Shown here in pieces: positions 1 through 64,000 of a stretch of 64,000 nt of DNA (positions are counted from its first letter, which is position 1; the number at the start of each line of letters is the position of its first letter). The stretch is taken from assembly GCF_000003815.2 (NCBI RefSeq), contig NC_049990.1, positions 15,845,548 to 15,909,547 of the forward strand, read 5' to 3'. Position numbers and translations under genes: made by a program. Origin of the DNA: Branchiostoma floridae. Lineage: Eukaryota > Chordata > Leptocardii > Amphioxiformes > Branchiostomatidae. Under the pieces are notes generated by a model, which saw nothing but the letters and a program-made list of their open reading frames with translations, was not told where the DNA came from and did not search any database.

Positions 1-220
1 TTGAGCGAGATTTCGCTTTCGGGCGAATTTTCTGTCTATGACAATACAATTGAAAATTGGGAGGGGGGGGGAGAAAATGATCGAAGCTTCATCAGTATGG
101 TCCGTGCGGACGTTCTTTTGAGCGTACGATGACGCGAGGACTGATATGCGTCGATCGACTAAATACCATAAGGATGTTTGTTTTGACACAAATTCTGGGA
201 ACGAGAATGCGGTGACGTAC

Positions 221-293
221 TGATGGAGTGAGTGAGTGAGCGAGTGAGTGAATGAGTGAGCGAGTGAACGGATGAGCGAGCGAGTGAGTGAAA
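221..293. repeat. GAGT/GAGC tetranucleotide microsatellite
   Basis: Imperfect gtgagtgagtgagcgagtga-type run of about 70 bases. Confidence 0.9.
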
Positions 294-474
294 GAAAATT
301 GGAAGTAAGAAGTGATAAAGATTGGGGCCCCCTAACAGCTTACTCTGGAACTGCAGGAGCATTTTTGTAAAAATTGTTTTACAACATGTTTTCCTTAGCA
401 CGAAATAGAAGCCAGTGACAGGTCAACGTTGTCAAAACAAGAAACAGAGCTCGCCTTTCCTCGCGGTATCCATT

Positions 475-1008
475 AGGCTACAGCAAGTAAATTTTATGGG
501 TCATGACATCCTAAGTAGAAAGCAAAAATAATGAGATGCAAGTAGCGCAAATAAAAAAAGATGGGTAAAAAAACGAGATGGATGAATTTTCAAAATAAAC
601 ACCATAAACGTCGTAACAAGATTTGAAGGGACAAAACGTGGCATCACAACTGTCAAGGCATTCATTCCTGTATCAAAGAAGTGAACTAGTGTAGTAAAGG
701 CGATATTAGTGTGGTACATGTATCACTTGCCAAGCTGGCAACTACATTCATGGCTTCCACTTTTTCAACTATCCAACAAGTTTCACTTCTGCACTATCAA
801 GTAATGGCTACCTCCCTGTGCAACAAGTGTCACTTCTACAAGTATGATTATTATATATATTAGGCTACAACACAACATATTTGCCTATTTTGGTCTATCT
901 CACCATCCCCGAAGAGGAAAAACAATTCTTGTTTTTCGTCTGAAATCATGCGAAAATTAACGAGCGTGTTGATCTGATGTCATCCTTAGAATTTACTTGC
1001 TGTGGCAT
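475..1008. mobile_element. ~535-bp inverted-repeat DNA transposon (MITE family E), copy 1
   Basis: It begins AGGCTACAGCAAGTAAATTT and ends AAATTTACTTGCTGTGGCAT, an inverted repeat. The same family recurs at 32965-33504 with matching internal sequence (the Lys-rich 'aaaacaagat' part and the ggacaaaacatgg part). No transposase frame, so non-autonomous. Confidence 0.85.
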
Positions 1009-1718
1009 CACGCACCCTACTATTACCTGCATTACACGCTTGTTATCAACACAACGTCCCCGCAACGCGATCTCGCCGTGTGCGACACAATTTACCCCCA
1101 TTAGATAATTATCTTCAGTGACATGTTCGGGACCTTTGCAGCGTGCGTAATAGTATAGCGGGGAAGAACCGCAGGTGGCCAGACGAACATCTGTGCCGTA
1201 GAATTCCTCCCCCAACGACGCTTCAGACGAGGTAAGATGTTAAACATGATTGACTTCAAAGGGATGCAAGTTAAAACGCGTCCACGGCCACGTTTAAATA
1301 GACCGCAAAACGATCAGGGAGAGAGCTAATGTTTTTTGTTTGGACAAATGGAATGGGAATTCGGTTGACAAGGCTACGAGGGATACTATGTGCATAAAGA
1401 CGTGTATTATGCATGCTGAGAGTACATATGTTGCACTGTAAACGTCGTTTGCGATCACGATACTGACTGCGCCACGCAAAAATGCATGTTCCGAACGTTG
1501 ATGGTTGTTGGTTGTTCCTGTAACTGGTAAGTACACAATTGCAAATCCATTTGGCATACACTCGGCGCACTAGTTAAGAGCAGCCGGGCAACTGTCTCCC
1601 AGCGCCTGTCAGATGCGCCTACCGCTTAGGATGTCGTTTACTTCCCCCTCCTTCATTTTATTACGTTCGCCAAAAAGGTTGTGTTTTCGTCAGCGCCCGC
1701 GCGTGTGTCTCTCTGTCT

Positions 1719-1719
1719 G

Positions 1720-1782
<63 letters not shown>

Positions 1783-1801
1783 ATGTGTGTACATGTGTGT
1801 G
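1719..1801. repeat. (GT)n microsatellite
   Basis: Uninterrupted GT run of about 60 bases followed by two acatgtgtgt units. Confidence 0.98.
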
Positions 1802-2225
1802 AACAGGATGCCTCAAGAATGCCCAGATGGATTGTCCTGATACTTAGTCGGGAAAAGGGCCATACGTTTTTCGCCCCCTAGCAGTTTATTTTGGAACTGC
1901 AGTGGCGTTTCAATTGCATTGACCTTGAAAAACGAATTGATGAATTTGCATGATTTTTGAAGACCAAAGCAATGGTACATTAATCATGCAAATTAGATTT
2001 GTTTTATGTATTTCCCCCTAGCGACTTGTACTGCAGTGAAACTTCCGGTTTTCATATCTCGTGTTCTGAACGCGTTGTAGCCTTGAGGTTTGAGTTTTAA
2101 ATAGTTCGTTGGACAGCGAGTAAGCGGTGTAGGTTTGGGTCTCCTACAAGTGTGAAGGTTTGAGCCCCTACCAGCATTTTGAACTGCAGGAGTCGGTTTG
2201 ATTTCAAATTTTGACAGATTAGGAC

Positions 2226-2364
2226 NNNNNNNNNNNNNNNNNNNNNNNNNNNNNNNNNNNNNNNNNNNNNNNNNNNNNNNNNNNNNNNNNNNNNNNNNNN
2301 NNNNNNNNNNNNNNNNNNNNNNNNNNNNNNNNNNNNNNNNNNNNNNNNNNNNNNNNNNNNNNNN
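2226..2364. other. Assembly gap (N run)
   Basis: 139 unknown bases; content cannot be described. Confidence 1.
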
Positions 2365-2674
2365 GCGTTACTACGTCTACAATAACTCTTCTCCGCTGTC
2401 TTTAAATCGGTCGGATCCAATCTTCAGAATACCACACATCGCTCAGTGACTGGTATGGTGATTTTGTGAGATACACATGCTTAGCATCCTTAGAATTTCT
2501 TCCAAGAACGTATTGCTGAGCTCTATGTGTGTGGATATTGTTAAGACCGATTAAGTTATTAATCTTGTATGCACAACATATAATATTTCGTAGTTATAGC
2601 ATGACCAAGCAAAGGGGAGCCACGTGACATGTCATAGCCTCCACCAGACCTTCCTACGGGAGATACGGGGATCG

Positions 2675-2847
2675 TAATCTCCAAGCAGATCCTACGGTAG
2701 CATAATATAGTATCAAAAGCTGGTAGAGGAGTGAATCCGGCTTAGGAGTGTGTTTCGCTACATGGCAAATGCACACCTCTTGGCTGACTACACTCCTTGG
2801 CCAGTTTAGTACTATCTTATGCTATCGTAGGATCTGCTTGGAGATTA
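2675..2847. mobile_element. ~173-bp MITE (family F), copy 1
   Basis: Ends are TAATCTCCAAGCAGATCCTA and its reverse complement; the inverted repeat continues inward through GGTAGCATAA. Other copies are at 60307-60479 and, truncated by the window edge, at 63983-64000. Confidence 0.9.
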
Positions 2848-3002
2848 CGGGGATCGTAGAATTCGGGAAAAAAATTGGGAAATTGGCCAGGGGAGTCGGT
2901 CCATGCTAAAGTCATGCCATCCCCCCCCCCCCCCCCCGAGAGTTTGTTGTGAAAGCCTCATTCTGGCAACAGAACTCTCCTGAAAAAATATTTCCCCTAA
3001 AA

Positions 3003-3400
3003 TACACCTTTCTCACGCGGCGGCCATGATAGATCGAAGAAGAGGTCAATGAGGCAAACAGACAAAACTTATTTCTAAAATCAGGTCCAATTTAGTTTTC
3101 CCCCAAACCACACAAATTTTCATGATATAAGATAGAATTATAAATATTACAAGAAGTGTTATGCACTGGAAAGATGTAGCAATTTAGAGTAGTGTAGACT
3201 GACCCCATAGTCCCTTAAGAGATGCAAAATAAAAACATAATAATGCAAATTTTTAACGAATTTGCAGCCATTCACTTATTGGTCGATTTCCTAATTGGCA
3301 GGCTACCATTGGTCGAACTGCTAATTATGATGGACAGCCTTTTGTTTGCCACATTGAACTCGTTTTAGATCTATCATGGCCGCCGCGTGAGAAAGGTGTA
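3003..3400. mobile_element. ~398-bp MITE (family A), copy 1
   Basis: Near-perfect ~30-bp inverted ends (TACACCTTTCTCACGCGGCG... and its reverse complement), flanked by TA. It is almost identical to 16794-17190, so it moved recently. No coding sequence inside. Confidence 0.93.
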
Positions 3401-4151
3401 TAGCCAGCGTAGTCAGTCTGGCGGAGACTAGACACATCTTCATTGCTTCAGTTTTGACAATTACTAGTACTCCGTTTCCCTTCTTTATTCGTCGTATGTA
3501 TAAGAGGATATTTTTATTTTTCTGTTTATCTCATTTTGCACAAATGATTATAATAAGCACATAAAGTATGAAATAAGCGCGGTCACCGTGTCAAGTACGC
3601 ATGTGCAGCGACAGGAATTATAGGTAATATGTCAAAGTTCAAGGTCGCTGAGACATAAACAAATCACGTGTGGACATCGTTATTGCTCTAATAATAGTAA
3701 GTCCTATTATCTATATGTGTCTGCGTAATTATGTTTCCCGAAGGTAGAAACATATAGCATCCTTACAGGTATTTGCATATCCACCGGACAAAAGTAAGGA
3801 GAAATGGAACTTGCATCATGCAGTCCAAGTTTCCATCTTTTTGATTGGCTGACATTCTGGCTGTCTTGCGGATACGTCAGGGGTAAACCTATCAACGCGC
3901 AGGACACAAAATGGAACTCGGCATCGTTTTCATTATTATGGCAGCGAAAACCTCGGGCGTCAGCCCGGCCATGCCTTCAAGCAAACCAAGCAGGCGGTCT
4001 AGGAAGAAGTACCCACTATGGAACGAACGAGATCACTAACTTTTCACACAAAAACATTTATCTTCAGAAAATTGGACCTTGCAATCTTGGGAATTATGAA
4101 CGGACCTGTTGCAATACATTTGTATACCTGTTAAAAGTTACCTACTGTAGT

Positions 4152-4230
4152 TGTGCGCCAAGTGGCCGAATCGGCAGAGTGCCTGATCTGTACGCTTTTG
4201 TTGCTGGATCGACCCGGGTTCGAATCTGAG
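4152..4230 (+). repeat. tRNA-like sequence, probable SINE head or tRNA pseudogene
   Basis: A-box-like AAGTGGCCGAATCGGC and B-box-like GGGTTCGAATC are correctly ordered and spaced, but I cannot pair a full acceptor stem. I therefore do not call a functional tRNA. Confidence 0.45.
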
Positions 4231-4573
4231 GAGATAGACTTTTTTCAGTTGTCTTTTTTTTCCTTTTGAGACATCATTTAATATAAGAATACTTTTGTCT
4301 TGCGACTACAACATCAAAACCCGCATTTCTCACTTTTTTGTTCTGCATTTTTTTGTAAAGAAACAGAGCTTGGTTGTGAACGTACCACACTACTGTAATC
4401 AGTGCCACGGTAAGAGGGAGCGGCTAAGAGGGAGGGGGGTGACGGGGGTGGATTCGCGAAATCAAAAAGTTGCTACAATGAAAATTTAGCGGTCAACTAC
4501 TGATTGTTAAAACCACCGGGAAACATTACGCATTTTCACGAAAATGCTGCCTTTCTAGTTTTATGTATGTGTC

Positions 4574-4770
4574 TGTGTGGCGCAACGGCTAGAGCGTTGG
4601 AATCAGATTCAGTAGGTCCTGAGTTCGATACTCGCCATGCCCCTGCCCCCATGACGGTAGAGTGACGCCCAACGAGCCTCACAGCTAATCTGTCTAAAGG
4701 TGCCAAAACACCTACGGATTTGGTGCTGCCAGTGAGTCAAAATCTGCACACTTGCCACTAAGACCCGAAT
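4574..4770 (+). repeat. tRNA-derived SINE
   Basis: Begins with an A-box-like TGGCGCAACGGCTAGAGC and a B-box-like GAGTTCGATACTCG, followed by a non-tRNA body. Typical polymerase III SINE layout; the 3' end is not sharply defined. Confidence 0.55.
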
Positions 4771-5000
4771 TGTTTTTTACTGGTGGGTCCTTTGTGGTGG
4801 GCCATTGATACATGACACCCAACCATAACCTCTAATTGTAGAAATTGGACAAATAGTCATAGTACACTAGGGGAGTCAGCCGGCCGGAACAATCATTTCC
4901 TCACTACGTAGGCGGCTGTACTTCTCTGGCCGGGTTACTCCTCTATTTGTTCCATTTCTACGGGTTTTCCAGCGACCTATGGAGTCTGGTAGAGAGTAAA

Positions 5001-7371
5001 TCAACCACACTTTGCGAGGATGTGTGAATTGCTTTCTTCCCAGCAGACTGATCCAATTACCAAAAATGATTTTATTTCAATGTTCAGTAGTGGTAGAATG
5101 CTGACACTATTATATAGAAATCTATTGAAAACTCTCTTTTCCGCATCACGAAAATTTCCAGTTTTAAAGAAACCGGGGAAATATTCGGAAAATTGAAATA
5201 TCTTCCAAAGTATCAAAGCTCTTGGAAATACAATAATATTACAATGAATTTTTTTGGAAAATGACTATGTGTAAATGATGACAATGACAAGCAACCCTCT
5301 TGGTTACATGGAATGGACTCTAAGTGGTATATATGTTTTCAAAAACACTAACATCCGGGAAATTGCTGACCTTTGACCTCGTAATCTCATCTCCAAAAAG
5401 AAGGAAATACAAACCGAAAACATCTCCGCATTATCTGGCTTAAAGCATTTGCAGATTAGCAAAAGACGACGATAATCTTTTATAATGCCATATAGATGGC
5501 AGCCAAAACACTGTGGAAAGATTATTTTGAAGCAAGACATCTGGAAATAAGGCCATGTTGATTTGATTATATGGATAACGTCATCTCTGGAAAGCTAGAA
5601 TTGTATGCGAGCTTACGAAAAAAGAATCAAGTTTGGTTTTACCTTCGTGACGAAATCTAAGTGATCAGGAAGGTTGAAAAAATTACTATACACGCATAGT
5701 ATGGTATATTGAATAATAGATTATTGTTTGGTTGCTTGTTTGTTTGTTTATTCATTCGCACAAAATACATAAAAGAATACGTGAAAAACACTACAGGTGC
5801 AGGAGGGGGGGGGGGGGGACCGTAAACGCACTATGCCCTCATCCTCTATACTAAACAAGATATATAATTAATAGTCAATAATTAACAAACGAAGTAACAC
5901 ATAGGATATGATAATGATACAAAAGAATTATCAAATAATAATAGAAAAATAATTTGAGATAAGATGATAACTGAGACTACTATAAGGGCTAGGGCGGTTT
6001 ATGAGATGGGTTTTCAGGGCACTTTTAAACGTAGGAAAAAGAAAATATTCTTCATTTTTGTTCTTGAACATCTTTCCAATTGTACACAAGCACAATCATA
6101 AATTGTACAAGTACAACAGCCTATTTCAAGATAAATGAGGAGAACGTGTTAAAAACCGATTCCACAACATTTTCATAACTCAAATATCAGATCGATAAAT
6201 ACATGTTCAACGCTTTTCTGGTAACCAAAACATAGGATTTTTGTTATGCCTATGAGCTAATATCTTCTTATACCTATGATTATGCGATTACTCCCGCCAT
6301 GAATAGAATACACCACAGCCCTTAATATTTCATCATTTCGTTGTGATACATTATAAATCTATATCATTATGACATGTCTGGCAAGGGACGTGTACTAGTG
6401 CAACAGCGTCTCTTTGTTTATGTAAATACTTTGCGTTTGGGACCGCATCTGTGAGCAGCGACACCTATGCTGCAGTGCGATTTGAACCAGTCAGAACTGC
6501 GCTGAGGAAAATCACAGGACAGTTCGGTGAGTCCATTATCTTGCGCTAGGAAAAAGGTAATTCGTTTTCCATAAATGATATACTAATAGATGATATCCAG
6601 TTCAAATGAGGCTTATTGTTTTGCTTAAACGGAAAGCTATCTCAGTGTAGTACACAGTTGTACTGATTCCAGGGTCCCATTGTAAAACGGTACCATGCCA
6701 CTAAGAGGGGTAACCCCGAGTAGATGAACGAAAATGAAAATATAGATAAAGATATGTATGGTATACTGTCGACAACAGTGTCAGATCAATAACAAGTATG
6801 TAGGCTCACTAAAAATATTGTGATTCGATTTTTGGTTGCCACAGAGAGACGCTATGCACTTTCATTGGTCAAAAAACGATACCTCTCCTCATGCTTGTGA
6901 CTTTCACAAAGTTTGGCGTTATTTGAAAAAGTATTACTTACGTCATGCTGCTTTTCTTTAAACTCAGGGCATTGTTGCCTAATTTGCATACATTTGCATT
7001 AAGAGCCCTGGAACTATGAATTCCCACCTGGACCATAGAACATCATGCCTAAAATGATCGGTAGACATCAAGCTATCATTCTATGATATTGAGCTAATCA
7101 TGTACAGGGCGGGCTACCATTCTAATTTCTAGGCCTCTGCTGAGAATCTCCTGCTGGACTATTGATGCCGTAACCACATGATGTCGCTTTCCTCATGTAA
7201 ACAGTCTATATAAGACTGCAAAGTTCCGTCAGTGGCCCGTCACTCATAATGGGTTCGTTACCTTCGTGAAAATGGAGGCAGTGTATTTGGCCTTAGTGTA
7301 TGCTCGTTGTTATTTGAATATTTTAGAGTGTCAGGACGTGATCTGGAGGATGTTGTAACCGCAGACTAAAA
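5001..7371. other. Non-genic stretch
   Basis: AT-rich sequence with a G run (about 5804-5818). I see no supportable exon, RNA gene or complete element. Confidence 0.5.
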
Positions 7372-7878
7372 AGGTTGGTTGGGATGGTTGGTTTGGCCCG
7401 GGTCCAAAGTTGGTCCTTTCGAATGGCAGGATGGGGAGGTTGGTTTGGCCCGGGTCCAAAGTTGGTCCCTCTGAGTGGCAGGATGGGGATTTCGGTTTGG
7501 CCTGGGTTCAAAGTTGGTCCCTCCGAATGGCAGGATGGGGAGGTTGGTTTTGCCCGGGTCCAAAGTTGATCCCTCCGAATGGTGCTACTAAGGATGGGGA
7601 GGTCGGTTTGGCCCGGTTCCAAAGTTGGTCCCTCCGAATGGCAGGATGGGAAGGTTGGTTTGCCCCGGGTCTAAAGTTGGTCCCTCCTAATGACAGGATT
7701 GGGAGGTTGGTTTGCCCCGGGTCCAAAGTTGGTCCTTTCGAATGGCAGGATGGGGAGGTTGGTTTGGCCCGGGTCCAAAGTTGGTCCCTCCTAATGGCAG
7801 GATGGGGAGGTTGGTTTGGCCCGGGTCCAAAGTTGGTCCCTCCTAATGACAGGATGGGGAGGTTGGTTTGGCCCGGGT
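7372..7878. repeat. 52-bp minisatellite, about 10 copies
   Basis: Unit approximates GGGGAGGTTGGTTTGGCCCG then GGTCCAAAGTTGGTCCCTCC and an AATGGCAGGAT end. The unit is not a multiple of 3 and lacks stops in several frames, which explains long open frames on both strands that are not genes. Confidence 0.93.
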
Positions 7879-8423
7879 CCCTCTTTCTGACAGAAAATGA
7901 ATAGCTCAAACAGATCCACTTGGACAGAATCAGCGACAAATAAAGGGAGACACATACGAAAATAGTCACACATGTACTTCTATTTATTAGAGGTATAACT
8001 ATGATCATATCTTCCATCTTTTTGTTACTCTCGGTCTTTCCTTTGGCTGCCATTGTGTTGTCAATAGTCCATGTGTTGTGCAGTGAATGTTTGCATTGAT
8101 AGAAGAAGTAAACAAACTAGACGTAGATGTGTACATTGGATTCGTGGATCCTTTATTAGGTTCATGAACTAGCATGTATGTAAATACATTTAAATTTGTC
8201 GAGAAGCTAATCTTCCGGTACATAAACAATGGACATATAAACTATATAAAAGTTACACAATTAGTATTTATACTAATCACTGACTTATATACATAACAAG
8301 CTTCTGCCGAAACATAGACTTAGCAGATTGTTTGCTACGCGGCAAACTTTTCCATATAGATATGAACCTGTGTATAAAAGTATTTTGATGCTGTTTGGTT
8401 TTGGCTTCGCCAGTACAGTTTGA

Positions 8424-8853
8424 ATTAGGTGTGGGTATCGGTCCATAAAATTCAGGTCCAGGTCCGGTTCAAGTCCAGAGGATCAGGTCCAGGTCCGGAA
8501 CTGAACCTGGACCTGATTCAAAATGCGATAAATTGTGAATGGACCATACTAAAAACAATGGTCCATTTCGCCACAAAGAAATCTGTTTTGTGGAGTATTC
8601 GACTCCCACTGGCATTTTAAAATCCTACAAGGCTAACGTCCTCTGCACTGTTGGCTGGAAAAGCTGGTAGAAATGACTATAGACTCTACTCTACTTCGCT
8701 CTTGTTGTTTTCCTCGACCAGTATGCCCCAAAACTTGTCAATTCCTGATCATATATATATGTTCATTTTCCAATAGGTGTAACATCCGGTCCACCAACTT
8801 TTTTCAGGTCCGGTTTTTCTTGACTGGTCCAATAAGAAAAAACACCCCTAATC
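8424..8853. mobile_element. Inverted-repeat element of the CAGGTCC family (family G), degraded copy
   Basis: Bounded by AGGTGTGGGTATCGGT and a CACCCCTAAT end, with 'CAGGTCCAGGTCCGG' runs inside. Related to 19693-21021 and 55823-56277, in the opposite orientation. Confidence 0.65.
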
Positions 8854-8934
8854 TGAATGCGTTTTTACATTGGCATTGCGTGTCTTGTTACTGTGCTGTG
8901 CTGTGCTGGAGACAGCATTAAACAGCTTATAGAC

Positions 8935-9365
8935 ACTGCTGGTCGTTGTTAGTGTTAATTACTGTAGAGAACATGCAAACCACTATAGGTTACTGTCAAC
9001 TAATTCATAACTGCAGACTACTGTTAAACTGTGCACTCGTGTAGAGCACGACTATTTACTGCACAGCACTGTTGGTTACTGTTAATTACTGTAAAGTACT
9101 GTTAATTACTGTAGAAAACTTGCAAACCTCTATAGCTAGGTACTACTGGCTACTGCAGGTACTGTTAATAACAGTAGAGTACTGATAATCACTGTAGGGC
9201 ACTGTTAATCACTGTAGTGTACTGTATGTAGGGTACTTATAGATAAATAAATCAATGTAGGGCTCTGTTAATCACTGTAGTGTACTGTATGTAGGGTACT
9301 TATAAAAAAATCAATCAATGTAGGGCACTGTTAGTCACTGTAGTGTACTGTATATTGTGTAGTGT
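8935..9365. repeat. Degenerate ~20-bp array (TACTGTTAATTACTGTAGAG-like)
   Basis: Many variants of GTAGAGTACTGTTAATTACT, including a longer local duplication around 9205-9350. A second array of the same sequence is at 11040-11465. Confidence 0.85.
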
Positions 9366-11039
9366 GTTGTAAAATATAAACGTAATTCTTTTAACAGTGT
9401 TCTCAATATAGACACCCGATGTAAACAGTTAACCAAAGACGAACTATTTCTGTATATAATGACAGCCAGAGACAACATTGTACAACAAAACCTCTGTGAG
9501 GTCGTATGTACTTGTTTTAAAAAGAGGAAAGAGGCATGTAAACAATAGTTATAGTAATATAATAGCTCTATATATTTTCTGTTATCCAATTTTTTGATTG
9601 TAATAGTATCTAGTCTTAAGTATTCCATGCAATACTAACATGCATTGGCATAATACCGGCCGTAAGACTTATACCGGCCGATAAAAAATAATGGAATTTA
9701 AAGTGATCTACACATGCAACAATAGTTATTTCTGATGTATGCACACTTCAGACATCTAGGTGTCCATTACATCATTTACAAAGCATCGATAACAATGCAT
9801 TCAAAGACAACAAGGCCAAAAGTTTTCAGTATCTTTTTCGGGGTAGGCAGCTCGTCGTGGGATGAACACACTGTCACATTCATTGCCAGATTTGTAGATC
9901 ATAATTACACATGCTCACGGCACAAGACGAACATGATTCAACAGCAATCTTGAATTTTTGTTGGTAATCTACAACTCATGTAAAAGTGTGAAGAACCGTT
10001 GCATAATAGCCCGGATCTACGACTGAATGGGCAAAATTGAACGTACGCAGCCATTTTCCCGCCATTTTTATATTACGCTAGCAGTAAAGTGTTACGTCAC
10101 AGCGGTTGTGACGGACAAAAGTTAAATGAAAATTCTTGACAGTATACGTCCGTTTTCTCATGACATTTTGTATGCTCATGCATTTTTATGTTTTATGCAT
10201 TTACTAACAGAAAAGGAAGGAACATGGAGGATGTATAAAGGTACATAGTGCCGTGTTTCTTCCGGCCGGTATTTTGTACCCCCTCCCAACCACGCGCCCG
10301 TTCGCCGTGTAATTCCGCGGCGTGTTACAATTACGATATTACGCTTTTAGCAGGACAAGAGTGGCAGAAAAGTTACACAGAAGAAGTGGCAAGGGTAACC
10401 TATAACAGCAACATGTATGCGTTGACAATTTGTCAAATCAGTATGGCTAGAGAAATTGTCGTAAACGGCCAGTATTATGATAATAGATGTTATCAAATCA
10501 CTGCATTTAGCCCATGTCACAACCGCCTCAGAAAAAGAAGACTGCATTTAGTCCACAAGAAGAAGACTGCATTTAGCCCACAAGAAGAAGACTGCATTTA
10601 GCCCATGCGGACAGGGACATGCAAATAAAGATCTCTTGTAAAAGACATTTGATTATTGTAGAGTATTGGAACCCCCGGAACTGAGAGGTTGTATTCTCTA
10701 CCAGTCTTTCACATTGTAAGCGTGACAGCCTCTCAGACATTTACATTGCATGAATCGATCCAGCTTAAGCTTTCCATTTGCAATTAGAGTAGCCGACTAA
10801 ACCACCTGGTACAGCGCAGCACGTGTACATACATGTACTAGTTGCATTCACCAGGGTTCACGAATAGCGACTGAATAAGTATCTACATATGACTGTACAA
10901 TTTTCTGAGAAAGACGCCCACGTGCAAGTGTTTATGCATAAACCGCGCTGCACTGTATCATTCTTGAGCATTATGCGCGGCAACAGACATGTGTTATCGG
11001 CATGAATTAGAGGAAAGCATAACCGAAGGCATCTATACT
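9366..11039. other. Non-genic stretch between two related arrays
   Basis: No gene that I can support. It contains a short 25-bp tandem repeat (10536-10603) and AT-rich sequence. It lies between two arrays of the same degenerate repeat. Confidence 0.5.
10536..10603. repeat. 25-bp tandem repeat, three copies
   Basis: AAGAAGACTGCATTTAGCCC units start ACTGCATTTA at 10541, 10566 and 10591. Confidence 0.9.
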
Positions 11040-11465
11040 ACATGTAAATTGCTGTAGAGTAGTACTGCAAATTACTTTACAGTAATTTAGATTAGTTTAG
11101 ATTATTACTAATTGCTGTAAATTACGGCAGCGGTGCACTGTAAAGTACTGTACAGTGCTGATAAGTCTAGAGTACTGCTAATTACTGAAAAGCTACCTAG
11201 AACCAATGAATGGTACTGTTAATTACTACCGGGTACTGTTCATAAATGTACTACAGTTATTTACTACATGATTCTACTGATTACTGTTGGTACTATTTAT
11301 TACTGCAAAGCATTAATAGTTACTGTGCAGTATTTTGCAAACAAATGTAGAGTACGGTTATTTACTGTAGACTACTGATTATTACTATAGAGTAGTGCTT
11401 ATGTGCAAGGCACTGCTAATAGAGTAATGCTAATTATAATTGTAGGTATACTGCTGGTTACCGTC
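11040..11465. repeat. Second degenerate TACTGTTAATTACTGTAG array
   Basis: Same motif family as 8935-9365, more diverged, with spaced GTACTG/ATTACTG words throughout. Confidence 0.8.
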
Positions 11466-12949
11466 ATGTTTTCTAAATAATGGTTCCAACTATTGAGGTC
11501 GTAGCAAAACCTGTCTCCCAAATATAAGGTGTTAAGCTCGACAGATAATATATAGCAATGATCAGACTATACATATGGAACAGATTCTGTATTACGATGG
11601 TTTTGAAAGACGCCTTTTTATAACGGTAATTACCCTAGTCAAGAAAGTTACGTTTTCGAATGTGTCTGTTTTCTTTGGACAACAATACCCAAAAGGTTCA
11701 GTATGGATTTTTATGATATTTGCTATGAGTAGGAAAAAAATGGTTACATTTTTGACTCCCTAGCGGCTTTTTATGCCGTTGAACTTCCGGTTTTGTTATC
11801 TCGTGTACTATGGCAGGCTTTGATCGCGATGTTTGGTTGGTAAGTAGGTAAGGTGGAGAAGAAGCTGCATACGTTTGGGCCCTCTAGTAACTTTCTTTGG
11901 AACTGCAGGGGGCGTTTTAGTTGAAAACTTTGAAACAGGCCTAGGATATTTCAGAAGAGAGAGATTGATTTTCATAGTATGTCGTAAAGTTATCATGAAG
12001 TTTGCAAATTGTGAGATGCAATTCGTAATTTATCACAAATATCAAGATCAATGTATAAAGTAATATTTATTTATTCTATTTTATTCACATTTGTTTTGTG
12101 AGCATAGGACAAGAAGCATATCTGCTTATGTGAGTTTTCTGCTCAGTAAACAAAAAACAAATGTTATGTTGATACAATCAACACAATAATGATAAGTTCA
12201 TTGCCTAGCCTTTCCCGAAAGCTAATAGGAAATGAAGAGATCTATATAGATCTATAAATGTTAAGGTAAATAGAATAAACAAAAACAAAATCAACATGGA
12301 GTCCAGCAATAATAATAATAAGTCCTCTTTAGAAACTGAAGCTGCTAAAAGTACGCGTCGTCATTTTTGTGTGTGTCTAAAAACAACGCCTGGCGAACAG
12401 AAAGAGAAAACGGCCACAGAAAACACGAAACTGTATTTCCGGCGTCTGACACAAAATTGCTTCAAATTATCAGTAAAGCTGTAATTGAATTACCATCCTG
12501 GCCAATCACGAACGCGCCATTGAAAGGGTCCGTAGCGAGCTGATCCATCCGTCCTACTTGGCTGTCAATCATTCTCATAGAAACCTGATGTCAGTGAGAA
12601 GTTGACCTAATTATTTTGTATAGCAGTCTGGGGTTATTATCTTCGTCGCAAATTGTTCCGGCACTCTACTTCAGTTTCATTCCGGTGGTGACGAAGAGAT
12701 ATTTAGTGTTACCTTACTCAAAGTGCTTATTCAAATAAATAGTGTCACAACTGCCCAAGAAAACCACACGATCAGGGGCCGATAAAATTTATGGTTACGG
12801 AAGACAGGATTTTTTATGTTGTGTCCACTGGAAACATTACGTAAGGGTTTTCCAGAAATCGGTCACACTGGTTTGGGGGTCCTTATGCACAGTTGTTGGC
12901 TACTACAGATCTGACTGTACTGATTACATTCGCCGAGAATATGTTTTCC
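11466..12949. other. Non-genic stretch
   Basis: It contains two copies of the 'CCCTAG...GGAACTGCAG' dispersed repeat (about 11757 and 11878). No supportable exon. Confidence 0.5.
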
Positions 12950-13135
12950 ATCTCTCTCTTTCTCTCTCTTTCTCTCTATGTCTCTGTCTGTCTCTCTCTC
13001 TCTCTCTTTGTCTCTCTCTTTCTCTCTGTCTCTCTCTTTTTCTCCCCCTCTCTGTCTGTCTGTCTGTCTGTCTGACTGTCTGTCTCCCTCCCTCTCCCCC
13101 CCCCCCCCTCTCTCTCTCTCTGTCTCTCTGTTTCT
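12950..13135. repeat. CT-rich microsatellite
   Basis: CTCT, CTGT and CCCC runs over about 185 bases; the Ser/Leu and Arg/Glu frames across it are simple-repeat artefacts. Confidence 0.97.
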
Positions 13136-13650
13136 ATTTCGTATACAAATGCGCCCCATTACGCAACTATCTTTTAGTTTTGGTATTACTAATGTGCATC
13201 CTACTATATTTTTTTCATAGAAGTCAGTCACCTTGTGCCTCTCAACTATAGAAATTCCCATGGGCCGAAAACTGTGTGTGACAAGTCTCTTGTCAAATCT
13301 TGAGCTCACCGCCCACTCACAGTCGTCCCTGGTCAATACAACCCGAACAAGGCATCATCAGGACTAATCAGTGCCTTTTCTTCCCCGTTGGTTTCTTCCA
13401 TAATTAAAACTCAAAGACACACCGTCTCAACGGTCTGTACATTTCCCCTTACACGATACCAACTGCATTATCAGCATGCTGATTTTCTTTGCTTCTTTAT
13501 TGGGCAAAGAAATGAAGATATTCCCAAAACCAACCACTAAGAATCACTATCCAGTATTGTATTCGACGTTCGCAATGTCATGCTTGGAATAAGAGAGTAG
13601 AACTGGTCCGGGCAAATCGCCCGTGATATGATGATGATGAACAATCGCTA

Positions 13651-13855
13651 ATACCCCTGTCATATTTGGCGAAAAACGATCGGACGACGATTCTGCGGCC
13701 ATCGCCCGAACCTCGCTTATAATGATAAATTTATTGCACAACAATTGTACAAGGTACAAAGTATGGCTTATGTATGACAGGGACGGTTTTCAGTTGAAAA
13801 ATACGCGCAACCCTCTGTCGATCTTAAATACGCCCGAAGATCGTGATAGGGGCAT
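13651..13855. mobile_element. ~205-bp MITE (family C), copy 1
   Basis: Ends ATACCCCTGTCATA and GTGATAGGGGCAT form an inverted repeat. Internal words (GATCGGACGACGATTCTG, TTGTACAATTG-type palindrome, CGCGCAACCCTCTGTCG) recur at 23987-24220 and 36013-36243, in inverted orientation relative to this copy. Confidence 0.85.
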
Positions 13856-14400
13856 AACCGTTATTCGCTAACAGTCGCCGACTCGTCGCAAATTTGTCAC
13901 CAACAGTCGCCAACAGACACCAAATTGGTCGCATGAAATGGTGAAGTTTTCGAAACTCCGTTACCAATCATATGGCGTTACGTTCCAGGTATTCGTTTTT
14001 TGAAGATTAGAAGTTAAGTGGCGAAAAAAAACAAAGGTAAATTGTGATCAGACATGTGTGGGTCGAGTTCTCCATGCCGTAAATTCTTTGTCACTAACAA
14101 AAGACATTGTCGAAATGTTCGATAATGATTCTCTTCCTATTTCAAGCAGAAAGACGTCGATGCCGCACACCTCAGGTCGCAGCTCAATTGTCCATGTTTT
14201 TTGCCCTTCTCCCTTACCTAACGTTACTGGGTGTCGCCTGCAAAGTAATAAACACAATAATTTGAATTTTGGTACACATTCATATAAAACTGTATACTTG
14301 ACATCCATGCTTCTAAATCTGAGTTGTGTTTATCATTTCGGGGTGGGGCCGAGGACTTATTGATCACCCCTCGTACTGTCATTGACCTTTTACAAGGTAC

Positions 14401-14710
14401 AGGTGGGGTCACACCTGCGTATATATCTAAGTCATTATGAGGCGCGCATGGGAGTATTTACCTCCACCAGGCCCCACAGGTCGTTGGAAAAATAATAGAA
14501 ATTGGACAAACGTAATCAGGTAACATGTCAGACGAGTTAGCTGGGTCGCTAACCATACTTCTCGGTCAGCTAACTCATCTGACATGTTATGTATCTATAT
14601 TTGTCTAATTTGTACTATTTTTCCCGCGACCTGTGGAGCCTGGTAGAGACTAAGAGCTTTATACGCACCTCAAACGGACTTGAATATATACGTATGTGTG
14701 AACCCACCTT
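14401..14710. mobile_element. ~310-bp MITE (family B), copy 1
   Basis: Ends AGGTGGGGTCACACCTGCGT and a matching inverted CGTATGTGTGAACCCACCTT. It has an internal palindrome (GTTAGCTGGGTCGCTAACC flanked by AACATGTCAG arms). Second copy at 18968-19273. Confidence 0.9.
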
Positions 14711-16793
14711 TAAGGTCGGACTATTTTTTTTTGTCTTCTCCGAATCCATCTATATTAGTGTGTGTTATTAACACGCATCCACAGCATGGAAACTCATCCC
14801 ACACAACCTTATACATGTCTGGTGTAACACGAGTTCGGAGACCAAATACCTCCATAAAATATTGGGAGACTTTTTGAATTTTTTTTGTTTTCTGTTGTCT
14901 CGATTAAATCTTGAAGATTAAAGCAGTGCGTCAAAACCAGATAAGATTACGATCGCATCCCAATCAAGTAAGTCCTAAATTAGATTTTTGCACATGATCG
15001 ATATGCAAAATATAAGAATATGGCTGAAAACTGAAAAGAAAACAACCTCAGAAAGCGTAAAAATATTCCTTTCTTTTTTTAAATCTAAGAAATGTACCAA
15101 GCGCTTTGTGAAAGAACTCTGACGATTATCGATGTTTCAATTAATATATCACAGCATGCAAAGCCAAGAATAACTGTAGTTTCAAGGGTCTTGAAAACAT
15201 AACCATCATTTTAACGGGCGTCAGAACAACACATAAAGGACCTCTGAAGATCACTGAAGAAAATATTCTTCTATCGTCGTGACTGAAAGACTGACGATGC
15301 AAATGTATAGATTATATAGGTTCGTTGTAGAGGGAAATTCGTTTTTGTTTCTTTGTATTTAATGCCTGTTAAACTTCTCATGGCGAAACACACCAGGTTT
15401 GTACTGAAGAGTACAAGCTGCATGTCCAGACGGATTTATTTGAGTTACTCACACCGGGAAGCTACTCTTTTGGGTGGGTTCTTTAACGGGCTCTATGTGT
15501 GGTTCTCTTCAAACACGGGACCTCCATGTAACGGTCTATCCGAGAAATGTCCCAAACCGCAGCTGTTTTTTTTTAAAGTTAGGAAAGTGGTGTTAATTAC
15601 CTTTCTCTACTCTCCAAGCAGAGGTTAGGCTTCGGCTGTTTTTAACGTTTTTTAATTCGTTTTTATCGGGCTTTCTAGTTTGTATTCTATCATGTATTGT
15701 CAAAACATGACCTAGGTTTTCACAATGCCTTTCTCAAATTTACAATGTCAACGGTTTTCGACCATATATATGTAGATGATACTGTAAATTGTACAAAGCA
15801 GCTACAAAATGAGCAATTATGTGTCGTAAGTTGCAAAAATATTGGAAAATAGATGTTGATATCATAAGAAACCAACGTCAATTCCAAAATCAAAGAAGAA
15901 AATGTGAAAGAATACAAAATGAAAAAAAATCTATTGTTCAGTATACCAAACTTTGTATCCCCTGCGATGTGAGTTTGGTCATTTTTCTAGTTTCTAACCG
16001 CCCGGAGCACTTAGATTTCATATTCATGGAAGTCACCTTCTTTTGGCCAAACTTTTTCCACGAACGCTCGCATGAGTTTTGGGGTTTCCAGAGAATGTCG
16101 TCCATACAATGGAATAAACATAGCCTAATGAAAATAACTTCAAAGACCTGTACATACGTGTCTCTTTCACTGGAATACAATCAGCAATTCAGAGCTAGAA
16201 ACGATTGGAAATGGGACCGAATCCCGATCATCTCGCACAATGGTATCGCCTATGAATACTAATGAGCTATTCGGGTGAATTTTTTAAGGAAGGTATTGTA
16301 ACTTAGACCAGACCCATAGAATGCTAATTAAGATCAATTGTTCGGTACATTTTTGTCCATCGAGAAACATCACTAGCTGCACAGCCAGGCTACATTGTTA
16401 GTAGCCTAAAATACAGCCGCATTAGGATAACTTTGGGGACAGCTATACGAGCTATAAGACATTACGGTTGGATTTCAGGCTAATTCTAAGTTCGTGGATT
16501 TCTGTTGTTTAAATCTTGCAGTCGCTCAGTGATTTGGACAAAAAATAAGATGACATTTGTGGTTTTTTTTTAGTTTTCACAACGGTTTTTATGTCATCTT
16601 GTGATATCTAAATCCATACGTTGATGCTGTTCGCCTTGTAGTGCACTTGGTTCAAATCCTTTCATGCTACTGATGTTGTGTCATTGGGAAGGACTTTCCT
16701 CGCTCCTCTCATGTGTAAAATGGATAACTGACTTCGGTAAGAGAGGAAAAAGGCAGTGTAAGGAGAGGGATGGCTTCCTAGGCCTCCTTCCAA
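14711..16793. other. Non-genic stretch with SINE-body fragments
   Basis: Fragments of the SINE body seen at 41454-41782 occur at about 15470-15560 (CACGGGACCTCCATGTAACG) and about 16640-16790 (CATTGGGAAGGACTTTCCTC). A 147-codon open frame at 15819-16262 shows no known motif and no exon signals, so I do not call it. Confidence 0.5.
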
Positions 16794-17190
16794 TACACCT
16801 TTCTCACGCGGCGGCCATGATAGATCGAAGAAGAGGTCAATGAGGCAAACAGACAAAACTTATTTCTAAAATCAGGTCCCATTTAGTTTTCCCCAAAACC
16901 ACACAAATTTTCATGATATAAGATAGAATAATAAATATTACAAGAAGTGTTATGCACCGAAAGATGTAGCAATTTACAGTAGTGTAGACTGACCCCATAG
17001 TCCCTTAAGAGATGCAAAATAAAAACATAATAATGCAAATTTTTAACGAATTTGCAGCCATTCACTTATTGGTCGATTTCCTAATTGGTAGGCTACCATT
17101 GGTCGAACTGCTAATTATGATGGACAGCCTTTTGTTTGCCACATTGAACTCGTTTTAGATCTATCATGGCCGCCGAGTGAGAAAGGTGTA
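16794..17190. mobile_element. ~397-bp MITE (family A), copy 2
   Basis: Nearly identical to 3003-3400 across its whole length, with the same TA-flanked inverted ends. It is inserted next to a SINE-body fragment. Confidence 0.93.
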
Positions 17191-17587
17191 TACTATGCAC
17201 TAGACACAGTGGGTAACAACTCACTGTCCCTACAGCCCCAAAAAGGCTATGGAGTACCTTTACCCTCTGTCTGTCTTCTGCATGCGACACTGTTAGAATA
17301 TGCTGATAACTTGAGTGCAGTGCCACATTGTCCTTGGATGTCTTACAGCAAATAAAAGATCCAATGTCCGATTATTACGTTCTGGTCTGTCCCATAACAA
17401 GAACTACCTAAGGATGTTTTTTTCGTGTAGTTAATTATCTGCTGTTGTACTTGGCCTGAAGACATGGACACCCGAGTTGCTTATTGAGTAACTCGTTTGG
17501 GTGGTGTTGTTTTTTTCCACGTGTCGGTGTCGCGCCCAATTTATGCTCTGTCAGATTTTTGCTCTTTGGGGTAGTGCACGTGTGTGG

Positions 17588-17630
17588 AGTTAGGGTTAGG
17601 GTTTGGCTTTAGGGTTAGGGTTGGAGCATG
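17588..17630. repeat. Interstitial TTAGGG repeats
   Basis: Four clear TTAGGG units with degenerate TTTGGC/TTGGAG neighbours, matching the telomere repeat of chordates but internal here. Confidence 0.8.
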
Positions 17631-18967
17631 GGTTGGGTTAACCTTCACAGCGGTACCCCTTCTCCCAAATAAAGAGATAGATAAATAGACGCCTCATGAC
17701 TAAGACGCACGTTTTTCCAACCCCATGTATACTGGAAACCCCCAAGCACTTCGGCAGCAATTTATCTTTATTGCATTTCAAATACACATTAATAATCACA
17801 TACGAGTACATAGAAGCAGAAAGAATTACATAAATGAAAAAGAGATGGAAAACAATAACTGAAACAAATTTAAGCAAATACAAACATAAATTCCAACCTC
17901 ACGTATACTGAAAAACTCCAAGCAGTTTGGGAGCAAATAGTTGACTGGGGCACAAAATTTGGCGTGACACCGGAAGAACCATTTACAAGGCATTGCCCCT
18001 CATTACAGATACCCCTCGACAGAAAGTCGCAAAATCTACGTTTAGTAGTCAACGGGTCACAAAATAAGCTTACCTGAAAAATATTTTATGGATTTCTCGA
18101 CCCTTATACTGGTTCAGGCCACATGTAATGGTGTCTTAGACAAAGGTTTCTCCTTCTTAAAACGATTACGTTAATCCGCTAATTGCACAAATATATAAAC
18201 GGCAAATATATATTGATAATCCGACCCAACCCGCACATTTGGGGATTGTATCAATGCCCGCATACCCAACACAAACAAAATCTAATTTCAAAGCCGTATA
18301 TAAATGGAACTTCATGCCGTTTTGTTTGATAGAGCAATTTGAAAGTTTCCATCACGTTTGTAAGCATATTATTTCATGGGAGGTTCCAAAAGTCCTGCAT
18401 CCCTTGTTTATAACAAAAGGTCAATATCTTTTCATTTTGTAGCTTAGAATATTATTCCATTCTAGGGCCACACTAATTCTATTTGTTGCTTCTCGAATGC
18501 ACCTGTCCATTTTTTTTTATTTAGAAAAAAAGGCCTGATCAGAAATAATACAGTTTTGCTATGACCTGTAAATATTACCATTTAGAGCCACATACACATA
18601 ATTTCAGTCTAAAAACAATACCTTTTATCCAGAACATTTAGTAACAAAGCAAAGGAAGGGATTCATTAAACTCCTGAGGCTGTTTTTGTGTTATTCAAGC
18701 CGTATATCTTCACCTCAGACCTTTTGAAAAACATTATTTGTATTTTTTAACCTGTCGGTTGAATTTTTTTCTGAAAAAATCCAAAAACCAAAAAATAAAA
18801 TTGAAAATAAAACCCCAGACCTTTCGAAAAAAAATTATTTGTATTTTTTTTCGGTCTGCCGATCCATTACTTTTTTCTGACAAAAAAAATCTGAGAAGCA
18901 ACAAATAGAATTGGTGTGGCCTAAAATCGTTTTGAAGAAATCGGCTTCTAGTCAATCTGTGTATGTT
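17631..18967. other. Non-genic stretch
   Basis: AT-rich. It includes a local repeat of 'GACCTTTTGAAAAA(C)ATTATTTGTATTTTTT' at about 18718 and 18818. No gene or complete element recognised. Confidence 0.5.
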
Positions 18968-19273
18968 AAGGTGGGGTCACACCTGCGTATATATCTAAGT
19001 CCGTATGAGGCGCGCATGGGAGTATTTGCCTCCACCAGGCTCCACAGGTCGTTGGAAAAATAATAGAAATTGGACAAACGTAAACAGGTAACATGTCAGC
19101 GAAGTTAGCTGGGTCGCTAACCATACTTCTCGGTCAGCTAACTCATCTGGCATGTTATGTATCTATATTTGTCTAATTTGTACTATTTTTCCCGCGACCT
19201 GTGGAGCCTGGTAGAGACTAAGAGCGTCTTACGCACCTCAAACGGAATATATACGCATGTGTGACCCCACCTT
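18968..19273. mobile_element. ~306-bp MITE (family B), copy 2
   Basis: Matches 14401-14710 through both inverted ends and the internal palindrome, with a few substitutions and a small deletion near the right end. Confidence 0.9.
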
Positions 19274-19480
19274 TAGTCAATCTGCGTATGTGAGGTATTT
19301 CATACACGACTCACGCAGCATGGTTCGGATTACGTACCCGCACGGACACAATCTTAACATCTGGGTCCAATTAGCAAGAAAAGCACACCTGAGATTACTT
19401 GTTCCAAACTAACTGGTGTAACCTTTCGCTAAAGAAACTTTCCCGACATCGTGGGACGTGACTTTTTTTTAAAGATTCTT

Positions 19481-19640
19481 TAAGCTGAGGGCACAACCTG
19501 CCATACGTGCAACTGCGTGGTGTCTATGTGCCAAAACGTGGGCAATCTTTTGGGATCCATAAAGCTAAAGGGACAACCCGCCGTACGTGCAACTGCGTGG
19601 TGTCTATGTGCCAAAACGTGGGCAATCTTTCGGGATCCAT
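19481..19640. repeat. 80-bp tandem duplication
   Basis: Two copies of a unit containing ACGTGCAACTGCGTGGTGTC and GGGATCCATAA, at about 19505 and 19585. Confidence 0.9.
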
Positions 19641-19912
19641 AAGTGGTATCTAAATTGTATTTACCTCAGGATTACTGATGCTGCATTGGCACTAGGGGTG
19701 GGTACGGGTACAGTGTACCAGTTTTTCTCATTGGACCGGTCCAGAAAAACCGGACCTGGAAAAATACGGTGACCCGGCCGATGTTGGCCCAATTGGAAAA
19801 TGAACAGATTATATGATCAGACATCCAGACGATATACAGATTATATGATCAGTAATTTCTGCCAACTATTACAGTCAATCGTACAGAGACAGTCAGCTTT
19901 GTAGGCTTTCAA

Positions 19913-20838
19913 CCCTATTCAGACGGGGGGGGGGGGGGGCTTTTGAGGCCCGCGCCAACTTCGATGTCCTATAACGCCAGAACGCCTTACGCTAAAGCCA
20001 CCAAATTTAGTGAGTTTTCCTAAGATATTGTTGGCAACACTTTTACGAAGTTTGAGAAATTTTCTATTTTTTCGTGTTGCCATGGCAACCGTTTGCTGAC
20101 AGGCAGTTTTGCCAAAAATCACTATTTTTGGTTCTAACAATGTATTTTTCACATTTATTTGCTATATTACTGCTATTTTGCTACATAAATAAAATCTTAT
20201 ATTATTTAGCATATCTTTCATAATTATATATGCATAAATTATGCTAATTTGATGACGTCATCAGCCCAAAATCCATGATGGCGGACCGTATGGCCAGATC
20301 AAGAATNNNNNNNNNNNNNNNNNNNNNNNNNNNNNNNNNNNNNNNNNNNNNNNNNNNNNNNNNNNNNNNNNNNNNNNNNNNNNNNNNNNNNNNNNNNNNN
20401 NNNNNNAAAATTCAAGGTAGTGGATATAATATGGCGGGACCCTAACTCGTATCTTAGATGTGCATGACGTCATTTTATGACGTCATTATGACGTCATCGA
20501 TGTTGCTATTGGCAATACAAGTCGTAATAAACATTATTATTCTGTTATCGGCACTTGTTGTTACATTTTTGTAGTATAACTTGAAGTTGTCTGAGAATAC
20601 CCTTTTTTCATGGGTCCGGCCAATATAATCAAATTGATGACGTCATAATTACGTGATCTTACGTCAACGTAACGTCAAACGTCAAGTACTCGTCAGATAT
20701 TATGTCGATATCATGTCCTGAAAATTTGGTGGCCCTACGGCACGTCGTTCAAGAGTTAGAGGACTTAGAAGTGGAGGGCCTCAAAAGCCCCCCCCCCCCC
20801 GGTCCAGGGATGACCAAAAAAGCCCGGTCTGAATAGGG
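19913..20838. mobile_element. ~926-bp nested element with CCCTATTCAGAC ends, TTAA-type flank
   Basis: Inverted ends CCCTATTCAGAC and GTCTGAATAGGG, followed by G or C runs and GGGCTTTTGAGGCC / GGCCTCAAAAGCCC arms. Right flank is TTAA and left flank is TCAA, which fits a piggyBac-type TTAA target with one mutation. No transposase visible; an N gap lies inside. Confidence 0.75.
20307..20406. other. Assembly gap (N run)
   Basis: 100 unknown bases inside the nested element. Confidence 1.
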
Positions 20839-21021
20839 TTAAAATATCGGTGGGAGTCGAATACTCCACAAAACAGATTTCTTTATAGCGAAATGGACCA
20901 TTGTCTTGAGTATCGTTCTCACATAATGAATCAGGTCCAGGTTGAGGTCTGGACCAGGACCTGATCCTACGAACCTGAACCGGACCTGGATTTTCTGTAC
21001 TCAGTTTGGTATCCACGCCTA

Positions 21022-22616
21022 ATTGGTGCATCTCTATACAAACCTTAAATTGCCCGGTGGAATTATGACAGTTGATGTAACCTAGCTTCGGTTAGGGTCT
21101 CCTATCGTACTTGGTGTGTTTAGTCATCTGTTCAAACTTCTAGACAACTTCATACTTTTAGCCAAACTTTTTTGCACGCACAAATCAGTTCGGAGGTTTT
21201 CAGATGACATCATCTGTATTGAAAATCAGCATATCTTGTGATATTAGCAAATTAGCATACATGGTGTTACACATGGTGTTAGACCGTAATCTGTCTATGT
21301 CAGCTTAGCCTATCTATATGATTCCCAACTTTTGTTAGATTGTACCCACCATATTCGTATTTTTTTCAATTCATATATGCTATTTTCAATTATCATTATC
21401 ATAATTTTGTATATTTGCTGTTAGTTTTGATTACATACTTGGTTTGTGTATTTCATTGTCGTTCAGGAGCAGGTTTTATTAACAACGTTGTTTCTGCTAA
21501 CAAATATTCTCAGATTCTTTTTAATTGTGAAAAGTCAATAAATAAAGAAACACCCTTTAATGCCATTTTGTATAACTGTATAGATTTCAACATTCACACT
21601 GACGAGATCTTGTTGGAGAGCAGGGTTTATGAATAGAATTGTTTGCTATGATTGCAATTAGCCCTCGGGTATGAATTTGCAACAAAGTTATTCTTGAATA
21701 TAGATATAATTTGATGATTTTGCCTTTCTTTTCTATTCTTAGAACTGGATTCAACTGGATCTCGGGGTACTAACATCCAAAACACAGCTGTTTGGTGGAA
21801 GCAGGATACAGGGAGCTAGACGCGAGCAACATCCGGTAGTTTTACTCCAAACCGTTAAAACGAAATCTCAAGCACCTGGAAAGGAACAATGGCAGGCAAT
21901 TTGGTGGATCTGAAGTATGACGCACTCAAGATAACTGTCAGTCAAAACGCACCCGGAAGCTCGCCTACGTAAAAACGCTTAAGCGATAGTACCAAACACA
22001 CCCTACGCTTTGATAATCCCTGCAAAATCTATCCATCTGTGTAATTTCACCGCGGTAATTTTATCTTTCCACTTTCGTTAATGTATTTATTTTGTTCTGT
22101 CTATTCTAGTGACGCTGAAGAAGAGTTATGGATGTCGCTCGAGACGTCCGGAAGCAATCTCCGAATATTAACCAATTGTAGACATTGAAAATTGTCTTTC
22201 AATATTGCTTACCTGGATGTCTAACCTACGTAAATGTAGCTCTGTACCTATGTGTGATTGACAAGCATTCATTATGGGAGAATGATCGAGAAGGGCAAGG
22301 ATAGGTCTTGCGTAACGCGGTTTGGCTATACCGAAGATGATTGGCTGGCTGATCTATGTTAATTATCAAATTAGCATACGGAAATCTTCGTCTACAAAGT
22401 GGTATTTGTGTGCAGAAGCAGTTCTAAGAACCACGCTGTCTTTCTGATAATAGATCTATAGTGGTCTTAAGACAGCTTTAAGACAAGTTTAGTATTGAGT
22501 TTCCACGAGGACTTACACGTGGATTTTAGACAATAGAGGAACTAGTTCCTGTTCCTAAAACGGACTTGGCGGTCTCGATACAATAGTTACCGGCAGTGCC
22601 TTGGGAGCTGGCCGTC
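21022..22616. other. Upstream region of the receptor guanylate cyclase gene
   Basis: No supportable exon before the cyclase ATG. A possible retroelement tail fragment with a 'GCTGAAGAAG...CGAGACGTCCGG' motif lies at about 22112-22152. No TATA box stands out near the start. Confidence 0.5.
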
Positions 22617-25600
22617 ATGTGTGCGTGGACGAACGCTAATCATTATGACTTGAAGCCTGGGAAGTCAACGCAGCCACTTCGATCCGCACTCTATACCGCC
22701 ATGTTACTTCTTCCAACCGCTATCAGCATGGTCAACATCCTCCTATCACTCGTAGTTATTCCAGCGACGGGCGAGAATTTCAATCTAGCCGTTTACTCGC
22801 CATCGCCCTGCAACGACGTCCTATATTCGAATTCAAACGAAGAGGCGGTTAGGATGGCGGTTGAAACGGTAAATAACGACACTACGTTGTGCCCGGGGCT
22901 AAACGTGTCGTACAGTATGTACTACACGGGGTGCTCTTCCGCTGAAGGGCTGGCAACGTTTGTGGCAACGGCGGGAGGTGGTGAACTTCACCCGCCGGCA
23001 GATGCGTTCATCGGGCCCGTCTCTACCGAAGTCTGCACGCCGTCAGCTCAACTAGCCACAGCCTGGAACAAAGCCATCTTGTCGTGGGGATGCTTAAAGA
23101 GTGCGCTCAACCAACTACCAACATTCAATAGACTGGTTCCTTCGTCGAGCAGAGTTGCAAAGGCCGTAGCCGAGACTATGAAGTTCTACTCCTGGGTGCA
23201 TGCAGCTCTGGTTATCAGCATGAAGCCAATGTGGAAAGAACTGGGAGACTATATCTACAAAGCACTGAAAGAAGCTGGTCTCAAAGTGGACGCGCAACTT
23301 TCGGTAAGCAAGGAGACCACAAGCACAGAGATGGCGGAAAAGCTGGTGAGCATCTCGGATATTCCTGACATAAAGGGTAAGAAATAATGATTTCATATAG
23401 TCATTTTGTTAGCATGGTGAAATGTATTGCTTTTGTTTTCGTATAGAGGTACTGCTACCATCTTTGTGCAATGTTTTCCTCATTTCACCTCAGTATTTGA
23501 CCGTTCATATAGCCACATTGTTTGCATGGTGAACTGTGTTGCTTTTGTTTTCGTATAGAGGTACTGCTACCATCTTTTGCAATCTTTTCCTTATTTCATC
23601 TCAGTATTTGACCGTTGGTGTACCACAGACGGTCTAACAATCAAAGTTCTTCGCCCTTCTTGGTTCTCTATTCGCCTTGATATTTTATACTTATTGTCCT
23701 GACGGTCAATATTATTCTTCCGTCCTTTCCATTGCCTTTCCCTCGTTTTTCGTTCCTTACATGATAGTTTTGGCTAGTCTCGATGGCCGTAATTCCCCCT
23801 CACATGTACGAGAAAGTATGACCATGATGCCGACATAGAAATGGCAGAGTTCTCCCCTTCCCGTCAGGGTCATACGTCCTCGTAAATTTAGAGCTCGCAG
23901 TCTCGTCGTCCGATCGATTTTCGCAACATGTAACGGGGGTATAACACGTGGCCGGACCACTTCAGGTTTCCTTTTTAACTGTGGTTATACCCCTGTCACC
24001 ATATCCACGACCTTTGGGGGAATCGATGGAAGATCGGCCATATTTAAGATCGACAGAGGGTTGCGCGTATTTTTCACCTGAAAACCGTCTCTGTCACATA
24101 AAATCCATACTTTGTATCTTGTACAATTGTTGTGCAATAAAGTTATTATTATAATCGAGGCTCGGGCGATTGTCGCAGAATCGTCGTCCGATCGATCTTC
24201 GCAAAATGTGACAGTGGTATTAGGAGATTTAGTTCCACATTCACAGAAGCAATGATTACCCATATGCCGATAGTGTTGGTGTACATCTGATCCCTTGCTT
24301 TGGTAAAAAAAACACATGACAAGGGACTTCTTTTCCACGTCATCGTTGAACTGATTAGTCTCGGTAGACCGCTGAAATTCGTTTGAAAGCTGATGCCTTT
24401 TTAATGCCCGAACCTCTGAAGTGGCGCAGAGGGCCTTATTAAATGTCTGCTGACTATATATTCATAGGCCGGCGGTCAGGAACGTGTTGCCGAAAACATA
24501 TACAGTAGATGCCAGTTAATTGCACAACGAATAATCGCACACTTCTGTTAATTGCACGAGATCCCCAAATCCCTTGGGGGTGCAGTCCAGCTTTTTAAGC
24601 GGCTTCTACTGTATTTAAAAGTGTGTGAAACACCTTACGAAAGTCCATAAGTACACAGAAGGGTAAGCAATGAAATATCAAAAGGCCTCTCCAAGGAATA
24701 AATAGAAATGTACGTCATTTCTCAGTAAATTCGTCATTGCAGAAAATAATTTCATCAGGTTGGTAGAATATAGGATATACGAGGATTTTTGTACACAATC
24801 AGGATGTACAAATCAAAGTAAGTACAAGAATTGTACAAGTACAAGGTTGTGTACAAGAATTTTTCCTAAATTCGTCAGTTATATAAAAAAATGACCAGAA
24901 AAGAATACAGTGGTAGAATTGAGAAGAAGTGATGTCCATTATTTTTTTCGAACACACCAAACGTCGTTCAACATGTAAGGGTCAATCAAGGAAGGTACGA
25001 TGGTGTAGAAATGTATCATAGATTTATACCTTCTACCTTGATAACATACGCGTACGAGTGTTACAAACTGGGTGATATTCTGGGTTCCACAGAGTCCTTT
25101 CAAAGCACTTCTAGTGTGACGCTATCGAAAATTAGGATACAATATATACAATAACATCAAATATCTTCGCTTTGATCCAATGAATACCAGTACAATATGT
25201 GGAAAATTTGAGCCTTAAACGTAAATAGCAAATCAGACGCATTTAGAGGAATTATACAGTTACTTGATACCAAGTAATTTTCTGCATCTAATCATCTTCG
25301 GCTAAGAATAGAAAAGAGTTGTAAGCTCAATACTTATGAATAGGGACCCTTGATGAATATGGTACCCATAGCTCGCCTGTGTACGTGACTTTTCATTCTG
25401 TAGTTCTGTATTCTGTTCACATCTTCAGACAAGCCGGAATAGCTTAACTACATAATGAGTGGGTATATCAGATCCTTCTGCTGAATTTAGACGCTGATCA
25501 ACGGGTCGAGGAGTAAAAGTGGGACAGAGCACTACAGGCGACAAACTTGTAGCAGTAGATATCATGGAATCAGCAAGGACAAGGAAAGTACAAAAAATTC

Positions 25601-28600
25601 GTTATTGACGTACGTGCCCCCATGAAACAGTCTATGTTTAAAAGAACCAATGAGAGGAAATAGAGCACTACACGTGACAAGCCTGAAGCAGCCTGTGCCA
25701 TCTTACAGCCACAAAATCAGAACCAAGGACAGGATAAAAAGTTCGTTATTGATGTATTTGCCCCCACGAAATAGTCTGTGTTTAAATGAACGAATGGGAG
25801 AAAAGGAAATAAAGCACTACACGTGACAAACTTGTAGCAGTGGATACCATGATTCATCCACCAAATCAGAACCAAGGACAGGACAATGAGTTCGTTATTG
25901 ACGAATGTGCCCCCACAATAGGTCTGTGTTTGAATTGACCGATAAGTGAAAAGAAAATAAAGCACTACACGTGACAAACTTGTAGCTGTGAATACCATGT
26001 CACAAAATCAGAGCTAAGAACAGGATAAAAAGTTCATTATTGACGTATTTGCCCTCACACGAAGTCTGTGTTTGAATGGATTAATGAGAGACACGGAAAT
26101 AGAGCACTACACGTGACAAACTTGTAGCCGGTGCGATGTCATGATACGGCCACAGAATCAGCACCAAGGACAGAACAATAAGTTCGTTATTGACGTATTT
26201 GCCCCCATGAAACGGTCTGTGTTCAAATGAACCACAGAGAAAAATGGAAATAAAGCTCCACACTTGAAAACCTTGTAGCAGCAGATGTTATGATACAGAC
26301 ACAAAATCAGAACCAATGACAGGACAAAAAAGTTCGTTATTGACGTATTTGCCCCCACAAAACGGTCTGTGTTTGAATGGACCAATGAGTGAAAATGATA
26401 TAATAATATATGACAAATTTGTGGCAGAAGATGCTATGATACAGCTGCTAAGCAGAAAAAGGGACAGGACAAAAATGCCGTTATTGACATATTTGACTTC
26501 ACGAGACAATCTGTTTTTGAATGGACCTATTAGTGAAAAATCATATATGGCAAATGTGTATCATTCAATGATATGATACAGCACAAAATCAGACCTAGTG
26601 ACAGGACAAAAAAGGTTGTTACTGACATATTTACTCTCCCGAAATGGTTTTTGTCTGAATTGACCGATGAGGAGTGAAACGTAGTTGAGGATCATATATG
26701 ACAAACTGACTTGTGGCAGTTAAAACATCAGCACCAAAATCAGCACCACGAACAGGACGTAAACTTCGTTATTGCCATCACGAAACTTCACGAAACAATC
26801 TTTGTTTGAAATGGACCAATGAAAAGACAACAGAGGAACATTATGTTCCTCTGTTCTCTTTTCATAACAAACAACAAACATATTATGTGGCAGCAGATTT
26901 TTATGAAATGTACATAATCAGTACCAAGGACAGGGCGTAATGTTCGTTATTGTCATCACGAAAAAAATCTGTGTTTGAATGGACGAATCAAAAGGGAGTA
27001 GAGGAACACACACAACAAATTGTAGCAGCACTGTCTAATTAGCATCTATAATGGGGCAAAACGGGCTATTGGAATATCTTTACATTTACGTTTTTACCTA
27101 TTGTTTCTGTTATGTTTCCAGTTATAATTCTATGCACAGGGTCGCACATGTCCAACAGTCTGGAGGAATTCATGGTCCTGAACGCCTCGCACAACCTGGG
27201 ATTTTCCTCGGGCCGATACGCCTTCATCTCCGTAGACCCTCTACTGAACTCCGCGGTGGCGAGGCGATTCCACGCCGTCACCGCCTCAACCACAAACCAC
27301 ACGGAACTCTACCAATCTTTGCTGACACTAGCGCCGAGTCCACCTCCTCAAACACTGCAAGAAACAACTGGAGAAAGTTGGATAGAAACCAGGAGAATGA
27401 TACAAGAAGAAGGCATTAAACAGCACGAGGTAAGATTTCCTTTTCCTTCTAGATCTCTTCCTTCTGCTATTGGAAGCGTTGTTGGCGCTACTTCACCTTT
27501 ATCCGCGGGGTAACCAATATCCGTTGTTCTTATACTCAATGTATCTAGGACTGTTAAGTCGACGGACGGTGGTTTAAACTGCAATATTTTGAAGTTGCAG
27601 TTTAAAACCACCGTCCGTCGACTTGATATCACTAAAAATCATGTTTTACAAACAACGGATATAGGTTACCCCTTGGATAAAGGTGAACTAACGCCATAAC
27701 AAAATGTAATAGCGCTTCAGTCGTAAAAGATCATGTTTCACGTACAACGGATATAGGTAACCCCTCGGATAAAGGTGAACAAGCGCCACAACACAATGTA
27801 ATAGCGCTTCAGTTGTAAAAGATCCTTTTTTTACATACAACGGATATAGGTAACCCCTCGTTAAGCCGAACTAACGCTATAGTACAATGTCGTTGTACAT
27901 CAGCTTGTAACGCTTATCAAGTGTTTGCCTCTCTTGTTACGTAATGATCTTACTTAATTTATCATCGACCTCGAAGTGATTGCTAAGAGCATATTAGTTC
28001 GGATTGCTAAGAGTAAGAGCCTTTTTCAGAATTTAGGATTAACTGCTAATTACACCGTCATATAATGTAGTACGCACCTATTCTTCTTCAAGAGGAAACT
28101 TGCTGTCGCACGTTAATTAATAGCGGGCCAAAATTTATTTGAGTACATATTTTGACCCTCTCGTTACTGGTCTATGATATTAATATTCAAAAATTACGTA
28201 CGATTTTGCCGCAATTATTAACTACCTTCACGTAGTACAGGGTAAGGTTAAAAAAATGCTAAAAACATCTGTCACTAATAATAGAAACATAAAAACCGTC
28301 GCATGATAGTAATAGAAATGCGTCAGTGAATGTTTAGTGATGATTTACATCTAGCGACCAGATCGGCTTGTCACAGGTAGATGAATTTAAACAGCTGATG
28401 GCTATGCTACACCTAGTGACATTTCAAGAAATTTACGTTAGTAACGTTACCGAAAAACTATTAGGAACTGTTGACCCTCACCTTTGAAAAGACATTTTCC
28501 AATTTTTTTCCACTGTTTTATCTGCTTAATTGCGTTACTGCGTAGCAAATATATGACTGACAGAATGGAAACATGACAACGAACCCCAACGTCAGTCCAC

Positions 28601-31600
28601 TTGTCACTTTCTTTAGAGATGTAATTTACGTTGCTATGTTGAGTCTCTTAGAATGGAAGACAGGTTATCATCCTACCATTTTTAACATAACAAGGAGCAC
28701 CACCCGTTGCCGGTAGAGTTTATTTTCTAAATGTTCAAATTCTACGTATTGAAACGCAATTTAAGTTACTTTTTTCTTCTTCAGAATGTTCAAATAGTTG
28801 AAAATCTAAAAAAAAAGGAAGCCTTTTAACATCACAAAAATATATAAAGAATGGCGAATAACGGTTGTCGAGAGTGGAAGCTTTGAGCGCCACTCTGATT
28901 TTTCAAATTATGCACATGTTGAGATTGTTGAGATTTGCGTAGCCATAACAAGTATGACACAAAAGGCAATCTCATTCCCACGTCAACCACTTACGTCCTT
29001 TAAAAACCACGATGCTGGTCTGCTTTTGTATGGAGTGATCCAAACTTAGCACTCAAAAGGTCGGCTTGATTGGGACTGACTTTACATAATAAGCGCCCGC
29101 ATGCGCACCCTATACATAACTACCATCATCTCTGTCTCAAGAGCTAGAGGTTTCCTATCACAGAATGGTCCCGCCATATTGTAGAACTCCTCTTTGTGTT
29201 GAGTCAAGAGATTTTGAAGTGGTTTCTGTGCACAACACGCACCTGATTTCCACGATTCCACGAAACCTGATTTTGAAAACACTTCTTTTTATATATAGCT
29301 ACGTGTAAAGTATGTTGTTTATGAACGTACAGCTGAGAATCGGTTGTGAGTACTGTTGTGAGGTCAATGGCCCTTTGTTAGACTGTATGGAATTTTCCTA
29401 TAACGCTAGCTTGTTCGCCTTTATACGCCGGGTAACCTTTATCAGTTGTGTTTGAGAACAGGGTACTACGTAGGGATATCAAGTCGACAAACAGTGCATG
29501 GTTTCAAATTGTAATATATTTTGCAAATATTGCAGTTTGAAACCTCTGTCCGTCGACTTGGTATTCCTAAATACCACGTTTTTAAAAACAACGGATATAG
29601 GTTACCTTGTGGATAAAAGTAAACTAGCGTTAACAGTCAGTACAAATCAGGAAGGAAAAAAAATTAAGGTAATAAATGAAAACTGATGGGGAATCTATTT
29701 CCCTGAGAAAAAAAGGGATCTTGTAATTACATTTATTTTCTTTTGATACCCAAATTTTGAATTACGTTAAAATATGGGAACATGTGTATTCTCGTTTCCC
29801 AATGTTTTTATGCGTAAGAAACGAGAACTGAAACATTAGATCGTAATACGAAACATTTTCTTCTCGAAAAAGATGTTTTACAGTTGTTTATATATTTTTC
29901 TATTTCAGTTGTTTACATTCTCCATCTTGTATGATTCCGTTATCACCATGGCAACGGCGATCAACAACACCATGCCTGCCCACCGAGGTGTGGACGGACT
30001 GACCAATGGCACGGCGATAACGGCGCGCATGCGCGAGGTGGAGTTTGAGGGGATGTCAGGGAGGGTGACCTTTGACCGGAAGGGGGAACGAATGTTTGAC
30101 TTCGCCCTGCTGCAGCACCCAGTGGATGGCAAGAGTCCCGAAACGTTGATTTTGGTATGTACTAGTTTTTTTCAGTCAATTTTTTGGCGACGCCTCTTGT
30201 GTGGAGACGTTAGTATAGTACTGCTGTTGAGTTGCCAAATATTCTAGAAATTCTGTAAACGCATTCCCTTGGAAATCAGTTTTTGACAAGAACTTTCGGG
30301 TCCGGCCTTTATATTTAGCAGAGACGAATATATTGGAATAGCTAGTAGTTTGTGCACACTGTCGTAGTTTTTACTACAGCTTTTGTGAACAAAATGAATT
30401 TTTTAGTGAACCCTTTGTAGTGCCACCGTAATAGTGTGGCCCAAGGGCTATATGAACGTTGATATGCTAAACCATGAAAATTGGGAAGGACTTGAATGAA
30501 CAAGTTTGACCTAACAAAATGTAGAAACAAAAATTGTACATAGTATAAGTTTCTGACTAACACAAAGATTCCAGTTTGCTTATGAACTGTTATCAAAAAT
30601 CAACAGAATTTGTACAAAAACATTGGAGTCCAACTTTATGCTTAAGGATAAACACATGCCAATCTTTCTTTTCCTCTTTAAGTTGGCAGTATCATACCCG
30701 GATGGTGGTACCCTGCAGTACCAAGGTGTTCAGCAAGATGGAGTTGCTCAGACGGTCCTCCTACCTGCACCAGACCCGGCCTGCAAGTTTGAAGGATTCT
30801 GTGAAAACCCTTCTGGTAAAAGATTTTAGCATATTGCTTTATGATTTGTCAATAATTTTTTTGAAGATTGTAATCATGTAAATGCTGTGGTAAAATATAT
30901 ATAGTCACAAAATGCATCATATTTCTATCTAGAAACCATGTTTGTTGTCTGGCCAATTGCATTCCTCTTCTCCTTTGGTCACTCTCAATTAAGGCGATAC
31001 CAGTAACCTCCTTGATTGAGGTGAAGCATTTTTTTTTCAAGTAGCTAGTAACATGAGCAGTGCAATCATCTAGGTCACCACAGGGTCACTACTCTTCATA
31101 ATCAAATTTGAAATACGAGCCCCTGATTGGTCAATCTATTCTGGCCATTGGTGATGAATGCTGAATCATCTTGCTTTTATTTTCTGTCTTCCCAGGCAAT
31201 GATAGCATCGTGGTGGTGGGTGTCCTGGTCGGCGTCTTTCTGACAGTTGTAGTCTGTGTGGTCTCAGCAGTGCTCTTCAGGTAGTAACACTTGCATGTAC
31301 ATGGGTCCCTAGCAAACCTTCAATACTGAAATTATACTGTACTGTACTGGTCTAATACTGACAATCACATTTCAGTATTGCAGTACTAGTGTTCAGGTAA
31401 ATTAAACCTTATACATACTCTTAGCAAACCTTCAGTACTGAATTAATACTGTAAAGTACTGATCAGATGTAATACTGACAGTCACATTTCAGTATCATTT
31501 CAGTAGTGAAGTGCTCTTCGGGTAACACTTACAAGTACCCATAGCAAACCTACAGTACTGAAACTGTAATGGTATAATACTGACAGTCACATTTCAGTAT

Positions 31601-34600
31601 CTTTTCAGTGTTGCAGTGATTTTCAGGTTTAACATACATGTACTTGTACCTTCGGCAAACCTTTTAAAAATACTAAAATAATACCGTACAGTAAGTACTC
31701 TGATACGGACAATCACATCAGTACCATTTCAGTATTGCACACATTACTGTTAAGTTAAACCTGCTATTTGATTGGTTATGACTTACATACACATGGTTTA
31801 ATACTGCTTACATGAATCTAAGCACTGGAGGTAACACCTACTAAATGCCTTTCATTTATAACAATTTGTAATATGGTTTTCTTCATTTCTGTAACATTTC
31901 ATTGAACATTATCCTTCGATTTGTAATAGTTCATTACATATGCCCCTTGATGTTATATTTTTTCACAGACCACTGTGCTGTTGCTGACAGTTATTTGTGT
32001 TTTAGTAAGGTGTACGTGAAGAGTCAGATGAGAGACAGTAAGCTGTTACTGGTGGTGGGAGACCTGGTGTTCGTCAACTCTACCAAGACCAGTAGAATTG
32101 TACGTGAGGCTGGGTTACATCCCTATGTCTTGAACCTTATCATACCCTATTATGTTTGAACCTTCTCATGTTCATGCTCCAAGTTCTGATGGCCTTCATA
32201 CAATGTTGTGACACCGCAATGCTCCTAAATGCTCATACACCTCTACATGTATGTTCCAACACCCCTATATTCAGAAACCACTATGATCCATGTTCTTACC
32301 CCCTTATGTCCCGACACCCCTATGTTCTGATAGCCCTATGTTCCAACACCCCAGTATGTTTGGACTTTGCCATGTTCAATGTTCTGACACCCCTATGTTC
32401 CCCCACCCCTATCTTACTACACCCGTATCTTCCGACACCAGTGTCCTGAGACTCCTGACACCCATATCTTCTAGCACCCCTATGTTGAGACACCCATGTT
32501 CCAACACCCCACATGGCATCTGACACCCCTATAGCTATGTACAGGCATCCCCATGTTCTGACACCCCTATGTTCCAACACCCCTGCTTTGACACCATGTT
32601 CTGATACAGCCATGTTCCGACATTGCTATGTTCCAACGCCCCAATCTTTCAACATCCCTGTGTGCTGACACCCCTATGTTCCGCTACCCCTATGTTTTAA
32701 CACTAAAAAATGGTGGAGACATTGTAATAGACATATACATTTGTGGGAAGGTTTTAACTAACAGAGAACGATAAAAATACTGTATATCTGCAATTACAAG
32801 ATGTTTGTTTGTATTCCTTTCTCCTAAGGATCTCCATGGACAGGGTCTGAGACACAGCCTCGCCATCAGTTCTGCTCAAAGGAGTCAGCCTGGGTGCTCA
32901 GAATATGGCGACATTACTTCACCCATAGCACGATACAAGGTAAGGAAAACAGTAATTTTTACTTAGGCCACAGCAAGTAAATTTTATGGATCATCCTCTG
33001 CAGACTGCAAAAATAGTGCGATAGGGCGAAAAAAAACAAGATAGGTGAAAAAAACAAGATGGCTACATTTAAAAAAAATAGGCACCATGAAGTTGTGATG
33101 ACTCTTGTAAAAAGAATAAAAAAAGGACAAAACATGGTATCAGAGCCAACAAGGCATCCACCCGTATTTAAGACATGTAACATTACTGGTGTGGTAAAAG
33201 TGACATTAGTGTGGAAGACTGGCATCACCAACAAAGTTGGTAACCACACTCATGGCTTCCATATTGGTGTCACTTTTACAACTATCCATTAAGTTCCATT
33301 TTTACAACTACAGTCCTGGGTACCTCACAAGTGTCACTTCTACAAGTACAATTAGGCTACAATACAATATGTTTGCTCATTTTGGTACTTAATTGTCATG
33401 TTGACCATCCCTGCAGAAGAAAAAAAATCTTGTTTTTTTTCTGAAATCAGGCAAAAATTAATGCGCGCACTGATGTCATCCATAAAATTTACTTGCTGTG
33501 GCCTTAGTTATGTTCCATTCCAATCTTCAATTTTTTTGAAGTTACAAGATAATGCAAATCTTAATCACTGACATTTAGAATTCTCTACTGGTAATATTTC
33601 AATGACACACAGTCTGGATAAATAATTTCCTGTTAAAACCCATCGCCCCCCCCCTTAAAACATTTTGGTTCATAATTAGAAATGTTGAAAGTGGTCAAAG
33701 TAAAATTAGTCATGTTTGCAACCTTTCCAGTGTAGAGATTACAGCGATTAAGATATATATATAATTTTAAAGTGACAGCGTAGTACTCATTCCTTAGAAA
33801 TAGAAAAGAACAAGAGACAATACAACAGAACTTCCGGTTGAAGAAAGATTGTGCAAGTACTGTACTAGAGATGCAGCGGAAAATGTGCATTTGTTTTTAG
33901 GTGCCATTATTACGTAGGCAAGTGAATAATTGAAACAAATTTGAAAGTTGATGATCTACCTTGTTGTTCATTTCCTGACCGCCAGGGAGAGCTAGTGTGG
34001 CTGAAGCGGATGCCTCTGCGTGATCTGGTGGCCAACAGCAGGGTTATGAAAGTGCTCAAGCAGGTGAGAGAACTTCTTTTATGTCATACCCGGGCCTTAA
34101 AACGTTCGATACAGGCGTTCCAGACCGTGTGATAACTTTCTGTATCACACAGGCTTGAAGCTGTATCACACGGGCTTCCTTCGAGTAAATCGAACTATTT
34201 TCAGCGGGCCGACACGGTTGAAAACTCGAATACCGGATTCGGACGTTAGAATTGCTTTTTTACAATTTTTTTGTTCAAGGACACTCAGCTTCTGGTGCAT
34301 TTCATATCGAAACATGTGTTTTCTCAGGTGGGTATGACATAAATGAAATACAACACGGTGTATTCCGCATCACCCTCGGTCCCAGCCCTCCCGCGGGTCG
34401 GATCACCCTCCGACCTTCGGGCGATCCTTCCCGCGGTCGGGCTTTTTATTCAACATGTCTGAACTTTAAACTTTTAGCTTTAATTTTGTGCTATTCTAAA
34501 AATAAAACGGTTGAAATGCTTTATGAGTACTTTCTCTCTGAACAGATGCGTGATCTGCACAATGAAAATGTGAATCCGTTCATGGGTTGCTACACAGAAC

Positions 34601-37600
34601 CAGGGAACCAGGGGATAGTCAATGAACACTGTTCCAGGGGAAGCTTAGAGGTAAAGAACAGAGAATTTGTCTTTCGTAATTTTTCATAGTGTATTCTTTT
34701 GTATTCATGAATACTTTATAAAACATTTAGTCAATGAACGTCTTCAAAATTGTGAATAATAGTACCAAAAATTTGAAGTGGTCTTACATGCAAGTGACCA
34801 CTGCAAACTAAAACACGACATACAGTCAAACCAGAATTAGCGGTCACCTTTGCATAGCGACCACCTGGCCATTGCGGCCACTTTTTGTCGGTCCCTTGGA
34901 TTTTTCCCATTGACCTATCAAAGCATTAAGAAATAGTCTATAGCGGCCACCTGTCCAACGCGGCCAAAGCCACGCAATTTCGGTCCCGTGGTAGATACAG
35001 AAACACTGCCTATTGCGACCATACAGTGGCCGTATGTCACCCTGCACCGAGTTTGAAATCGGAGTTTTTGAGGATTTGGATCTCCCTTTTTTATTGGCCG
35101 CTATAGACAAGTTTGACTGTATATTTATTGAATTGGGGACATTGCAAAGAGGATGATAGAGACTAGGCTACTTTAATTGGTGTGTACTTTAGGATAACAA
35201 ACACATCTCTATTGTTGTAGGATCTGATCCGTAATGAAGAAATGCAGCTAGACTGGGTGGTGAAACAGTCATTATTGACGGATTTGGTGAGGGTGAGTAA
35301 AATAAATCCTCAATTTCCGTAAATAGCTTCTTCAGGTTGGTAGGTCTTAGGTTAAGTTCGGATTGCACTGGCTCTATCTAGTTCAAATCGCACCGATAAT
35401 GTTTTGTATCATTCTGTACTGATGAAGACGACAGATAGTCGCCGAAACGTCTACGGAAGAATTAAAAGAAAGTTGTGAAGCGAAGAGGACTTTGTTCAAA
35501 TCCTCAACTTTTTTATTTGCTTTGGGACAGACGAGGAGAATGTGGTACTGCAAGTTACCGAACTTATCTTAACAGTGCCACATACAGAGTACAGACAGAG
35601 GGTAAGTCTTTTACCTCCCCGACCGAAGTCAGGTACCCATTTTTACACTTGGGTGAAGTGAGGAAGGTCGTGTAAAGTGCCCTTCCCAATGGCACAACGT
35701 CGGAGGCAGGGCGAGTATCAAACTCAGGATCTATAGAGCCCAACTACAAGGTGCCAGTTACACCACACACAATGCCATGATCCTCAAATGTTGAAGTATC
35801 ACTCAGACAAAGCAATGAAAATGAAAATATTTCTAGAATGCGTTTAGACCTTTTCAAAAATCAGTTGGCAAACCACAATTTTGTGCTGACAAGGCCACGA
35901 TAAAAACAACACAATAGTTAAACAAAACACTGAAGTTGGAACCCTCCTCACCTAGTTTTGTGTATAGAGCAGTACCCAAGGTCTCTATTTCTGCATTGCC
36001 ACGAAGTTGTCTAATACCCGTCACATTATCCATGATCTTCGGGCATATGGATGGAAGATCGGCCATATTTAAGATCGACAGAGGGTTGCGCGTATTTTTC
36101 ACCGGAGAACCGCGACTGTCGCATATAGACCATACTTTGCACCTTGTACAATTGTTGTGCAATAATGTTATTATTATTAGGGAGGCTTGGGCGATTGCTG
36201 CAGAATCATCGTCCGATCGATTCGCCAAATGTGACAGGGGTATAAGCACTGTGGTAGGGGGCTAGTTCCCTGGTAGTGGTGTGTGCTTGTCTACTATACT
36301 TTTTCCCAATGCTGAGTGCAAAGCAGAACTCATGTTCCTTCTCCCAAATACAGGGGATGAAGTACCTACACAGCAGTCCCATCCAGGTCCATGGCAGGTT
36401 GAACTCTCGCAACTGCCTCATTGACGGACGCTTCGTCCTGAAGATTTCCGACTACGGCCTACCCGATATTCTGGCAACACAGAAGGAGAGCCGCAAAGAA
36501 CACAAGGAGGAGACAGAAAGAAGTGCAAAAGGTACACTTATATAGGCTAAAGAAGGCTAGTCTTTAGAACTTAAATGTCTTGAATATGAAGTTACTGTCA
36601 GGTAGACTTCCCTTATTGAATGAATGCTTCCACTTGATAGTAAAATGGTGTATAATGCTGCATTAGTGCTGGATGAGTGCTGCATTGGTGCTGGATTGAT
36701 GCAACATTGGTGCTGGATAAGGCATTGATGCTGGGTTGGTTCTACATTTATGCTAGATTGGTGCTGCATTGATGCTAGAATTAGGTATAACATTTTTTGG
36801 GCCACCTCAGTTCAGATCCCATTGAATCAGTGATGTCCCAATACATTGGCCATTAATCATCATTTATCATCCAAGCTCCTTAGACTGCAGCAAAGGCTGC
36901 TTTCCTCCCCTGACAACTGTGCGATTCCCCCTATTCAATCTGGCTTTGCCTGGTTGAGAGTTAGTGGAGGGGTGGTTTAGACAACCAAAATTACTGTGAC
37001 ATTACCATGGCAGTCCGCACCAATGCCGCATAAAAAATTTGTAGGTGACATAGCATAGCATAATATCGCATGACAGTAGTGTAAGTTACACTGACTGAGA
37101 ATAACAATAACAATACGTCTATGTTATCCAGAACTCTTGTGGACTGCACCAGAGCTGCTGAGAGACCCTGTGCTGAGAAAGGCCGGCACACAGAAGGGTG
37201 ACGTGTACAGCTTTGCCATCATCTGTCAGGAAATCATCCTCAGGGGCCCGCCTTTCTGCATGCTCAGTCTTTCTGCTGAAGGTGAGGGAATGACATATGT
37301 CAATCATGCTTTAATACAATATATTAGCTTTAGCATGGAACATGAAACTACTGTAAATATATAATACAACAAGGGGTATATACCATATCACGCGAGGTAT
37401 GGCACAACCACAGGTAGGCGATCCAAAAATCTTATCCGCTTGTATTCTTTTGTGTAGAACCAATTTTAGAGATGGCATCACAAAATAATCCTTTAATTCT
37501 TCCAATGGCCACCCTGACTAATTTTTTGTGGATGACATCCTCTGGAGACACCAAAAATAATGTGTGGGCAAAAAAAAAGAAGAAGAAAAATCCCCCCCCC

Positions 37601-40600
37601 CTCCAAAAAAAAAACACTGGACTAAACATCCAGTCCATTCTTTCCCAGACTTGGCTTAGAATGTCTTATGTTCATCTCTAGTAAGACCGTAAGAGACAAT
37701 CGTCACCATTTCAATGTTTTTATTGCCATTCATATTTAAAGCACTACTATATGGGCCCCATGCACTTATGGGCAGATCCTTTGGCAAACATAAAATGCTA
37801 ATTGACCAGTGATCCTATTTGGTCACATATAGCCATTTTTAGAACACCCGAAAATCAATGCCTGCACGGATGTCATCCATAAAATTAAATCAGTGTGGCC
37901 TAATCCATGCCTGTATGAGTGACCTAACGAAAAAACGTACCTGTCCACAGAGATCATAGCCAAGGTGAAGAAGCCTCCTCCTCTGTGCCGGCCGTCAGTC
38001 ACAATAAGCTCCGCCCCCCAGGACTTCATCAACATGATGAAACAGTGCTGGACCGAGTCACCCGACATGCGCACAGATTTCAACCAACTGTACGAAGAGC
38101 TCAAAATAATCAACAAGGTGCGTACACAACATGGGTCTTAATCAGAAAAAAATGTTGATGTTGTTGGTGCAGGGAAAGTTGCAAGCCAATACTATACCAG
38201 GGCTCCTTGCATTTCCTCACGGCAGCTAGTGCAAGGAGCCCCAGTATAAATCCGATGGTACCCAGGATAAGGCCCAAAGCAAATTGAAAATGAATTTCGC
38301 TTTGTCATGAAATACTCTAAATATAATGTCTAATGTAATAAGATTATATTTCTAAGTACAGATATAAAGAAGCACAATAACGTAAGTAGATTTGACTAGA
38401 TATCCTTAGATCTGTCATCTCTCATAATGCTAAGTCAGATAAAAACATAAAAGATTGCCTTGCTATTAGAAAAGACAATGACACTTACATTTAGCCCGAC
38501 TTGATTGAAGATTAGAGATTCAAGTTTGTTATCCTAAAATACCATTTCATCAGTAGAATTTGTCCCTATTTTGTAGTTTATAGTTGACCATACGAAAGTC
38601 ATTGAACTTTTTTTTTGCTGTGTCAATGAAGCTTATGTCAAATAGCTCATTGACAAGCAACTGGATATGGTTTTGGAAATGATCAGACGTTTCTGGTAGA
38701 ATCAATTACCTTTTGTCAGTGACACCGAAACGTCTGACCATTTCGAAAATCATATCCAGTTGCTTGAGTAATTGCTATTTGGCGTATCTTATTACATGGA
38801 TGTCTCTCCTTCATTGACGCGTCAATAAAGCTTCTTCGTCTTGTTTCTTAAGGGGAACAAGATCAACATCGTGGACAACATGTTTAAGATGCTGGAGCAG
38901 TACTCCTCTAACCTGGAAGACATGATTCTGGAGAGGACCAAGGCACTGGATGAGGAGAAGAAGAAGACTGAGGAGCTTCTTAGTCAGATGTTGCCAAGGT
39001 AATGAACTTAACCCTTAAGCTACCAGAGTTTCAGCCCAATAAAAGTGGCTGGGTTTCAACGCAAACCTCCGAAAAAAGAACGACCCGAAAATGGCTGATG
39101 CCCTTAACTTCTGGGATTTGCGCACTGATATCCTGGCCAGGCACATAATCATATATCTGCATGCTAGATATATAAGGGCTAGCTTGGCAGTTTGATTTTA
39201 AAAGGGGAAGACCCTGTGTATGTATGCATCTGTGTATGTGTCTCCATGAGTGTGCCCGTATGTGGCGTGCGTGTGTTTGAGTGTGTGTCTGTGTACGTCT
39301 TTGTGTATGCGTTTGTATGTGTTTTAATAGTATCATTTACACCAAAAACTGGTCTATCATGCAGTCTACATGAGGCAATGATGGGTTCGTAGATTATAGC
39401 ACATTTCTTATCAACTCATGATACTTGCATGCAAAGTGTTTTCTGCCTCAAATAAAAGCACGTATGCAATGCACCTTCTGTCTTGAAAAAAAATTGCAGA
39501 CCATTCAGTTCAGTTCATTATAAGGCCCAACATTTGGCTTTACTTGTAACGTTAGTTCTCCTTTATCCGTAGGGTAACCTATATCCGTTGTACATAAAAA
39601 TATGGTATTTGGCGATCGTTAAGTTGATGGAAGGTAGTTTCATATTGCAATATCTTGAAAATGTTGACATTTGAAACCCATGTTGTTGACCTGAAATCTC
39701 TAAATACCCATTTTTTTAAAACAACGAATCTAGGTTACCCCACGGATTAAGGTGAACTAGCGCTAAGTGCTGTATCCATTTAAAAGATGACCATGTTCAG
39801 AGATCGAAATACTTTGAAAATTACCTGCACCAGACAAATTTTACCTGCACCACTCTGGATTTAAGAATTATGAATCATTCTAAACGTTTTTAGGAACTAT
39901 GCTATTTTTTTCTTTCATATTATATCAATGCAGCTAATAACAATCCATACACACCTACATCATAGGATATTTATGTATAAAACCCAGTACACGGACCAGT
40001 GCAGGTTAGGTGCAGGTAGACACCAGAAATACCTGCACAGCTCCAATTTTACCTGCACTAACCTGCATATACCTAGTACATGAACCAATGCAGGTTAGGT
40101 GCAGGTAGACATCAGAAATACCTGCACAGCTCCAATTTTACCTGCACTAACCTGCATATGCAGGTGGTATTTCGAGCCCTGATGTTTCATAACCCCTCTC
40201 TAGTTCTGTGGCTGACAATCTAAAGCGAGGACTGCCCGTGAAACCAGAAGCATTCTCTGAGACAACCATCTACTTCAGCGACATCGTCGGCTTCACCACC
40301 ATCTCAGCCATGTCTGAACCCATGCAGGTCGTTGACCTCCTGAACGACCTCTACACGACCTTTGATGACGTCATACGGAACTACGATGTCTATAAGGTCA
40401 GGACCTGGCTATAGAACATGAAGTAGAGTTGGATAGCGTCAGTGTGGCAAGTAGTTTGGTGTGATATAGATGTCTGCTGCATGCCTGTGAAGGTGTGCCA
40501 ATGGCATTTATTCCAATGGCAGTTATACTGGCTTAGATATTCACATTCGGTAGTTAGGCGAACAGAGAGGATGTGATGATATTAATGTTGCCAAATATAA

Positions 40601-43600
40601 TATGAAAATAATATGATGTGCTACATCAAGTGTTCATCTGGGCCTTTGGATATACCGATAGCAAGGTTGAATTTTGGAGTTGCTCTCTCCTTGGTGCTGA
40701 AAGTTGGTTATTATAACAGTTTATCTTTCCAATTGAAAAGGAGACTCAAATTTGGCTTATAGTGCAAAATGTATAATGATGTGATACTGGCATCATTGTA
40801 AAACGTGGTATTCAGTATCCTACTATAAGGGAGCACACTAAGTGCATACAGGATCGGTCTTCATTCTGACAACCGTATGTATATGTATAGACGTTATGAT
40901 AATCTTATCACACCTTAAAATACGATATTCCTTCAAAACACAAGTTATCTTGCTGACACTTTTTCATTCTTAACATTTGATTGTGAAAATACGAATCAAT
41001 ACATACACTGCCGAGCTGCACAGTTCACGCCTTTTCCCTATCTTTGGTTTGTGTGAACCATTTATGTCTTTTGGTTAGCATCACTCAACTACAGTGTAGA
41101 AGACAACAAAACGATGTGCAGTAGATATGAGCCCAAGCCACACAACTGCTTGGAAATCTTTCAACATAAAGAATTGTTTGCTTTTAGGTTGAGACTATTG
41201 GTGATGCCTACATGGTTGTGTCAGGTTTACCTGTACGGAACGGTAACAAGCACGCAGGCGAGATCGCGACCATGTCCCTGGACATCCTCCACGCATCGGG
41301 CAAGTTCACCATCAGGCACATGCCGGACGTCCCACTCAGGATACGCATAGGATTACACTCAGGTATCCATACTCTAGCGACCCTAGTGTCTAATACATGT
41401 ACATGATTGTGGGTTCAAGTATTCTGTTTAGTGGGCTCACTATGAGTGAGGACTAACTGACCCAATAGGCGAAGCAGGGGTTACGAGGGCTGCTCGGGAG
41501 ATTCCCTACCCCTATTTTGGCCGGAATGGTTTGATCCGCTCGGGTGGATGTTCGTACATGTGGCGGTTTCTTTAACGTGCATAGGGTATGGCTCTCCCCA
41601 CACACGGGACCTCCATTTAACGTCCTATCCGAGGGACGACTCATTTTTCACTTGAGTAAAGTGAGGAAAGTCGTGTAAAGTGCCTTTCCCAAGGGCACAA
41701 GACCGGCAACACGGCAGGCGGATTCGAACCGGCGACCTCTCGGTCACGGGCCGAATACACTACCACTGTGCTACGCGGCCCCACAAATGAATTGTTGTTC
41801 AACCCCTCGGCTACCCATAGTGCCCTGTGTCTCCCAGCATACAAAGAGATCTGTCACAAGGTATATAGGCATTGGTGACGTTACATATGAAGAGCTGTTG
41901 AGCGGCAGTAAAACGTACCAAGTGTAGAACTACCTAACAAATGCATATGCTGCAAGTGTTACAATTCCACAATGACCTTATATGGTAGACAAGTAGCCCT
42001 GAAATATAATAAAGCAGTCAATTTGAAAGTGATTTTTCAATGCAGTGTGACTCTTCTCTACAATAATGATGTTCAACAACCTAACATTCACTTGACTCAC
42101 TCAAATGTTAGTACACTAGATACTTAGCATTCTATGTACCCAAGCATTCTATGTCTCCAAATTGTTTCCCGAAATGTTTGTGTACATGAATAAGGGATTG
42201 GTGACATTTGCTGTACAATTGTCTTGCAATCACATAATAAGGGCATTCTTGGAATAGTCTTGTACGTGTCTTCTTAAATTAGATTGTTGTCAGTGTTTGG
42301 TTCTGTCACATTTTGCGTGAATATTCTATGACGTAAAATACGTACAATGATCTACGACGAATGTATCTGTGGATTCGTGTACTACTGTGAAGATGTATTG
42401 TGACTGGTCTTGTCTTTTTGTGTGTAGATGTTGTGTTGTGATGTCACAGTGCTGTGTGCAAAATGTGCTGTGCAGTGGGCAGACATGTGTCGTCTATGGT
42501 AAGTCTGGATGTTTTTGGTCAAACAAGAGGTACATTAACAAAATTTTGCACTTACTGATACTTCTCGGCATGATGTTGTGCCTCTACATAGTTCTTAAAC
42601 ACCGTAGAATATCAAAGTTGTGTGCTCTCAAGTCTTCATAGAGTGAAAAGAAGGAAGTACCTTAGTAGCCCTGCATAAATAGAGTGAAAAGAAGGAAGTA
42701 GCCTAGTAGCCCTGAATAGTCTTACATTTTTTAGAGTTATACTTTCTTCTAGAATGGTGGTAGTGGCATGAATGATTGTGTATCACCTAGCTATTAGCTA
42801 GGAGGGCATTAAGGCAATGCCTAGAACTAAACACCCATATTCTGGATTCCACATGGGGGAAAAAAGACAAATTGAATTGTTGACAACATATTTTCAGTTG
42901 TACCCAGTGTTCTTATAAGTTACGATGTAGAACATTTTAAAAACACATCACAATGCACCCAACGTCTTGGATGCCCTCACTATAAAACCCAAATAAAAGA
43001 ATGATAGTATCCTAAATTTTAATTTTGAACCCATTTTCAAAACTTTAATCTGCATCTTTAGCTTGCAAAGCTAGAATGACTGACAGGGAGAAATAACAGA
43101 ATGCAGTACTATGTTATACCCTATGTAATATGAATGTTATGCTGTTATGCAGGACCTGTAGTGGCCGGGGTTGTTGGCATCACTATGCCGCGGTATTGCC
43201 TGTTTGGTGACACCGTCAACACAGCGTCGCGCATGGAGTCCACAGGAATGCGTAAGTCTCATCACACATTCATGAAAAAAAGTATTTGTGTATGACAAGG
43301 TTAGGATTATACTAGTATAAAAGCAACACAACTATTGACAAGACTTTTGTATCCATCTTTTAAAATGACAATAATGATTATTGTTTTCCTTTCCTATGAT
43401 TTTATGAATGCTTTTAAGAAAAGAGCATTTCATAGATCTTTCTTAACATGGAGGTTTATGTGTTGGTAAATGCCATGATGAAAAAGGAACAATTTTACAT
43501 TACAGCATTACAACACTGAAAAAGACCTTCCCAAATTTTCACAGAATGGACCTGTCTACTGCAGCTTCCAGGATTTGACGTTGGACACGTGACTGCAGCA

Positions 43601-46600
43601 ACGGGTTGTAGGTGGCAGATAACCTGTGTCGCCCCCCGTCTCAATTCAGTGTTGACCGCAAATGCAGTCACGTGTCTTTAATGTCACTTTCCAGAAGCTG
43701 CAGTAGACTGGTCCATTCCGTGAACAAGGCTGACTGATTCAGCGAAAGATTTGGTCAAGTCCTTACTATTTCAGTGTTGGCTATCTATGTAAACTTTGTT
43801 GTTTTTCATATTGTCAAAGGTCTTTCATGTTCTTACAAAGTTTAACCTATTTCCAGCCTTCAGGATACACATGAGCCAAACCACCATGTCAATACTGCAC
43901 CAACTGGGGGAGTATAAATTTGAGCCTCGTGGAAAAGTTCTACTGAAGGTAACAATTTTAGCGATAATAGCACTAGTTCACGCTTTAACCGATAACTGTA
44001 TAATTTTTAAAAACAGTATCTAGGGATACAAGTCAACGGACTGTGGTTTTGAACTGCAATATTTTTAAAAAGTCATCTCATTGGACTCCGGTATGTTGGC
44101 GGCAGTGCTTCATTCTAAATTGACTTTGTGTTACCCTTGACTTTGTAGTGGGAATATCATCCAAAACGTACAAGTATGACTATAAAAAGGACAAACACAC
44201 AAAGCGTAAAAAGATTTTTTTTTATTAATGAGATTCATTGAGCACTCTGTCAAATTGCTCAACCACAGCAATACAACCAACGTACTGTAGCATCAATGAG
44301 TAAGATAGTGAGTAAGATAGTATCTCCAGGGGTGCCTAAGCATTTGCACGAACCTAATGGAATTCATACAAATCTTATGTGATAAGCAGGAATCACTATG
44401 CGAAAACATCAAACCTTATGAAAACCACACGAATCACTATGCGAAAACATACACACATTATGTGATACACACAAATCACTATGTGACAAGCACAAATCTT
44501 ATGTGATTCACACAAGCCTTGTGCAAACAAGCCAACGGCTGCTGGGATCACGTGCCAGGTTTGCATAAGATTTATGAGTATCAGCTGGTATCACATTACG
44601 TTTTCGCATAGTGATTCGTACGTATCACATAAGATTCGTACGAATTTCATAAAGTTCGTGCAAATGCTAAGGCACCCCTGATCTCACTCTCTTGATGTCT
44701 ATAGTTCATTGAGTGATTGACAGAGTTGGATGGATACTTAACTGTTGAAACAATTCTAACACAACATATGATCATGCCTTGTGACAGGGCAAAGGCCACA
44801 TGACATCATACTGGTTGACTGGAAAGGACAACTACGACAAGGAGCTGCCTGACCCTGGGGTGGACAAGTGAGTTTACTGACTTTTCTTTCATGGTCTGAC
44901 TAGCAAGTTTGAAGGGTGTAGGGTTTTCTTTCAAAGTTATAAATTATACTACTAACAACAAAATGTATCACGATTATACATTACAAGCTTAAGTGTGACT
45001 CTCTAGTATGTATTTTACTAAAAACCTGAGCCCTTCAGACTTTAGTCATAACCTACCTCACATGATACTTTCAAGTCGTGTACAGCATATTCTTTATAGA
45101 TAGTATCTTAGACAACCGTGTTTCCTAAAGTATGCTACCTTGATTGAAAATCAGGGATGGACTGATGCAATACTGCAATTGAGATGTAAATAGCAAAGTG
45201 TCAGAGAAATATAGAATTTTTAAAAAAAATCAAGATGCTGTGATACTATGTATGAATTTTTGTAGAAGTTTAGTTTCTAAAGAAAAACTACTGACTACAA
45301 TGGATATCCCTTCAATCTGTAATTAAACAAAGAAATGTTTCTCCAAATACTGCCAAAATTTAGAGGAGTGGATGCAATGTTCTGGAAAATGTAGATACAT
45401 TTTTTATGTGCTTGCCTGCTAGGACAAGTGAATTTTAGAAAACTTGTCCAACCCTGAGGCCTTCTGGTATATACCTGTATTGTCACATGGTATTTGTGCT
45501 GCCCGTTCAGCCAGATTTTCAGGCGCCTGACTGCATGGCTGGACGGGAGGCGAGAGGAAACGAACACGTGATGCCGCTCTCTGCGAGGTCCCCGTAGATA
45601 CAGGGTCTGGTACAACAGGGGTCCGTTTGGAGTTTCGTTCAATGAACATTTATAGCTTCAACTTGTGCTTTGCGAGTATGTGAAATATGTCTAACCCCCT
45701 TGAACATCCCCAAATGTAAGATAAAATGTGAAAGAAGGTGTGTAGTGCACAAGTTGTATTTTTATGGACTTAATCAAGATGATGTCAAAACACTGGCATC
45801 GTTTTCGTATTTGGTCAGTATCTAAAACCATTACGTATCTAATCAACGTAAAGGATGACTTTGTCTAATTTTTTTCTCATTAATCTGTGCCTCATCACGT
45901 AAGATACCAGTGAGACAAGCACAGCACATAAGGACTAACAACCCCCACTGCCAGTATTGTATGTCATTTTATATATGCTCACTGTGTTTTCTTCTTCTTC
46001 CCAACCCACAGTGGAGACAACCATGGGTAAGTTTTGTACACATTGTTTCTCGAATGTTCACCTGTTTGAAATTACTTTAAAGTGCTTATGGCACTGATGG
46101 CATAGAAATTAATTCCAGAAACTACAGTTGCTTATAACAACAGTGTTCAAAAAACATTTGCACAAAAAATACACCCTTTTGATGTTATTGAACATTGTAG
46201 GAAAAGTAATATTTCCTTGAGTAGTTAGATAAAACGGTGACTATATCTGTCATATTGTAACAATGAACAACCAGTTGTAATTCCAGTTGTAAAAGTTCCT
46301 ACTTTGCACTTCGAAAAAAATGTTCTTTTTCAGAAAGAAAGAAAATGTTGTATTTTGGTGTCATAAAAACACTTTAAGGATCACATACAGACCTGTAAAA
46401 ATCATTATCCAAAGTTATGTATCATACTGGTTATTGCCCAAGAAGTCTGTCTGAAGATGCAAATTTTCAAATTCCTAGCAAAAATTTTCTAATTTATTTA
46501 CAGACAAAAAGGAGACTACCCCCCTCCCCACATCACAGACCTAAACTTTACAAAAATAGAATCCTTCGTTTTCTACTGTCTTAGAAAAAAGAAGTTGAAT

Positions 46601-47345
46601 ATCTAGTCACATTTTGTACTGTTTTCCATTGTTTTTCATTCCGCTTCCTGGTACAAGAATTTGCAATAAACTTATTACAAATGGACACAAAATCTGATAT
46701 TTTCAGGCTGTATGTAATAAATGTGTGCAATACCATCAATTTTTCTATATCAACAGTCTCGACGTCGTGCTCAACGCAGACCAACTGACTCGCCCGTGGT
46801 TACGACCAGACAACAGTAAAAACTCAACTGACGAGAGCATAGAACCAGCGGCGGATCTTAACAGTCAAGAACATCACACAGACAAGGCACACGGAGAAAA
46901 ACTCGCCGTGGAAGACATCGCAGAAGAAACAACAACAGAAAAAATAAACAACCAAACCGACAGTGACAATACACAAGAAACTGACGCAAACACAGCACAA
47001 CCAAACCTCACTGCTGAAGGCATTGCAGGTGAAACGCGGGCAGAAAAAATAAACAAGAAAACAGAAAGCGAAAATACAGAAGAAACTGATCCAGCTTCAC
47101 ATTTGGCAGAAGCTGAGAGCTCCAAATGCATCCATGCAACTTCTACAGCAGATTGCAACGATTGCAAGACTTTGAACACATTACAGAAAGAACTTGAAGC
47201 AATAGAGAACAACAGTTGTAACAAAGATGAATCGGGCAAAACGAGCGAGCCGGAAAACCAACGGAACTCGTACTCCAGTGGGGACAGCTCTGACTCTGGA
47301 ATAGCATCAGGAAAATCAGCACAAGTGTCAATAGACGTGGGCTAA
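22617..47345 (+). CDS. Receptor-type (membrane) guanylate cyclase, natriuretic-peptide-receptor-like, 21 exons
   Basis: A single-pass receptor that would bind an extracellular ligand and make cGMP from GTP on the cytoplasmic side. Exons read from GT/AG sites: 22617-23376, 27122-27429, 29909-30154, 30683-30815, 31196-31280, 32006-32099, 32829-32939, 33986-34063, 34546-34650, 35221-35292, 36354-36531, 37132-37281, 37951-38117, 38853-38998, 40204-40396, 41188-41362, 43153-43251, 43857-43948, 44788-44867, 46012-46026, 46757-47345. They sum to 3876 nt, exactly 1291 codons plus stop, with every junction in phase. Domain order is signal peptide, ANF-receptor domain (to about 482), transmembrane helix (about 486-510), pseudokinase (about 520-829), coiled coil (830-877), cyclase (878-1090), acidic tail (1096-1291). 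The first in-frame ATG is 22617, but ATG 22701 gives a cleaner signal peptide ([11 protein letters not shown]...). The family is certain. Orthology to NPR1/NPR2 versus another receptor cyclase is not decidable by eye, so no symbol is given. Confidence 0.93.
23987..24220. mobile_element. MITE (family C), copy 2, in cyclase intron 1
   Basis: Ends ATACCCCTGTCACC and GTGACAGTGGTAT, with the shared GATCGACAGAGGGTTGCGCG and TTGTACAATTGTTGTGCAAT internal words. A fragment of another copy lies just upstream (about 23880-23943). Confidence 0.88.
25510..27030. repeat. ~148-bp tandem array, about 10 diverged copies, in cyclase intron 1
   Basis: Unit marks are GAGCACTACACGTGACAAAC, AAATCAGAACCAAGGACAGG, TTCGTTATTGACGTATTTGC and a TCTGTGTTTGAATGGACCAA end. 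TTCGTTATTG recurs near 25598, 25742, 25890, 26035, 26182, 26334, 26762 and 26942, with mutated copies between. Confidence 0.93.
27485..27696. mobile_element. ~212-bp hairpin MITE (family D), copy 1, in cyclase intron 2
   Basis: Almost the whole element is an inverted repeat (TTTATCCGCGGGGTAACC... with GACGGACGGTGGTTTAAACT in the arms). It lies only 55 bases after exon 2. Right-end fragments repeat at about 27730-27895. Confidence 0.88.
28000..29400. other. Cyclase intron 2, unannotated part
   Basis: AT-rich intron sequence; I see no further exon and no complete element. Confidence 0.5.
29402..29632. mobile_element. Hairpin MITE (family D), copy 2
   Basis: AACGCTAGCTTGTTCGCCTT and its partner AAAGTAAACTAGCGTT form the ends. 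Internal arms CCGTCGACTTG and CAAGTCGACAAACAG match copy 1. Confidence 0.85.
31196..31280 (+). other. Cyclase exon 5: transmembrane helix
   Basis: This 85-nt exon encodes about 25 hydrophobic residues beginning [18 protein letters not shown] and ending VSAVLF. It sits between the ectodomain and the basic [13 protein letters not shown] stretch of exon 6, as expected for a single-pass receptor with a positive-inside juxtamembrane segment. The acceptor is cccag and the donor is CTTCAG|gtagta. Confidence 0.9.
31303..31770. repeat. Degenerate ~115-bp tandem repeat in cyclase intron 5
   Basis: Four to five copies of AGCAAACCTTCAGTACTGAA followed by AATACTGACAGTCACATTTC and AGTATTGCAGTG. Confidence 0.85.
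32160..32700. repeat. Degenerate ~14-16-bp minisatellite in cyclase intron 6
   Basis: Dozens of variants of CACCCCTATGTTCCGA over more than 500 bases, starting about 60 bases after exon 6. The Pro/Leu-rich frames here are not genes. Confidence 0.9.
32965..33504. mobile_element. MITE (family E), copy 2, in cyclase intron 7
   Basis: AGGCCACAGCAAGTAAATTT and its reverse complement bound it; the inside matches 475-1008. A right-end fragment (TCATCCATAAAATTAAATCA) is at about 37875-37905. Confidence 0.9.
34821..35121. mobile_element. ~300-bp MITE with TACAGTCAAAC ends in cyclase intron 9
   Basis: TACAGTCAAACC and GTTTGACTGTA bound a sequence rich in GCGGCCAC repeats (TAGCGGTCACC, ATTGCGGCCACT, TAGCGGCCACC), with inverted inner arms. 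Confidence 0.85.
35600..35775 (-). repeat. SINE fragment in cyclase intron 10
   Basis: Same body as 41454-41782 in the same orientation (TACACTTGGGTGAAGTGAGG, GTGCCCTTCCCAATGGCACA), more diverged, ending in a decayed tRNA-like part. Confidence 0.65.
36013..36243. mobile_element. MITE (family C), copy 3, in cyclase intron 10
   Basis: Ends AATACCCGTCACAT and ATGTGACAGGGGTAT; internal words match 23987-24220. It lies about 110 bases before exon 11. Confidence 0.88.
36655..36785. repeat. Short degenerate repeat in cyclase intron 11
   Basis: Repeated GCTGCATTGGTGCTGGATTG-like words, about 15-20 bp each. Confidence 0.75.
38658..38765. repeat. ~105-bp inverted repeat in cyclase intron 13
   Basis: CAAGCAACTGGATATGGTTT... 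and AAATCATATCCAGTTGCTTG are reverse complements around a GTTTCTGG/CCGAAACG centre; it can fold into a long hairpin about 90 bases before exon 14. Confidence 0.85.
39549..39765. mobile_element. Hairpin MITE (family D), copy 3, in cyclase intron 14
   Basis: ACGTTAGTTCTCCTTTATCC and GGATTAAGGTGAACTAGCGC bound it; inside it resembles 27485-27696. A further fragment lies at about 44008-44085. Confidence 0.8.
39799..40185. mobile_element. Element with TCGAAATA/TATTTCGA ends and an 89-bp internal tandem repeat
   Basis: AGAGATCGAAATACTTTGAA at the left and GGTGGTATTTCGAGCCCTGA at the right. Inside, an 89-bp unit (GCAGGTTAGGTGCAGGTAGA...) occurs twice, starting at 40001 and 40090. It ends 18 bases before exon 15. 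Confidence 0.7.
41454..41782 (-). mobile_element. tRNA-derived SINE in cyclase intron 16
   Basis: Read on the minus strand it starts GGGGCCGCGTAGCACAGTGG (A box) with GGTTCGAATCC (B box) and a body containing CCCTTGGGAAAGGCACTTTA and GGTCCCGTGTGTGGGGAGAG. The acceptor stem does not pair, so it is a SINE head and not a tRNA gene. Related fragments: 15470, 16640, 35600, 50440 and 54930. Confidence 0.8.
42641..42715. repeat. ~40-bp tandem duplication in cyclase intron 16
   Basis: AGAGTGAAAAGAAGGAAGTA followed by CCTTAGTAGCCCTG occurs twice in succession. Confidence 0.85.
43541..43722. repeat. ~180-bp palindromic element in cyclase intron 17
   Basis: ACAGAATGGACCTGTCTACTGCAGCTT... is inverted at ...AAGCTGCAGTAGACTGGTCC. 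Inner arms CACGTGACTGCA and TGCAGTCACGTG also pair. Confidence 0.85.
44327..44680. mobile_element. ~354-bp inverted-repeat element with 5-bp target duplication in cyclase intron 18
   Basis: CAGGGGTGCCTAAGCATTTG and its reverse complement CAAATGCTAAGGCACCCCTG form the ends. Both sides carry ATCTC (44322-44326 and 44681-44685). Ends beginning CAGGGGTG resemble hAT-class transposons. The inside repeats CACTATGCGAAAACAT. Confidence 0.85.
46012..46026 (+). other. Cyclase exon 20: 15-nt microexon
   Basis: Exon 19 ends in phase 2 (GAC AA|gtgag) and the last exon needs two bases before its first T. The segment between acceptor ...cccaacccacag and donor GG|gtaagt supplies 15 nt, encoding the N-G-D-N-H-G junction. 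Using it keeps the frame. Skipping it also keeps the frame, because 15 is divisible by 3, so it may be optional. Confidence 0.7.
46757..47345 (+). other. Cyclase exon 21: long acidic C-terminal tail
   Basis: The last exon adds about 196 residues after the cyclase domain. They are rich in Glu, Asp, Thr, Ser and Asn, with no hydrophobic core, and probably disordered. A segment of about 36 residues occurs twice: [19 protein letters not shown] and then [19 protein letters not shown], each followed by a D/E-N-T-x-ETD motif. Natriuretic peptide receptors normally stop soon after the cyclase domain, so this extension is unusual. The end is Ser-rich ([15 protein letters not shown]). Stop TAA is at 47343-47345. 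Confidence 0.88.
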
Positions 47346-47502
47346 AAATGTCACTTTTTTGGCAACACCACAGGGGTGGAGGCATTTCAGACACAATGTG
47401 CAATGAAGGTGACTTGGAACTACCAATTTGTCAACTTGTTTTGTTGCAGCAGAAATTGGTAAAAGAATTGTGAATATGTATAATGTGTATATATGGCTGT
47501 GA

Positions 47503-47508
47503 AATAAA
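47503..47508 (+). terminator. Candidate polyadenylation signal AATAAA (proximal)
   Basis: AATAAA lies 158 bases past the cyclase stop codon in AT-rich DNA. It is one of two plausible signals for this gene. Confidence 0.4.
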
Positions 47509-47808
47509 CTACCTTGGCAATAAAATAGCAAGGGGAAGATAGTAGAAGCAATCATATATGCCAGAGGTGTATATTGTAAGTGGAGTTGCCTTAGCTACAC
47601 TTTGCCGCTATATATCTGCACATGCAAAGATTTGTAACACTCAACTCATAGAGATCAATATGTGAATTATAACTTAAAACAAAATGGAGATAGAACAGTT
47701 TGTTTTTGTGATATAAACTATTTTCTGGGCTAGGAAACAAACAGGGACATACAGGGTAATTCTCAAAGTCTTCTATCCCTTTGACCTTTCCATGGGTCTC
47801 ACTGCATG

Positions 47809-47908
47809 CTGGGAGACGCAGGGCACTATGGGTAGAACACATACAGATTGTCATGGAAATGATTTGCTGTCCCTTGTTGTACTACCCATAGTGCCCTGCA
47901 TCTCCCAG
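47809..47908. repeat. 27-bp inverted repeat in the cyclase 3' UTR region
   Basis: CTGGGAGACGCAGGGCACTA... (47809-47835) is the reverse complement of 47882-47908 with one mismatch, separated by 46 bases. A related single arm (ctacccatagtgccctgtgtctcccag) lies at about 41811-41838 in a cyclase intron, so this is probably a mobile-element terminus or a small palindromic element. Confidence 0.75.
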
Positions 47909-48121
47909 AATCGGTGGCATGTTGTAAGTACCTGATATAAAATGTAAGTAGGAAAGTTGTACATTCAAGAAGATCGTAAGTTAGTGACTAATACAAACAC
48001 ATGTTCCACAATAATTGGAAGAATTACATTTATATGTACTTGCATGTAACCGTGTTGTTGTGTTAGATATATATATATATTTTGTCATATTTGTAAATCA
48101 TAATATAAAATCATAGATATT

Positions 48122-48127
48122 AATAAA
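48122..48127 (+). terminator. Candidate polyadenylation signal AATAAA (distal)
   Basis: TTAATAAAGAT is followed by a T-rich stretch (cttcttccacttgtgg), as expected of a cleavage site context. Using it would give a 3' UTR of about 800 bases that includes the hairpin at 47809-47908. Confidence 0.45.
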
Positions 48128-49822
48128 GATCTTCTTCCACTTGTGGACTGTATTTCAAACTTGTAAGATAATCATTAATGTATATGCATAGATAGTACAA
48201 ACATTCAATTTTATTCAAAGATTGCTCTGTATAGAAATAATCTATTTCAAATAAATAAACTGAATTTTTTTCTGTATGCCTGCCTCATTTTGACTTCTGT
48301 ACATCTTTTGTATGTTACTAAGTGTATTTTCTGGCTTGTGCAAAATTAACATGGGGCAATGTTTCTTAGTTGGAATAATACCTCCACCCCAGAGGCATTG
48401 CCAAAAACAAGCATCACCTAAGTTCCCTACATTCCAAAGACTAGGACAATTCATCAACCCCTGTAAATGTATTTTCATTCAAAGTCTAAAACCAAAGTAT
48501 TCTTTCAATTCCACAAAAGCCGCTAGGGGGGCCCAAATATACCACTTTCTCTCTACCCCAAGAGATAGCTACCAATAAAAATTCAAGATGGTCCTATAAG
48601 CATGTCCGGATCAAGATACCAAAACTGGAGGTCTTGCTGTAGTACAGTTAAAGCCACTAGGGGGCCCAAAATCTAATCATTATTAGGTCTCATCAAGACG
48701 TACCCACATACCAAATATTGAGACAATCCATCCAAGCCTTCTTGAGTTATATCATTGTTCATCTACACACATACATACAAAAGCTACCAAAAACATAACC
48801 CACTTGGTGATCCGAGTCTCTTGGTGTGATAGTTCAAGACTTAATGATTCATTTACTTCAGAATCAGATACCTAAATATCAAGTCAATAATAGTCACAAA
48901 GACAACAGGAATCATCTTGTAGACATGACAACAACACTTTAATTCTCTCAACTTCCCTTCACATCCTCAAAGTCTTTTGCTCTGTGCTTTCTTTTTGTCT
49001 TTTCCATAACAGTACTAGTATGTTGAGAACAGTTTCATTATACAACAGATTTAAATAATACCAGAAACGTCATTAGCAACTTTTTGCCTTGGAATAGAAT
49101 GTAAATGTAAATGTACAATGGTAGGGACCATACACGGCTTACTGTACAACAAGTCATTGTTTCCTACTAGGGCAACTTTCATTTGAGGTTCTAAAGGTAC
49201 TGTACTGCACATCATACATGTATCTCACATGTTGTCTATGATAGGTGTAAACATATTTTGTTGTTCTCTCTTATTCCCGTGTCCCGTACTTTCATAGATT
49301 CACCCTTTATCTTTACACAAGTGACTCCAGAAATACCTGTCCGAGGTACTGAATCTTTGACGGTGGTTACATGAAACATCTTGTACACAGAAGAACAACA
49401 TCCTCCTAACGCCCGGTCCCCAACGGCACTACCTTATGGGGCCCTGCTGTCCCAGGGCCTACCTACGGGTATTATGATTGTCGCCACAAACAAGCTGTCA
49501 ACCAATCAGAGAACAGGCCTTCCTTGGGCTTCATTTTGTCGGAAGCTGTCTCGCAAAGGCCGCTGGGAAGCTATCAGCCAATCATGTTACGTATTACCAT
49601 GACTTTGTTTGCTCACCATGCCAACGCCCGATCCCCAACGGCTGACTGCCCATATAAGGGCAAGCTCATTAATATGTAATAAGTAGGGCGGGTAATACCG
49701 CCGGCAAAAGGGAAGGAAAGCAGAGTACAGTCAGGAATAAATGACTGACGGTACTCTGCTGTAGGAGAATGAAGAACAACTGCCCCTCCCTTTCAGTCTA
49801 CATCATCAGAATAACCCCCTGA
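48128..49822. other. Intergenic region between the cyclase and COPS6 3' ends
   Basis: No supportable exon. It includes two GCCRCTAGGGGGCCC repeat pieces (about 48520 and 48652) and two ACGCCCGRTCCCCAACGG pieces (about 49408 and 49623). Part may be the COPS6 3' UTR (minus strand); a TTTAAT on the plus strand (ATTAAA on minus) at 48938-48943 is a weak signal candidate. Confidence 0.45.
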
Positions 49823-50133
49823 TGCTACGGTCCCATTTAGAAAAGGGGCCCCCCTGGTACGTAGTTCACATGCTGTTTTTCTGCACTTTCAGAGGTGACC
49901 CCTATATGGCCCAACAGGACACCCTGAGGCTATCGGGCTATTTTCAGGCATGGCCAGGCCCCTGGATGCTTTTAATTCCCAGTTAAAACTAAACCGGGAC
50001 CCAACCACAAATAGATGCTGTCAGCTAATAGTGAAAGCAATGAGAAGTACCCTCAGTATCTGGCGGTCCCACGGGACAAATGTATGGCTTCTGAGCCCGC
50101 CCGGGACTACACCCCGTACAATGGGACTGTAGC
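49823..50133. mobile_element. ~311-bp MITE (family H), copy 1, next to the COPS6 stop codon
   Basis: Ends GCTACGGTCCCATTT and ATGGGACTGTAGC; a shared body (CCAGGCCCCTGGATGCTTTT, ACAAATAGATG) recurs at 62763-63013. It ends 40 bases past the COPS6 stop, so it is probably transcribed in the 3' UTR. Confidence 0.82.
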
Positions 50134-50173
50134 AATATCTGACCCCCCCTCTGGCGCATCCTGCCGTACCACC

Positions 50174-53100
50174 TCAGAAGAACAGCCCCCTCATGCGCCG
50201 CCCCATGCCTGGTCTGTCGTACAGAAGGCTGAACTTGTTGATGAACTGGTTGATGGTGTTGCAGCCTTTAGTGATGGCGCCCAGATAGGCCATCAGGCTC
50301 ACATCATTACATTGCTGCAACAAGAAAGAAAAAGAAGATTAAAGTAAGCCCTTTTTGAGGCTGCAAAGGTTGTTAGTTGTTATCAACTGTGCCCTGTGTA
50401 CGGTATTGGACGGCGGAACTCAATCCTCTCCTTCTGTGCCTTTTACCTCCCCAACTTAAGCCATTTTTACACCTGCATGGAGTGAGGAAATTTGTGTAGA
50501 AAAAGTGCCTTTCCAAAGGACAAAATATTTAGCTAGGAATGTCAGGAATTCAGCCACTGTCCTCTCAATTTCACATCTGCTGGCCTAACCACTGGCCATT
50601 GACACCACGCAACAAGACATCCATGGCATGCAAATGTAAACCAAAAACTTAAATAGTCATTTCTGCCTAGAAGTTGACTGAAACAAAAGAGCTATCTGTG
50701 GGTTGTTGGCCGCCTAGCTGTGACAGTGGCACATAGGTCAGCAAGTTCTGTATCTGTATCTGTATCTATATAGCCGGCATAACTGCTGTTCGGCGTAACA
50801 CACCATCTTCGCAGGCACGCGACGTGGCAGCAGCTGGTTATACATGTGTATTACACTAAACAACCCATCACAAGTAAGCTTTGCACATCAAAGTTTCCTT
50901 TGTGTTTCTACAGCAGGGTATATTTTACAGGGAAGGGTTGCTATATATTGCCCTTCCCCTTAACGTTTTTGATGCACCTCTTTGAACACAGGATCCTCAT
51001 TTTACATCCTTTCCGAAAGATGCCCTGACCCAGGAGTTGAAGCAAACTCACCCACTTATTAGAACTAGGAGCTCAACTGAGACTGCTACCAGTTGAGCTA
51101 CAGGGACATCCCCATCTGTTCTACCTCACATATTTAGTTCTATTTCATTATTGTTCTACATTTCTTTCTCAGCTCCCTCTTTTCCACTTTAAAAACCAAG
51201 ACAAACGTTGCTCCTTACATTAAAGAAGTCTCCCGTGAAGTTGGGTGTGTCCAGTACAGGTAGTCGGTGACACAGGCTGTACGCTTCACGCATGATCTCG
51301 TGGTTACGTGGTACCGCTCCTGTTAAAAAAAACACATTTTGCAACTTAGGAGTCAGAACATCATAACAGCAATCATTTCTCTTGTTACAAACAAATGCAG
51401 TCATTAAATGGAATGCTTTTCTTCATTAACAGGTTGCAAGTGTGTATATACACATTACAGATGAGCAGTATCTTGGCAATGAGCTTTCATGTAAATCAAG
51501 GTAGAAACCTGAAAAAAAAGGTACTCTAAGAAATCTATTCATACTGTGTATAATCAGAGCACTGCAGGATAGATAAGCCTTCTTCCCAGAGGTATTGCCA
51601 AAAAAATTAACAAGCACATTTTCCAAGCTACTCTACCATACCTTTCAAAAGTCAATTTTAAGAGCCAAAAGACATTTTGGGGTTACTGCAAATGCAGAAA
51701 TGTTCGCAGTGGATTAATGTTCACGTTTTTTGTGGTGACAACTTTACCCCAAACTTAAAACCACTGCAAACATTTTTCTATTATGGTATTAGACTGCAGT
51801 CTATGGTGTTACCGCGAACTTAAATCCACCGCGAAAAGTCCCTTTTCCCGCTACTGCGAAATCAAATCCCCGCGAACTTAAATGCATTTACAGTATATCA
51901 TAAGTTTCGTTGTTTGACTTTGTACATACGTTTTACCATGGTGATTTCATCTAATATCAAGACAAAAGTGTACGTATGACAGTTGTTTGATGTGTTGAGC
52001 ACAAGTTCGAGGTCAAGTTCGAAGAAGCCGTACCTCTTTGGACATCTTTGATGTACTCCAAGATGATCTTGACTCGACAGTGTAACATCTTAATGGCATT
52101 GTGCTGGGCAACTAGGTGTTCAGCAACTATGGAGGGTGAGAAAGTGTTTTAGAGTAAGGTTAGGCAAAAAACTATTACAGTGCTTCCAGCTACGGTTCTG
52201 AAAAAAAAATTAGGGTGGCATGTTTTTTTTTTTTTAGATTTGAGCTGAGGGGATCCAAGATACACATTTAACTAAAATGTAAAACTGAAATGCAGCAGGC
52301 ACTGGTATTTTCAACATCATATCTTAATCATGAAGATATACATTGCATAAGAAATATCATCATCAATAATAACCTGTACAAAGGAGCACAATGTTTACTA
52401 CACATTCAGTTACTCATTTCCAAAGTGACAGAGAATCCTGTGCTCCTATTGGATGAATTTTCAAAGTGAGTACAGCAAGAATCCTGAGCTCCTATTGGAT
52501 GAATTTTCATGGTGGTTAAGAACCCTGAGCTCCTATTGGATGAATTTTCATAATGATTAAGAATCCTAAGCTTCTATTGGTGACTCTATGAAAGAAAATA
52601 AGTTGGAAGAGAATGGCCACAGAATCTTCGGAAGGAGGTTGCAGGCTGGCTTCTATTCATAGACTATATTTATTGTACCTATGCTACAGTATATTTTGTG
52701 TTCCTCAGGATTCTATCCTGGGACCACTCTCATCCCTCCACCTTACCTGTTGAGCTATCGGAGGTGTCAGCGTTGGACATCCTGGCCACATGGTCCACCC
52801 CTATCCTATGTTGTGTTCCTCAAGGCTCTATCCTGGGACCACTTTCATCCCTCCACCTTACCTGTTGAGCTATCGGAGGTGTCAGCGTTGGACATCCTGG
52901 CCACATGGTCCACCCCTATCCTATGTTGTGTTCCTCAAGGCTCTATCCTGGGACCACTTTCATCCCTCCACCTTACCTGTTGAGCTATCGGAGGTGTCAG
53001 CGTTGGACATCCTGGCCACATGGTCCACCCCTATCCTATGTTGTGTTCCTCAAGGCTCTATCCTGGGACCACTTTCATCCCTCCACCTTACCTGTTGAGC

Positions 53101-55433
53101 TATCGGAGGTGTCAGCGTTGGACATCCTGGCCACATGGTCCACCCCTATCCTATGTTGTGTTCCTCAAGGCTCTATCCTGGGACCACTTTCATCCCTCCA
53201 CCTTACCTGTTGAGCTATCGGAGGTGTCAGCGTTGGACATCCTGGCCACATGGTCCACCCCTATCCTATGTTGTGTTCCTCAAGGCTCTATCCTGGGACC
53301 ACTTTCATCCCTCCACCTTACCTGTTGAGCTATCGGAGGTGTCAGCGTTGGACATCCTGGCCACATGGTCCACCCCTATCCTATGTTGTGTTCCTCAAGG
53401 CTCTATCCTGGGACCACTTTCATCCCTCCACCTTACCTGTTGAGCTATCGGAGGTGTCAGCGTTGGACATCCTGGCCACATGGTCCAACCCTATCCGCTC
53501 AGCCTCCTCCATATACATATATATATGTTGCGTTCCTCAAGGCACTATCCTGGGACCACTTTCATCCCTGCACCCTTACCTGTTGAGCTATCGGAGGTGT
53601 CAGCGTTGGACATCCTGGCCACATGGTCCACCCCTATCCGCTCAGCCTCCTCCGTAGCCAGCGTGTACTGCAGCTCCACAAACAACATGGTCGCCTCGCC
53701 TTTCACCAGGTCGATCACTGACTCGTATATACTGACTGGGAGCTGCAATGGTGGTTACAAAACAATGTTGTTGTTGTTGTTTACCTTGTAGAGCCTAGTA
53801 GCATATAGGTCAGCAAATTTCCTGGCTGTTTTTGTAGCAGTGTACATTTTTACAGGGACGGGTTGCAGGTTGCTTTTCATAGTAACTTCAAATTAGCGAC
53901 ACAAGTAGACCACAAACATTTTCATTATCACTTAGGATATCCTACAATAGCTTCCTAAAGGATATTTGCAACACATGTGATATGTAAAGAAGAGATGATG
54001 AATTAATAGAGATTATGCTAATAAGAGATTATTTGTATAGTATTAGAATAGTAATGAGACTTCACTTCTACATTCCTTTCTGAATACTCGTGCTTGCGTA
54101 TCCTTGCCCACAAAGACTTTGGAAAAAGATGGTGATTGTAGCAAGTTAAAGACGTGTCATTTCTTTGGTTGAACCTTTGCTTACTTACGAGAAGCTCAAA
54201 TCTGCCTGCAGGCCGCTTTTCATCATGGATGACTTGAGGGCAGAGGTAAGGGACACTACAAAATATGCACAGAATGTTTGCAGAACTCATACAGTTTATT
54301 TGAATGTACCAAAAGAAAATGAGTCATGGTTACTTACGTCTGTGTGTCGAGCCATGGGGTTGAGTTTCAGCAGGATGGGGCTTTCATTTATCTCACAAAC
54401 CTGGAGAAAAGCAAACAAGTTACTGAGAATCTGTTGCTAAGGATGTTGTTGTGAGTCCAATTGGTGTCTGTAAGCCTAATTTGCACACAACTACAGAAGA
54501 ATTGAGAATGCTGTCATCTGAAACTTTCAGGGTAGTCAGATCTTGAACATGTTTCAGAACACAACACACTTGTTTTTTTGCATGTATTGTTTTTTAGTTG
54601 TATTGCATACAGTACCTGGTAAAGTGCTTCATGGCACAACAAACTAAGTTTGCATTTGCATTAAAAAGTACAAGCTGCTTATCTGGACAGATATAGAAGA
54701 AGAACCTTATTGCACGACAATTGTACATGCCTTTGGTACAAAGTATGGCAACAGCTATTAGTAGTATTACATAAAGTACAAAATAGAGGTATAAGATAAA
54801 GCTTAACATAAAGTGATCCAATTCTCTTTCTGATAAGTGTGGTGGGTTGTTTTTTACATGCTCGAGATAAAACTCTCCTCAAAAAGAAGACCTCCACTGA
54901 AATGTCATTGTCACTAACAGCAATGAGTTACTCATCTTTATCTGAGTGAAGTCAGGAAATTCTTGTGATGCAAGGGCACAATGCCAACAGGACATGTCAG
55001 GAGATTCAAACCCAGGACCTCTAGAACAGACTTTTAGCTAGGATTGTATCATAGGGTGTCCAAATTTCTTCCTGTTCAGCGAGCGCTGCAGGCACAAGTA
55101 TTGTACGGGGTCTGGGGACATCCTCACTCAGAAAATTTTAAAACTTAGAACTCTCTGAAACACCATTTCCCACATCTTGAGGTGCAAATTTGGGGGAATG
55201 AAGCAAATTTTCTGTCAGACAGGCCACATGTGACCTGTAGCATCCCTGGTCAATCAGAATTTCATGCTTGTCAGAGGATCTGCTCCCCAGTGTAAGGGCA
55301 TACAATTTCAGTTATTTTTTTTAACAGGGCGTACAATGTATGCCTGTACGCCTGCCTGGCTAAAAGCCTGCTCTAGAATACAGTACTATTATGTCATGGC
55401 TACTTTGACTTATGCTGCCCCTCCATACAAACA

Positions 55434-55480
<47 letters not shown>

Positions 55481-58448
55481 ACCTGTCTATGCACTTTCCT
55501 ATCAGCTTCAGAAGGATCTCCCCCCGTGGTGTACCAGCCGAGAAAGTCCAGCTCTTTAAACACCTGGCGAACTGGAAAAGGAATATTTCCATCATTATCC
55601 AACACTTGAATAAATTTCCCCATTGGAACAACTAAAAAGTCAATGCTTTGGTAATCTCTACATGGTAAGTTGAATCTAAAAATCAACTTTGGTAACAACT
55701 TACATTTTGAAATGATTTAAAAGGGAGTACTAGAATTGAGAAAATGTGAAAGAAACAAATCTAGAGTTTAAGACTTTTGTACAAAGTATAGCGAGAATTC
55801 TATTTTACCAAATGGCAATCACTAGGGGTGGGTACCGGTACAGCGTACAGGTACAAACCGTTTTTTCTTATTGGACTGGTCTGGTAAAAACGGACCTGAC
55901 AAAAAATTGGTGAGCCAGATGTTGGACCTATTGGAAAATGAACAGATCACTTGTCTGGCCTTCACACATTTTGGCCCTTACCGGACGAAGAAAATAACGA
56001 GAGTAGTAGAAGAGTAGAGTTTATTGTAATTTCTATCATTTTAGAGTCAGTCATACAGTGGCAGCGAACTAGTTAGCCTAAGCCCTTGTAGGATATTCAA
56101 AATGCCAGTATGAGTTGCATTCTCTACCTAACAGATTTCTTTGTAGTGAAATGAACCATTGTTGTGAGTATCATCCATTCAAAAGTTTTTACATACTGAA
56201 TCAGATCCAGGCTCAGGTCCAGACCTGGACCTGATCTGGACATGGACCTGAATTTTCTGTACCAGTAACCACCCCTAGCCACTGCAAGTTCAATTTCTGA
56301 CGGTGGGGTTTTGTGTTACTCACATTGCTCCTCCTTGGTGCTAAAGTAGTCCCTGTCGATGATGATGTCCCCATCGATGGTGTCAAACATCAGCTCAAAG
56401 GAGTTACAGATCTCAAGGTTCCTTCCTGACTGCTTCCCCAGCAAGGCTCCCAGAACTAAACAGAAAGCAAAGTTCAAGTCACTTAAACTGCAAAGAAAGT
56501 ACATTTGTACATGCAGTGACCCTTTTTTTTACACAGAAAACTGTTAACTGTGCTAGTGGCTGGGCTGGGGGGAAGAAATTACTAAGAATAGTGTATGGGA
56601 GAGCTTCGGGTATAAGTTTCAGCTCTCAGTTTCAGCCCTCAGTCCTAGGCATATAAAAGAACCCAACAAGAAGAGTAGGGGTGACCTGTTGACGAGCCTG
56701 CCTTTGAAAGGGAGTCGAAAGTGAGGCCGTAGTGTACCATTAGCCATCGAAAAAGTGTCAAGCTTTGAAATTGTCTCAACCATTATGCTTTGAGTTCAAC
56801 CAAAAACAGAGAGGGGGGGGGGGAGAGAGAGAGAAAAGAAGATAATAATAAGAGAGGGAGAGAGATAGAGGGGAAGAGAGAATGACAGAGAAAGAGGAGA
56901 TGGGAGAAAGAGGGAGAGAATGAGAGGAGGAATGAGAGCTAGAGAGTGGGAGAGGATGAGTGAGCAAGAGTGAGAAAGAGTTAAGAGAAACAGGGAGTAA
57001 GAGAGAGAAAGAGGGAGTAAGAGAAAGAGAAAGAGGGAGTAAGAGAAAGAGAGAGGGAGTAAGAGAGAGAACGAAAGAGGGAGTAAGAGAAAGAGAAAGA
57101 GGGAGTAAGAGAAAGAGAGAGAGGGAGTAAGAGAGAGAAAGAAAGAGGGAGTAAGAGAAAGAGAAAGAGGGAGTAAGAGGGAGAAAGAGGGAGTAAGAGA
57201 GAGAGAGAGAGCGAGAAAGAGGGAGAAAGAGAAGGGGAGAAAGAAAGAGTCACCTTGTACAGCCTTGCCCTCCTGAGCCCGGATACGGGTCCAGTGTTCA
57301 GAAACGTTCATGATGACCAGGGGGTGCAACTGGACTGTTACACTCCCCGCTGTTCCAGGGGCTGCCATCACCCCCCTGGATGTACCTGTGGACAGATTAG
57401 GAAATCACATAATTAGTGTATGCCAAAGAAACTCTACCTGCTATCTGTCATGTGTGTTTCAGTTGTACAGATATAGCTCAACATAACACAACATTGTTGT
57501 ATAGTCCATTGGCAAGTCACACTGCCTCTGACCAAGACATCATGAGTTCGAATCCCGGCTACTGTAATTGTAAATGCATCTAAGTCTGTGGGGATCTAAT
57601 TTTGTGGTAGCGGGAAAAAGGACTTGTTGTGGTGGTTTTAAGTTTGCGGTAGCAACATGCACTATAGTCTCTTACTGCTATGGAAAAATTTTTGCGGTGG
57701 TCTTAAATTCGCGTTGAAGTGGCCACCACAAAAACTGCGAACATTAAACCACCGCAAAAAGTTTCTGCATTTACAGTATTGTCGTTCACCCAACATGCAC
57801 ACTACTTGAAAGCCGTGGTCCACTGTTCATTGTGTTTGTGAAGTTGAAAAGAACTAGGACAGAATTTCTATGAATATGATACATAACAATGAACCTGTAA
57901 TTGTGTGCATAGAGTCTGTTTTCTCTGTCATGACCACTGGAAGAACAGCTCTTCAGTAAGCTTAACACGATCGATATCACTTTCACTTGAAATGTTTTTT
58001 ACTCATTTTTTATAACATATTTTCGCTGCATCTGATAATTTGTATGTAGGTACCAGGCAGCTGGACACTTGGCAAGTTAGCTCATGATAGTTCACATAAA
58101 AATCGACCTCCTTTTTTATGTTCAGCCTTCCTGACGCTACCTTCGTTAGGTTAGGACTTATAAAAGCCCCTTGTTTATATGACTGAAAAGACGTCACAGT
58201 TATGATGATCATAGATTTTAGAAATTTTAAGACAGTCTACACTACCCCCCTCCCCCTGTTTCTATCCCATCCACAGGAAAGATTCCGACCGCAGGCCTCA
58301 CACATTGGCTATTTTACAGTGTAACAAAATCTAAGAATTCAAGTGTAAGCCACACAAGTCTATTTTACATGCGTTTTGTCGATAAAGAGTAGATTTTTCA
58401 GGTACCTTCTTCAGCTCCCGCTGTCGCGCCTTGCTCGTCGACTTCCAT
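50174..58448 (-). CDS. COPS6: COP9 signalosome subunit 6 (CSN6), nine exons
   Basis: CSN6 is a non-catalytic MPN-domain subunit of the COP9 signalosome. It pairs with CSN5, the enzyme that removes NEDD8 from cullins. Exons on the minus strand: 58448-58406, 57385-57254, 56455-56324, 55571-55483, 54400-54338, 53742-53580, 52126-52034, 51319-51219, 50314-50174. They total 957 nt, 318 codons plus stop, all in phase; human CSN6 is 327 residues. Recognised blocks are [125 protein letters not shown] and the C-terminal GRRMRGLFF. The JAMM metal residues are absent, as in all CSN6. The start ATG at 58448 gives MEVDEQGA, like the MEVD start of vertebrate CSN6. Convergent with the cyclase gene, divergent from the acidic-protein gene. 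The introns contain repeats, and exon 6 is partly duplicated. Confidence 0.96.
50440..50610 (-). repeat. SINE fragment
   Basis: Body words TTTTACACCTGCATGGAGTG and AAAGTGCCTTTCCAAAGGAC match the SINE at 41454-41782, followed by a decayed tRNA-like part. It lies in COPS6 intron 8. Confidence 0.6.
51684..51895. mobile_element. ~212-bp MITE with TACTGYAAATGCA ends (family I), copy 1
   Basis: TACTGCAAATGCAGAAATG and AAATGCATTTACAGTA bound it, with inner inverted CCGCGAA/TTCGCRG arms. It lies in COPS6 intron 7; a second copy, in inverted orientation, is in intron 1. Confidence 0.85.
52690..53579. repeat. 115-bp tandem array made from the COPS6 exon 6 / intron 6 boundary
   Basis: Seven extra copies of a unit lie just downstream (minus-strand sense) of real exon 6. 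Each contains, in minus-strand sense, the last ~58 bases of exon 6 ([18 protein letters not shown]), its 5' splice site ACAG|GTAAGG, and about 50 bases of intron. Splice-site copies sit at 52746/52747, 52861/62, 52976/77, 53091/92, 53206/07, 53321/22 and 53436/37; the functional one is at 53579/53580. Spacing is exactly 115, and the inner copies look identical by eye. The copy next to the real exon reaches further into the exon (to about 53511), followed by a short ATATAT stretch. On the plus strand the intron part reads [11 protein letters not shown]. Confidence 0.95.
54188..54231 (-). other. Candidate 44-nt cryptic or poison exon in COPS6 intron 5
   Basis: In minus-strand sense the segment has a pyrimidine-rich acceptor (tcccttacctctgccctcaag) and a consensus donor (CTTCTC|gtaagtaag). 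Its length is not divisible by 3. Exons 5 and 6 flank it and join in phase 0 without it. Including it shifts exon 6 so that a TGA follows within about ten codons. This is inference from splice signals only; no family similarity is visible. Confidence 0.35.
54930..55050 (-). repeat. SINE fragment in COPS6 intron 4
   Basis: TATCTGAGTGAAGTCAGGAA, GCAAGGGCACAATG and GAGATTCAAACCCAGGACCT align with the SINE at 41454-41782. Confidence 0.6.
55436..55480. repeat. (AC)n microsatellite abutting the COPS6 exon 4 donor
   Basis: An AC run of about 43 bases lies within 5 bases of the exon 4 5' splice site (CAG|gtcagtgtgtg on the minus strand), so the intron begins as a GU repeat in RNA. Confidence 0.97.
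55823..56277. mobile_element. ~455-bp family G inverted-repeat element, intact copy, COPS6 intron 3
   Basis: Ends TAGGGGTGGGTACCGGTACA and TGTACCAGTAACCACCCCTA are inverted. Inside are GGACCTGA/TCAGGTCC runs shared with 8424-8853 and 19693-21021. Target duplication not clear. Confidence 0.85.
56809..57250. repeat. Purine-rich GAGA/GAGGGAGTAA tandem repeat in COPS6 intron 2
   Basis: About 440 bases of AGAGA and AGAGGGAGTAAGAGAA units on the plus strand; in the COPS6 transcript it is a long pyrimidine tract starting 4 bases after exon 2. Confidence 0.97.
57490..57560 (+). repeat. tRNA-like SINE head
   Basis: TAGTCCATTGGCAAGTC (A-box-like) and GAGTTCGAATCCCGGC (B-box-like) at tRNA spacing, with no matching acceptor stem. 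Confidence 0.5.
57560..57778. mobile_element. MITE (family I), copy 2, in COPS6 intron 1
   Basis: TACTGTAATTGTAAATGCATC and TTCTGCATTTACAGTA bound it; the GCGGGAAAAAGGACTT word matches the reverse complement of 51684-51895. Confidence 0.85.
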
Positions 58449-59800
58449 TTTGTATATAACCGCAGGCGAACAAAACTTTCAACGACATGATAATAAAAAT
58501 GCAGTATATGAACAATTCAAAGGACAAAATTTCAACGCTCCTAAGTAGACAAAATATAATTCGATTTAAATGTATTTGTTTTCTGCAGTACTTTCGTAGC
58601 TTTTCCTTTTTATTCCTACTTTACATTTGGATGAAAAGATAGAGCGCCATGCCTCAACGGCGACGTCTAGCAGTTTTGTGTATAAATGCAAGGTGCAACT
58701 GTCACTGGTCGGCCAAATGCCTCAGACTTTGGCGAAACAAGGGTTAATATATAACAGGGGAAACATACTCAACGAACCTTAGAGTTCAATGGGGCAGACC
58801 AAGGGGAAATATGAAGTAGGTAACAAAATGGGAAAAAGAAAGGTAAGGCGGATGGCCTCCTCTATGACATTTACTGGGTTATCCAAAGTCCGGTAGGGGG
58901 TCCAAACGCCCGCGGTAAGGTTTTGGAATCATTGTTGAACATGATAAATACAACTACGTATGGACTTAGCCTTAATGTAAATAACTGTTAAGTCATGTGT
59001 TGAAGTTAGTAAGCCCCATCAGATATATAACGATTGAAAAACTTATTTGGCGCCTTCCGTGAAAGTTGACGAGCGAACTTATATCGAAAACATGACCCTG
59101 GAAACTCTTGCATTAATCACCGTAAAATATGACGTGTGAACAGATACCATCATATATGGGAATAACATTTATTAGATTTCCTAAACACACACACACGCAC
59201 ACACATCTTTGACAGTTGAACAATCTGAGCTAAAATTACAATTGCCCGCCCTGTGCAAAGTCTTTCTCTTACCCCTTACGTGGCGCTAGCTGGTTTGTCC
59301 CTGACTCCTATAAATACACTTTGATTTATTTTGTAAACTTGGTCAACGGCTCCACTATCACAGCTGCCGTCAACTCTGAACAATCGCGAGTATAAAAAAA
59401 TCGATATTCCGAACCCGCCAATAGAAAAACACTACGTTTACCAGTCCAGTCCCGGATGTGTGCGTATTTGCGCAGCCTACCAATCCAAGGGGACGACCAT
59501 TTTTTTGTGGAATAGTGAAAAGTATCTACATTTGAGTTTTAAACTTGGAGAAAGATCACAACAAACCGTGAAAGTTTGACTCAAACGGTAAATCATCTTG
59601 TAGCACGACTGACAAAGTTTTAACATTGTAAGACGGCCAAAAAACTGAAGCGCAAGATAAAGGTACACCCCAGTAAGTTATTAAACGTACGGTCCGATAG
59701 ACATGTCTATGTATCCATGCAGGTAAAACGGACCGCCCCTTTCATTCGGTCATAGCCGTGGCGTTTGGGCATTTTCACCATGTCCAGGTACGTGTCATAC
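58449..59800. other. Shared upstream region between COPS6 and the acidic-protein gene
   Basis: About 1.35 kb between two divergent genes. No reading frame I can support lies here. A short (AC)n run sits at about 59187-59207. The only promoter element I can name is the TATA box at 59801. No MITE ends were recognised, so this is one of the least repeat-rich stretches of the window. Confidence 0.6.
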
Positions 59801-59808
59801 TATAAAAG
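59801..59808 (+). promoter_or_regulatory. TATA box of the acidic secreted-protein gene
   Basis: TATAAAAG lies 122-129 bases upstream of the ATG at 59930. A start site about 30 bases downstream would give a 5' UTR of roughly 100 bases. A strong TATA box suits a tissue-restricted gene, in contrast to housekeeping COPS6 across the shared upstream region, where I see none. Confidence 0.7.
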
Positions 59809-59929
59809 GCTGTTTCCCATTTGATAGCGCAAAAGGCCGATCGGAACAGCCCTCGGCAAGAAACTAGCAGACTTATAGGGGAAAATCCAACAGGTGTTTG
59901 ACAGAGAGACGTCGGGTTATACACAGAAA

Positions 59930-62544
59930 ATGCAGTGGCTGCTGGTGACGTTGGTTGTCCTGCAGATCTACATTCGGGCGCGAGGTGGCGCCAGTGCAGG
60001 ACCAGTCGAAAGAGGTAAACTCACCTTTATCAAGGACGTTATATAACGTCCTTGCCTTTATACAGTGCCTGGAAAGTTTTGATTGTTATTGGGATTCTTT
60101 CTTTGTGGACCTTGGTACCGTCTTTCTTAGTTACTACTTACTCTCCACTTTCTCTTGCTACCTCTTGGGGATCGACTTCTGGCTACACTACAAAATGTAC
60201 GAACTGCATTATTTTCGGAGATAATAGTACCGGCCGCTTCACGTCGCTGTTGTACGGCAACGTAAGCTGCACATGGTTGAATACCACAGATATTAGATGA
60301 CCTAAGTAATCTCCAAGCAGATCCTGCGGTAGCATAAGATAGTATCAAAAGCTGGTAGAGGAGTGAAGCCGGCCTATGAGTGTGTTTGGCTACCGGGGCA
60401 ATGTACACCTCTTGGCTGACTACGCTCCTTGGCCAGTTTGGTACTATCTTATGCCATTGTAGGATCTGTTTGGAGATTAGACCTAAATACAGTCTAGTAA
60501 GTCACGAATATCTTGATTTAAGACAACAAAGATTTTCCTTCCCCAGAGGCCTGTCCGGGTGGAAACTGCGACTCCAGCTACAGTTTCAACAATGATGACG
60601 TTCTCATCCGCAAGCAGCGTTACAGCTCTAGCGGCCCCGGCGGGGGCCCAGGCGGCACCCGTACGGACTCAGACCGGGACGACGACTCCGACGGCGTGCA
60701 GATAGAGACGTTGGAGTGGGACGAAGATGACGTCACCGATGGAGCTCACTTTCACGACCAATCAGGTAAGACCAAGTAACTGAAAGCTTTTATCTCCTTT
60801 GCGAGGAAAGTTCTTTATGCAAACTGCAGAATACACAAACTTTTATTGCATATTTGGGAATCTCCAAACGGACGGTTTATCCAATTCCAAGATGTTTTAT
60901 TTAGCTACTACATGTACACACAAAATGTACTATGTACACATAAAATGCTACAAATTTAAGGGGTCTTAATTGTACTGCCATTTATAAAGTCTATCTAAGG
61001 CCCAACGCGTTTTAGGGCACTTTGATACGTCTTTCAATTGGTTTATGTTTGCCTGCCTTTCGCTTCTCATAGACGAACAAAAAACCATAAAAATCCTCAA
61101 AATTTAAAGCTAAAACAACTCTATATGATGGCTCTACATAAATTTTCAAATTGTACCCACCCCCCTCCGGAAAATCTAAGTAGAATTAACTAACTTTGAT
61201 GATTAATATATATTATAAATGATGAAGATATACTTCTAGGTTTTTGGTCTGGCAAATCTCTTTGTTTCAGATATCTACAAAGCAGCGCTATTACACACCA
61301 ACCCCGAAGACGATCAGCCCGTGCAGAAGCCCCCTCTAGCGGAAAATGACCTACCTGCAGATGATGAAAACCCAGTGGGGGAAGATTTGGACAAGTTCAA
61401 GGCTCGCAGTGCTCCAATGGCAGAGGACAAAGTACCTTCAGACGATTCAACTGGCACAAATGAAGACAGTGATGATGAAGAAAAAACAATCACGTCTAAG
61501 GAATCAGAAGACGAGGGATCGTCTCAAAACAAGGATGTTGAACCAAAGAAAAAGAAGAGAAAATCAGGAAAAAGAAACCATGATGACTTCAGAGGTCTCC
61601 ACTTCCACAGAATGTCTAGCCTGTACCAAACTGTCATGACCAAGGGGGAGTTAGAAGAGGAAGAAGAAGAGGTCAAAGGGTCAGAGGTTACAGGTCAGAG
61701 CAATGAGGAAGGTCAAGATGATAACCTTGACGATGAAGACCTTGACCTTGAAGGAAGCAAAAATGGTGATGAAATAGACAAGGATAAAGATAATGAAAAT
61801 GGACCGGAAGATGCAGAGGATCATACCGACACCACTGATGATGAAGACAAAGACTTGAATGTCGAAGAAAAATCGTCGGATGGATCGGAAGACAAGGAAT
61901 CATCCCAGAACAAGGATTTAGAACCAAAGAAAAAAAGGCGTAAGAGAGACACTGGGAAAAGAAACCATGACGACTTCAGAGGTCTCCACTTTCACAGGAT
62001 GTCCAGCTTGTACCAAACTATCATGACCAAAGGGGAGTTAGAAGAGGAAGAAGAAGAGGTCAAAGGGTCAGAGTTTGAAGGTCAGGACAATGATGAACTC
62101 CAGCAGGATGACAAAGAGAGTGAAACGACTGATGAAGACAACGATGGACCATGTGGACACGAGTGTACGGATGAAAACTGTCCATTTTGTAAAGGAGAAA
62201 AGCAAGAAACTTCAGAAGATAAGACAGATGAAGCTTTCGAAGAGGAAGGCACAGTGGAGGATGGTGGAGGAGAAAAGAACAGTGGGGGTGATGGTGGAGG
62301 GGCTAAGAGCAATGGGGAGGATGATGGAAGAGCTAAGAATAATGTTGGGGAGGTGACTGACAAGGAAACCGACCAACAACATTCGGAAGAAAAACTTGAT
62401 GAAGAACAAGACCAGAACAAAGACGAACACGAAACAGAATCGGTTGAAGACGATACGCCAATAAACGTTAAAGACTACATTTCCAGGATGTTGGTTAAGT
62501 ATCGGGACGAGCGATTGGTTCATACACACACGGACGACCCTTGA
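59930..62544 (+). CDS. Secreted, highly acidic protein with duplicated polybasic-flanked block; family not recognised
   Basis: Exons 59930-60014, 60547-60765 and 61271-62544 join in phase (85+219+1274 nt) to give 525 codons plus stop. It starts with a clear signal peptide (MQWLLVTLVVLQIYIRARGG, likely cut after GASA). Exon 2 has a small CPGGNC loop, a Gly/Ser stretch and an Asp-rich run. Exon 3 is dominated by Asp, Glu, Lys and Ser. Two near-identical blocks start at residues 204 and 333: KRNHDDFRGLHFHRMSS, then LYQTxMTKGELEEEEEEVKG. Each is preceded by a cluster of Lys/Arg ending SGKR or TGKR, possible convertase sites. A Cys/His cluster (CGHECTDENCPFCKG) follows, and the end is a less acidic INVKDYISRMLVKYRDERL. 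No known domain is seen. A granin-like protein, peptide-hormone precursor or acidic matrix protein are all possible; the gene model itself is well supported. Confidence 0.82.
60307..60479. mobile_element. ~173-bp MITE (family F), copy 2, in intron 1 of the acidic-protein gene
   Basis: TAATCTCCAAGCAGATCCTG and AGGATCTGTTTGGAGATTA bound it; body (AGCTGGTAGAGGAGTGAA, CACCTCTTGGCTGACTAC) matches 2675-2847. It ends about 67 bases before exon 2. Confidence 0.9.
61516..62074 (+). repeat. Intragenic duplication encoding the SQNKD...KRNHDDF...EEEEEEVKGSE block
   Basis: About 60 codons occur twice with the same start phase, 387 bases (129 codons) apart when measured from the Asn codon of NHDDF (61576 and 61963). 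The core from the KR to VKGSE is almost unchanged (one Val/Ile swap), whereas the linkers between copies differ. That pattern fits a constrained functional unit. Confidence 0.85.
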
Positions 62545-62762
62545 GGAGTTGAGACACAAACTCACCTCTCGCCCTGGCTTTGTAACATTACAGAAATATG
62601 GACATACTCGTTGTTTTTAAAGGAAGAGATTACGTAAGAACAAGATAATCATTGTATATTGTGTTAAGCATTGCTGGCTGAGGGCAAGGAATTGCTAGAT
62701 ATTTTTCAAAGGTCATTTAATATAATCACTTGGCTCTAGCCTGAATGCCATGGCTAGTTTGT

Positions 62763-63013
62763 GCTATGGTCCCATTTGGAAAAAGCACCCCCAATGTACC
62801 AGGTTAGTTATATTGGGGCAAGGCTAAGCCCCTGGATTCTTTAAACTTGCAGTTAAAATCAACTGGCGACAAATAGATCTCGTGACCTACCGGTGAAAAT
62901 ACCAAGAAGAGGTACCTCACTAGTATCCAGCAGTCCATTTGGACAAATTTGTGGCTTTGTAGCAAGTCTGGGGCAATATCCGCTGCATGAACTGGTGCAA
63001 ATGGGACTGTAGT
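62763..63013. mobile_element. ~251-bp MITE (family H), copy 2
   Basis: GCTATGGTCCCATTTGG and AAATGGGACTGTAGT bound it; body matches 49823-50133. Downstream of the acidic-protein stop codon. Confidence 0.82.
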
Positions 63014-63015
63014 AC

Positions 63016-63021
63016 AATAAA
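63016..63021 (+). terminator. Candidate polyadenylation signal AATAAA for the acidic-protein gene
   Basis: The first AATAAA seen past the stop codon at 62544, about 470 bases downstream. It sits immediately after the MITE at 62763-63013, so the element may form part of the 3' UTR. Confidence 0.35.
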
Positions 63022-63982
63022 CTCAACTAGGATGGCACCCATGCTCTCTCCAGCTCTTAACTGCCCATTTCATTTTTGTTATGGAGTCAGGATCTGTACT
63101 GAGTTCTATTATGACAAATGAGAAGAACACCATTTCCTGCATATTGCTGAGCAAATCATACACAAATGGTTTCGTGGCACTTTTGACAACAGTTTTATTT
63201 TTGTCTGTCAATGGGCATGGAGATTTTTGTTTGTTTCAAGCAGCAAAGTTCTGTCCAAGAAGAAAAGATTAAAGCAAGATAAAGCCCAGGGCTTCAATGT
63301 TAAACTGAATTTTGCAAAGATATGAAAAATACAGCTGCAGTAGAATCACCAATACTTATTAGGTGTGCAATGTAATAATAAGTATACATAAAATAAGTAA
63401 CATACAGAGGCAACCTTTTTCTTTTACAGGGCTTTTATACATACATACATGTACATGTATATGTTCAAAGAGCTATAATAGTAAATACATTATAAAAAAC
63501 AAAATGTAGTTATTGTACATAAAAGCAATTAAAAACTATACAAAAATTCTTAATTTGTCTTCTCTGTCATGCAGCTATCTCAAACAATTGCAACCTTAAA
63601 CATGCTAAAACCAATGTAAAAATCCATATTTCTATTCAGCCAGAGTGCATCTAACACTCTTTTGCACAAAAGTATAAAGGATGCTTGTTCCTTAACAACA
63701 GTGACGTCCAGCACAAATCAAGAATGTTAAGTACAAAATATCTCAAACATTGCTGTCATCTAACAGTAACAATGCAGCATTCAAGTCCACACTTTGTGTT
63801 GGCACAAATGGTTTGTGCTAATACATGTTTTTGTATGTTACACTTCAATTTGTTTTGCCCTTCTTTCAAAGTTATAACTGTTACAGCTTGATTGGCTCCC
63901 AACATGTTAATGGCAAGCTTTTACAATTGAAACTATAACAAAACTAAAAGAAGCTGATACGAAATGTTTATATGAAATTGTA
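63022..63982. other. Non-genic end of window
   Basis: AT-rich sequence with no supportable exon, RNA gene or complete element. Confidence 0.5.
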
Positions 63983-64000
63983 TAATCTCCAAGCAGACGT
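63983..64000. mobile_element. Left end of a family F MITE, cut by the window edge
   Basis: TAATCTCCAAGCAGA matches the inverted end of 2675-2847 and 60307-60479. Confidence 0.65.

Follow-up and report, generated by a model that had tools for sequence, protein, structure and literature searches.

A tandem array across an exon-intron border of the amphioxus COPS6 gene resembles the previously described mirages

The COPS6 gene and the array in its sixth intron

The gene that hosts the array lies on the minus strand of the window, the whole 64-kb stretch of Branchiostoma floridae DNA that we analysed. Eight joined coding exons, running from 57368 to 50174, encode a protein of 298 aa, and the match of residues 3-298 to COP9 signalosome subunit 6 (PDB 6r6h_F, E = 6.8e-146) bears out the name COPS6 given to the gene in a first-pass annotation. 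The first modelled exon is open upstream towards a possible acceptor, and a further COPS6 exon probably lies upstream of it, which fits the label 'exon 6' used in that annotation. Exon 6 (53580..53742, minus strand, 163 nt), as defined by the exon model, the joined translation and the protein match, is the source of the repeat through its 3' end. It is followed in the exon model by intron 6 (52127..53579, minus strand, 1453 nt), which contains the array, and by exon 7 (52034..52126, minus strand), whose acceptor was scored as pyrimidine-rich (0.88 at −20..−5). Donor scanning and scoring place the real 5' splice site of intron 6, GTAAGG, at 53574..53579 of the minus strand. The coding model, which uses none of the repeated donors (hereafter decoys), gives an intact COPS6 protein.

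Tandem Repeats Finder reports the array as 7.0 copies of a 115-base unit with a 99% match (52692-53496) and, beside it, a 143-base period towards the real end of exon 6. Read in the sense of the gene, each unit consists of the terminal 59 bases of exon 6, followed by the GTAAGG donor and about 50 further intronic bases, that is, 59 exonic and 56 intronic bases across the exon-intron boundary, in seven copies plus the real one. Array mapping thus agrees with the earlier claim that this segment recurs seven more times within intron 6. The real copy, unit 0 (53524..53638, minus strand), comprises the 59 bases at the 3' end of exon 6 and the first intronic bases. Unit 1 (53381..53495, minus strand) has one private exonic change and lacks an AG before its 59-base exonic part; it is followed by five identical 115-base units, units 2-6 (52806..53380, minus strand), and by unit 7 (52691..52805, minus strand), which forms the distal edge, with 6 of its 115 bases changed relative to the core. 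The first intron bases of the donors are 53579 (real), 53436 (unit 1), 53321, 53206, 53091, 52976 and 52861 (units 2-6), and 52746 (unit 7), and the steps between them are 143 bases once and then six times 115 bases. The longer step, from unit 0 to unit 1, includes AT-rich filler sequence and an exonic part of slightly greater length. It had also been claimed that every copy keeps a consensus donor; indeed, CAG/GTAAGG is found at all eight, real and copied. Within the window, all eight occurrences of the donor 9-mer CAGGTAAGG are on the minus strand; the plus strand has none.

Whole-genome DNA searches (513,431,437 bases, 431 contigs) with 343 and 74 bases of the repeat returned the array alone, as 7 and 8 overlapping matches respectively, and no second locus; a search of this kind, which scores only a small number of candidates, overlooks short matches, as the motif pattern search described below demonstrates. 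Other tandem repeats were seen in the window. A second minisatellite lies within COPS6 intron 6 (52416-52580, 41-base unit, 3.9 copies), and a 149-base array of 6.5 copies lies elsewhere (25580-26539). Moreover, an (AC)n run (55427-55478) starts 4 nt into the intron after COPS6 exon E4, and a GA-rich array (56851-57249) starts 4 nt into the intron after exon E2. With the main array included, three of the seven COPS6 donors are at most 5 nt from a tandem array; the permutation P of 0.042 applies to a single gene that was picked post hoc, and the arrays were merged manually, for which reasons we set this proximity aside as evidence.

We also asked what the intronic half of the unit might derive from. 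On the plus strand it reads VPQG(T/S)ILGPL, which we take to be a reverse-transcriptase motif; the stretch occupies 53529..53561 in unit 0, and a variant of it is repeated in the core copies. With up to 2 mismatches the motif pattern was found at 62 places in the genome, 8 of them being the COPS6 array itself, and its reversed control at none. A longer pattern with up to 3 mismatches gave 35 places, a fully degenerate pattern 865 exact places and a second motif 141 exact places, each with a control of 0. About 100 of the 865 places were listed, and we inspected 73 of the first 75 (67 at L046-L112 and 6 at L031-L036, two being left out). By eye, seven of these 73 (L070, L074, L082 and L108-L111) have no reverse-transcriptase context on either side, and at several others it is confined to one side. 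Five of the seven look coincidental, judging by the reading frames opposite the motif: that of L074 is protease-like by eye, those of L108 and L111 contain coiled-coil-like repeats, and those of L109 and L110, for which no frame of 100 aa was listed, were read by hand only. For the second motif, reverse-transcriptase context was present on at least one side at all 20 places inspected. These were chosen among the 33 places at the head of the list; most of the 13 others are neighbours of places that had been inspected before. Among the compared loci, the best non-self match to the core (32/33 bases) is at L028, which is without reverse-transcriptase context, and the best matches to true elements are at L023-L025 (25/27 bases). 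L028 itself has the motif in two exact copies and one weaker copy, about 150 bases apart, at 1344-1677, with no reverse-transcriptase context seen. No Pfam reverse transcriptase was found in the three frames given. The start of the intron may possibly be a LINE remnant antisense to COPS6; since some places with the motif have no reverse-transcriptase context, the motif alone does not prove such an origin.

Differences between the copies and their number

The copies were then compared base by base. Units 2-6 show 0/115 differences in all 10 pairs, and unit 1 departs from them by its single exonic base. The earlier impression that the copies look identical therefore holds for units 2-6, but not for unit 1 or for the distal unit with its six changes. 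Compared with the core, the real unit shows three intronic substitutions, one indel and 0/59 exonic differences. Because units 2-6 contain no private variants, their identity does not discriminate between an assembly effect on the one hand and recent expansion or conversion on the other. According to the former explanation there are fewer true copies, and the identical units 2-6 were made or multiplied by the assembly or by the merging of haplotypes. From the sequence alone, only unit 1, the distal unit and the real unit are supported as separate copies. A chromosome-scale B. floridae assembly is described as combining about tenfold Sanger reads with haplotype merging (PMC7269912), a description that we extend to this window by inference, and one mirage (a tandem repeat across an exon-intron border of an amphioxus gene) is stated in the globin paper to have been aberrantly assembled in the draft genome (PMC3087553). 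However, a single-copy locus does not explain an array with at least three sequence-distinct copies and two different junctions, and the original repeats of the amphioxus PGBD5 gene were reportedly confirmed by re-sequencing (PMC3902484). We consider an assembly effect unlikely. It would concern the copy number, the exact value of which presumably depends on the assembly, and it is compatible with the array being a mirage.

A second question is whether selection, or conversion templated by the true exon, maintains the exonic halves of the decoys. When one indel and the final columns are disregarded, the real and the distal unit differ at 0/59 exonic and 8/54 intronic bases, and this contrast is significant (Fisher P = 0.002). 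It is lost, however, when restricted to about 14 synonymous-equivalent exonic sites (P = 0.19, not significant), and unit 1 does have an exonic change. Moreover, recombination between two haplotypes with a common conserved exon would give the same pattern; such an exchange accounts for the contrast between exonic and intronic bases equally well as selection. Maintenance of the exonic halves appears rather improbable to us.

Altogether, the sequence observation is real and the outline of the earlier reading is correct. We propose that the array began with a tandem duplication across the border of exon 6 and intron 6 of COPS6, and that it then expanded inside the intron by 115-base steps, probably through unequal exchange or replication slippage.

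Donor choice in an intron with eight identical donors

The first-pass annotation had suggested that each unit could act as a 59-nt cassette exon, with 'acaacatag' standing before it. An AG does precede GATAGGGGTGG in 6/7 copies, within this motif, but not in unit 1, where the sequence is ...TGAGCG and reads GATAGGGTTGG. The six candidate acceptors with an AG have pyrimidine fractions of 0.44 at −20..−5 and 0.27 at −15..−5, and that of unit 1, which lacks the AG, has 0.31 at −20..−5, as against 0.62-0.94 and 0.64-0.91 in the same two intervals for the seven real COPS6 acceptors scored. None of the 7 candidates is preceded by a pyrimidine tract, and by this composition test the copies are not each preceded by a usable 3' splice site. 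Furthermore, the reading frame stops after residue 188 (T-G-stop) for each of the seven single cassettes and for cumulative runs from the first cassette up to all seven (13 distinct cases). The weak acceptors and the immediate stops lead us to reject cassette exons as the main working of the array, and the earlier suggestion is correspondingly weak.

Use of the decoy donors is a different matter, as far as the donors themselves are concerned. The duplex energy with the U1 end is −11.5 kcal/mol for each of the eight donors, compared with −4.8 to −7.5 kcal/mol for the six other scored COPS6 donors, which are weaker. A two-unit fold had suggested that RNA structure hides the decoys. This was ruled out by the opening energies, calculated from local folds with five flank sizes, according to which the decoys (2.97-3.40 kcal/mol) are at least as easy to open as the real donor (3.46-6.22 kcal/mol). 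Neither the donor motif nor local folding tells real from decoy; position does. All the decoys are downstream of the real donor, and their use would require exons of 306-996 nt (163 nt plus the extension). Each of the seven alternative donors brings a stop after residue 198 of 298, which falls 33-35 nt into the exon extension (counted by hand). Under the usual junction rule, transcripts with premature stops, whether from decoys or from cassettes, would be targets of decay.

According to these results, we consider it very likely that the array is a donor-side mirage minisatellite in COPS6, in which the outermost donor is used and the decoys are removed with the intron. The spliceosome would most likely take donor 53579, which lies closest to the acceptor of exon 6 and gives the 163-nt exon, and the seven decoys would leave silently with intron 6; occasional use of a decoy would yield a premature-stop transcript, expected to be degraded. 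That the outermost donor is used and the others are spliced out silently is the most likely outcome in view of the published cases and of the cost of the other choices, and the array is probably harmless to COPS6. Against silent decoys stand their identical 9-mer and their equal or easier opening, position being the only feature found to silence them. Moreover, the globin paper states that the splice signals of such repeats could give aberrant transcripts (PMC3087553), and in one PGBD5 gene model the repeats were taken as an exon (PMC3902484).

These points are also those that speak for a regulatory role, in which some COPS6 pre-mRNA uses the decoys and is lost to nonsense-mediated decay, and the length of the array tunes the output. 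Every decoy outcome tried contains a premature stop, and the decoys equal the real donor in the 9-mer and are at least as accessible. However, the decoys all need the longer exons described above, and the published mirages are reported to leave regular splicing undisturbed (PMC3087553, PMC3902484). We regard this copy-number dial as very unlikely. Its extended form, in which serial identical donors act as poison donors that send part of the COPS6 pre-mRNA to decay, and in which a repeat number unstable between animals or tissues sets the output of COP9 signalosome subunit 6, seems to us highly improbable. The eight competing donors of the first-pass annotation are present as motifs, all eight 9-mers being there, but regular splicing is reported to be undisturbed in the published amphioxus cases.

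COPS6 among the amphioxus mirages

Tandem repeats across exon-intron borders were named mirages in the amphioxus globin genes BflGb6 and BflGb9, after the work on Adh3 by Canestro et al. 2002 (PMC3087553). The same architecture is described in Adh3, BflGb6, BflGb9, PGBD5 and TnC, with units of 10 to about 160 bases (PMC3087553, PMC3902484). One BflGb6 haplotype is reported to have 6 units and another 3, and the edges of the BflGb6 cluster are unhomogenised (PMC3087553). In PGBD5, where 60- and 108-base repeats lie at splice sites, the copy number is unequal between two assemblies; TnC is named in the same source (PMC3902484). RT-PCR data for Adh3 and the globins are said to suggest no interference with regular splicing, and the same paper considers that the splice signals of the repeats could act as cryptic sites (PMC3087553).

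The COPS6 array is a further example of these mirages. Its unit spans the exon-intron boundary and its splice signals are kept (8/8 donors); as in the other cases, the repeats run head to tail over the border and many copies keep the AG/GT signals. The homogeneous core with a diverged edge recalls BflGb6, and the duplicated part is the 3' end of the exon, as in BflGb9. What differs is the gene, the total of eight donors, the 115-base unit and the five identical core units. No COPS6 repeat was among the matches listed from the open-licence literature, and a conserved regulatory gene is hereby added to the short list of mirage genes. The locus also offers a clean natural test: eight donors that share the 9-mer and are about equally accessible compete for one acceptor, and the sole difference found between them that might settle the choice is position (first to be transcribed, shortest resulting exon).

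Intron gain may itself proceed by tandem duplication, a case of which is reportedly the potato RdRp gene. In the Rogers model of intron gain, a segment with proto-splice sites is duplicated in tandem (PMC3087553), and in COPS6, too, DNA with splice signals has been duplicated in tandem inside a gene. Unlike in that model, no new intron is evident, and the COPS6 copies sit in an intron which, in the coding model, is spliced out in its entirety. The COPS6 array is a candidate for the state from which an intron could be gained through such a duplication.
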